35,194 nt of DNA from a virus. The notes under the pieces were generated by a model, which saw nothing but the letters and a program-made list of their open reading frames with translations, searched no databases and was not told the DNA's origin. Of the stretch, positions 1 to 35,194 are shown in pieces (the stretch's first letter is position 1; the number at the start of each line of letters is the position of its first letter). Made by a program: the position numbers and the translations under genes. The stretch spans positions 1 through 35,194 of IMG/VR virus record IMGVR_UViG_3300034104_004962; one strand, given 5' to 3'.

Positions 1-540
1 CCTGAGTACCTTGAGTACCTTGAGTACCTTGAATACCTTGGATTCCCTGAGTACCTTGAGTACCTTGAGTACCTTGAGTACCTTGAGTACCTTGCGTTCC
101 TTGAACACCTTGGGTTCCTTGGGTTCCTTGAACTCCTTGAATACCTTGAGTTCCTTGAACGCCTTGAATTCCTTGAGTACCTTGTGTTCCTTGAACACCC
201 TGAACACCTTGAGTGCCTTGAGTACCTTGGATTCCTTGTACACCCTGAGTACCTTGAGTACCTTGAGTACCTTGAGTTCCTTGGATGCCCTGAACACCTT
301 GAGTGCCTTGAGTACCTTGGATTCCTTGTACACCCTGAGTACCTTGAGTACCTTGAGTACCTTGAGTTCCCTGAGTTCCCTGAGTACCTTGGATTCCTTG
401 AGTACCCTGTGTTCCTTGGATGCCTTGAACACCTTGGGTTCCTTGAGTACCTTGAGTACCCTGAACACCTTGAGTACCTTGGACACCTTGAGTTCCTTGA
501 ACACCCTGGGTTCCTTGAGTTCCCTGTACCCCTTGAATAC
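1..540 (-). repeat. 9-bp-unit collagen-like Gly-X-Y coding repeat with a 90-bp tandem duplication
   Basis: The plus strand shows dozens of near-identical 9-bp units (ccttgagta and variants). On the minus strand each unit encodes one Gly-Thr-Gln, Gly-Val-Gln or Gly-Ile-Gln triplet. Inside the tract, roughly 83 bp from 198 to 280 recur almost exactly at 288 to 370, an offset of 90 bp or 30 residues, which indicates a recent slippage or recombination event. The unit is a multiple of three, so copy-number changes keep the frame. Confidence 0.9.
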
Positions 541-2257
541 CTGCCGCAAAAGGAGCAGTCCAAGAAACTCCAGCACCCGTAGAAATAAGAATAGATCCAG
601 CAACACCTACATTATTATAAATGTCCTTAAGACCCGCATCTAATTCTAGAGTATTAGAAAATGTAGAAACTCCAGAAACACTTAAATTAGTTACGTTAGC
701 ACTATCAACATTTACAATCACTACGTCTGCTTGTGAAGATGTTATAATTCCAGAAGCATTAATATTTCTTACAACTACTAAATCCTGCTCAGTAAACTGA
801 ACAGAACCAGCAGCAAGTCTTGTTCCAGTTGGGAATTGTGTTGAACCAATACCGACTGCATAATTGATTAACCAAGCATCAGTTCCAAGTCCAGCAAAAG
901 TGCCTTCCTTGAACCACATAATTTTCTTATATGTGGAAGGTGCTGTCTCAATTCCAGTAACAAATAAATTAACTAATGGAGTTCCTTCTGTAGAGGCAAG
1001 AGCAACACCACCGTGATTCGCAGTATTATCGTTAGAAACATCATTACCAAACGCATCTGTTCTATATCCAAGAATAATATCAGGGTCAGTAACAGTTAAT
1101 TCCTGAACATTAATAAATGCTGTTGTTCCACCAATCGTAATATTTCCAGTTACATTTAAATTACGATTAACTTGAAGATCTCTGCTAACTGTTAAGTCTT
1201 GTGGAACTACAAGATTTGTTGGAAGACTTAATGTTGGTGTAGACCCTTCACCAGTTCCACCAGTAACCGTGATTTGATTTGAGGTTCCAGAAATATCCTT
1301 TACATAATCACCAAAAGTATCTGTACCTAATCCAACACTATTAGGTTGAATTGTTGCTGCTAAAGATACATTACCTGTACCATCAAAACTAATTGCAGAA
1401 GCAACTACATCACCAGTAATTTCAAACGTTCTTGGAGTTTCAAGTTTAGTTGCTGTAGTCGCAGTACCAGTTAAATCTCCTACAAAACCACCAACAGAAG
1501 TAGTGACTCCTAGGATATAAGCATTTTGACCAATTCGTGCATCATTCTCAAAAGTAATATCAGTTCCAGCAAATCCAATGACTTTAAAACCAGATGCATT
1601 ATTGACTTGACTTGCACCAATGGTTCCCTGGAACGCTACATTTCCAGTTCCATCATAAACATAAAATGAGTTTGTTCCGTTTGCAGATTGATAATATCCA
1701 CTACTTGGTCTGAAAGAAGATCCAGTTACAATACCAGAAGAATTTACACTTTGCGCCGTTAAGTTTGTAACAGATGCAACACCAAGAGTACTTACACCAG
1801 TAACTTGCAGTTGAGAAGAAGAAACACTAGTAGATGATATTCTTTCAATAGTAGCAGCAGTTCCAACAAGAGTAGTGATCGATGCAACGCCAGTTACGTT
1901 AGCATTACGGGCAGTAAATTCATCAAATACTAAATCATCGGCAACATATAAATCTCCACCAACATAAAGATCTCCACCAGTTGTTGTAATACCACCATTA
2001 GCGGCAAGAGTGGTTATTCCAGAAACATAAAGTTGTGTGAAAGATCCACCGGTACCAACTAAATCATTTCCAACATAAAAATTGGAAGATGTTACAACGC
2101 CAGTAAAATATCCATCACCAACAACATAAAGTTTAGAAGTTGCATTTGTTGTTGCAATACCAACATTTCCGATAACTTCAAGTGAAGTTAAATTCTCACT
2201 ATAAGATGAAATACCAACTTTTAAATTTTTCTGTCTGCCGCTAGTATATTTTGCCAT
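1..2257 (-). CDS. Large tail-fibre-like virion protein with collagen-like tract (C-terminus cut by window)
   Basis: The frame is open from the ATG at 2257 to the window edge, over 750 codons, so the C-terminus is missing. The N-terminus reads MAKYTSGRQKNLKVG. The first 560 or so residues are rich in Gly, Thr, Ser, Val and Asn, with many short beta-type stretches and no catalytic motif that I recognise. From about residue 575 the protein becomes an uninterrupted Gly-X-Y tract of GTQ, GVQ and GIQ triplets. This composition is typical of trimeric phage tail fibres and appendages with collagen-like shafts. It starts one base after the stop of the 113-residue gene upstream and follows another structural gene, which supports a virion role. 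A fibre or adhesin function is inferred; the receptor-binding tip would lie outside the window. Confidence 0.8.
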   Translation of the reverse strand, partial: MAKYTSGRQKNLKVGISSYSENLTSLEVIGNVGIATTNATSKLYVVGDGYFTGVVTSSNFYVGNDLVGTGGSFTQLYVSGITTLAANGGITTTGGDLYVGGDLYVADDLVFDEFTARNANVTGVASITTLVGTAATIERISSTSVSSSQLQVTGVSTLGVASVTNLTAQSVNSSGIVTGSSFRPSSGYYQSANGTNSFYVYDGTGNVAFQGTIGASQVNNASGFKVIGFAGTDITFENDARIGQNAYILGVTTSVGGFVGDLTGTATTATKLETPRTFEITGDVVASAISFDGTGNVSLAATIQPNSVGLGTDTFGDYVKDISGTSNQITVTGGTGEGSTPTLSLPTNLVVPQDLTVSRDLQVNRNLNVTGNITIGGTTAFINVQELTVTDPDIILGYRTDAFGNDVSNDNTANHGGVALASTEGTPLVNLFVTGIETAPSTYKKIMWFKEGTFAGLGTDAWLINYAVGIGSTQFPTGTRLAAGSVQFTEQDLVVVRNINASGIITSSQADVVIVNVDSANVTNLSVSGVSTFSNTLELDAGLKDIYNNVGVAGSILISTGAGVSWTAPFAAGIQGVQGTQGTQGVQGTQGVQGTQGVQGTQGTQGTQGVQGIQGTQGTQGIQGTQGTQGTQGTQGTQGTQGVQGIQGTQGTQGVQGIQGTQGTQGTQGTQGVQGIQGTQGTQGVQGVQGTQGTQGIQGVQGTQGIQGVQGTQGTQGVQGTQGTQGTQGTQGTQGTQGIQGIQGTQGTQGTQ

Positions 2258-2258
2258 G

Positions 2259-2600
2259 TTAGTTGAGTGTCTCCAGAATGCTTCCTAAAAATTTAATATC
2301 ACTATTACTACTTGCAGATAATACAAGAACATCACCAGATTCAAGAACTAATTTTCCCGCCAAAAGATTTGCAGTATCACTCGAAGAAACTGGAAAGTCT
2401 TTTAAAATTTCAGTTGTAACTGCGATCCCAGCAGTTGTTCTTTGATGAGAAAAAGAAACGGTTTGAGTATTGTTTCCAACATTCGCCGCCTGTGCTAAAA
2501 GCACTACACCAGTATAACCAACTGGTGCAGTATAAATTCCAACCGCTTGAGTGCTTGCAATTTTAGTAACAGTCTTAAAGACATTAAGTGCTAATGCCAT
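2259..2600 (-). CDS. Small virion-associated protein, 113 aa
   Basis: This is an Ala/Val/Thr/Ser-rich protein without cysteine, signal peptide or clear membrane span. It starts with MALALNVFKTVTKIA and looks like a compact beta-rich structural domain. It sits between two fibre-like genes: its ATG follows the upstream stop by three bases and its stop is one base from the next start, so the three genes are probably co-translated. T4-like cyanophages carry similar short structural proteins among their fibre genes. I know no specific function; a fibre-associated or trimerisation role is only an inference from position. Confidence 0.7.
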   Translation of the reverse strand: MALALNVFKTVTKIASTQAVGIYTAPVGYTGVVLLAQAANVGNNTQTVSFSHQRTTAGIAVTTEILKDFPVSSSDTANLLAGKLVLESGDVLVLSASSNSDIKFLGSILETLN

Positions 2601-2603
2601 TTT

Positions 2604-4751
2604 TTAATCTCCTCCCAGTGCTAGAATAAATGGAGTCATTGTTGAAAACAAACTCTTAGAATAGAATGTGCCAGAAATACTCCCTTCAATTTGATTAATA
2701 ATTACACCCTCACCTATTCTAAAATTGCCCGATTGATCTGTACTCGTGTAAACAACAAGACCACCATTTCTCATATCAATTTCATTATCTTGAATTGGAA
2801 CTCCACCTTGAGTAGGAAGAGCGGTATTAATATTTGTTCCAGATCCAATGTATTCAAAAGAATGTCCAGATGCTAATACTCTACTTTGTTTAAAGAATGG
2901 AACTGTAGATCCAACACCAACTACATATGGAACATTATCATTAACTGTAATTGTACAAATTCCGGAAGAAACTGGAGTAGAACTCGAAATTGAATAGTAA
3001 GTAGGAATAGTCCTAAGTGTTGCTATAGCAGTATTTATCCCAACATCAGGACTCGAAATTGTAATCGTTGGTGTTGTTGTGTATCCTCTACCACTGGAAA
3101 TAACTTCAATTGAGGTTATAGACCCATTTTTAACTTCAGCAACTGCTGTTGCTTGAATACCCCAATCAGTTGATGGTGCAGAAATCGTAACCGTTGGTGT
3201 ATTGTTGTATCCTGTCCCACCAGATCCAACAATAATCTTATTGACTGTATAATATAAGTTATCAAAATAAACGACTTGACCATCAAAAGGTCTTACAACA
3301 TTTATCTTTGCAGATCCACCAGCAATATAATCGTGAGCAAGTGTTGAAGTCCCAGTATAAACTGTAAAGGAAGTAGGACTAATAACTGACTGAACTTCAA
3401 ATACGTTTCCATAATTTCCACTCGGGAATACATATCCCATAAATGTTGCAGTACCACCAGAAACATAAGTATGTGGTAGAGTTGATGTTCCTACATTTAC
3501 AGTGAATTGATTCGATGCGGGAATACTTTCAACTTCAAAAACATATCCTTCCTTACCGCTAGGATAAGTTAAAGTTCCTGGACCGGATGGGCAAGTAAAT
3601 CCGAGTCCAGCAAGACTTACACCCATACCAACACTAAATCTATGATTTGAAACTACAGTAGTAATTGTAGCAATTCCACTTACATTATCATAGACAGCGT
3701 TACTAATTGCTCTTACAGGTATATCTGGTGGATCTCCCGTTGATGGGCAAAGAAATGCTAAATTCTTAATCGTCACTCCCATCCCAACATCAAAACCATG
3801 GGGTGCTGATGTTGTAATTGTCGTTAAACCAGTTGTATTAGAATAAGATGCTGTTGAAATTGATACGGGTTGAACGGAAAGATCCAAAACAAATGTATCA
3901 CTATTTGCTTCTGCAGTTTGTGTTACAATACCAGTATACTTTCTTGGTCCAATACCATCAGAAACAAGACCATAATTACCAAATGATGCGTTTGAGTTTG
4001 TAAGATCACAAGCGCCACCAGTTCCACAAAAAACTGCAGTGTCTGGACAAATTGTAAAGAGTGAAACTAACTGAGCATATCCCTCATTCGTAATTGAAAC
4101 TCCAATACCACCTTGATTATATTGGGTATAAGAGTCAAGAACCATTGACTTAGTTGGTCCGATTGAATAACGACCATCGATTTTCATTCCAATACTATCT
4201 GGAATAAAATTAGTGCAATTTTGAATATAAGGTGATTGATTATTAAAGACTGGTTTGTTAGGATTGAATGCAAAAATGGCACCTGTATTTGCAGATCCTA
4301 CAAATGCCATTTCTGCAATATAGTTTCCATTCCCAACATAAAAAAGGTCTCCTTGATTTTGTGGAGTAACTGAGACTTCTCTTAAACTATCACCAACAAT
4401 ACTGACTTGATCTGGTAGTGCGATTGGATTGTTCTCTACATAAGATCCAGCACTAACTCTAATAACGGAACCTGCTGTTGAGATTGCAACTGCTCCTGCG
4501 ATGGTTCCTTTTGCGTCTCCGAGTTTAAGTCCTGTGTTTGTGTCGCTTCCGTCTTTTGTGACATAGATAACATTTGTAACTGTTGCACCTGCACCGATAC
4601 GAACAATATCTGTTCCAATTCCAGGACGCTCTCTTTTAGCAGTTAACTCACCATCATACGTGTTGTAAGCTAATTCTGCACTTAATAATTGGTCTGCAGT
4701 TGGTCTTTTACCAGGAACAGCAGATCGTTTAATCCTGATCGGAGTGGACAT
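2604..4751 (-). CDS. Tail-fibre-like structural protein, probable beta-helix, 715 aa
   Basis: The N-terminus (MSTPIRIKRSAVPGKRPTAD, then LLSAELAYNTYDGEL) is the short phage-fibre anchor-type segment seen on many cyanophage structural proteins. Residues from about 60 to 240 alternate short Gly/Asn turns and hydrophobic strands (for example GSVIRVSAGSYVENN and SIVGDSLREV), the pattern of a right-handed parallel beta-helix like pectate-lyase or tailspike folds. The middle holds repeated motifs around HGFDVGMGVTIKNL and HRFSVGMGVSLAGL, and two copies of a GTGYNNTPTVTIS / GRGYTTTPTITIS motif. No hydrolase active site is evident. The gene is followed closely by two more structural genes. A virion fibre is well supported; enzymatic activity is not. 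Confidence 0.8.
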   Translation of the reverse strand: MSTPIRIKRSAVPGKRPTADQLLSAELAYNTYDGELTAKRERPGIGTDIVRIGAGATVTNVIYVTKDGSDTNTGLKLGDAKGTIAGAVAISTAGSVIRVSAGSYVENNPIALPDQVSIVGDSLREVSVTPQNQGDLFYVGNGNYIAEMAFVGSANTGAIFAFNPNKPVFNNQSPYIQNCTNFIPDSIGMKIDGRYSIGPTKSMVLDSYTQYNQGGIGVSITNEGYAQLVSLFTICPDTAVFCGTGGACDLTNSNASFGNYGLVSDGIGPRKYTGIVTQTAEANSDTFVLDLSVQPVSISTASYSNTTGLTTITTSAPHGFDVGMGVTIKNLAFLCPSTGDPPDIPVRAISNAVYDNVSGIATITTVVSNHRFSVGMGVSLAGLGFTCPSGPGTLTYPSGKEGYVFEVESIPASNQFTVNVGTSTLPHTYVSGGTATFMGYVFPSGNYGNVFEVQSVISPTSFTVYTGTSTLAHDYIAGGSAKINVVRPFDGQVVYFDNLYYTVNKIIVGSGGTGYNNTPTVTISAPSTDWGIQATAVAEVKNGSITSIEVISSGRGYTTTPTITISSPDVGINTAIATLRTIPTYYSISSSTPVSSGICTITVNDNVPYVVGVGSTVPFFKQSRVLASGHSFEYIGSGTNINTALPTQGGVPIQDNEIDMRNGGLVVYTSTDQSGNFRIGEGVIINQIEGSISGTFYSKSLFSTMTPFILALGGD

Positions 4752-4807
4752 TTATCGCATTCGGTATTTACCAGAAAAAGCAGTATCTACCACTTTCATT
4801 TATTTAT

Positions 4808-5179
4808 TCAAGTACAATTATTCCTTCTTGGACGATAAGAGAATAAGTTAGTTGGTGGTTCTGGTTTCATCCATTCTTCAATCTTATCAAATCTTTCTTC
4901 ACTATAAAAATCTTGCTGAACATACCACAGTTTCCAGTGCTCATGCCCCTTAGACTGATTACAATCATGACAGCAGCATACTACGTTTTTTGTAACGTCT
5001 GCACCACCTTTTGACTGAGGAAGAATGTGATCAATTGTGAGTCTCTCCTCCGACCCACAATAAGCACATTGATGATTCCATTGTTCTTTTATATGTTGCC
5101 TCCACAATCGTTTCGCCTCCCCAGAACTTGTTGCTTGTAACTGAAACAAGTATTCTTTTGGAGAGTGTAGAGGTCCCAT
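4808..5179 (-). CDS. HNH endonuclease, 123 aa
   Basis: The centre carries a complete HNH nuclease module: CAYCGSEERLTIDHILPQS supplies the first zinc pair (CxxC) and the catalytic DH, followed by GGAD..KNVVCCCHDCNQSKG, which supplies the asparagine, the second cysteine pair and the final N-x-x-K-G. It is about the usual length for a free-standing phage HNH protein. The N-terminus (about 30 residues) is helical and basic. It lies between a small cysteine-containing gene and the structural genes, so it could be a homing endonuclease sitting in an intergenic site or a packaging-type HNH accessory; the sequence does not decide. All metal and catalytic residues look intact. Confidence 0.9.
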   Translation of the reverse strand: MGPLHSPKEYLFQLQATSSGEAKRLWRQHIKEQWNHQCAYCGSEERLTIDHILPQSKGGADVTKNVVCCCHDCNQSKGHEHWKLWYVQQDFYSEERFDKIEEWMKPEPPTNLFSYRPRRNNCT

Positions 5180-5182
5180 AAG

Positions 5183-5380
5183 TTACTGCGACTTAGGATT
5201 ATTTATCTTCTTACAAGCACTTCTTGCCCAAGCACGACTTAAACTATTCACATAAGAACAAGCCTTACCTTTCTGACCACAATGGGGGCACACTACATCA
5301 GGGGGATCTTTGATGTATCCTTCTGGCGTGTACACTTTTTTCTTCAGATTTTCTGCTTGTTTATGTTTACGGTGATTCAT
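5183..5380 (-). CDS. Small basic cysteine-motif protein, 65 aa
   Basis: The protein begins with a strongly basic stretch (MNHRKHKQAENLKKKVYTPE) and then has CPHCGQKGKAC and a final cysteine near SACKKIN, so it can form a small zinc-ribbon-like knuckle. Its ATG overlaps the stop of the 90-residue gene upstream (ATGA) and it ends three bases before the HNH gene start. Basic charge plus zinc cysteines suggest nucleic-acid binding, possibly working with or regulating the neighbouring HNH protein. I do not recognise the family. Confidence 0.65.
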   Translation of the reverse strand: MNHRKHKQAENLKKKVYTPEGYIKDPPDVVCPHCGQKGKACSYVNSLSRAWARSACKKINNPKSQ

Positions 5381-5649
5381 ACAATTACCGGTTGCCCTTG
5401 ACCCTCATTGAGACGAATTACTTCTGGATTAATTTGATTTACTTTTCCAGCAGGTAATCCAATCTGACCAGGAAGTTGCTTATCAGTTGTTGAAGTAATA
5501 TCAATCACTTGATCCATAATAAAACGATGCCTACTGTAAGATCGGTTATGGGGGTCAAATCCTACCATCATAATCGCATCGTTAATATCACCACAGTGTG
5601 CGATGACTCTTCCAGTTTTATTTTCGGTTACAATCCAGTATTCGTTCAT
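5377..5649 (-). CDS. Hypothetical protein, 90 aa
   Basis: This is a soluble protein starting MNEYWIVTENKTGRVIAHCGD. It has an alpha/beta-looking first half and a Pro/Gly-rich, low-complexity tail (LNEGQGQPVIV). No catalytic motif is recognised. Its ATGA overlap with the 65-residue gene shows translational coupling. A good sigma70-type promoter lies just upstream at 5669-5697, inside the preceding 46-residue gene, so this gene may head its own transcript. Confidence 0.6.
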   Translation of the reverse strand: MNEYWIVTENKTGRVIAHCGDINDAIMMVGFDPHNRSYSRHRFIMDQVIDITSTTDKQLPGQIGLPAGKVNQINPEVIRLNEGQGQPVIV

Positions 5650-5758
5650 TATCTAAAGTCTTTTGATTATTATAAGATACTTGTGGTTTTCTGTAAAGGT
5701 TTGGAAAGGTATCCCTGATAATTTCTGCGAGTTTATGTGGAGTTTCAGAACTAATCAT
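5618..5758 (-). CDS. Small hypothetical protein, 46 aa
   Basis: ATG at 5758 forms an ATGA overlap with the stop of the phosphoesterase gene upstream, which is the main support for translation. The product starts MISSETPHKLAEIIRDTFPN and ends in a basic tail (CNRK). The first part looks like one amphipathic helix. Its last 32 bases overlap the start of the 90-residue gene in another frame, and the -10 box of that gene's promoter lies within it. No function recognised. Confidence 0.5.
   Translation of the reverse strand: MISSETPHKLAEIIRDTFPNLYRKPQVSYNNQKTLDNERILDCNRK
5669..5697 (-). promoter_or_regulatory. Sigma70-type promoter
   Basis: On the minus strand, TTTACA (-35) and a perfect TATAAT (-10) are separated by 17 bases, about 20 bases before the ATG of the 90-residue gene. 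The -35 box deviates from consensus at one position. Confidence 0.6.
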
Positions 5759-6462
5759 TTATATTTTTCAAGTGAGTAAATTCCATTTTTTTCCACAATC
5801 GCAGAGCAAGTATCCACAAAGTCTCCACAACACATATAAGTGATTTTACCAAAGTTGCGAATATTTGCAGAATGTATATGCCCACAAATCACACCAGAAT
5901 ACTTCTTATCTCTTTGAGCACAGTAAGAAGCAATATCAGTCTCATATTGATTGATATAATTTTTTCCTCTTACACTATTCTTCAAGGCATAGACTAATGA
6001 GAATTTGAAAACTCTTTCCAACCACAAACTCAATGGTGTGATAATTTCATAACCCTTGTTGAATACTAATTGTTTCCAAGACCCAGAAGAATATTCGGAA
6101 TACTTATCTCCATGAACACAGAGAAACTTATTTCCATTTGTGTCTTCGTGAATATACTCATCAACCATTCGAAAGTTCTTATGTTTGAAATCACAATACC
6201 GACGAATCTGTCCTTCGTGATTTCCAAGAATGTAAACAACTTCTGTGCCTTTCTTAGCGAGATTTAGAAGTTGATGGACACACTCCGTATGTTCTTTTGT
6301 CCAACGAGTATTATATTTTTCCATACAGTAGATGTCTATAATATCACCTACCATTACTAACTTTTTAGTTTTTAGATTTTTGATGAAATTATAGAATCTT
6401 TCTGTATCACATCGTGGTGTTCCTAGATGAACATCAGAAATAAAAACTGTATCGTAAGTCAT
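5755..6462 (-). CDS. Calcineurin-like metallophosphoesterase, LpxH-type, 235 aa
   Basis: The ordered motifs of the calcineurin-like phosphoesterase fold are all present: ISDVHLG near the N-terminus, VGDIIDIY, LGNHEG, CVHGDKY and VICGHIHSA. These supply the Asp, His and Asn residues of a dinuclear metal site. Spacing and wording (SDVHLGTPRCD, GNHEGQIRRY, GHIHSA..R) resemble UDP-2,3-diacylglucosamine hydrolases of the LpxH family and their uncharacterised relatives. I chose ATG 6462, which begins MTYDTVFISDVHLG, over an upstream TTG at 6468 that would overlap the preceding stop. Substrate is not proven; a role in lipid A or nucleotide metabolism, or in general phosphodiester cleavage, are options. 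Confidence 0.8.
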   Translation of the reverse strand: MTYDTVFISDVHLGTPRCDTERFYNFIKNLKTKKLVMVGDIIDIYCMEKYNTRWTKEHTECVHQLLNLAKKGTEVVYILGNHEGQIRRYCDFKHKNFRMVDEYIHEDTNGNKFLCVHGDKYSEYSSGSWKQLVFNKGYEIITPLSLWLERVFKFSLVYALKNSVRGKNYINQYETDIASYCAQRDKKYSGVICGHIHSANIRNFGKITYMCCGDFVDTCSAIVEKNGIYSLEKYK

Positions 6463-6464
6463 AA

Positions 6465-6626
6465 TCAATATCTTGATGGCGTATACTCAAGATCTCCAAG
6501 AATGTCTTCTAACATTTCTCCATATTCTTTAAATCTTTTGTCACCAGCAATAAAACATCTTTGACGCATCCATACAGCATCGGCAAGAAGTTTTACTTGG
6601 TCTTCTGTAAGTGTTATGGTTTTCAT
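6465..6626 (-). CDS. Small hypothetical protein, 53 aa
   Basis: The frame runs from ATG 6626 (MKTITLTEDQVKLLADAV) to TGA 6465. The predicted product is largely helical and ends GDLEYTPSRY. The stop is two bases before the phosphoesterase ATG, consistent with an operon. The MKTITLTEDQ.. opening is a common look among small cyanophage early proteins, but I cannot name a function. Confidence 0.6.
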   Translation of the reverse strand: MKTITLTEDQVKLLADAVWMRQRCFIAGDKRFKEYGEMLEDILGDLEYTPSRY

Positions 6627-6651
6627 TAGTAAGAAGTAACTGTTGTATGTA

Positions 6652-6717
6652 TTATAGCAAAGACATTATGAAAAGGAACACTCCGAATGCTATGAATGCT
6701 GCGAGGATTGTTAACAT
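6652..6717 (-). CDS. Possible 21-aa single-span membrane peptide
   Basis: ATG 6717 opens a 21-codon frame encoding an almost purely hydrophobic helix (MLTILAAFIAFGVFLFIMSL). The sequence just upstream (AAAAGGACTCC) is both the arm of a terminator hairpin and a possible ribosome-binding site. Too short to be certain; supported by the presence of several similar micro-genes in this genome. Confidence 0.35.
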   Translation of the reverse strand: MLTILAAFIAFGVFLFIMSLL

Positions 6718-6743
6718 AAAAAAGGAGTCCTTTTAGAACTCCT
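6717..6743 (-). terminator. Rho-independent terminator
   Basis: On the minus strand an 8-bp stem (AGGAGTTC / GGACTCCT, one G-U pair) with a five-base loop is followed by TTTTTT. It ends the transcript of the homing-endonuclease-like gene and the 44-residue gene. Confidence 0.8.
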
Positions 6744-6753
6744 CTATTTATTT

Positions 6754-6888
6754 TTAACTTTGTCCTCGTGAATAGACAGGTTGTAAAATACCCCCATCTT
6801 GATCATCGTCATTATCGTGATCCTCATTGAGAATCACAATCAGAGCAAATACAAAGAGAACCAAGTATAGAATATACTGTATGGTCAT
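6754..6888 (-). CDS. Small membrane protein with acidic segment, 44 aa
   Basis: ATG 6888 overlaps the stop of the homing-endonuclease-like gene (ATGA). The first 20 residues (MTIQYILYLVLFVFALIVIL) form one membrane helix. An acidic stretch follows (NEDHDNDDDQDGG), then a short polar tail. A terminator follows directly. Topology suggests a small inner-membrane peptide with an acidic tail; function unknown. Confidence 0.6.
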   Translation of the reverse strand: MTIQYILYLVLFVFALIVILNEDHDNDDDQDGGILQPVYSRGQS

Positions 6889-7469
6889 AATGGGTTTCCT
6901 TTTTGTGAATAAGATTTAAGATTTTCTACTAGTATTTGAAGTTCTTGTAGGGAAGCGTCTGATTTAATCCAGTTTGCTCTTGAAGATATAACCCAAATAT
7001 TGTCTGGGGTATATCCTTTTCCTGGTTCTTTTTGGTCTAAACTTGGATTTCTTGGATCTCTTTTATTATTAGTTGATACAAGAGGTATTCCCAATAGAGG
7101 ACAGGTTTCTGGAATAATAATATCATCTATAGTTATATTGAAAGGAATACCCTTTCTCTTTGCTCTGTGTTGAGCATTATGAAACATATTGTATCTTCTG
7201 TCATCCTCTTTTTTTGAACCAGGTGGTTTTATTTTAGTTTTATTGAAAGCAATAGTAGTTTCTCTTCTAACGCAACCACAACTTGTAGTAGACCCAGATA
7301 CAAGTCCGTATCTTTCACACACTTTATTACCCCCACACTCACATTCACAAGTTGCATATACTCTACTTTTACCACTTTTAAAAATAACTTCTTCTTTTAA
7401 GACAGTAAGTTTACCAAACTTCTGTCCAACTAAAGCACCGCAAGGTTTTGATTTACTATTTAATCCCAT
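6885..7469 (-). CDS. Free-standing homing-endonuclease-like protein, 194 aa
   Basis: Residues about 10-70 form a cysteine-rich DNA-binding module: VGQKFGKLTVL, then CECECGG, then a segment ending TTSCGCVRRE. This arrangement is typical of the N-terminal zinc module of phage homing endonucleases. The C-terminal part has ETCPLLGIPL, PSLDQKEPGKGYTPDNIWVIS and RANWIKSDA, a motif series known from Vsr/PD-(D/E)XK-like phage homing nucleases and their EDxHD relatives. It sits directly 3' of psbD and 2 kb from an intron-split psbA. The free-standing nuclease F-CphI of cyanophages, which targets the psbA intron site, is a natural comparison. Activity and target are inferred. A T4-type late motif precedes it. 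Confidence 0.75.
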   Translation of the reverse strand: MGLNSKSKPCGALVGQKFGKLTVLKEEVIFKSGKSRVYATCECECGGNKVCERYGLVSGSTTSCGCVRRETTIAFNKTKIKPPGSKKEDDRRYNMFHNAQHRAKRKGIPFNITIDDIIIPETCPLLGIPLVSTNNKRDPRNPSLDQKEPGKGYTPDNIWVISSRANWIKSDASLQELQILVENLKSYSQKGNPL

Positions 7470-7494
7470 TACCCCAAGTTTGAATATCTATTAT

Positions 7495-7502
7495 TATTTA
7501 TA
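7495..7502 (-). promoter_or_regulatory. T4-type late promoter motif
   Basis: Exact TATAAATA on the minus strand, 26 bases upstream of the homing-endonuclease-like ATG, between it and the psbD terminator. Confidence 0.55.
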
Positions 7503-7528
7503 TCATATCATATTTTGGGTCCTATGTA

Positions 7529-7557
7529 AATAAAAAGACCCCAAATATGAGGTCTTT
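7529..7557 (-). terminator. psbD terminator
   Basis: A 7-bp stem AAAGACC / GGTCTTT with a ten-base loop is followed by TTTTTATTT on the minus strand, starting a few bases after the psbD stop. Confidence 0.85.
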
Positions 7558-7561
7558 ACAA

Positions 7562-8623
7562 TCAAAGAGCATTTCCGCGAGGCAATACCTCTTCTGGAAA
7601 GACAAACGACTCGTGTGGTTGATCAACTGTAGCCATCCAAGCACGAATACCGTCATTTAATAACACATTCTTCGTTGTGAATGTTTCATATTCAGGGTCT
7701 TCAGCAGCACGGATTTCTTGAGATACAAACTCATATGCTCTCAAGTTCAATCCCAAACCAATAATACCGATTGAACTCACCCAGAGACCCATAACAGGAA
7801 CAAACAACATGAAAAAATGAAGCCAACGCTTGTTACTAAAAGCAATGCCAAATATCTGTGACCAGAAGCGGTTTGCAGTAACCATTGAATAGGTCTCTTC
7901 CTCCTGGGTTGGTTCAAATGCCTTGAATGTATTTGATTGGTCACTATCTTCGAAGAGGGTGTTTTCAACTGTTGCTCCATGAATCGCACAGAGTAATGCT
8001 CCACCCAGTATACCAGCAACTCCCATCATATGGAAGGGGTTGAGGGTCCAGTTGTGGAAACCTTGAAGAAACAGAAGGAACCTGAAGATTGCTGCGACAC
8101 CAAATGAAGGTGCGAAGAACCAACTGGATTGCCCCAGTGGATACATCAGGAATACAGAAACGAATACTGCGATAGGACCAGAGAATGCGATTGCGTTATA
8201 AGGACGAATACCTACAAGACGGGCAATCTCAAACTGACGAAGCATAAATCCGATTAAGCTGAAAGCCCCGTGGAGCGCCACAAAAGTCCAGAGTCCCCCA
8301 AGTTGGAACCACCTGACGATATCCCCTTGAGCCTCAGGACCCCAGAGCAGAAGAAGAGAATGACCCATAGCGTCTGCTGGAGTACTAACTGCCGCAGTAA
8401 GAAAGTTTGCACCCTCAAGATAGGAACTTGCCAACCCGTGAGTATACCAACTCGTAACGAAAGTCGTCCCAGTAAGCCAACCACCAAGAGCAAGGTAAGC
8501 AGTTGGGAATAGTAGTAATCCACTCCATCCAACAAACACAAATCTGTCCCTTTTCAACCAATCATCTAATAAATCAAACCAACCTTTTTGTTGAATAGGT
8601 TTTGTAAGCGTAGATGATACCAT
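7562..8623 (-). CDS. psbD: Photosystem II D2 protein
   Basis: The product matches D2 over its full length (353 residues) and keeps the reaction-centre helices, the chlorophyll-binding His in the [15 protein letters not shown] region and the non-haem iron and quinone region ([15 protein letters not shown]). The C-terminus is [12 protein letters not shown]. Only the first dozen residues ([17 protein letters not shown]) differ from the usual cyanobacterial start. I chose ATG 8623 because AGGAGG lies four bases upstream; the TTG at 8626 would be too close. A consensus promoter precedes it and a terminator follows. Phage D2 would replace damaged host D2 during infection and work with the phage D1 encoded nearby. 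Confidence 0.98.
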
Positions 8624-8651
8624 CAATCCTCCTTAACGATTTGTAATATTT

Positions 8652-8680
8652 ATTATAAGGCTCCATAATAAAGAAGTCAA
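8652..8680 (-). promoter_or_regulatory. psbD promoter, sigma70-type
   Basis: On the minus strand, TTGACT and a perfect TATAAT are separated by 17 bases. An AGGAGG ribosome-binding site follows before the psbD ATG. The rest of the 150-base gap up to 8776 holds only a terminator and a 13-codon fragment. Confidence 0.8.
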
Positions 8681-8744
8681 TAGAGATTTTTACTTATTAT
8701 ATCTCGGGTCAATTGGTTTGTCTGGGTCCATTCCTTTTGATATT

Positions 8745-8770
8745 CTATAAAGAGACCTTCACAGGTCTCT
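8745..8770 (-). terminator. Probable terminator
   Basis: An 8-bp perfect stem AGAGACCT / AGGTCTCT with loop GTGA is followed by a short T-containing run (TTATAG) on the minus strand, directly after the 102-residue gene. Confidence 0.6.
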
Positions 8771-8776
8771 CAAAAA

Positions 8777-9085
8777 CTATTTCTTTTCACCCCTATCTCT
8801 ATTTTCAAGTTCTCTAAATCTACTATCAACAGGGTCGTGAGTTCTCATTTTAGTTTTCATTTTCTTTATCTGTGGTGATATTTTTTCAATTTTTCTTTTT
8901 ACCATATTTTTCAATCTTTCACCACTCTCTCCTTTATGAGAAGGTTGATTTTCTCTCCTAAAATCCATAGCATCTTGTGCTGCTCTGGATTTCTTTTTTA
9001 TCTTCCTCAACATCTTTTCTCTTGGAAGTGGTTGGAGACCTTCAACCAACTCACACTCTAGTACAAACTCTCTAAAAGTTTTCAT
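8777..9085 (-). CDS. Small highly basic protein between psbA and psbD, 102 aa
   Basis: The N-terminus MKTFREFVLECEL resembles the short leader shared by many small T4-like cyanophage proteins, often virion or prohead associated. The remainder is extremely rich in Lys, Arg and Glu (for example MLRKIKKKSRAAQDAMDF and MVKRKIEKISPQIKKMK) and is likely helical, with possible nucleic-acid or capsid binding. A T4-type late motif (9106-9113) stands just upstream and a terminator just downstream, so it is its own late transcription unit lodged between the two photosystem genes. I do not recognise a function. Confidence 0.7.
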   Translation of the reverse strand: MKTFREFVLECELVEGLQPLPREKMLRKIKKKSRAAQDAMDFRRENQPSHKGESGERLKNMVKRKIEKISPQIKKMKTKMRTHDPVDSRFRELENRDRGEKK

Positions 9086-9105
9086 TTGTATTGATACTTT
9101 TTATG

Positions 9106-9113
9106 TATTTATA
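9106..9113 (-). promoter_or_regulatory. T4-type late promoter motif
   Basis: Exact TATAAATA on the minus strand, 21 bases upstream of the ATG of the 102-residue gene. The rest of the gap 9114-9178 holds no gene I can support. Confidence 0.55.
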
Positions 9114-9178
9114 CTTTTACCTATCGTCAGTTTGTTCTCTGTATCTCTGTAAATCTCTAAACAATCCATTCACATTAT

Positions 9179-9207
9179 AAAAAAAGGAAACTCGTGAGAG
9201 TTTCCTT
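9179..9207 (-). terminator. psbA terminator
   Basis: A 10-bp perfect stem AAGGAAACTC / GAGTTTCCTT with loop TCAC is followed by TTTTTTT? on the minus strand (seven forward A residues including the stem-adjacent ones), about 30 bases after the true psbA stop in exon 3. Its position supports exon 3 as the real 3' end of psbA. Confidence 0.9.
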
Positions 9208-9235
9208 AACATTATACCATTATTTGGTTTTTATA

Positions 9236-10781
9236 TCAACCGATTGACGGTGCCGTTAAAGCAACTTCTTGAGTAGAAGCAGCAGCAAGGTCAAGTGGGA
9301 AGTTGTGCTTCCATTTTGGACTATATCTTCACCATACTCTTTATGAGGTTAGGTGTCGGACGCTAATGGTGTATTACATAGGGCGCTCCCTAAACCACCT
9401 AGTCTCTGAACCTTCCCTAGAAGCGTCTAGGGCTTGGATGCTGATTGCCCGTTAGGGTTTCCAGCAGTTCATCCGAAGTTTACCTTGTCTTTTCAGGCAA
9501 GGGCGCCCACAAATCGAGCGTTGCGTTCATGCCGTTTTTGTTACCGTAAGAACTCTTTATTTCTTACTTCTTACTGTCGCCAGTAAGACCAGACTATCTC
9601 TTCATCCGTTCTGGATGCTGGGCATTCGTGGGTAGATTATTGTTGGAACTCACTACCTAGTCGTTAGACCTGCCGAAGAACCTATGTCCTCTTCGGATTG
9701 GTACGGGATTGTCTACTTGAGAGTTTCCCCGTTTAACCCAGTTTCGTCAAGGAATATTCCTATTCCAGGGTGACTACATTTAAGAAATCACTTCCATTCC
9801 CAGTCCTGCACGGTTAAGTACATCAGCCCAAGTGTTGATTACCTTGCCCTGACTATCAACGATACTTTGATTAAAGTTGAAGCCATTCAAATTGAAGGCC
9901 ATCGTGGAAACACCAAGAGCGGTGAACCAAATACCCACGACGGGCCAGGCTGCTAAGAAGAAGTGAAGTGAACGGGAGTTATTGAATGAAGCGTATTGGA
10001 AGATTAGACGACCAAAGTAACCGTGAGCAGCAATTATATTGTATGTTTCCTCCTCCTGACCGAACTTGTAACCATAGTTCTGTGACTCATTCTCAGTGGT
10101 TTCACGAACCAGCGAGGAAGTAACCAGAGAACCGTGCATAGCACTGAACAGAGAACCACCGAAGACACCAGCAACTCCAAGCATGTGGAAGGGGTGCATC
10201 AGGATGTTGTGCTCTGCCTGGAACACAAGCATGTAGTTAAAAGTACCAGAGATACCCAGAGGCATTGCATCAGAGAAAGAACCTTGACCGAAAGGATAGA
10301 CCAGGAACACTGCAGAAGCAGCAGCAACAGGTGCAGAGTATGCAACACAGATCCAAGGACGCATACCCAGGCGGTAGGAAAGTTCCCACTCACGACCCAT
10401 GTAGGCGTAGATACCAATCAGGAAGTGGAACACAACCAGTTGGAAAGGACCACCGTTGTAAAGCCACTCATCTAGGGAAGCAGCTTCCCAGATAGGATAG
10501 AAGTGAAGACCAATGGCGTTGCTTGAAGGAATCACAGCACCAGAGATGATGTTGTTTCCGTACATGAGTGAACCAGCAACGGGTTCACGGATACCATCAA
10601 TGTCCACAGGAGGTGCGGCAATGAAGGCAACGATGAAACAAATGGTAGCAGCAAGCAGGCAGGGGATCATCAGAACGCCAAACCAACCCACATAGAGGCG
10701 ATTGTCAGTCGAAGTAACCCAGTTGCAGAACTGTTCCCAAGTATTTGATTGTGATTTTTGACGTGAAATTGTAGCAGTCAT
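9236..10781 (-). CDS. psbA: Photosystem II D1 protein, split by two group I introns (exons 10781-9787, 9532-9517, 9307-9236)
   Basis: Exon 1 (995 nt) encodes D1 from [11 protein letters not shown] through GLGMEV plus the first two bases of the next codon. Read on without splicing, the frame stops after two more residues. Exon 2 is only 16 nt (GCATGAACGCAACGCT) and completes Met, then gives His-Glu-Arg-Asn-Ala. Exon 3 (72 nt) gives [20 protein letters not shown] and a stop. Joined, the reading frame is 1083 nt and encodes 360 residues, the normal D1 length. The C-terminal residues restored include equivalents of H332, E333, H337, D342 and A344, the Mn-cluster ligands. All transmembrane and quinone-binding regions are in exon 1. 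A consensus promoter and structured leader lie upstream. Splice sites are inferred from protein continuity, U at both 5' exon ends, terminal G of both introns and P1 pairing. Confidence 0.93.
9308..9516 (-). ncRNA. Group I intron 2 of psbA, 209 nt
   Basis: The intron lies between the Ala codon of the micro-exon and the His codon of exon 3, ending in G at 9308. It has textbook core elements on the minus strand: AACTGCTGGAAACCC (P), CGGGCAATCAGCA (Q), GGTTCAGAGACTAGGTGG (R) and GAAGATATAGTCC (S). Its size is close to the single psbA intron known from cyanophage S-PM2. No open frame is embedded. It differs clearly in sequence from intron 1, so the pair is not a simple tandem duplication. Confidence 0.93.
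9517..9532 (-). other. psbA: 16-nt psbA micro-exon
   Basis: This segment between the two introns supplies the third base of a Met codon and the codons CAT GAA CGC AAC GCT (His-Glu-Arg-Asn-Ala). The stretch MHERNAHNFPLDL is nearly invariant in D1, so the assignment is unambiguous. Its last four bases CGCU pair with GGCG at 9507-9504 in intron 2, with the U-G pair at the splice site. Confidence 0.9.
9533..9786 (-). ncRNA. Group I intron 1 of psbA, 254 nt
   Basis: The intron follows exon 1 after ..GTGAT and ends in G before exon 2. The last five exon bases GTGAU pair with GUCAC at 9774-9770 as P1, giving the required U-G pair at the splice site. Core elements appear in order on the minus strand: AAACGGGGAAAC (P), GACAATCCCGT (Q), GGTCTAACGACTA (R, around 9670-9659) and AAGAGATAGTC (S, around 9602-9592). 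There is no open frame for a nuclease inside it. Confidence 0.9.
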
Positions 10782-10806
10782 TTTTTCGTAAAAGGGTAAG
10801 TAAAAG

Positions 10807-10940
10807 TCCAGGGGGAACTGGATAATACGTTATTCCCACAGCACCCTCCACTGTGGGTATGAGAGACGTAATTTATACTCCCCATAGGTCTCGGTTAGTG
10901 AGAGTTTACAATGTTACGAATTATTAGGAATCCGTAACAT
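10807..10940 (-). promoter_or_regulatory. Structured psbA leader with three hairpins and a late-promoter-like motif
   Basis: The leader between promoter and psbA holds three inverted repeats: 10911-10940 (8-bp stem ATGTTACG), 10835-10857 (7-bp stem CCCACAG, whose nine-base loop contains GGAGGG) and 10807-10822 (5-bp stem TCCAG). A T4-late-like TATAAATT lies at 10870-10877 between them. Directly before the psbA ATG I see no good ribosome-binding site, so the purine-rich loop and hairpins may control translation or mRNA stability. Inferred only from sequence. Confidence 0.5.
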
Positions 10941-10954
10941 TTGTTTACCTATTT

Positions 10955-10983
10955 AGTATAGCACCGACCTTCTGACCCGTCAA
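10955..10983 (-). promoter_or_regulatory. psbA promoter, sigma70-type
   Basis: On the minus strand, TTGACG and TATACT are separated by 17 bases. The -35 box overlaps the stop of the 54-residue gene upstream. The predicted 5' leader of psbA is about 165 nt. Confidence 0.8.
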
Positions 10984-11144
10984 GCCCTGTATTCTTCGAT
11001 TTTGTCCAGGACTTTGTTCAGGTACTGATGCGCTAACCATTTTGGGTCAGTATCGTATCGATTCATCCACTCGTTATCCAATTCATTTTTTATCTTAAGG
11101 ACTTCACATTTTATGATATCCTTCGTCAAGTGTCCCCTGGGCAT
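10980..11144 (-). CDS. Small conserved-looking protein, 54 aa
   Basis: ATG 11144 opens MPRGHLTKDIIKCEVLKIKN and the frame ends ..LDKIEEYRA. The product is helical and rich in Lys, Glu, Asp and aromatic residues, with a WMNRYDTDPKWLAHQYL core. It lies between the peroxiredoxin terminator and the psbA promoter, and its stop overlaps the -35 box. Small proteins with this look are frequent next to photosystem genes in cyanophages, but I cannot assign a function. Confidence 0.65.
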   Translation of the reverse strand: MPRGHLTKDIIKCEVLKIKNELDNEWMNRYDTDPKWLAHQYLNKVLDKIEEYRA

Positions 11145-11150
11145 AATACT

Positions 11151-11183
11151 AAAAAACTCTGCCCAGTATTTAGGGCAGAGTTT
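11151..11183 (-). terminator. Terminator of the hli-ferredoxin-peroxiredoxin operon
   Basis: An 11-bp perfect stem AAACTCTGCCC / GGGCAGAGTTT with an eight-base loop is followed by TTT on the minus strand, ten bases after the peroxiredoxin stop. Confidence 0.9.
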
Positions 11184-11192
11184 GATATTATT

Positions 11193-11720
11193 TCAGACCT
11201 GTGCGGTTTCCCTCACAGTTGTCTTCACATACTCAAAAACCACTTCTGGAGTAGTCGCTGCGTAAGGGTCGGTGTCTGCATTGTCCCGTTGCCCCACTTC
11301 AACGAATAGTTTTTCGACGATTCCGTTATCCACGACTGCAGCATAACGCCAAGAGCGAAGACCGAAACCAAGGTTAGACTTATTGACGAGCATACCCATA
11401 GAACGTGTGAAATATGCATTTCCGTCAGGGATAAGAGTGACCTTTTCGATATTCTGGTCTTGTGCCCAGGCGTTCATCACAAACCCATCATTAACAGAGA
11501 TGCAGTAAATATTATCGATGCCGAGACCCAAAAAGTCGTCATATTTCTCTTCGAATCCAGGTAACTGATAGGCACTGCAAGTAGGAGTGAAAGCACCAGG
11601 CAGACTAAAAATGACCACACGCTTTCCATTGAAGAGTTCTGAAGTTGTACGAGTTACAAACTCACCATTCTCACGAAACTGAAATTGAACTTCAGGAACT
11701 TGATATTGTTCTTTACGCAT
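11193..11720 (-). CDS. Peroxiredoxin (Prx5/AhpC-TSA type), 175 aa
   Basis: The motif SLPGAFTPTCSAYQLPGF contains the peroxidatic cysteine in the P-x3-T-x2-C context, and the pattern YCISVNDGFVMNAWAQDQ is typical of the Prx5 (redoxin) family. The enzyme would reduce hydrogen peroxide or alkyl peroxides in the cytosol. I chose ATG 11720 (MRKEQYQVPEVQFQF) because GGAGG stands five bases upstream. The open frame extends further, and an in-frame ATG at 11762 overlaps the stop of hli (TGATG) but adds a lysine-rich tail not expected for the family. No glutaredoxin domain is fused. It is the last gene of the light-stress operon; the neighbouring ferredoxin could be its indirect electron source. Confidence 0.9.
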   Translation of the reverse strand: MRKEQYQVPEVQFQFRENGEFVTRTTSELFNGKRVVIFSLPGAFTPTCSAYQLPGFEEKYDDFLGLGIDNIYCISVNDGFVMNAWAQDQNIEKVTLIPDGNAYFTRSMGMLVNKSNLGFGLRSWRYAAVVDNGIVEKLFVEVGQRDNADTDPYAATTPEVVFEYVKTTVRETAQV

Positions 11721-11761
11721 AGTAACCTCCACAGTCTTTTTCTTCTTAAAAATATTGAACA

Positions 11762-11881
11762 TCAGAATACACCAGGCACAATTTGCCCGGTAGCGAGATA
11801 AGATCCCATAGCGGCAACAATACCAATCATTGCAGCCCAACCATTAATACGCTCAGCGCGTTCAGTAAAAAGATTTTTCAT
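11762..11881 (-). CDS. hli: High-light-inducible protein, short form, 39 aa
   Basis: The sequence is [20 protein letters not shown] followed by IVAAMGSYLATGQ and a short tail. ER.ERINGWAAMIG is the chlorophyll-binding signature of Hli/CAB-like proteins (E and N ligands plus one membrane helix). Hli proteins bind chlorophyll and carotenoid in thylakoids and protect photosystem II under excess light. ATG 11881 overlaps the upstream stop (ATGA). Its 3' end meets a possible in-frame start of the peroxiredoxin gene. It is too short for ordinary gene callers and is easily lost under the extended peroxiredoxin frame. Confidence 0.95.
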   Translation of the reverse strand: MKNLFTERAERINGWAAMIGIVAAMGSYLATGQIVPGVF

Positions 11882-12090
11882 TTGTTTTCTCCTTGATAAG
11901 AATGTTGTTGTTTAAGTTCTGGATTTGGATTACAAACCAATTTTTCTTTGATAGGTTTAATCACAATAAACTTATCACTTTTGAGTGTGCCTGCGATCTT
12001 GACTTCTAGTTCTACATCTCTATCCCAAGCACCAGACTCTACAAGTTCTTGAACGGCAAGATTGAATTGCCCAAGCATTCCAGCACTCAC
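11878..12090 (-). CDS. Hypothetical protein of the redox operon, 70 aa
   Basis: GTG 12090 overlaps the stop of the ferredoxin gene (GTGA), which fixes an unusual GTG start. The next gene overlaps its end in the same way, so translation is coupled on both sides. The product [20 protein letters not shown] is followed by an acidic/basic beta-type segment ([22 protein letters not shown]). One cysteine is present near the C-terminus. No family recognised; its tight placement between ferredoxin and hli suggests a role in electron transfer or photoprotection. Confidence 0.65.
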
Positions 12091-12374
12091 AGATTTTCTT
12101 CCTGTTCAGTAAGGATCACGCAATCAGACTTAGGATAAGCAACACAGAGAAGTGCAAATCCTTCTGCCATTTGATCATCATCAAGGAACGATTGTTCTTC
12201 ATTATCAATCTCACCAGAGATTACCTTACCAGCACAAGAAGAACAAGCACCTGCCTTACAAGAGAAGGGAAGGTCAACTCCTGCCTCTTCTGCTGCTTCA
12301 AGAATATATTGATCTTCGGCACACTGAATAGTGGTTTCGCCGTCAGGGGATTGAAGTGTAACGTTGAATGTCAT
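12087..12374 (-). CDS. petF: Plant-type [2Fe-2S] ferredoxin, 95 aa
   Basis: The cluster motif [13 protein letters not shown] plus a later LLC gives the four cysteine ligands in C-x4-C-x2-C-x(n)-C spacing. Length and the acidic surface ([23 protein letters not shown]) match photosynthetic ferredoxins. It would accept electrons from photosystem I and pass them to reductases, including phage enzymes such as bilin reductases or ribonucleotide reductase in related phages. The gene starts one base after the stop of a 28-residue membrane peptide and ends in a GTGA overlap. Confidence 0.96.
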
Positions 12375-12375
12375 T

Positions 12376-12462
12376 TCAATAAGTTTCTGAAAGTTGATCT
12401 ACAGCATAACCCAAAATCACGAAAAAAGCAATAGTCGTGATTGTCCAGAATGCTTCAGTCAT
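12376..12462 (-). CDS. 28-aa single-span membrane peptide
   Basis: ATG 12462 overlaps the stop of the upstream hli gene (TGATG). The product [20 protein letters not shown] continues with VDQLSETY, giving one membrane helix with a short acidic tail. The size and shape resemble the low-molecular-mass subunits of photosystems and cytochrome b6f, but I see no specific match. Coupled translation between hli and ferredoxin argues that it is a real gene. Confidence 0.65.
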
Positions 12463-12671
12463 CAGAAGATGCCGAAGAAGAGTTTACCAGTGCTAGCATA
12501 AGAAACGATAGCAGCAATAAAACCGAGCATTGCCCAGCGTCCATTCATTTTCTCCGCTTTCTCAGCATAGGGTTCAATACCATAACGCTCAAGATCCTCT
12601 TTGGTCATATACATTGAGGGTTCTTTAGCAAACATATTCATTTGCCCGAACTCATTTTTTGTAACCGTCAT
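12462..12671 (-). CDS. hli: High-light-inducible protein, 69 aa
   Basis: The C-terminal half carries the Hli signature EKAEKMNGRWAMLGFIAAIV, with the chlorophyll-ligand Glu and Asn, followed by SYASTGKLFFGIF. The N-terminal 30 residues (MTVTKNEFGQMNMFAKEPSM) form a polar extension absent from the shorter hli in the same operon. I chose ATG 12671; earlier in-frame codons lie inside the promoter region. First gene of the operon, 27 bases after a perfect -10 box. Confidence 0.95.
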   Translation of the reverse strand: MTVTKNEFGQMNMFAKEPSMYMTKEDLERYGIEPYAEKAEKMNGRWAMLGFIAAIVSYASTGKLFFGIF

Positions 12672-12697
12672 TATCTTTTGTAAAGATTTACAACACA

Positions 12698-12726
12698 ATT
12701 ATATAGCAAAAATAAAGGGGCGTCAA
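12698..12726 (-). promoter_or_regulatory. Promoter of the hli-ferredoxin-peroxiredoxin operon
   Basis: On the minus strand, TTGACG and a perfect TATAAT are separated by 17 bases. The -35 box lies in the loop and 3' arm of the terminator hairpin of the glycan cluster. Confidence 0.85.
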
Positions 12727-12731
12727 GCCCC
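12708..12731 (-). terminator. Terminator of the glycan cluster
   Basis: Stem GGGGC / GCCCC with loop TTGAC is followed by TTTATTTTT on the minus strand. It closes the 16-kb glycan cluster. Confidence 0.8.
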
Positions 12732-12763
12732 CTAGTGAGTATTTGTGCTTATTTTGTTAAGAT

Positions 12764-13558
12764 TCACTGACTTTGATTAACCGATGATTCGGTTATCCTC
12801 CCAAGATAAGGATCATAATTCATCAAATCGTCAATGCCCATATCATGACCCTGCTTCTCCCAGAACTGAAGCAATCCATCATGACTGCTACGATGAAAGA
12901 TATCAATATGCTCTGGGTGAATAGAAGATCCCAGTTCAATTCGATAGAGAAATAATGGAATAGAAAAAGTGTTACCTGAGTTATAAATTAAATCATCAGC
13001 AACAGCTCTTGGTCTTACTCCCTGATCCAGTTTATATTTTCCATCACGAACATGGAATTTTAAAAGTTTTTCAGCATGATGACGAGTTATTATATAAGCA
13101 GCGGTAGAAAAATCATTTACAAATCTCTTATGGAGTTTTACATGTAAGTTACCAGTGCAAATAATCGCAAGTTGAACTACATCCCAATCATAAGGAATTT
13201 TAGAAACAAAATCTGCCCATGTAAAATTCCAAAACCTTGCAATCTGTAGATCTACATCATCTTCCATAATAATTGCATATGGAGAATCAGATGTATCGTA
13301 CCAATGCTTAATTGCTTTTAAGTGAGAGGTAGTACAACCTATCTCACCAGAAGTCATGTTTTCTGGATAACGACCCTTAATAATATCGCTAAGATCATCA
13401 GTTCTACCATCAAACGCGGATATCCTTTCGTAATTCTCAATCTCCCAATATTTAAATTGAGATTCCATATATTCTTTTCTTTCCGGTTGTCCATCTAGAT
13501 TAAGATAATAAATTGGACCAATATTTTTAAGTTTGTAAGCAGATTTGTTTTTATCCAT
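12764..13558 (-). CDS. Glycosyltransferase family 25 protein, 264 aa
   Basis: The opening YYLNLDGQPERKEYMESQF, the middle GEIGCTTSHLKAIKHW and the motif AIIMEDDVDLQ are the landmarks of GT25 (LPS beta-galactosyltransferase-type, Pfam Glyco_transf_25). The EDD is the metal/nucleotide-sugar site. Enzymes of this family add galactose or glucose to LPS or protein glycans. It is the last gene of the cluster, eight bases after the upstream stop and ahead of the cluster terminator. Donor and acceptor are not determined by sequence. Confidence 0.85.
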   Translation of the reverse strand: MDKNKSAYKLKNIGPIYYLNLDGQPERKEYMESQFKYWEIENYERISAFDGRTDDLSDIIKGRYPENMTSGEIGCTTSHLKAIKHWYDTSDSPYAIIMEDDVDLQIARFWNFTWADFVSKIPYDWDVVQLAIICTGNLHVKLHKRFVNDFSTAAYIITRHHAEKLLKFHVRDGKYKLDQGVRPRAVADDLIYNSGNTFSIPLFLYRIELGSSIHPEHIDIFHRSSHDGLLQFWEKQGHDMGIDDLMNYDPYLGRITESSVNQSQ

Positions 13559-13566
13559 TTTTCAAT

Positions 13567-14406
13567 TCAAATATTACTATTATAACATGAGTATTTTTTT
13601 AGATATTTCTGATTACTATAATAATTCTTAAGTTTTCTTTTATCCAATTTTTCAAGATAACTCCAAAGTTCAAAATTCTTTTGTAAATATGGATTATTAA
13701 AACTTGAGTTATGTCCTCTAGAATGTTCTAAATGATAAACATAATCACATATTCTACCAACTTTATATCCTAGTTTATTAAACCTAAAAAATCTTTCCTT
13801 ATCTTCTGGAGACCAAGATATAAAATTTTCATTTTCCATTCCACCATCAATATAAACCTGTCTATTGAAAAACTGAACGTGACCATATTGTGCGTCATAT
13901 TCTTTGGAATTATTTTCCAAAAAAGCGAAGTCAAAATCGTTAACTAAAAAGTTTGTAACAATCTCATCATCTGCAAATACTTGTTTTTGATAATTTCCAA
14001 ACCCGTAAGGATATACCAAATCATATTTTTGATTTAGTATCATTTCACAAGATTTCTGATAAGTCTCAGGTTTAAGTAAAACATCACAATCATAATTAAC
14101 TACAATTTCAGTAGTTGATTTACAAATCATTTCATTTAATATTCTCATCCTATAAAAAATAGGATCTTCAGACTGTTCAAATAAGTATGTTAAATTTTTT
14201 ACATCTTCACCTAAAAACTCTTCAATTTGAGGCAGAGCATACTTTTCAAATAATTTTTCAGAATCTACTTCTTTAATAAGAACACTCGTATCAAATGTTT
14301 TCAATAAAAAGCATACAACAGTAATTATATTTCTTATCCTATCATCAGAATCAAGTCTGATAGGAATCATAAATGTAGAATTAGATAAATTAATTTTTGA
14401 ATTCAT
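13567..14406 (-). CDS. GT7/GT27-like galactosyl- or N-acetylgalactosaminyltransferase, 279 aa
   Basis: A GT-A fold is suggested by IPIRLDSDDRIRNI near the N-terminus and by NYDCDVLL (residues about 108-115) as the DxD metal site. The later segment DGGMENENFISWSPEDKERF matches the Glyco_transf_7C signature, in which the GW-x-ED motif of beta-1,4-galactosyltransferases and related GalNAc transferases binds the acceptor. A metal-ligand His follows in YVYHLEHSRG. ATGA-type overlap with the fucosyltransferase gene upstream. It is a candidate for laying down the Gal that the next enzyme fucosylates; this is inference. Confidence 0.75.
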   Translation of the reverse strand: MNSKINLSNSTFMIPIRLDSDDRIRNIITVVCFLLKTFDTSVLIKEVDSEKLFEKYALPQIEEFLGEDVKNLTYLFEQSEDPIFYRMRILNEMICKSTTEIVVNYDCDVLLKPETYQKSCEMILNQKYDLVYPYGFGNYQKQVFADDEIVTNFLVNDFDFAFLENNSKEYDAQYGHVQFFNRQVYIDGGMENENFISWSPEDKERFFRFNKLGYKVGRICDYVYHLEHSRGHNSSFNNPYLQKNFELWSYLEKLDKRKLKNYYSNQKYLKKYSCYNSNI

Positions 14407-15185
14407 ATTTTAGTCCATCCATTGAGATATAAATCATCTGTTTGATTTTTTGATGTGTTTCCATCAGTACCAAACCATTGTAATGGGGCGATCACTTTCT
14501 GCGATTTGGCCAACCAAGCGCCCCACCAACTAAAAGAACTATTAGCAATAATATGATACTTACACATTGACATCAAACACAAATCAACGTAAGTATTATA
14601 TGATTCGGAAACTAAAAATCTATCTGATGAAAATATCTTCTGAGATTTGCACCAATCCACGTCGTCAGAAAAAATCATTACTGGTATCTGATCATTGAAG
14701 TGCTTAAGAGCTCGTTCATAATATTCTAGACTACATGGCGGATGATTTATAGAATTAGACACATAATCAGTTCTCCTTACATGAAGTGAAATAATTTCAT
14801 CAAAATCAAAATTTTTAGAACATGGTTCTAAGATATACTCTTTAAATGTAAAGTCTTTTCTAATTTGATCTTCTATATGCTTAAAGTATTTTTCAGATTG
14901 AAAATATCCATGAATACTTACATTATCTGGGCAGTTTAGTACATAGTTTTCATCATAATGAAATTGTTTTTCTTCATAAAATTTGTTTGGCGAGTATCCA
15001 ATATGCTGCAAACCAGATAGTTCAAATACATCAAATAATTTATTGTCTTTCCATTTATCCCCATAGTTAGTTTGAGGAATACAGAACTCATAATTTTTAA
15101 ATGCAGCAATGCCTCTTAGTGCCGCATATTGAAACATTTGGTTGGCAAGTCTACCATATTGCCCAAGATAATTAAATCCGATCAT
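14403..15185 (-). CDS. GT11 alpha-1,2-fucosyltransferase-like protein, 260 aa
   Basis: GT11 motifs are clear. The N-terminus has YLGQYGRLANQMFQYAALRG (the GRLGNQMFQYA family motif). The donor-binding SLHVRRTDYV motif (HxRRxDY) lies at about residue 130, and the C-terminus has IANSSFSWWGAWLA. Family members transfer L-fucose from GDP-fucose, usually in alpha-1,2 linkage to galactose (H-antigen type). The length fits bacterial enzymes such as WbsJ or FutC-like proteins. The GDP-fucose supply genes gmd and fcl are in the same cluster. Its neighbour upstream carries a GT6 domain, the enzyme type that acts on H-antigen acceptors. Confidence 0.9.
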   Translation of the reverse strand: MIGFNYLGQYGRLANQMFQYAALRGIAAFKNYEFCIPQTNYGDKWKDNKLFDVFELSGLQHIGYSPNKFYEEKQFHYDENYVLNCPDNVSIHGYFQSEKYFKHIEDQIRKDFTFKEYILEPCSKNFDFDEIISLHVRRTDYVSNSINHPPCSLEYYERALKHFNDQIPVMIFSDDVDWCKSQKIFSSDRFLVSESYNTYVDLCLMSMCKYHIIANSSFSWWGAWLAKSQKVIAPLQWFGTDGNTSKNQTDDLYLNGWTKI

Positions 15186-15190
15186 TATTA

Positions 15191-16927
15191 TTACGAAATA
15201 AGAATTTGTCTTTTATCAGATGGTGAGTGAATCATTTTAGCAGAAAAATTAAACTCATCATCAGAGTAATCTCCAGGTTTTGCGAATGCAGAATTTAAAA
15301 TATGAAACTTATCATAGTTTTCAATTCTATATCTATTTAAATGACTTTCATCATGAGCTGCTGCCATAACATTATTCTGCAAGTCTTTTTTAATTCTAGA
15401 ATCTAATTCATCAATCAAAGAAAAAATTTCAGGAATTTTACCTCCCCAAATACAACCCTGAAGATAAACATCATCTATTTCTTCATCAGGATTCACGCAA
15501 GATAATGATTTTGAATTTCTTTCAAAAGGAAGATATCCATTAAATCCTCTCCAATTAGAACTATATGTTGGATGTTGGACACCAAAGAATGGTTTATCAT
15601 TATTAAAGAAGTCTTGATATGATATAACTTCCGAACAACAATACATATCAGCATCAAAGTAAATGTACCAATCATATTCTTGAAGTTGAGATTGAATTTT
15701 TTTAATTTCACCAAATCTACGCAACCCACCAACACTATTATACATTAGGTTATACCAATTATTGGAAGAATAATCAGATGTTTCTACTTCAAATTCCTCA
15801 ATTGTTGGAATGATTTTTATATTATCTGGAATATCATCACCGAGTTCCCCATCAGTAAAAACAAAAAAATCTTTTTCACATTCTGGAACAAAGTATTCCA
15901 TTATTGTTTCATAATATTTTGGAAAAAATTTAAGATAACTTCCAGTTCCTATAAAGTTAATGGCAATTTTTTTCTTCGTATCATTGTGATTAGCAATTAC
16001 TTTTTCTACCATTGGAATAAAATAAGTTGATAAAATGTACTCCCAAGAAAATTGTTTAGAATATTCTAAAATTTCTTGTCTATGTTTAACTGAATAATTT
16101 CTATTTTTATTAATTTGTTCTTCAATATATTTTACATCATCAATCTTATCTTCAGGAATAACTGTAATAAATTCTTTGCTTTGATCTAAATTTGCGGTTG
16201 CATACTCACTTATAACTACACCCAAACCAGCAGCAAATGCCTCCATACAAACTAAAGGGTGCGCCTCTCCATCAGACAAAAGAATTAGATTCCCATATTG
16301 AGTAAGGTTTTTATGTAGTACTTCTTTACTCCACTCACCAAGATAATTTTTAGATGTATCAAACCTAGAATCTGCAATATTACCAGCATACCATATTGTA
16401 TCAATATCTTGAAATTTATATTGACGTTTGCGATAATCTATTTTTGCCAGATAAATGCTACGATCAGGATACTCTGGATTTAAAGTAAATTCAAACGCAT
16501 CTGTATTTACACCATTTGGAGTTACAAATAATCTATGACTCGGAATATCTGCTTTAGTTTTATAAACTTCTTTAATTGATTCGGATAAACAAAAAACATT
16601 GGGTTTAATATTTTCAAAGAGATTAAAGATATTAATATATCCACCCATCATTTCCGGTCTTTCTAGATAAGCAAAATGAGTAGTGCAAGCACAAGGATAA
16701 TTAATGTATGGATATAGACCAACCCAATCATCATAATTAATATGAACAAAATCGGGATTAAATCTATTGATTGTTTCTATAATTTTTATGGGATCATTAA
16801 TATTGACGATTTGAATCTCATGACCCATTTTTTCTAAAAATATTTTATAGTCCCATATCAAACTTTCGACTGCACCCCATCCTACTGGAGGTATTTGAGT
16901 ATTTGGTCCAATGATACTTATTTTCAT
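15191..16927 (-). CDS. GT4-GT6 fusion glycosyltransferase, 578 aa
   Basis: Residues 1 to about 315 are a GT-B glycosyltransferase of GT4 type: IPPVGWGAVESLIWDY at the start and MEAFAAGLGVVISEYATANLD as the nucleotide-sugar E-x7-E region. Residues about 325-575 form a separate GT6 domain, the family of blood-group A/B and alpha-1,3-Gal/GalNAc transferases: NFIGTGSYLKFFPKYYETI, FVFTDGELGDD, YFDADMYC (DxD), PFERNSKS, DDVYLQGCIWGG and AAAHDESHLNRY (the HDESHLN signature). All GT6 landmarks seem intact. The first half resembles the adjacent 320-residue gene, so the fusion probably arose by tandem duplication of the GT4 gene followed by domain gain. A cyanophage GT6 member has been noted before; fusion to GT4 is unusual. 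Confidence 0.88.
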   Translation of the reverse strand: MKISIIGPNTQIPPVGWGAVESLIWDYKIFLEKMGHEIQIVNINDPIKIIETINRFNPDFVHINYDDWVGLYPYINYPCACTTHFAYLERPEMMGGYINIFNLFENIKPNVFCLSESIKEVYKTKADIPSHRLFVTPNGVNTDAFEFTLNPEYPDRSIYLAKIDYRKRQYKFQDIDTIWYAGNIADSRFDTSKNYLGEWSKEVLHKNLTQYGNLILLSDGEAHPLVCMEAFAAGLGVVISEYATANLDQSKEFITVIPEDKIDDVKYIEEQINKNRNYSVKHRQEILEYSKQFSWEYILSTYFIPMVEKVIANHNDTKKKIAINFIGTGSYLKFFPKYYETIMEYFVPECEKDFFVFTDGELGDDIPDNIKIIPTIEEFEVETSDYSSNNWYNLMYNSVGGLRRFGEIKKIQSQLQEYDWYIYFDADMYCCSEVISYQDFFNNDKPFFGVQHPTYSSNWRGFNGYLPFERNSKSLSCVNPDEEIDDVYLQGCIWGGKIPEIFSLIDELDSRIKKDLQNNVMAAAHDESHLNRYRIENYDKFHILNSAFAKPGDYSDDEFNFSAKMIHSPSDKRQILIS

Positions 16928-16928
16928 A

Positions 16929-17891
16929 TTAACTTATTAATGATTGTAATTTTGAAATATATTCAATCTCAATAATTTTTTCTAAACTAAATTTTTCAAT
17001 ACCATACTTTCTAATTTGATCTCGGTGTTTTACAGAATATTTTTTATTTCTTGATATTACTTCAATAATGTAATCAATATCTTCAATTTTATTTTCAGGA
17101 ATTACATCAATAAATTCTTCAGACAAATCAAGTTCCAGAGAAACAGACTCCGAAACTACAACACCCAAACCACAAATCAATGCCTCTTTAACTACAAGAG
17201 GCGTTGTATTTTCTGTAGAACTCAATAAAATAAAGTTTGAATATTTTGTAATTTCTTGGTTAAGTTTTTCTCTATCATACTCTCCTTTATAATTTTTAAG
17301 ATTTGTAAATCTCCCATTTTCTCTCCTACCAACAAAATCAATATCTTCAATATTTTCAATTAGGTATTGGCGCTTACGATCACAAATTTGAGAAAAACAT
17401 AAAGTCTTATTATAAACCGGTGTTTCTTCATATGTATAAGATTCAACAGCAACACCAAGACGATTTAACCAACAATTAGATTCAACTGCACCATTCTCAA
17501 CAAAAACATCAATATCATTTTGACTAGATGCAAAAATGTTAAACTCTTTATTTTTAGTATAAGATTCTACAATTGAATTATATCTATCATATTTCCACAT
17601 AGACTGATTGCCAATATACGGGTAATGACTAGATACGATTAATTTTCCATTATTTAATTCTAAAATTTGAGGAATAATATCATGAAAAACATCATAATGT
17701 AGATGAATAACATCAAACTTATCTTGTTTTAGTTCTTCAATAATTTGATTTCTATCTGGTGTATTAATAATTACACCAGTATGCCCAAGTTCTCCTAGTA
17801 TATTTGCATAATCCCAGATTAACATTTCAACTGCACCCCATCCAACTGGAGGGATAGACATAATTCCAGGTCCAATAAAAGCGATGTTCAT
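16929..17891 (-). CDS. GT4-type glycosyltransferase, 320 aa
   Basis: The sequence opens with FIGPGIMSIPPVGWGAVEML and shares the pattern PPVGWGAVE.LIWDY with the GT4 half of the next gene. The C-terminal domain has VVKEALICGLGVVVSESVSLELD in the position of the nucleotide-sugar-binding helix. It is a complete but short GT-B protein without the GT6 extension. It starts in an overlap with the 4-epimerase gene and ends one base before the fusion gene. Donor sugar unknown. Confidence 0.8.
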   Translation of the reverse strand: MNIAFIGPGIMSIPPVGWGAVEMLIWDYANILGELGHTGVIINTPDRNQIIEELKQDKFDVIHLHYDVFHDIIPQILELNNGKLIVSSHYPYIGNQSMWKYDRYNSIVESYTKNKEFNIFASSQNDIDVFVENGAVESNCWLNRLGVAVESYTYEETPVYNKTLCFSQICDRKRQYLIENIEDIDFVGRRENGRFTNLKNYKGEYDREKLNQEITKYSNFILLSSTENTTPLVVKEALICGLGVVVSESVSLELDLSEEFIDVIPENKIEDIDYIIEVISRNKKYSVKHRDQIRKYGIEKFSLEKIIEIEYISKLQSLIS

Positions 17892-18784
17892 TTACAATTA
17901 CCTATCCATTCTTCAACTTTAATTTTTGGTTCCCATCCAAAAGTGTTTTTAAGTTTTTGATTGTCTGCAAGAGTCACCCTTGATTCGCCAGGACGTTCTG
18001 GAAGGTGAACAGTATGATCAGAAATCATTGCAGCAATCTCATTAACTGAGTGATTTCTTCCAGTTCCAACATTAAAAACTTGACCAAAAACTTCTGGATT
18101 TGGATTTGAAATTGCTGCTAAAATATTTGCGTTAACCACGTCAGAAACGTGAGTAAAATCTCTGCGTTGATTACCATCCCCAACAATTGTGAGAGATTCC
18201 CCAGCATCCCTTTGACGCATAAAAATACCAATTACAGGAGCATACTGCCCTTTAAGAGGTTGCCTTTCACCATAAACATTAAAATATCTAAAGCAAATTG
18301 TAGGGAGATTAAAAAGATCTGTATACATTTTACACAGTTTTTCACCATTCACTTTAGATACTGAATATGGGTTCAAACAATCATCTGGTTGTGTCTCAAC
18401 GTTTGGATGCGAATTCAATCCATAAGCAGATGATGTTGAAGAATACATTACACGCTTCACACCTGCCTCACGAGCACATTGAAGAACAGTCACAGTGCCT
18501 ACTGAGTTAATACTAACTGCTTCTATAGGATTTTTAATTGCTGGTTGAATACGCGCTTCAGCAGCAAGATGAAACACATAATCTACACCATCATAAAGAG
18601 GGCGAGTATTTCCATAGTCACGAATATCATACTTATAGTTTTGCGCTTTATCATTCCAATAAAACTGATCGTGGACATCAGAAAATTCATTATCAATTAC
18701 AACTACTTCGTGTCCCATTTCTAGAAGACGATCAACTAGGTTAGAACCAATAAATCCCGCACCGCCAGTAACTAATGATTTCAT
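17888..18784 (-). CDS. UDP-sugar 4-epimerase-like protein (extended SDR), 298 aa
   Basis: NAD binding is shown by VTGGAGFIGSNLVDRL, and the catalytic Ser and YxxxK by SSTSSAYG and NPYSVSK. GalE/WbpP-type context includes RYFNVYGERQ, DGNQRRDFTHVSDV and FNVGTGRNHSVNE. The reaction would interconvert UDP-Glc/UDP-Gal or UDP-GlcNAc/UDP-GalNAc. At 298 residues it is slightly shorter than usual because the C-terminal end (WEPKIKVEEWIGNCK) is trimmed. It would supply the Gal or GalNAc donors expected by the GT6 and GT7-like enzymes downstream. Exact substrate not determinable here. Confidence 0.85.
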   Translation of the reverse strand: MKSLVTGGAGFIGSNLVDRLLEMGHEVVVIDNEFSDVHDQFYWNDKAQNYKYDIRDYGNTRPLYDGVDYVFHLAAEARIQPAIKNPIEAVSINSVGTVTVLQCAREAGVKRVMYSSTSSAYGLNSHPNVETQPDDCLNPYSVSKVNGEKLCKMYTDLFNLPTICFRYFNVYGERQPLKGQYAPVIGIFMRQRDAGESLTIVGDGNQRRDFTHVSDVVNANILAAISNPNPEVFGQVFNVGTGRNHSVNEIAAMISDHTVHLPERPGESRVTLADNQKLKNTFGWEPKIKVEEWIGNCK

Positions 18785-18792
18785 ATTAATTA

Positions 18793-19524
18793 TTACCCAT
18801 TTGAATACATAAAAGACCTTTCATTTTTTGTAGATACATAAGATTCGTCATTATCCCCCAAAGTTTTAGCAACTGGAATTTGATTATGGTAAACATGAAA
18901 TCCCAGAAGAACCTCTGGGTTAAATTCTACACCCATCCCATAGTATTTGTCAAGATGGTGAATAACATCAGAATACATATTCATATTATCACTATTTGAT
19001 AATGCAATATGATCGTTGATTGCATATTCCGTATGCTTACAATCATTTTTTGTATTCAAATATTTTAAATTAAAATTTTTAACATCATATTTTTTATTAA
19101 AAATATAATCAAATCTACACTTCAAAACGGCATCATATTTGAAGTTATTTTTTATTTCATATTCAACTTTTAAATTATTACATTGATTTAAAGAGTAAAA
19201 CATTGATTGAATATTTTGAGATGGATTTCTATTAAATCTAGGATGATAGCAACCCCAATGAGCGGAATCTGGATATTGTTTTTCAAACTGTATTGGATTT
19301 TCAATTTTGTAGTGAACTGGATTTAGAGTAGTGATGATATAGTCAAACAAATCATCAGTATAAACATCAGATGGTGCATCATCTCTAAATGGAACTCCTT
19401 CTACACCCCACCAACTATGAAAAAAGAAATCAACATCCTGATCGTATGACCAGGATTCTTTAATATTCTTTAAACTATTTTTTACATCTCTTGGTTGACC
19501 AGACAAACAGATAGCTAATTTCAT
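18793..19524 (-). CDS. Putative glycosyltransferase of the CLSGQ-R family, paralogue 1, 243 aa
   Basis: N-terminus MKLAICLSGQPRDVKNSLKN is followed by VDFFFHSWW and, in the middle, AVLKCRFDYIF. The same motif order (C-x-SG-x-PR, D-x-F/Y-x-H/N-x-W, V-x-R-x-R-x-D) recurs in the genes at 20483 and 22138. I read the R-x-D as the metal or sugar site of a GT-A-like fold. The family occurs in phage, giant-virus and bacterial surface-glycan clusters and is poorly characterised. Function as a glycosyltransferase is inferred from context. Confidence 0.65.
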   Translation of the reverse strand: MKLAICLSGQPRDVKNSLKNIKESWSYDQDVDFFFHSWWGVEGVPFRDDAPSDVYTDDLFDYIITTLNPVHYKIENPIQFEKQYPDSAHWGCYHPRFNRNPSQNIQSMFYSLNQCNNLKVEYEIKNNFKYDAVLKCRFDYIFNKKYDVKNFNLKYLNTKNDCKHTEYAINDHIALSNSDNMNMYSDVIHHLDKYYGMGVEFNPEVLLGFHVYHNQIPVAKTLGDNDESYVSTKNERSFMYSNG

Positions 19525-20486
19525 AATACCTTTAAAAGACTTTGGGCTCGATTGACATAAGTATGATATTCTTTAATGTAGTTAACACTTTGCTTAATAA
19601 ACTCATAATCATCCTTTCTTTCCATCGCGGCATAAAATAACTCCGTTGGAGATTCTTTATATAAGCAATATTCGTCAAGTTCTTTATATGCCTCATAGCA
19701 GTTAGTCATTCCAAGATGACCATAACTCATATTTTTATATAATCTGCAAGAAATTCTTCCCCATTCTACATCAGCTTGGCATCTAATATCAAATCCTAGT
19801 AATGATTCCTTTGATAATCGAATGTAATCCTCTTCAGATAATTGATTGTTTGAAAAGTTATTTAAAATAAATTCAATACCATTTTTTCTACATTCATTTG
19901 CAAACTCTTCAATTAAATGAATATTGGAATATCTTCCATCATTTGATATTGAACCGAGAAAATAAACATTGTTACTTCTAGGATAATAAACATCATTTTC
20001 ATCTATTTCATTTGGCATTAAATTTGTCGCCCAACCAATATAAACTTTATCAAAATCATCAATTCTATAATTTACTCTACCATTTTTAAAATCAATGACT
20101 TGATTAGTAGATGGTTCATAATAACATCCCTTGTCCATTTTTGTTTTTTCCCTATCAAGTTCATAAACATAATTGGGATGATCAATCTTTTTGAGATTGT
20201 ATCTCATATCAACAAACTTACGAACATTGCCAACATATTTCGCTGGGTTATAAGCACAATGAACAAAATAAGTAGAAGTCTTATCTAAAGGAATTTCTGA
20301 ATCATCATATCCCTCTGCAATAAAAATACAATTAGAAAAATCAAAATTTTCTATTTTTTCATTTGGAAACCAGTAAACATCATGACCCAAATACTTAAAT
20401 GCATTATAAAAAGAATTCCAAACGTAACTGATTGTATTTTTCAAAACTCCATTTTCAGGATAAAAACCCCAGATAATAATTTTCAT
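19521..20486 (-). CDS. Putative GT-B glycosyltransferase, 321 aa
   Basis: MKIIIWGFYPENGVLKNTIS and FKYLGHDVYWFPN give a Rossmann-like N-terminal domain. The second half has NVYFLGSISNDGRYSN, then GFDIRCQADVEWGRISCRLY and MSYGHLGMTNC, which resembles the C-terminal donor domain of CgeB/GT1-like proteins. It overlaps the paralogue genes on both sides by four bases, so the three are co-translated. Donor and acceptor unknown. Confidence 0.6.
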   Translation of the reverse strand: MKIIIWGFYPENGVLKNTISYVWNSFYNAFKYLGHDVYWFPNEKIENFDFSNCIFIAEGYDDSEIPLDKTSTYFVHCAYNPAKYVGNVRKFVDMRYNLKKIDHPNYVYELDREKTKMDKGCYYEPSTNQVIDFKNGRVNYRIDDFDKVYIGWATNLMPNEIDENDVYYPRSNNVYFLGSISNDGRYSNIHLIEEFANECRKNGIEFILNNFSNNQLSEEDYIRLSKESLLGFDIRCQADVEWGRISCRLYKNMSYGHLGMTNCYEAYKELDEYCLYKESPTELFYAAMERKDDYEFIKQSVNYIKEYHTYVNRAQSLLKVL

Positions 20487-21220
20487 CTTTTAATCTCCAA
20501 AAAATTTTTAGTATTTTTATAACTACAAATTGATGTAGTGGTTATATTAAATTGATAATGTTGAATATTATATGGTTTTCCAACATTTTCTATAAGTTTA
20601 TGCATATGTATAATTCCATCTTTATAATGTTCTTCCACATTTGCTAAGTCATAAAAGAAATTAACTTGACTAGTTGGAACAATAAAAAACCAATCAGCAT
20701 AATGTCTATCCCAACCAGCTTCATATCCATCTTGACAAAGAATATGATCCGATTCTAACTGACTGAAATTTAATTCAGTACCAAAAATATTATCAGTTCT
20801 AATTCTTACAATAAACTCGTATTCATTAGGATCAACTAATTTAACACAATCCAAAATTCCTTGATACTGACATTTAGATCTATAAAATTGACTTCTACTT
20901 TTCTCAATTGTTTCAAAAACCATATCTGGTTCAGCAGATAATTTATTGTAAAATGAAGTGTCAAAATTATATGGTTGAATTACTTTTACATCTTTAAGAT
21001 TTAATGGAGAATATAATTCAATGAATTCACTCAATTCATTTTTTTCGTACTTGTCTGTAAATTCATGATGTATTAAAGTATTCTGCCAATCATCATTCCA
21101 TTGAAAATTAGCATAAACATCATATTCACCCAACCCATCTAAAAAATTTTTTTTAATACTATCCAAACACTCTCTCACGAATCTTGGATATCCCGAAAAA
21201 CAAACTGCGAATTTTTTCAT
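20483..21220 (-). CDS. Putative glycosyltransferase of the CLSGQ-R family, paralogue 2, 245 aa
   Basis: It opens KKFAVCFSGYPRFVRECLDS, with EYDVYANFQWND in place of the F-x-H-x-W motif and FIVRIRTDNIF as the R-x-R-x-D motif. It is diverged from paralogues 1 and 3, especially in the N-terminal motif (Tyr for Gln, Asn for His), which suggests a different donor or acceptor. The stop and start overlap the neighbouring genes by four bases on each side. Confidence 0.65.
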   Translation of the reverse strand: MKKFAVCFSGYPRFVRECLDSIKKNFLDGLGEYDVYANFQWNDDWQNTLIHHEFTDKYEKNELSEFIELYSPLNLKDVKVIQPYNFDTSFYNKLSAEPDMVFETIEKSRSQFYRSKCQYQGILDCVKLVDPNEYEFIVRIRTDNIFGTELNFSQLESDHILCQDGYEAGWDRHYADWFFIVPTSQVNFFYDLANVEEHYKDGIIHMHKLIENVGKPYNIQHYQFNITTTSICSYKNTKNFLEIKR

Positions 21221-22137
21221 ATTTTAAACTCACTATTCCACCACTCTTGAAACTGTTGCGGATTTAAGGGTATTCTCTCCTCAATATTTAATATAGTTTT
21301 ATTTGACTTCATATATTCTACTATATTATTATCAATTAATGTTTTCCTACCTCCACGAATAATACCATCTTGACCTTTAATTTTTTCCATTCTGATAACT
21401 CTATCACCAAAAGTATATTTGGGAAATTCTGGAATTATCTTTCCATCAAAAATATACTTATAAACTAACGCATTTAATACATCTTGATCTCCACAATAGT
21501 TTTTCGCATAAACGTCTCTATTATCATCTGGTGTTTTTTGAATTAATTTTTTATCTAAACACAAATTTAGATAATCTTGAATAAACTGCTTAGATGAATT
21601 AGTATTTCTAACTAAAATTCTAGCCGCATTTATGAGTCTAGAATTAGAAGCTAAGCGGCATTCATTTTCATTAGATATAACTTGAGAAAGAGTATATTGT
21701 TTAACATGCTCTTTCACTAAAGTTGGATCTCTTTCTATCTGAACCCAAAAGTCAGATTGGTTTTCCTCCAATAGATTTTCACAAATAGAAGAAATGTTTT
21801 TCCAGTCTGTATCAAAGTAATGTGGATTCTTTTTAAAATTACCATCATGATATAAAACAAGACTTCCCTCTGGAACTTTTGTTAAAACATGTTGAATTAA
21901 AAATGGTTTAAAGTCAAAATATCCGATATGATTTGCATTTGGATTATTATCAAGAGGTTCTAGAAAAGAATTGCAAACTTCTTCACTACCAGGAATTTGT
22001 TTTAAAGTTCTTTTTGTAAAAATAAATACCTCTTCAAAAAAATCCGAAAGTTTCTCTTTAATTTTATTTCCAGTTTCTGTTAAATCGAAACCTCCATCAT
22101 ACGGGTATCCTTCAGTAATAAAAGTAATAAAATACAT
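21217..22137 (-). CDS. Glycan-cluster protein of unknown function, 306 aa
   Basis: The protein starts MYFITFITEGYPYDGGFDLT. It has GSLVLYHDGNFKKNPHYF in the first half, where an acidic motif could be a sugar-nucleotide site, and later NYCGDQDVLNALVYKYIF, a helix commonly seen after the acceptor region in GT8/GT32-like proteins (D-Q-D-x-LN). These features favour a GT-A glycosyltransferase, but I cannot assign a family. It lies between two CLSGQ-R paralogues with minimal spacing. Confidence 0.5.
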   Translation of the reverse strand: MYFITFITEGYPYDGGFDLTETGNKIKEKLSDFFEEVFIFTKRTLKQIPGSEEVCNSFLEPLDNNPNANHIGYFDFKPFLIQHVLTKVPEGSLVLYHDGNFKKNPHYFDTDWKNISSICENLLEENQSDFWVQIERDPTLVKEHVKQYTLSQVISNENECRLASNSRLINAARILVRNTNSSKQFIQDYLNLCLDKKLIQKTPDDNRDVYAKNYCGDQDVLNALVYKYIFDGKIIPEFPKYTFGDRVIRMEKIKGQDGIIRGGRKTLIDNNIVEYMKSNKTILNIEERIPLNPQQFQEWWNSEFKI

Positions 22138-22878
22138 TTAAAATCTTGGTAACGTTATATGAATTGGGTGTGGTTGAATATTAATATTAAAACAATCAAT
22201 CATCTTTCTATGTAGCAACTCCGGACAAAATGCCATATCATTTTCTTTCAAACATTTATCCATAACAAGATCAAAAACAGGAAACAAACTCATAAAGGCA
22301 TCCATAACCTTAGACCCACCAAAATCAAACCAGTCATTAATCATACCATCTGGTTGATTTGACAAACCAGAGAAATTAATGACATTTTGATCATAGTTTT
22401 CATAATTTATTTTAGTGTGTAAAATTGTGTCTGTTCTACATCTAACAACCCAGTCATATTTAAATCCATTTGCATATTCATGTACCTTTTTCAAGTTATT
22501 AACTTGATTCAATCCATAAAAGTAAGAAAGAGTATTGTTAATAATTCTATTCCTAAACTCTATTCCAGGTTCACCCCAAGTCCAATATCTTTTGAAAGAA
22601 GTTTCAAAATGAATTTGATTATCAATAAATTTTTTACTAGGTTCAACAATATAAGAAACTGGTTTGTATATTTGTAATAAATCTTCAACAGCACTAGGTT
22701 TAAGTCTTTGACTAGACCAATTACCCTCATGCTTATAAGGATTATTCAAAAGTTCTTCATCAAACCATATATGAGCAAATACATCAACTTGATATCCCTG
22801 ACAAACATTAGCAATAATATAAGGTGCAACCTCGTCAATAAATCTTGGTTGACCAGATAAACATAAAGCAATTCTCAT
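22138..22878 (-). CDS. Putative glycosyltransferase of the CLSGQ-R family, paralogue 3, 246 aa
   Basis: MRIALCLSGQPRFIDEVAPY, YQVDVFAHIWFDEE and WVVRCRTDTIL are the clearest version of the family motifs in this cluster. The C-terminal half has FDFGGSKVMDAFMSLF and AFCPELLHRKMID, a plausible acceptor region. It overlaps the epimerase gene upstream by four bases. A glycosyltransferase role is inferred from family context and neighbours. Confidence 0.65.
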   Translation of the reverse strand: MRIALCLSGQPRFIDEVAPYIIANVCQGYQVDVFAHIWFDEELLNNPYKHEGNWSSQRLKPSAVEDLLQIYKPVSYIVEPSKKFIDNQIHFETSFKRYWTWGEPGIEFRNRIINNTLSYFYGLNQVNNLKKVHEYANGFKYDWVVRCRTDTILHTKINYENYDQNVINFSGLSNQPDGMINDWFDFGGSKVMDAFMSLFPVFDLVMDKCLKENDMAFCPELLHRKMIDCFNINIQPHPIHITLPRF

Positions 22879-23867
22879 ATTACAATCTCCTTGGACACTT
22901 TTTTTACAAGACTTTCAATATTCAAATTAGGTTCCCATCCCAATAAATCTTTTGCTTTTTGATAAGATCCTTTAGAAGGTCTAGTAGTCTCTGTAGAAAC
23001 CACTTCTTTATTCAATGGATAACTACCATCAAACAATTGTGGGTATCTACTCCATAGTTCTTGTGGTGGTTTATATGATAATCCAATATGTTCGCAGCCC
23101 AAAGCTTCTGCAACCCACTGACCCATTTGATTTATACTGATGACTTGTCCAGTGCAAACATTGAATGTATCATTTGGTTTTTTATCTAGACAGATATCGA
23201 GCATAGAAACAACATCATTTACCCATATAAAATCTCTAGTTTGTGTTCCATCTCCACTCAATTGTGGAGAAACTCCTTTTTTAAATTCACGAACTAAGAA
23301 ATTAATTAGAGGTGGATGGAGGCGAGTATGATCTCCATCTGGACCAAAAACATTAAAGAATCTTAATGTCGTAACTTTAAGATTATAATTTTCCCTATAT
23401 GAATTTACCAAATCTTCAGCCATCTTTTTTGATAGGCAATAGTAAAGAGTTGGATTAATTTCCAAATCTTCAGTAAAAATTTCGGCATTTGAATTTTCGT
23501 AAACAGCACTAGTGCTAGCAAAAATTACATGCGGAACATTATTTTTTCTTGCAAATTCCAAAACGTTACTTGTTCCACCAACATTAATAGATATAGTTTC
23601 GTATGGGTTTGTTTCACAGTCTGGAAGAGATGTAATAGCAGCCAAATGAATGATAGAATCGTATTTTCCTTCACACTTACTAAAAAACTCTGGTGAAGTA
23701 ATATCTACTTCTACAAATGGGGCAATAAATTCATTATTATTTAATAGATTACTTTTATGACCATTTCTTAAATTATCAACTAACAACAACTCATGATTTT
23801 TTTCTAAAAGTAACTTTGCTAGTCCAGATCCAATTTGCCCTGCAGCGCCAGTAATTAATATTTTCAT
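22875..23867 (-). CDS. NDP-sugar epimerase/dehydratase (extended SDR), 330 aa
   Basis: The NAD motif is ITGAAGQIGSGLAKLL; the active site comprises ASTSAVYE and YYCLSKKMAEDL (YxxxK). RFFNVFGPDGDHTRLHPP and GDGTQTRDFIWVNDV place it among UDP-glucose 4-epimerase-like SDRs. The sequence is well diverged from the epimerase at 17888, so a different substrate is likely. ATGA-type overlaps join it to the genes on both sides. Which nucleotide sugar it converts cannot be told from sequence. Confidence 0.8.
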   Translation of the reverse strand: MKILITGAAGQIGSGLAKLLLEKNHELLLVDNLRNGHKSNLLNNNEFIAPFVEVDITSPEFFSKCEGKYDSIIHLAAITSLPDCETNPYETISINVGGTSNVLEFARKNNVPHVIFASTSAVYENSNAEIFTEDLEINPTLYYCLSKKMAEDLVNSYRENYNLKVTTLRFFNVFGPDGDHTRLHPPLINFLVREFKKGVSPQLSGDGTQTRDFIWVNDVVSMLDICLDKKPNDTFNVCTGQVISINQMGQWVAEALGCEHIGLSYKPPQELWSRYPQLFDGSYPLNKEVVSTETTRPSKGSYQKAKDLLGWEPNLNIESLVKKVSKEIVI

Positions 23868-24922
23868 TTAAAATACTCTCTCAGTTGGTTTGAATTTCTC
23901 GTAATGTTAATTGCAGAACAAGATGGATAAGGATTACTTTTGGCAAAATCATTAATTAAAACTCTTTGACAATGTGGCAATCCCATTACCAAATGGTCGT
24001 ATGGGATACCCTTATCTTTCATTTCCAAAATAGTAACGTCCTTAAGATATTCTGGTCTACTTGTAGTAAGAATGATTTTAACTTTCCCAGACTTATACAT
24101 TTCTCTCAAAAAAGAAATATTTTCCTCAATGGGAATTCCTGACCCAACATAAGGTGGAAAATGAATTGAGGAATTAGTAACAAGTGTCCCATCAATATCG
24201 ACAAATAAACATTTGTATTGACTTTTATATAGATTCCAAGAATCTATAGTTCCCCAGTCTTTAAAGTTTTTTGTTTTTATACCATAAAAAAGAGACCCTG
24301 ATAAAATCATATCAAAAATAATATGACTAATATAACACTCCTCTTCAACATTTTTAAATTTCTCATACGTTTTACAAAACTCTACTGCTGATGAAAACCC
24401 ATATCCACCAACAGAAAATGTAGAACTAATAACCTTTTTCTCTACAATATTTGTAATAATATCATTAATATCAAATTCAATATAACTTTTAGTTCTAGCA
24501 TTAATATTGTCCATATCATTTAAATCAAAAAATGCAACTTGATTATTTTCATTCTCAAGGTTGCACTCATAATATCCATCAGAGTCTTTAATGAAAATAA
24601 AACCTTCGATATTACTTTGAACTAAAAAATTATAAACTGTTTCTGACTGAGAACTTGTTTGGTTTTTTAAAAAAAAGATTTCTGACTTATTTTGCAAATT
24701 TAAAGATTCAAGTTCTGTTTGAAATCCATGAGAAAAAGAATATTGTTCTTCGTGCTCTTCTAGGCAAATAAAATATATTTTATCAAAAAAATCTAGGTTT
24801 AATCCAAGAATAGACTCCGTTGCCATAAAACGATTTGACATGGGATGTGTTAACATCCATTTTGGTCTCATGTTTGGAAATCTACTCGATTTCCCTGCCA
24901 TTGGTATAATCAAACTTCTCAT
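23864..24922 (-). CDS. Sugar-nucleotidyltransferase fused to HAD phosphatase, 352 aa
   Basis: Residues 1 to about 235 form a nucleotidyltransferase: LIIPMAGKSSRFPNMRPKWM carries the G-x-S-x-R-F NTP loop and the downstream Lys. IKDSDGYYEC and DWGTIDSW serve as metal-binding aspartates. Residues about 240-350 are a HAD hydrolase: LFVDIDGTLVT (nucleophile DxD), ILTTSRPEYL (Ser/Thr motif) and VLINDFAKSNP (acidic motif). The fusion would activate and dephosphorylate a small phosphorylated precursor. The kinase gene upstream overlaps its start by 41 bases in another frame. That start is credible because the NTP loop begins at residue 4. Confidence 0.8.
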   Translation of the reverse strand: MRSLIIPMAGKSSRFPNMRPKWMLTHPMSNRFMATESILGLNLDFFDKIYFICLEEHEEQYSFSHGFQTELESLNLQNKSEIFFLKNQTSSQSETVYNFLVQSNIEGFIFIKDSDGYYECNLENENNQVAFFDLNDMDNINARTKSYIEFDINDIITNIVEKKVISSTFSVGGYGFSSAVEFCKTYEKFKNVEEECYISHIIFDMILSGSLFYGIKTKNFKDWGTIDSWNLYKSQYKCLFVDIDGTLVTNSSIHFPPYVGSGIPIEENISFLREMYKSGKVKIILTTSRPEYLKDVTILEMKDKGIPYDHLVMGLPHCQRVLINDFAKSNPYPSCSAINITRNSNQLREYFK

Positions 24923-25718
24923 ATAATTTCGTATTTTTTATTATTTTATTCAGTATACTTCTTTGGTGTTGATTAGTCAAGTATGGTTCTAATCTTAAAA
25001 GATTAATCGCGTCAATAATGTCAAAATTTATATGATTGGTGTATTCACAATATCTGTTTTCAACTTTTTTCCAAATATAAGAATATATCTGATAAACTCT
25101 AGTAGATTTTTTATTTTCTATTGTAAGGCTCCAAAGATAAAATAAATCTTGCTTTAACTTTATTAAATCACATAAAAAACTATCAATATAGGAGTCTAAA
25201 AAGTCTATAAAAAATAGTCTTTTCTTATGAAAAATAATATTATTAAAAGTCAAATCTCCGTGGCAAAAAGTTTTTGGAATAATAATTTTTTGATTATTTA
25301 CATAATTTTCTAAATAAGACAAATAACTATTATAATTTGTATTATCTTTTAATAAACTAATTTTTTTTAATATATTAGACTGAACATTAGCAGTTTTATG
25401 ATTATCGATTAAACTATCAAAATACTCAAATAAGGTTTCTAAAACAAATTTAACATCTAAATTACTAGCAACTGAAAAATACTCATAAAAAGATTTTCCA
25501 GGTATATACTCCATATCAAAATAATGCAACTCCTCTTGTTTTGCATTTAAAATTTTTGGAGTATCAATATTTTTAAAAACTAAATTTGAAAAAAAATTTT
25601 GCTTATCAATTTGCAGATGCAACCTAGAATTATAGGTTGCATCCGAAGAATATTTTCTAACGATTTTATTGTCTAAAAGTTCTATTTTACATCCAGACAA
25701 TCCAGAAGAAAATTTCAT
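24882..25718 (-). CDS. APH/choline-kinase-like small-molecule kinase, 278 aa
   Basis: The motif FCHGDLTFNNIIF supplies the catalytic HGD-x4-N of the aminoglycoside phosphotransferase/choline kinase fold, and RLFFIDFLDSYIDSF the metal-binding Asp. The N-terminal lobe contains a plausible nucleotide-binding start (VRKYSSDATY) and DMEYIPGKSFYEYF. Members phosphorylate choline, ethanolamine, sugars or amino acids. Pairing with a nucleotidyltransferase-HAD gene recalls LicA-LicC-like activation modules for phosphocholine-type decorations or activated amino acids. Substrate unknown. It has an unusually A+T-rich and Asn/Lys/Ile-rich composition even for this cluster. Confidence 0.75.
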   Translation of the reverse strand: MKFSSGLSGCKIELLDNKIVRKYSSDATYNSRLHLQIDKQNFFSNLVFKNIDTPKILNAKQEELHYFDMEYIPGKSFYEYFSVASNLDVKFVLETLFEYFDSLIDNHKTANVQSNILKKISLLKDNTNYNSYLSYLENYVNNQKIIIPKTFCHGDLTFNNIIFHKKRLFFIDFLDSYIDSFLCDLIKLKQDLFYLWSLTIENKKSTRVYQIYSYIWKKVENRYCEYTNHINFDIIDAINLLRLEPYLTNQHQRSILNKIIKNTKLYEKFDYTNGREIE

Positions 25719-26653
25719 TACTTTGAAGAATCATAGCGGGTGTTTTCTATAAACCACTGATAGGTTTTTTTCAATCCATCACATAAAGTATACTTTGGTT
25801 TCCATCCAAGTTTGGTGATTTTTGAATAATCCAATGGACGATTTGGAGTTCCATTTGGACGAGAAGTATCCCATTCAATGTCTCCAGTATATCCCACTAC
25901 ATTCCCAACAATTTTTGCCAAATCCTTAATACTTACATTTTCTCCAGAACCAACATTAATAAGTTCTCCATTTTCAAAATGATCCATTGCAAATAGACAT
26001 GCATCTGCAAGATCATCTGAATATAAAAATTCTCTCATTGGTGTTCCATCACCCCAAAACGTAACAGTCTTACCATTAGAGTTGCTAAACTTGGTCATCA
26101 TTGCTGGAATAACATGACCATTATCGGGATGAAAGTTGTCACCAATACCGTAAAGATTGGACGGCATCAGTGATACACCTTTAAAACCATATTGCTTATT
26201 GTATGCTTGAAGCATTTTAATTCCAGAAATTTTTGCAACAGCATAAGCATCATTAGTTGGTTCAAGATATCCAGTAAGAAGAGATTCTTCTTTTACAGGA
26301 ACTTCAGCATACTTAGGATAAATGCAAACCGAACCAAGAAACAAAAACTTTTCTACCCCATATTTCCATGCGTAATGAATTAAGTTAGATTGAATTTGAA
26401 TGTTCTGATATATAAACTCAGCGGAATAAGTATCATTGGCATGAATGCCACCAACTCTTGCAGCGGCATCAAAAACATAATCAATTTGTTCAGTTTTAAA
26501 AAATTCTTCAACCTGCGATTGATTAATTAAATCAATTTCATTTCTAGTTTTAGTAACAATATTAGTGTAACCTCTATCTTGAAGAGTTCTAACAATAGCA
26601 GATCCAACAAGACCACGATGCCCAGCAACAAAAATTTTAGAGTTTATGTTCAT
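25718..26653 (-). CDS. fcl: GDP-L-fucose synthase
   Basis: The GxxGxxG NADPH motif is FVAGHRGLVGSAIV. The catalytic residues are evident in LFLGSVCIYPKYAEVPV (Ser and the proton-relay Cys), DAYAVAKISG (YxxxK) and DNGHVIPAMM (His). This is the full-length 3,5-epimerase/4-reductase that converts GDP-4-keto-6-deoxy-D-mannose to GDP-L-fucose. With gmd in the same cluster, GDP-mannose can be turned into GDP-fucose by phage enzymes alone. It abuts the kinase gene by a one-base overlap. Confidence 0.95.
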   Translation of the reverse strand: MNINSKIFVAGHRGLVGSAIVRTLQDRGYTNIVTKTRNEIDLINQSQVEEFFKTEQIDYVFDAAARVGGIHANDTYSAEFIYQNIQIQSNLIHYAWKYGVEKFLFLGSVCIYPKYAEVPVKEESLLTGYLEPTNDAYAVAKISGIKMLQAYNKQYGFKGVSLMPSNLYGIGDNFHPDNGHVIPAMMTKFSNSNGKTVTFWGDGTPMREFLYSDDLADACLFAMDHFENGELINVGSGENVSIKDLAKIVGNVVGYTGDIEWDTSRPNGTPNRPLDYSKITKLGWKPKYTLCDGLKKTYQWFIENTRYDSSK

Positions 26654-27894
26654 GATACAGTAATTAATTCAGGATTTGGAAGTGGAAACAATAATTTTTT
26701 ACCTTTAAACTTTTCATTATTAATAAAAAAGTTTCTAAAATGCCAAGGAAGAATTACAAAAACATCATAATCATTTAAAACTTCATCTTCATCCTTAATG
26801 GGGATCCAAGTTCCTGGAGTATAAGCTCCATGTTTATCAGGATTAACATCTCCAATAACTTCAATATCATTTAATTTCCAGGTCTGAAGAGTTACATTAC
26901 CTTTTGTACTTGCACCAAGAGCAGCTACTTTTAAACCTTCTTTTTTAAGGTCGGAAATTATATCTAAAAATTTAATTCTACATTCATTAATCCTACTTTC
27001 AAATTCTCTCCAAGGTTTTAATGTATCTAATTCTAGATCAAGTTCTTCTTGAAGTAAAGCATTAAGTTTATCACTACATTCTTCATAAACACTATTTTTA
27101 TTCGCCACAATAACTGAAATACTTCCACCATTCACATCATTAAATTCAAAGTCAATTATTTTAAATTCAGATTGATCCATAATGTATTTCAGCTGCCTCA
27201 TACCATAATATGAGAGATGCTCATGACATACTGTATCAAAAGAGTTAACTCTCAACATTTCTGGCATATAACTTTGCTCTAAAACCCAAATACCAGTATC
27301 CGGATTCAAAATATTATTAACTTCTCTTGCAAACTGACATGGATCCTCAAGGTCATAGAACATTGAGAATGAGGTAACTAATTTTGCCTTCTCATCACCA
27401 AAATAATTTTTATATTTTTTTTCAGAGAAAAAATCTGGAATATAATTTACATTAGATGCAAAGTATTTTGAGAACTTCTTTGATGTTGGATCGATACTTA
27501 CCAATCTCAAATTTTTCGGAAAAAATCCAAGAAATGTTCCATCATTTCCTGCAATATCGATAACAATATCATTGTCATCGAACGTCAAAAACTCACAAAT
27601 TTTTTCACACTTTCTTTTTAAGTGTTTAACCATACTACCATTAAGACCAGAGCGATACCCATAATCATCTCCATACATTGTAGGTAGGTCAAAGGTGTGC
27701 TCTAATTGAACGTGCCCACATCCACCAACTGTTTCATCACATTTTATTAGTGTAAGAGGACCTTTATAGCACTCAATATCAATTTTTTTGGGGAAAAATC
27801 CAGAAAGATATTGATTTCCTAGATCCAAAACAACATCAAATTTTTCATTACCACAAACTCTACATTTGTTAATTTGATTAATTTTATTGTCCAT
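26650..27894 (-). CDS. NDP-sugar C-methyltransferase, 414 aa
   Basis: The protein has the three-part layout of sugar C-methyltransferases. The N-terminal zinc domain contains [31 protein letters not shown] and [11 protein letters not shown]. The SAM-binding domain has [16 protein letters not shown], and the last 140 residues form the C-methyltransferase C-terminal domain ([16 protein letters not shown]). Relatives such as TylC3 or NovU add a methyl at C-3 or C-5 of NDP-4-keto-6-deoxy sugars. I chose ATG 27894 ([15 protein letters not shown]), with an 11-base overlap with gmd, over an upstream TTG. Lying between gmd and fcl, it could divert the shared keto intermediate to a branched sugar. Confidence 0.85.
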
Positions 27895-28885
27895 AAATGC
27901 ACATGTCCTCAACTAATTGTTTAAATGAAATCTTAGGTTCCCAACCTAATTTTTCCTTTGCCTTAGTGGCATCACCTAATAAGGTCTCTACTTCAGCAGG
28001 TCGGAAATATTTAGGACTAACTTTTATGACCTCTCTTTTAGTAAGTATATCAATACCAACTTCATCAAGTCCTTCACCTTGCCAATCAATTTTCATTCCA
28101 AAATATGGTGCTGCTTCTTCTACAAACTCACGCACAGAATGCTGAACTCCGGTAGAAATCACAAAATCATCAGGTTTGTCCTGCTGTAACATCAACCACA
28201 TTGCTTCAACATAATCTTTAGCGTGTCCCCAATCACGCTTTGCATTCAGATTGCCGAGATATAGTATATCTTGTTGGCCAACTGAAATGCGTGATAGTCC
28301 GCGAGTGATTTTTCTTGTGACAAAAGTTTCTCCTCTTCTAGGGGATTCGTGATTGAAAAGAATTCCAGAACTTGCATGTAGTCCATAAGATTCTCTGTAG
28401 TTTTTGACAATCCAGTATCCATAAACTTTTGCAACTCCATAGGGTGAACGAGGATAAAATGGTGTGGTTTCTTTTTGAGGAATCTCCTGAACTTTACCAA
28501 ACATTTCAGATGTAGATGCTTGATAGATTCTGGTCTTCTTTTCCATTCCCAATAAACGAACTGCTTCAAGGATACGAAGAGTTCCAAGACCATCAACCAT
28601 ACCAGTGTACTCAGGCATCTCAAAAGAAACTTTTACGTGACTTTGGGCACCTAGATTATATATTTCATCTGGTTGAACTTGCTGAATAACTCTAACAAGA
28701 TTAGTAGAATCAGTTAGATCACCGTAATGAAGTTTAATTTGATCGTAAATATGATCAATACGATCAGTATTAATTAAAGAAGATCTTCGAATAATACCAT
28801 GCACATTATACCCCTTTTCTAAAAGCAGTTCGGCAAGATAAGACCCATCTTGCCCTGTAATACCAGTTATTAAAGCAACCTTCAT
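27884..28885 (-). CDS. gmd: GDP-mannose 4,6-dehydratase
   Basis: The GxxGxxG motif is [21 protein letters not shown] and the active site lies in [13 protein letters not shown] with [12 protein letters not shown] (YxxxK). Additional gmd signatures are [13 protein letters not shown] and [16 protein letters not shown]. The 333-residue length is normal. The enzyme converts GDP-D-mannose to GDP-4-keto-6-deoxy-D-mannose, the precursor of GDP-L-fucose and of other deoxy sugars. It is the first gene of the glycan cluster, behind a promoter embedded in the terminator of the preceding transcript. Confidence 0.97.
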
Positions 28886-28905
28886 AAGAGACTGAGTTTT
28901 TAATC

Positions 28906-28934
28906 ATTATAGCAAAAAAGGAGAGTTTATGCAA
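28906..28934 (-). promoter_or_regulatory. Promoter of the glycan cluster
   Basis: On the minus strand, TTGCAT and a perfect TATAAT are separated by 17 bases, 21 bases before the gmd ATG. The -35 box falls in the loop region of the terminator hairpin at 28912-28942. Confidence 0.75.
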
Positions 28935-28942
28935 CTCTCCTT
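28912..28942 (-). terminator. Terminator upstream of the glycan cluster
   Basis: A 10-bp perfect stem AAGGAGAGTT / AACTCTCCTT with loop GCATA is followed by TTTT on the minus strand. It ends the small-gene transcript from 29829 and insulates gmd. Confidence 0.9.
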
Positions 28943-28951
28943 ATAAGGTCT

Positions 28952-29077
28952 TTACATGCACGCCAAGTTATTTTTTTTAACTAGGTAATAACTAAATCCT
29001 AGGCGGGGTAACCCCATCCGCACCACCAATCCTTTGAAGAGAGATTGGAAACTCAATGGGTCTTTTGACTCCACCAC
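28952..29077 (-). CDS. Doubtful small ORF, 41 aa
   Basis: GTG 29077 directly follows the stop of the 84-residue gene (TAGGTG) and opens a 41-codon frame: VVESKDPLSFQSLFKGLVVR and so on, ending NNLACM. The last part is coded over an AGTTATT inverted repeat. A second frame of the same DNA reads VKRPIEFPISLQRIGGADGV followed by TPPRI and a stop, but lacks a start. Neither is convincing. This 190-base gap otherwise holds only the promoter and terminator of the glycan cluster. Confidence 0.25.
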   Translation of the reverse strand: MVESKDPLSFQSLFKGLVVRMGLPRLGFSYYLVKKNNLACM

Positions 29078-29332
29078 CTAATTTACAAACAAATTAGGAA
29101 AGGATAATTGGATTAGTTTTGGAACTTCAATCGCACCATAAAAAGCACATAATATAAGAATGTCCCAAAACTTATACTTGAGTGCAAAAGGAATTACAAA
29201 AAGATTTCCAATACACTTTACAAGTAATCCAGTTTTTGGATCTCCCCATAACAGAACAAAATATCCTGATAGAAGAAGAATATTACCAATGTATCTTAGA
29301 ACATCAGTATTTTTGAAAAAGGGGGATTTCAT
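29078..29332 (-). CDS. Small membrane protein, 84 aa
   Basis: ATG 29332 gives MKSPFFKNTDVLRYIGNILL. Hydrophobic segments span about residues 12-30 (YIGNILLLSGYFVLLW), 36-52 (GLLVKCIGNLFVIPFAL) and 57-68 (DILILCAFYGAIEV), so two to three membrane helices are likely. It starts about 15 bases after the stop of the 88-residue gene and shares its operon. Cyanophages often carry such a protein among their small tRNA-region genes; function unknown. Confidence 0.65.
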   Translation of the reverse strand: MKSPFFKNTDVLRYIGNILLLSGYFVLLWGDPKTGLLVKCIGNLFVIPFALKYKFWDILILCAFYGAIEVPKLIQLSFPNLFVN

Positions 29333-29347
29333 CACCGACCAGGGTTT

Positions 29348-29614
29348 TTAGAGACTCTCCATGTCTTCATCATCGTCTTTCACATAAGCAGGGACTCTAT
29401 CAGGATCTAACCAGCAGGTGTAGTCATGATCCTCCATAGCAGTCATAAGTTGCATTTCATTATCTAGAAGATACATGTCCCTATATCGACCAGTGTAGGA
29501 ATCTACTTTTTGGATGCGATAGTCAGGTTTTCCATTAATTTCAAGAATACCAACTTGAACGTATCGGTAAGGAAAACGCTCAAGAAGCACAGTGGGTTTC
29601 CTGATAACTTTCAT
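29348..29614 (-). CDS. Hypothetical protein, 88 aa
   Basis: A soluble protein starting MKVIRKPTVLLERFPYRYVQ, with a mixed beta N-terminal half (VGILEINGKPDYRIQKVD) and an acidic C-terminus (DDDEDMESL). TGATG overlap with the upstream gene indicates coupled translation. No motif recognised. Confidence 0.6.
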   Translation of the reverse strand: MKVIRKPTVLLERFPYRYVQVGILEINGKPDYRIQKVDSYTGRYRDMYLLDNEMQLMTAMEDHDYTCWLDPDRVPAYVKDDDEDMESL

Positions 29615-29829
29615 CAGGCGACCTCAACGGTTTCAAGATCTTGTGCGATATAATCAATCAACATTTCATAATCGTCAAGGGGGTCACCAGAAAATACGAC
29701 ACCTTCATTTTCATAAAAGCGACGAACCTTTTTATAAAGTTTCGGATTCTTTACATCAAGGTAGATTTCCCCGTTAGCAGCAAGACGAAGAGTGCTAACA
29801 TCTTTCTTGAATTTTGTAATCAGAGACAT
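29614..29829 (-). CDS. Hypothetical protein, 71 aa
   Basis: MSLITKFKKDVSTLRLAANG and KLYKKVRRFYENEGVVFSGD are followed by an acidic helix ending DLETVEVA. It reads like a small globular regulator or structural protein. It is first in an operon behind a consensus promoter and ends in a one-base overlap with the next gene. Family not recognised. Confidence 0.65.
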   Translation of the reverse strand: MSLITKFKKDVSTLRLAANGEIYLDVKNPKLYKKVRRFYENEGVVFSGDPLDDYEMLIDYIAQDLETVEVA

Positions 29830-29852
29830 TTGTTTGTTTTGTTTACTCAGAT

Positions 29853-29881
29853 ATTATAGAATGCTTGAGGTTTTAAGTCAA
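29853..29881 (-). promoter_or_regulatory. Sigma70-type promoter
   Basis: On the minus strand, TTGACT and a perfect TATAAT are separated by 17 bases, 24 bases before the ATG of the 71-residue gene and just 3' of tRNA-Pro. Confidence 0.8.
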
Positions 29882-29906
29882 GTGGTCCAGATTGAAAACT
29901 GGACAT

Positions 29907-29980
29907 CGGGGTATTCAGATTTGAACTGAAATTATTCCTGCTCCCAAAGCAGGTGCCATGACCAAGTTAGGCGATACCCC
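29907..29980 (-). tRNA. tRNA-Pro (anticodon UGG)
   Basis: Acceptor GGGGTAT pairs with ATACCCC; anticodon arm CCTGC-TTTGGGA-GCAGG shows TGG; T arm contains GGTTCAAATC-type loop (TTCAAAT). The 3' CCA is not encoded. Confidence 0.93.
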
Positions 29981-29989
29981 GTTTCACCG

Positions 29990-30106
29990 TTATTTAGTTC
30001 GGTGTATAAGCATTATACCTATAATCGGCGGAATAATCAAGCCCCCTCCACAAATACCAATCCAGACTGGGCTTGCCGCAAGTGTCTCTACAATGTGAAA
30101 AATCAT
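29990..30106 (-). CDS. Small membrane peptide, 38 aa
   Basis: ATG 30106 overlaps the stop of the 65-residue gene (ATGA). The product MIFHIVETLAASPVWIGICG continues GGLIIPPIIGIMLIHRTK, a single membrane helix with a Gly/Pro-rich centre and a basic C-terminus. It lies just before tRNA-Pro. Function unknown. Confidence 0.55.
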   Translation of the reverse strand: MIFHIVETLAASPVWIGICGGGLIIPPIIGIMLIHRTK

Positions 30107-30300
30107 CTTCCTCTCCAATTTTTATATTCAAAGTAAAAGTATTGGTCTACCTCATCTAAACCCGTTACAGGGGCATTTACACCCCACTCAGACCATTCTA
30201 TGCAGAACTGTTTGATATCGTGGTTATGTGTAATAGAGTGTCCATGCATTCTCACAAAGGCAGACATTGCGAATTGATATTTCTTATTGTGGGTAGGCAT
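30103..30300 (-). CDS. Hypothetical protein, 65 aa
   Basis: MPTHNKKYQFAMSAFVRMHG with several His and aromatic residues (HSITHNHDIKQFCIEWSEW) and a C-terminal YFYFEYKNWRGR. It overlaps the upstream membrane peptide gene by 17 bases and the downstream one by four. No known motif; the His-rich stretch could bind metal, but this is speculative. Confidence 0.55.
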   Translation of the reverse strand: MPTHNKKYQFAMSAFVRMHGHSITHNHDIKQFCIEWSEWGVNAPVTGLDEVDQYFYFEYKNWRGR

Positions 30301-30373
30301 TGTGAAGTCCCCAATTTAAGAAAACCGCTATGAGACCAAAAATAATGACTGCGTTGATAATTGTATTACTCAT
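30284..30373 (-). CDS. 29-aa single-span membrane peptide
   Basis: ATG 30373 begins MSNTIINAVIIFGLIAVFLN and ends WGLHNAYPQ; one membrane helix. It overlaps the acidic 37-residue gene upstream by eight bases and the 65-residue gene downstream by 17 bases. Confidence 0.5.
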   Translation of the reverse strand: MSNTIINAVIIFGLIAVFLNWGLHNAYPQ

Positions 30374-30479
30374 CTTCTTCGTCCTCATATGTAGATGGTT
30401 CTTCAAATAACTCATCTATCTTTTGTTGAAAAACTCTTTGTTGCAATTCTTGAAAATCTTCTTCTGTAATCATCCCCAT
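30366..30479 (-). CDS. Small acidic protein, 37 aa
   Basis: ATG 30479 (TGATG overlap with the upstream stop) opens MGMITEEDFQELQQRVFQQK and the sequence ends with an acidic run (STYEDEEDE). It is a charged helix without motif. Coupled to neighbours on both sides. Confidence 0.5.
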   Translation of the reverse strand: MGMITEEDFQELQQRVFQQKIDELFEEPSTYEDEEDE

Positions 30480-30685
30480 CAGTTTAATGTAATTTTAAGA
30501 AACGGAAGTAAGGGCGGAATAACTCCTATCAACCTCAAAAGTCCCTCAGCAAATAAAGCAAGAACCACCCAACCGACGCACATACTAATGATAGAAGCAT
30601 TACGGTTGTGTCGTCGTATTGCAGCATCGATCATCTCCTGCACTTCTGTACGAGTCACATAATCATCATCAAAAGGTTCCATCAT
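30479..30685 (-). CDS. Small membrane protein, 68 aa
   Basis: The first 30 residues are polar (MMEPFDDDYVTRTEVQEMID) with an amphipathic helix ending in AAIRRHNRN; residues about 30-65 form one long or two short membrane helices (SIISMCVGWVVLALFAEG, LLRLIGVIPPLLPFL). ATGA overlap with the upstream gene. A tail-anchored small membrane protein; function unknown. Confidence 0.6.
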   Translation of the reverse strand: MMEPFDDDYVTRTEVQEMIDAAIRRHNRNASIISMCVGWVVLALFAEGLLRLIGVIPPLLPFLKITLN

Positions 30686-30831
30686 TTTTCATCACCAAGA
30701 AACTTTGCAAGAGGATCTCTACGGGTTTTGACAATTTCAACTGCTCTCTTGTAGAACATATTATTGGTGTTCCCAGAGGCTTCAAATGTTGCCTTGATCT
30801 TCACCCAATTATCGTAGGTGTGCTGATCCAT
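30682..30831 (-). CDS. Hypothetical protein, 49 aa
   Basis: ATG 30831 opens MDQHTYDNWVKIKATFEASG; later MFYKRAVEIVKTRRDPLAKF. A small helical soluble protein. It heads the micro-gene operon behind a promoter with a perfect -35 and overlaps the next gene (ATGA). Confidence 0.65.
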   Translation of the reverse strand: MDQHTYDNWVKIKATFEASGNTNNMFYKRAVEIVKTRRDPLAKFLGDEK

Positions 30832-30854
30832 AAGGTTTAGGTTGAATACTACTA

Positions 30855-30885
30855 GTTATACTAGTGAGTATTTCTACTATGTCAA
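30855..30885 (-). promoter_or_regulatory. Probable promoter of the micro-gene operon
   Basis: Perfect TTGACA on the minus strand with TATAAC 19 bases downstream. The spacing is longer than the 17 bases of the other promoters here, so confidence is lower. The -10 lies inside an ACTAGTATAACTAGT-like inverted repeat. Confidence 0.55.
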
Positions 30886-30943
30886 GTTTGTGTTGATACA
30901 AAAATATAGATTAAGAAAATCTAAAACTTTGTAATATTTGTAA

Positions 30944-31029
30944 CAGAGAGAGAGGGATTCGAACCCCCGGAGGCTATTAACCTCAAACGCTTTCAAGGCG
31001 TCCACTTTAAACCACTCAGTCATCTCTCC
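30944..31029 (-). tRNA. tRNA-Ser (anticodon UGA)
   Basis: Acceptor GGAGAGA pairs with TCTCTCT (G1-U72 wobble); anticodon loop CTTGAAA shows TGA; a long variable arm (GAGGTTAATAGCCTC) identifies a class II tRNA, and the T loop is TTCGAAT. No encoded CCA. Confidence 0.92.
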
Positions 31030-31039
31030 AAATAAGTCC

Positions 31040-31297
31040 TCAACGGACTTCAAAATCTAGGCGTCTTACTTTACGTTGGCGTCTTGCTTCCTGGAAGGCA
31101 AGGTCTTCGTTAGTAAGAACACCAGATTTTGTTTTATTATGATAAGAGTTTAGCATAACAATCTGAGATAAGTCAACTGCTGAAATCTTATCTCCGCGAA
31201 TTGTCGCCATATTTGAACAACCGCAAGTCACAGTTTTCGTAGGATGCCCTTCTATCTCCTTACCACAGGAGCGGCATCTGATTCTTAAATTTTCCAT
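31040..31297 (-). CDS. Small zinc-ribbon-like protein, 85 aa
   Basis: CRSCGKEIEGHPTKTVTCGC gives two CxxC/CxC cysteine pairs of a zinc ribbon near the N-terminus. The rest is a helical basic segment ending EARRQRKVRRLDFEVR. A DNA- or RNA-binding role is plausible. It is located between dps and tRNA-Ser and starts six bases after the dps stop, so both are probably one transcript. Confidence 0.65.
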   Translation of the reverse strand: MENLRIRCRSCGKEIEGHPTKTVTCGCSNMATIRGDKISAVDLSQIVMLNSYHNKTKSGVLTNEDLAFQEARRQRKVRRLDFEVR

Positions 31298-31303
31298 TGT
31301 AAT

Positions 31304-31738
31304 TCATTCAGTAAAAGATCTTAACATCCAAATAAACTTTCCATGAGACTCATTTAAATCATCAACAAGATTTGTAGTGCCTCTAGATTTTTGTACTTCT
31401 GCTTCTTCGGCAACTTGACCTAGAAGAGATACAATTTGTTGATTACATTTAATCAAATCATTAACCATACCCATTGCATCTAAAGAACTATTTGCTTCTT
31501 CAACTTGAGAAACTTCAGTAATTCTTGTAAGAGTGCTAACTGGTTTAATCTTCAAATACCTCATATGTTCGGTGAGGCGGTCAATTTCTTCAAACATTGT
31601 TTCATATTGTTCGCCAAAAACTTTATGAAATTGATAAAACTCAGAACCAACTACATTCCAATGATAAACCCAAGTCTTTTGAAAGAGAACAAAAAGACTT
31701 GCCTGAGTATCAGAGAGTAACTTATATAATTTTTCCAT
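31304..31738 (-). CDS. dps: Dps-like ferritin, 144 aa
   Basis: The Dps ferroxidase ligands are all in place with family spacing: H26 (YHWNVVG), H38 twelve residues later (QFHKVF), D53 and E57 (EIDRLTE). The overall pattern HWNV-G-F-x-x-H...F-x-x-Y-x-x-x-x-x-x-x-D matches Dps, and the length fits a four-helix bundle subunit slightly shorter than usual. Dps forms dodecamers that oxidise and store iron using peroxide and may bind DNA. No lysine-rich DNA-binding tail is visible. A T4-type late motif and a -10-like TATAAT stand just upstream. In an iron-limited marine host it could limit peroxide damage together with the phage peroxiredoxin. Confidence 0.85.
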   Translation of the reverse strand: MEKLYKLLSDTQASLFVLFQKTWVYHWNVVGSEFYQFHKVFGEQYETMFEEIDRLTEHMRYLKIKPVSTLTRITEVSQVEEANSSLDAMGMVNDLIKCNQQIVSLLGQVAEEAEVQKSRGTTNLVDDLNESHGKFIWMLRSFTE

Positions 31739-31755
31739 TATACCAGTTTTTTAGG

Positions 31756-31763
31756 TATTTATA
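31756..31763 (-). promoter_or_regulatory. T4-type late promoter motif
   Basis: Exact TATAAATA on the minus strand, 18 bases before the dps-like ATG, directly after tRNA-Val. Confidence 0.55.
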
Positions 31764-31766
31764 AAG

Positions 31767-31839
31767 TGGGCGAAGAGGGATTCGAACCCCCGGCATCCTC
31801 CGTGTAAAAGAGACGCTACTACCGCTGAGCTATTCGCCC
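31767..31839 (-). tRNA. tRNA-Val (anticodon UAC)
   Basis: Acceptor GGGCGAA pairs with TTCGCCC; D arm TAGCTCAGCGGTAGAGC-like; anticodon loop TTTACAC-type shows TAC; T loop TTCGAAT. No encoded CCA. Confidence 0.9.
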
Positions 31840-31846
31840 TAAAAAG

Positions 31847-32011
31847 TCAATATTGACTTAGAAGGTATTCTACAGTATTTGCTACATCATTCATAGCATC
31901 ACGAAGATTTTCTCTTTGTCCAGATTCTTGTCTGATGATTGGTCGGTGGTCATCGGTCAAAGTCCAACGCCACTGATTCATATCCTTACAAAACCACAAA
32001 TTAATTTTCAT
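31847..32011 (-). CDS. Small hypothetical protein, 54 aa
   Basis: ATG 32011 opens MKINLWFCKDMNQWRWTLTD; the rest (RQESGQRENLRDAMNDVANT) is helical. The W-x-W-T-L pattern followed by a charged helix resembles small one-domain phage proteins, but I do not recognise the family. It overlaps the upstream gene by 11 bases and ends eight bases before tRNA-Val. Confidence 0.6.
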   Translation of the reverse strand: MKINLWFCKDMNQWRWTLTDDHRPIIRQESGQRENLRDAMNDVANTVEYLLSQY

Positions 32012-32159
32012 TCTTAAAATATTCTAGTTCTATCCAACGAAGAAGTGTATTATAAGCATATATAGATGCTTCTGTACAGTTGTCTTTTTTGAGTCGTTGA
32101 ATATAATACTCAAGTGCCTCAATGACCATTTCGCGGTCTTTTTGGGAAATAAGAGACAT
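32001..32159 (-). CDS. Small hypothetical protein, 52 aa
   Basis: I chose ATG 32159 (MSLISQKDREMVIEALEYYI) because AGGAGG precedes it; the longer open frame would run into pstS. The product is mainly helical, with many Glu, Tyr and Lys. It is driven by the promoter embedded in the pstS terminator. Confidence 0.65.
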   Translation of the reverse strand: MSLISQKDREMVIEALEYYIQRLKKDNCTEASIYAYNTLLRWIELEYFKNEN

Positions 32160-32180
32160 AAACCTCCTAACTCGTTTCTT

Positions 32181-32209
32181 ATTATAAGGCAAAAAGGGGG
32201 TTTCGTCAA
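32181..32209 (-). promoter_or_regulatory. Sigma70-type promoter nested in the pstS terminator
   Basis: On the minus strand, TTGACG and a perfect TATAAT are separated by 17 bases. The -35 box overlaps the loop GACGA of the terminator hairpin. Confidence 0.8.
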
Positions 32210-32214
32210 CCCCC
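32187..32214 (-). terminator. pstS terminator
   Basis: A 7-bp perfect stem GGGGGTT / AACCCCC with loop GACGA is followed by TTTTTG on the minus strand. Confidence 0.9.
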
Positions 32215-32223
32215 ATATCTATA

Positions 32224-33186
32224 TCAGTTTCCGATACGCCCCACAGCAAGTCGTGCTCTATTAAGAATAGAACCACTCAGGGGAACATATCCAAGGTCAT
32301 CGGCAATTGATTGTGCCTTAGAACTCAGAGCATAATTGAGTGCTTTACGAATAGCATCAGCATTAGCACCATTACCAGTCTTATATGCAAGAACCCAAGT
32401 CAGAGTTGAAATTGGATATGCAGTTGCACCAACAGGATTTGGATTTTCACCAGCAAGGTTTGCATCCAGTTTGATACCATTCAGAGCAGCAGAACCAGAA
32501 GCAGCAGTAGGAAGAACAAACTTACCTGCTTTATTTTGAATTGCTGCTGCTTGGAGTTTGTTTGCTTTTACAAATCCAGTATTTACATAACCAATAGATC
32601 CAGAAGTTTGTCGGATACTACCAGAAACACCTTCATTACCTTTAGCACCAATACCAGTGGGCCACTTTACAGACTTACCTACACCTGCTTTCCATCCACC
32701 AAAAGCATCTAGAGAATTGGTAAATGCATAAGTAGTTCCAGAACCATCTGCACGATATACGGTGCGAATAGGTCCAGCAGCACATCCAAGTGCCTTCCAA
32801 TCCTTAATGCGTCCAGCAAAAATATCTACAGTTTGCTTCTGGGTGAGTTTCAGAGTGCAACCAGGTTTGTTGTAAGCAACAGCAATCGTTCCACCCACCA
32901 TAGGAATTTGAACGACACCACGCTTTACTTTGGCGGCGTCTGCTGCTGAGATTGGTTCATCACTTGCCCCGAAGTTAACTGTACCCGCAATGAATTGACG
33001 AACACCAGCACCAGAACCAACGGACTGATAATTAATCCTATTCCCAGTAGTTCGTGCATAATCTTGGAACCATCGTTGATAAATCGGAGCAGGGAAAGTA
33101 GCACCCGCACCATTAATAGTAGGTCCAGCAAGAGCAGCGACAGGAGCAGCAACTAGACCAACAGCAAAAATTTGTTTCAGTTTCAT
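32224..33186 (-). CDS. pstS: Periplasmic phosphate-binding protein PstS
   Basis: MKLKQIFAVGLVAAPVAALA is a Sec signal peptide. The mature part starts GPTINGAGATFPAPIYQRWF, with the phosphate-binding segments GAGATFP, YQSVGSGAGVRQF, FGASDEP and YRADGSGTTYAF characteristic of PstS. Length (320) matches cyanobacterial and cyanophage PstS. It would raise phosphate uptake of the infected cell by feeding the host PstCAB transporter. A putative Pho box and -10 lie directly upstream, so host PhoB could drive it under phosphate starvation, as known for cyanophage pstS. It is followed by a strong terminator and preceded by the porin gene. Confidence 0.97.
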   Translation of the reverse strand: MKLKQIFAVGLVAAPVAALAGPTINGAGATFPAPIYQRWFQDYARTTGNRINYQSVGSGAGVRQFIAGTVNFGASDEPISAADAAKVKRGVVQIPMVGGTIAVAYNKPGCTLKLTQKQTVDIFAGRIKDWKALGCAAGPIRTVYRADGSGTTYAFTNSLDAFGGWKAGVGKSVKWPTGIGAKGNEGVSGSIRQTSGSIGYVNTGFVKANKLQAAAIQNKAGKFVLPTAASGSAALNGIKLDANLAGENPNPVGATAYPISTLTWVLAYKTGNGANADAIRKALNYALSSKAQSIADDLGYVPLSGSILNRARLAVGRIGN

Positions 33187-33236
33187 AAAAAGTTTTTAGA
33201 AGTGAATTGACTTCGTAAGTAATAATACTGGAAGGA

Positions 33237-33266
33237 AACCTTAAAGTCCACTAAGGTTTGGTTAAG
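33237..33266 (-). promoter_or_regulatory. Putative Pho box of pstS
   Basis: On the minus strand, three 8-bp units at 11-bp spacing read CTTAACCA, CTTAGTGG and TTAAGGTT. The first fits the cyanobacterial YTTAAYYW consensus well, the second partly, the third poorly. A -10-like TATTAT follows at 33222-33227, at a distance usual for PhoB-activated promoters. Confidence 0.6.
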
Positions 33267-33280
33267 GTTTCCATTACCTA

Positions 33281-33310
33281 ATAAAAAAGCACCCCAAAAT
33301 AGAGTGCTTT
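33281..33310 (-). terminator. Porin terminator
   Basis: A 7-bp stem AAAGCAC / GTGCTTT with an eleven-base loop is followed by TTTATT on the minus strand, 22 bases after the porin stop. Confidence 0.85.
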
Positions 33311-33332
33311 AACTCAAGTTATGAGTGTGTTA

Positions 33333-34799
33333 TCAGAACTTGAAGATAGTCTGAATCACGCCACCCCAGTTAGAGGAATCATCAGCAAGACGCTGGTTGT
33401 CGCTTGCATAGAAGATTGCAGGAGTGATGCTGATGTTATCAGACACTTGGTACTTGTAGAAGAATTCAAGCATTGTTGCTTTCTCCAGATCTTCACCAGT
33501 AGGTGCCTGTCCGATAGCAACACCAGCAGAGTTACCATCAACAAACACATCTTCCCACTGAAGACCTGCGAACCAAGACTGACTATCGGTAGCAGCACTT
33601 TCAGTACCACTTACAGTATTCCAACCATAACCACCAGAGATAGAAGGAACCCAACCAGACTGAGTAGGCTGCCAGTATGCGTTCACAGCATAACCGTTGG
33701 AAGTTTGACCAGGAACCAGAGTACCAGAAGCACCATTCAGACCGTTGTAGGTACGAACACGAGTTCCTTCAGTACCATAACGATAACCGAAAGCAGCACC
33801 CCAGTTATCACCACGGTAACCAATCTGAGCAAGAGTATTCAGAGCACCAGACTCGTTGAATTCACCAGTTTCACTATTGCTACCATCTTGGGCAACATAG
33901 TTTACACCAGCAATCAGACCTTTCTTACCGTACTGAACACCGAAACCAGAACCAGTTGCCTTGTTATAAACGCCAGGAGCACCAGCAACTTGGAAGAAGT
34001 CAAGAATGTTTGACTTATAAGCAGTAGGAACCCAGGACATTTCAGTGTTACGAACCAGAGCACCAGCAGTCAGAGTGGTGCTGTTGTTGAACACAGGGAA
34101 TGAATAATACAGACGGTCAATAACTACAGTATTACCCATATCTCCTTGAGTGTTGTCTGCCTTATCCAGTTTGAACAGTGAAGAACTGGAACCAAAAGGA
34201 TTGCTGCTGAAGTTAGCAGAACGCAGACGAGTGCGGAGAAGATCTTTACCAGTGAATGAAGTATCCAGGTTCAGACGAAGATCGTAATTGAATGCAGTAT
34301 TGCTTACATCACCACCTTTGGTTTTGTAATCATCAACATTACCAATCACGAAGTTTGCTTCACCACGCAGTTTGGTGGTAGTGGAAAACTGTTGTGCTTC
34401 AAGTGTAGTAACTTGTGCTTCCAGTTTGTCCACACGACCACGAAGAACGGCGAGTTCTGCAGCAAATTCTGACTGAAGACGCTTGAGTTCATCAGTAACT
34501 TCAGTTACACGGTCAAGGCAAGCATTCAGAAGTGCTGCTGCCTCAAAACGGGTCATTGCACGACCACCACCAAAGGTTCCATTAGGATAACCAGCAACGC
34601 ATCCATAACGCTCTACGAGGTTGCTGAGTGCCTGATATGCCCAATCGGTAGGACGAACATCAGAGAATTGAGTGACGCTAGTGACCTGCTCAGAAGAGTA
34701 TTGGTTGACTGCTACCATATTGAGATCTGCAGCATTCGCAGCAACAGGAGCAACCATTCCCAGAGCAACAGGTGCAAGCATCAGTTGTTTGAGTTTCAT
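33333..34799 (-). CDS. Cyanobacterial-type outer-membrane porin (SLH domain plus beta-barrel), 488 aa
   Basis: Residues 1-23 form a signal peptide (MKLKQLMLAPVALGMVAPVA). Residues about 42-100 are an SLH domain (QFSDVRPTDWAYQALSNLVE, GYPNGTFGGGRAMTRFEAAA). A coiled coil of about 40 residues follows (RLQSEFAAELAVLRGRVDKL), then a beta-barrel of alternating strands with many Gly, Asn, Tyr and Ser, ending in GVIQTIFKF, a C-terminal Phe typical of outer-membrane proteins. This is the layout of cyanobacterial SomA/B porins. The first five residues MKLKQ are shared with PstS. It would add permeability to the host outer membrane during infection. A CTAAATA motif at 34831-34837 and the promoter at 34982 could both drive it. 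Confidence 0.9.
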   Translation of the reverse strand: MKLKQLMLAPVALGMVAPVAANAADLNMVAVNQYSSEQVTSVTQFSDVRPTDWAYQALSNLVERYGCVAGYPNGTFGGGRAMTRFEAAALLNACLDRVTEVTDELKRLQSEFAAELAVLRGRVDKLEAQVTTLEAQQFSTTTKLRGEANFVIGNVDDYKTKGGDVSNTAFNYDLRLNLDTSFTGKDLLRTRLRSANFSSNPFGSSSSLFKLDKADNTQGDMGNTVVIDRLYYSFPVFNNSTTLTAGALVRNTEMSWVPTAYKSNILDFFQVAGAPGVYNKATGSGFGVQYGKKGLIAGVNYVAQDGSNSETGEFNESGALNTLAQIGYRGDNWGAAFGYRYGTEGTRVRTYNGLNGASGTLVPGQTSNGYAVNAYWQPTQSGWVPSISGGYGWNTVSGTESAATDSQSWFAGLQWEDVFVDGNSAGVAIGQAPTGEDLEKATMLEFFYKYQVSDNISITPAIFYASDNQRLADDSSNWGGVIQTIFKF

Positions 34800-34859
34800 A
34801 TAGTTTGTTAAGAATTACAACTACAAGGTTTATTTAGACGCCCCAGGAATTATGGAGCA

Positions 34860-34931
34860 AGCGGAAGACGAGATTCGAACTCGCAACAACCTGCTTGGAA
34901 GGCAGGGACTCTACCGTTGAGTTACTTCCGC
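34860..34931 (-). tRNA. tRNA-Gly (anticodon UCC)
   Basis: Acceptor GCGGAAG pairs with CTTCCGC; anticodon arm CCTGC-CTTCCAA-GCAGG shows TCC; T loop TTCGAAT; discriminator U as is usual for tRNA-Gly. No encoded CCA. Confidence 0.93.
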
Positions 34932-34981
34932 AAGTGTGGGAGATTGCTCTCCCAACGCACTTCCTTCACACGGACTTAAGA

Positions 34982-35010
34982 AGTATAAGACGAAAATTAA
35001 GTTTCGTCAA
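34982..35010 (-). promoter_or_regulatory. Sigma70-type promoter between tRNA-Thr and tRNA-Gly
   Basis: On the minus strand, TTGACG and TATACT are separated by 17 bases. It can drive tRNA-Gly and possibly the porin gene behind it. Confidence 0.75.
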
Positions 35011-35082
35011 GCCCCCGACAAGACTTGAACTTGCGACATCAGCTTTACAAAAGCTGCGCTCTACCAGCTGAGCTACAAGGGC
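35010..35082 (-). tRNA. tRNA-Thr (anticodon UGU)
   Basis: Acceptor GCCCTTG pairs with CGGGGGC (two G-U pairs); D arm AGCTCAGCTGGTAGAGC; anticodon arm CAGCT-TTTGTAA-AGCTG shows TGT; T loop TTCAAGT. No encoded CCA. Confidence 0.92.
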
Positions 35083-35172
35083 GAAACAGGGGAGGCCATC
35101 CCCCTGACCTAGAAATATTCTAGGTTTTAGTTGGAAGGAGTGCTCTTGAGGTTATCGCAGGATCACTTCCAA
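35083..35172 (-). ncRNA. Highly structured spacer between tRNA-Thr and the next tRNA
   Basis: Three inverted repeats fill almost the whole 90-base spacer on the minus strand: AGTTGGAAG...CTTCCAACT (9-bp stem), ACCTAGAA-TAT-TTCTAGGT (8-bp stem) and CAGGGG...CCCCTG (6-bp stem). No open frame is supported. It may be a processing signal or a small structured RNA in the tRNA transcript. Confidence 0.4.
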
Positions 35173-35194
35173 CTCCCCCACCTGGACTCGAACC
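35173..35194 (-). tRNA. 3' end of a tRNA, probably tRNA-Asn (cut by window)
   Basis: The minus strand shows a T arm GGTTCGAGTCCAGG and acceptor TGGGGGA with discriminator G. GGTTCGAGTCCAG with G73 is the classical tRNA-Asn 3' half. The anticodon lies outside the window, so identity is tentative. Confidence 0.6.

Follow-up and report, generated by a model that had tools for sequence, protein, structure and literature searches.

The gene that directly follows psbD in a DNA of 35,194 nucleotides from a virus that infects photosynthetic bacteria (IMG/VR record IMGVR_UViG_3300034104_004962, positions 1 to 35,194; hereafter the window) is probably a homing element of the psbD 3' end that brings a replacement tail with it, as judged by sequence comparison. 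This reading draws on the position of the gene, its presence or absence at one site, displaced psbD ends, a divergent psbD tail in carriers, the grouping of these tails by nuclease type and a predicted PacI-like fold. Phages often carry free-standing homing genes; to our knowledge, how a carrier spares its own neighbor gene from cutting is known in few cases.

Table 1. Features of the psbD-nuclease region of the window
Feature	Positions	Strand	Remark
psbD (D2)	8626-7562	-	Putative host gene and target
Last 50 psbD codons (305-354)	7714-7565	-	Divergent tail; would arrive with the element and resist the nuclease
Terminator-like hairpin	7557-7534	-	Between psbD and the nuclease gene
TATAAATA	7502-7495	-	T4-late-promoter-like; ahead of the nuclease gene, after the terminator-like hairpin
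Nuclease gene, 194 aa	7469-6885	-	Cys-rich N-terminal module and PacI-like HNH C-terminal domain (D145, Y153, N157, N166)
Last six nuclease codons (K-G-N-P-L-stop)	6902-6885	-	Read as a decayed, displaced old psbD 3' end (R-G-N-A-L-stop)
44-aa ORF	6888-6754	-	Its ATG overlaps the nuclease stop codon
Second terminator-like hairpin	6745-6721	-	Same kind as found immediately behind psbD in many alleles that lack the nuclease

The nuclease open reading frame (ORF) starts with an ATG 92 nt downstream of the psbD stop codon; the cysteine pairs C43/C45 and C64/C66 and the PSLD...GYTPDNIWVIS block were both confirmed in it. Across 44 aligned nuclease sequences, 13 residues were invariant (C123, P124, P142, D145, G152, Y153, N157, W159, S162, N166, K169, A172, and E176) and four cysteines were kept in at least 90%. 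The protein matched the PHROG "endonuclease" phrog_3322 (E = 1.6e-31) and also phrog_1035, labeled "endonuclease VII" (4e-18). Pfam returned no family for it, NCBIfam nothing useful, and PDB no match with the single sequence as the query. Since relatives were encoded at 74 loci in viral_contigs, phrog_3322 was matched and cultured phage S-SKS1 has a relative, the ORF is not a chance one.

At 60% identity or more, 35 loci were retained; the psbD end is present in 31 of them, each with the relative directly behind psbD and the match beginning 93 to 152 nt behind it. The remaining four contigs (L004, L029, L030, and L034) start inside or just before the nuclease gene. The S-SKS1 relative, 48.6% identical across 90% of the query, is also directly behind psbD, and psbA is uninterrupted in this phage. 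S-SKS1 (a carrier) and S-PM2 (a non-carrier), both recorded on Synechococcus WH7803, make a cultured test pair. Loci were added via the LpxH-like gene, psbD and a psbD-end pattern, giving 230 psbD ends in 348 loci; with identical ends collapsed, 162 were unique (33 carriers and 129 non-carriers). The nuclease is scattered at random over the psbD phylogeny: 19 state changes were counted on a tree of the upstream part of psbD (111 rows), and shuffled labels gave a mean of 19.5 (range, 16 to 21). No tandem nuclease genes were found behind psbD in the loci examined. A broken relative of the nuclease (L066:8001-8478) precedes a split psbA at a distance from psbD. The original prediction of a nuclease-like gene with a zinc module and an SLD...GYTPDNIWVIS motif behind psbD thus holds, given its conservation and its phrog_3322 match, and its free-standing, homing-endonuclease-like character is supported by presence or absence at one site (33 of 162 unique psbD ends). 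TATAAATA, which resembles the T4 late promoter consensus, stands between psbD and the nuclease gene in 32 of the 33 carriers and within the first 120 nt behind psbD in none of the 129 non-carriers.

Several other features of the window were recorded. An HNH_5 gene (123 aa, 4808-5179) has relatives whose position between psbD and the baseplate genes varies from locus to locus, which would suit a gene that moves independently. The LpxH-like metallophosphoesterase gene (5755-6468; Pfam Metallophos, 6e-13) is widespread in cyanophage contigs. A 102-aa ORF between psbA and psbD (8777-9085) had no family match and no relative in the loci examined. PhotoRC-II RNA lies ahead of psbA (10822-10916) and wcaG RNA at 28952-29056. 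Long repetitive reading frames at the window start (11-643) may be a collagen-like gene read on its reverse strand.

psbD is uninterrupted in the window. Identity between carrier and non-carrier psbD drops from about codon 305, with little drop upstream. The tail-minus-upstream identity averaged -0.091 in 27 carriers and -0.029 in 103 non-carriers (p = 2e-10). Because non-carriers had been chosen partly by likeness to the psbD of the window, this comparison was repeated against narrower controls. Tail divergence was again found in the psbD-anchored sample alone (8 versus 61; DNA, p = 0.005; amino acids, p = 6e-5), against the nearest non-carrier of each carrier (p = 5e-6) and against non-carriers with the same downstream neighbors (13 versus 32; p = 2e-4). 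Exceptions were carriers with little tail divergence (L003, L178, L213, and L298) and non-carriers with much of it (L096, L106, and L198). With 28 carriers assigned by eye to four types from their nuclease N-termini, similarity among psbD tails was higher within a type than across types (p = 0.0018; control with upstream psbD, p = 0.37). Correlations between psbD 5' and 3' distances were low in carriers (0.25) and in non-carriers (0.12), and the stop codon type (TGA/TAA) did not differ as a marker (26/7 in carriers, 99/30 in non-carriers). Non-carriers with a carrier-like terminator (defined by a loose pattern) were considered as element losses, which tail divergence did not support, as it was no greater in them (p = 0.41).

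Old psbD ends were found displaced behind the nuclease. Across the 348 loci, exact copies coding for the 10-residue psbD C-terminus outside psbD were found only behind nuclease-family genes, two further matches at contig edges being read as psbD. An in-frame psbD C-terminus serves as the nuclease C-terminus in L029/L287, L213/L250, L298, L327, and L252, and in L206/L242/L332 the displaced C-terminus follows a small ORF (a slash joins loci that are the same contig or near-identical). Behind the displaced end of L213, L252, and L206 come TGATATACT and a terminator context, as after psbD in nuclease-free alleles. A wider search found L274, in which psbD codons 327 to 354 are duplicated, with the nuclease gene between the fragment and full-length psbD. 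A psbD fragment (codons ~327 to 354) also lies behind psbD in L260 (1571-1654) with no nuclease relative between, possibly the fossil of a lost element.

A displaced 3' fragment behind the nuclease is thus present in several carriers, and in the window only in a decayed form. The last 18 nt of its nuclease gene match the psbD end of nuclease-free L205 at 13 of 18 positions, a modest match, since 5 of the window's 1,529 18-mers that end in TGA score this high. Beyond the nuclease stop, the next 130 nt agree with L191 and L205 at 115 of 130 positions without gaps, and relatives of the 44-aa ORF overlap the psbD stop codon in nuclease-free L179, L191, L205, and L237. From the 44-aa ORF and this flanking match to nuclease-free loci, it follows that the nuclease gene of the window stands where the old psbD end used to be. 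L001 is like the window, with a decayed psbD-end copy followed by an ORF that elsewhere abuts psbD. Displaced ends and carrier tail divergence together support psbD as a candidate target, one of those originally proposed.

These data could also describe an ordinary free-standing homing endonuclease that stands beside psbD by chance and cuts psbD or its flank (SegF/SegG-like), with divergent tails due to co-conversion or neighbor divergence and no organized tail-replacing unit. The mobile distribution on the psbD tree would fit such a gene, as would right-hand junctions that vary and in some loci lie beyond the old terminator (L002, L020, and L031) and a weak correlation between nuclease and tail similarity (Mantel r = 0.14, p = 0.07, not significant). 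However, displaced psbD ends occur in several distinct arrangements and tails sort by nuclease type, which argues for duplication and replacement of the psbD end itself; we therefore regard the ordinary alternative as unlikely, though the strongest of those weighed.

The nature of the protein was addressed by structure prediction. An AlphaFold2 model (from 42 window and locus rows) had a mean pLDDT of 86.5 and a beta-beta-alpha unit at residues 142 to 171. PacI was the first Foldseek match (probability, 0.98, but E = 0.11) and the first row of a VIA comparison (Z = 7.0 over 90 residues, next row 5.2; a Z below 8 can reflect merely a common arrangement). It was also the sole match in a profile search of PDB sequences (E = 0.074, weak), with 18% identity to the nuclease over 90 residues. 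The profile alignment pairs PacI D92-R93, Y100, and N113 (numbers counted from the alignment) with nuclease D145-Q146, Y153, and N166. The usual HNH histidine is missing from the nuclease family, in which Q, R, or K stands after D145; PacI has Arg at the position after the Asp in the alignment. According to passages of PMC4081073, Tyr replaces His as the general base in PacI; in the passages retrieved from PMC5304195, nothing on the PacI catalytic residue was found. The three comparisons are each weak alone and jointly point one way, to PacI as the nearest relative of the predicted fold. PacI (3LDY) and the PacI-like HNH genes of Skunavirus phages (as described in part of PMC12724721) would share the beta-beta-alpha-metal fold and the D-R...GY...N-IK pattern with the predicted nuclease; PacI is a restriction enzyme, and the gene here a putative homing-type one.

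The missing histidine would also suit a non-catalytic DNA-binding or anti-sigma protein (Srd-like or sigma70-decoy-like) kept behind psbD for regulation, and of 42 family members, 21 have a match to phrog_1400 (Srd) and 13 to phrog_4592 (sigma70 decoy). All 42 match endonuclease families, however, with far better E values (best, 7e-39 versus 8.5e-11); the D and N, which resemble metal ligands, are invariant, and the nearest fold uses Tyr for His. Gene distribution and psbD-end duplications are moreover those of a mobile element, and a regulatory role alone appears improbable. As part of the family matches the Srd PHROG, some members may have lost catalysis.

The original prediction further proposed collaborative homing with the psbA introns in the style of F-CphI. 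Within the window, psbA is interrupted by two group I introns, with a 16-nt exon between them (exon 1, 10781-9787; 16-nt exon, 9532-9517; exon 3, 9307-9236), and scripted splicing gave a 360-aa D1. No stop-to-stop frame in the two introns exceeds 48 codons, which bears out the claim that neither encodes a nuclease. Across loci, psbA has three intron sites within 16 nt (a, between GTGAT and GCATG; b, the S-PM2 site; c, between AACGCT and CACAAC), and multi-intron psbA was also seen in S-SRM01 (L078) and S-CBWM1 (L079).

Besides the split psbA of the window, some association spoke for such a partnership: in the psbD-anchored subset, the nuclease was commoner with split psbA (4 split/2 intact versus 5/44; Fisher p = 0.005). 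Across all unique loci, p was 0.07, and phylogenetically independent pairs were not significant (median p, 0.63). Among unique carriers with readable psbA (n = 18), 12 had it uninterrupted and 6 split (non-carriers, n = 70: 61 and 9); in 12 of 18 carriers, a nuclease with intronless psbA as its target would attack its own genome, so psbA is very probably not the partner. The psbA insertion region had no extra divergence in carriers (11 versus 47 non-carriers, p = 0.18).

F-CphI of cyanophage S-PM2, as described in part of PMC6083498, is likewise encoded by a free-standing gene within the psbA-psbD region, in T4-like cyanophages, but it belongs to another family with other residues, targets psbA at an intron site and has its gene behind psbA rather than psbD. 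The same passages give its residues as DHHRN type (CX2-4C...DHxH...R...CX2C-N, the endonuclease VII motif). The phrog_1035 "endonuclease VII" label alone cannot set the nuclease apart from F-CphI or other DHHRN enzymes. Kinship with F-CphI was rejected on the alignment originally called for (BLASTP E = 6.2), and DHHRN membership was rejected because the family has a single C123, Q, R, or K after D145 and no DHxH. Orthologues of F-CphI (at least 70% identity) were present at 11 of 25 split-psbA loci versus 1 of 100 unsplit ones, with intron sites classed by simple patterns, nine loci unclassed and the window excluded from the rows; these, rather than the nuclease, track psbA introns (loci listed: L076, L078, L089, L112, L121, L123, L142, L166, and L186). 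Uninterrupted psbA in most carriers, an unaltered psbA site and the absence of kinship with F-CphI leave collaborative homing with psbA introns very improbable.

We return to the homing element of the psbD 3' end. The nuclease would cut the nuclease-free psbD of co-infecting phages near the 3' end; we infer cleavage, its exact site and the resistance of the carrier from the patterns above. Repair from the carrier during mixed infection would then import a psbD tail (the last 50 or so codons) that is divergent and resists cutting, together with the terminator, promoter and nuclease gene. The old psbD end of the recipient would be pushed behind the nuclease gene, where it may become the last nuclease codons and then decay.

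A similar course is proposed for WHO elements at yeast FBA1 in parts of PMC7282813: at each integration the gene would be cut, its 3' end replaced by a resistant one and the old end displaced. According to these parts, WHO elements (Torulaspora/Lachancea) likewise have a nuclease gene immediately behind a conserved one, a target 3' part that diverges between carriers and non-carriers and displaced 3' fragments behind the nuclease. They differ in being yeast elements with an intein-zinc-finger protein, whereas the psbD element is a phage one with a predicted PacI-like HNH protein, and cleavage is demonstrated for WHO6 (PMC7282813, in part) but predicted for the psbD element. Unlike in WHO, the displaced end can become the nuclease C-terminus, and no tandem nuclease clusters were found. 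Membership in the WHO protein family (LAGLIDADG intein-like plus zinc finger) was rejected: the nuclease had no Pfam match, it matched HNH/endonuclease VII PHROGs and its predicted domain is a beta-beta-alpha HNH one. Mobile ORFs of fungal mitochondria that replace a C-terminus (Allomyces atp6; Glomus atp6, atp9, cox2, and nad3), in the passages of PMC3630166, likewise show a foreign, divergent in-frame C-terminus, the endonuclease ORF next and the native C-terminus displaced downstream; these differ in their mitochondrial location and their LAGLIDADG or GIY-YIG enzymes. Among the matches listed for open-licence literature, no phage case of such an end-replacing homing element was found.

On balance, we favor a phage counterpart of the WHO principle: a selfish nuclease with a self-resistant psbD end would repeatedly rewrite the C-terminus of viral D2 while spreading, the displaced host-gene end serving as its own C-terminus and stop codon, in a natural "home-and-rescue" drive with a His-less, PacI-type HNH homing enzyme as its engine. 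The answer to self-protection may then be visible in the sequence, in that the element brings its own resistant gene end. If true, this would extend to viruses a mechanism described in fungi and would account for the rapid C-terminal change in a viral photosystem protein.
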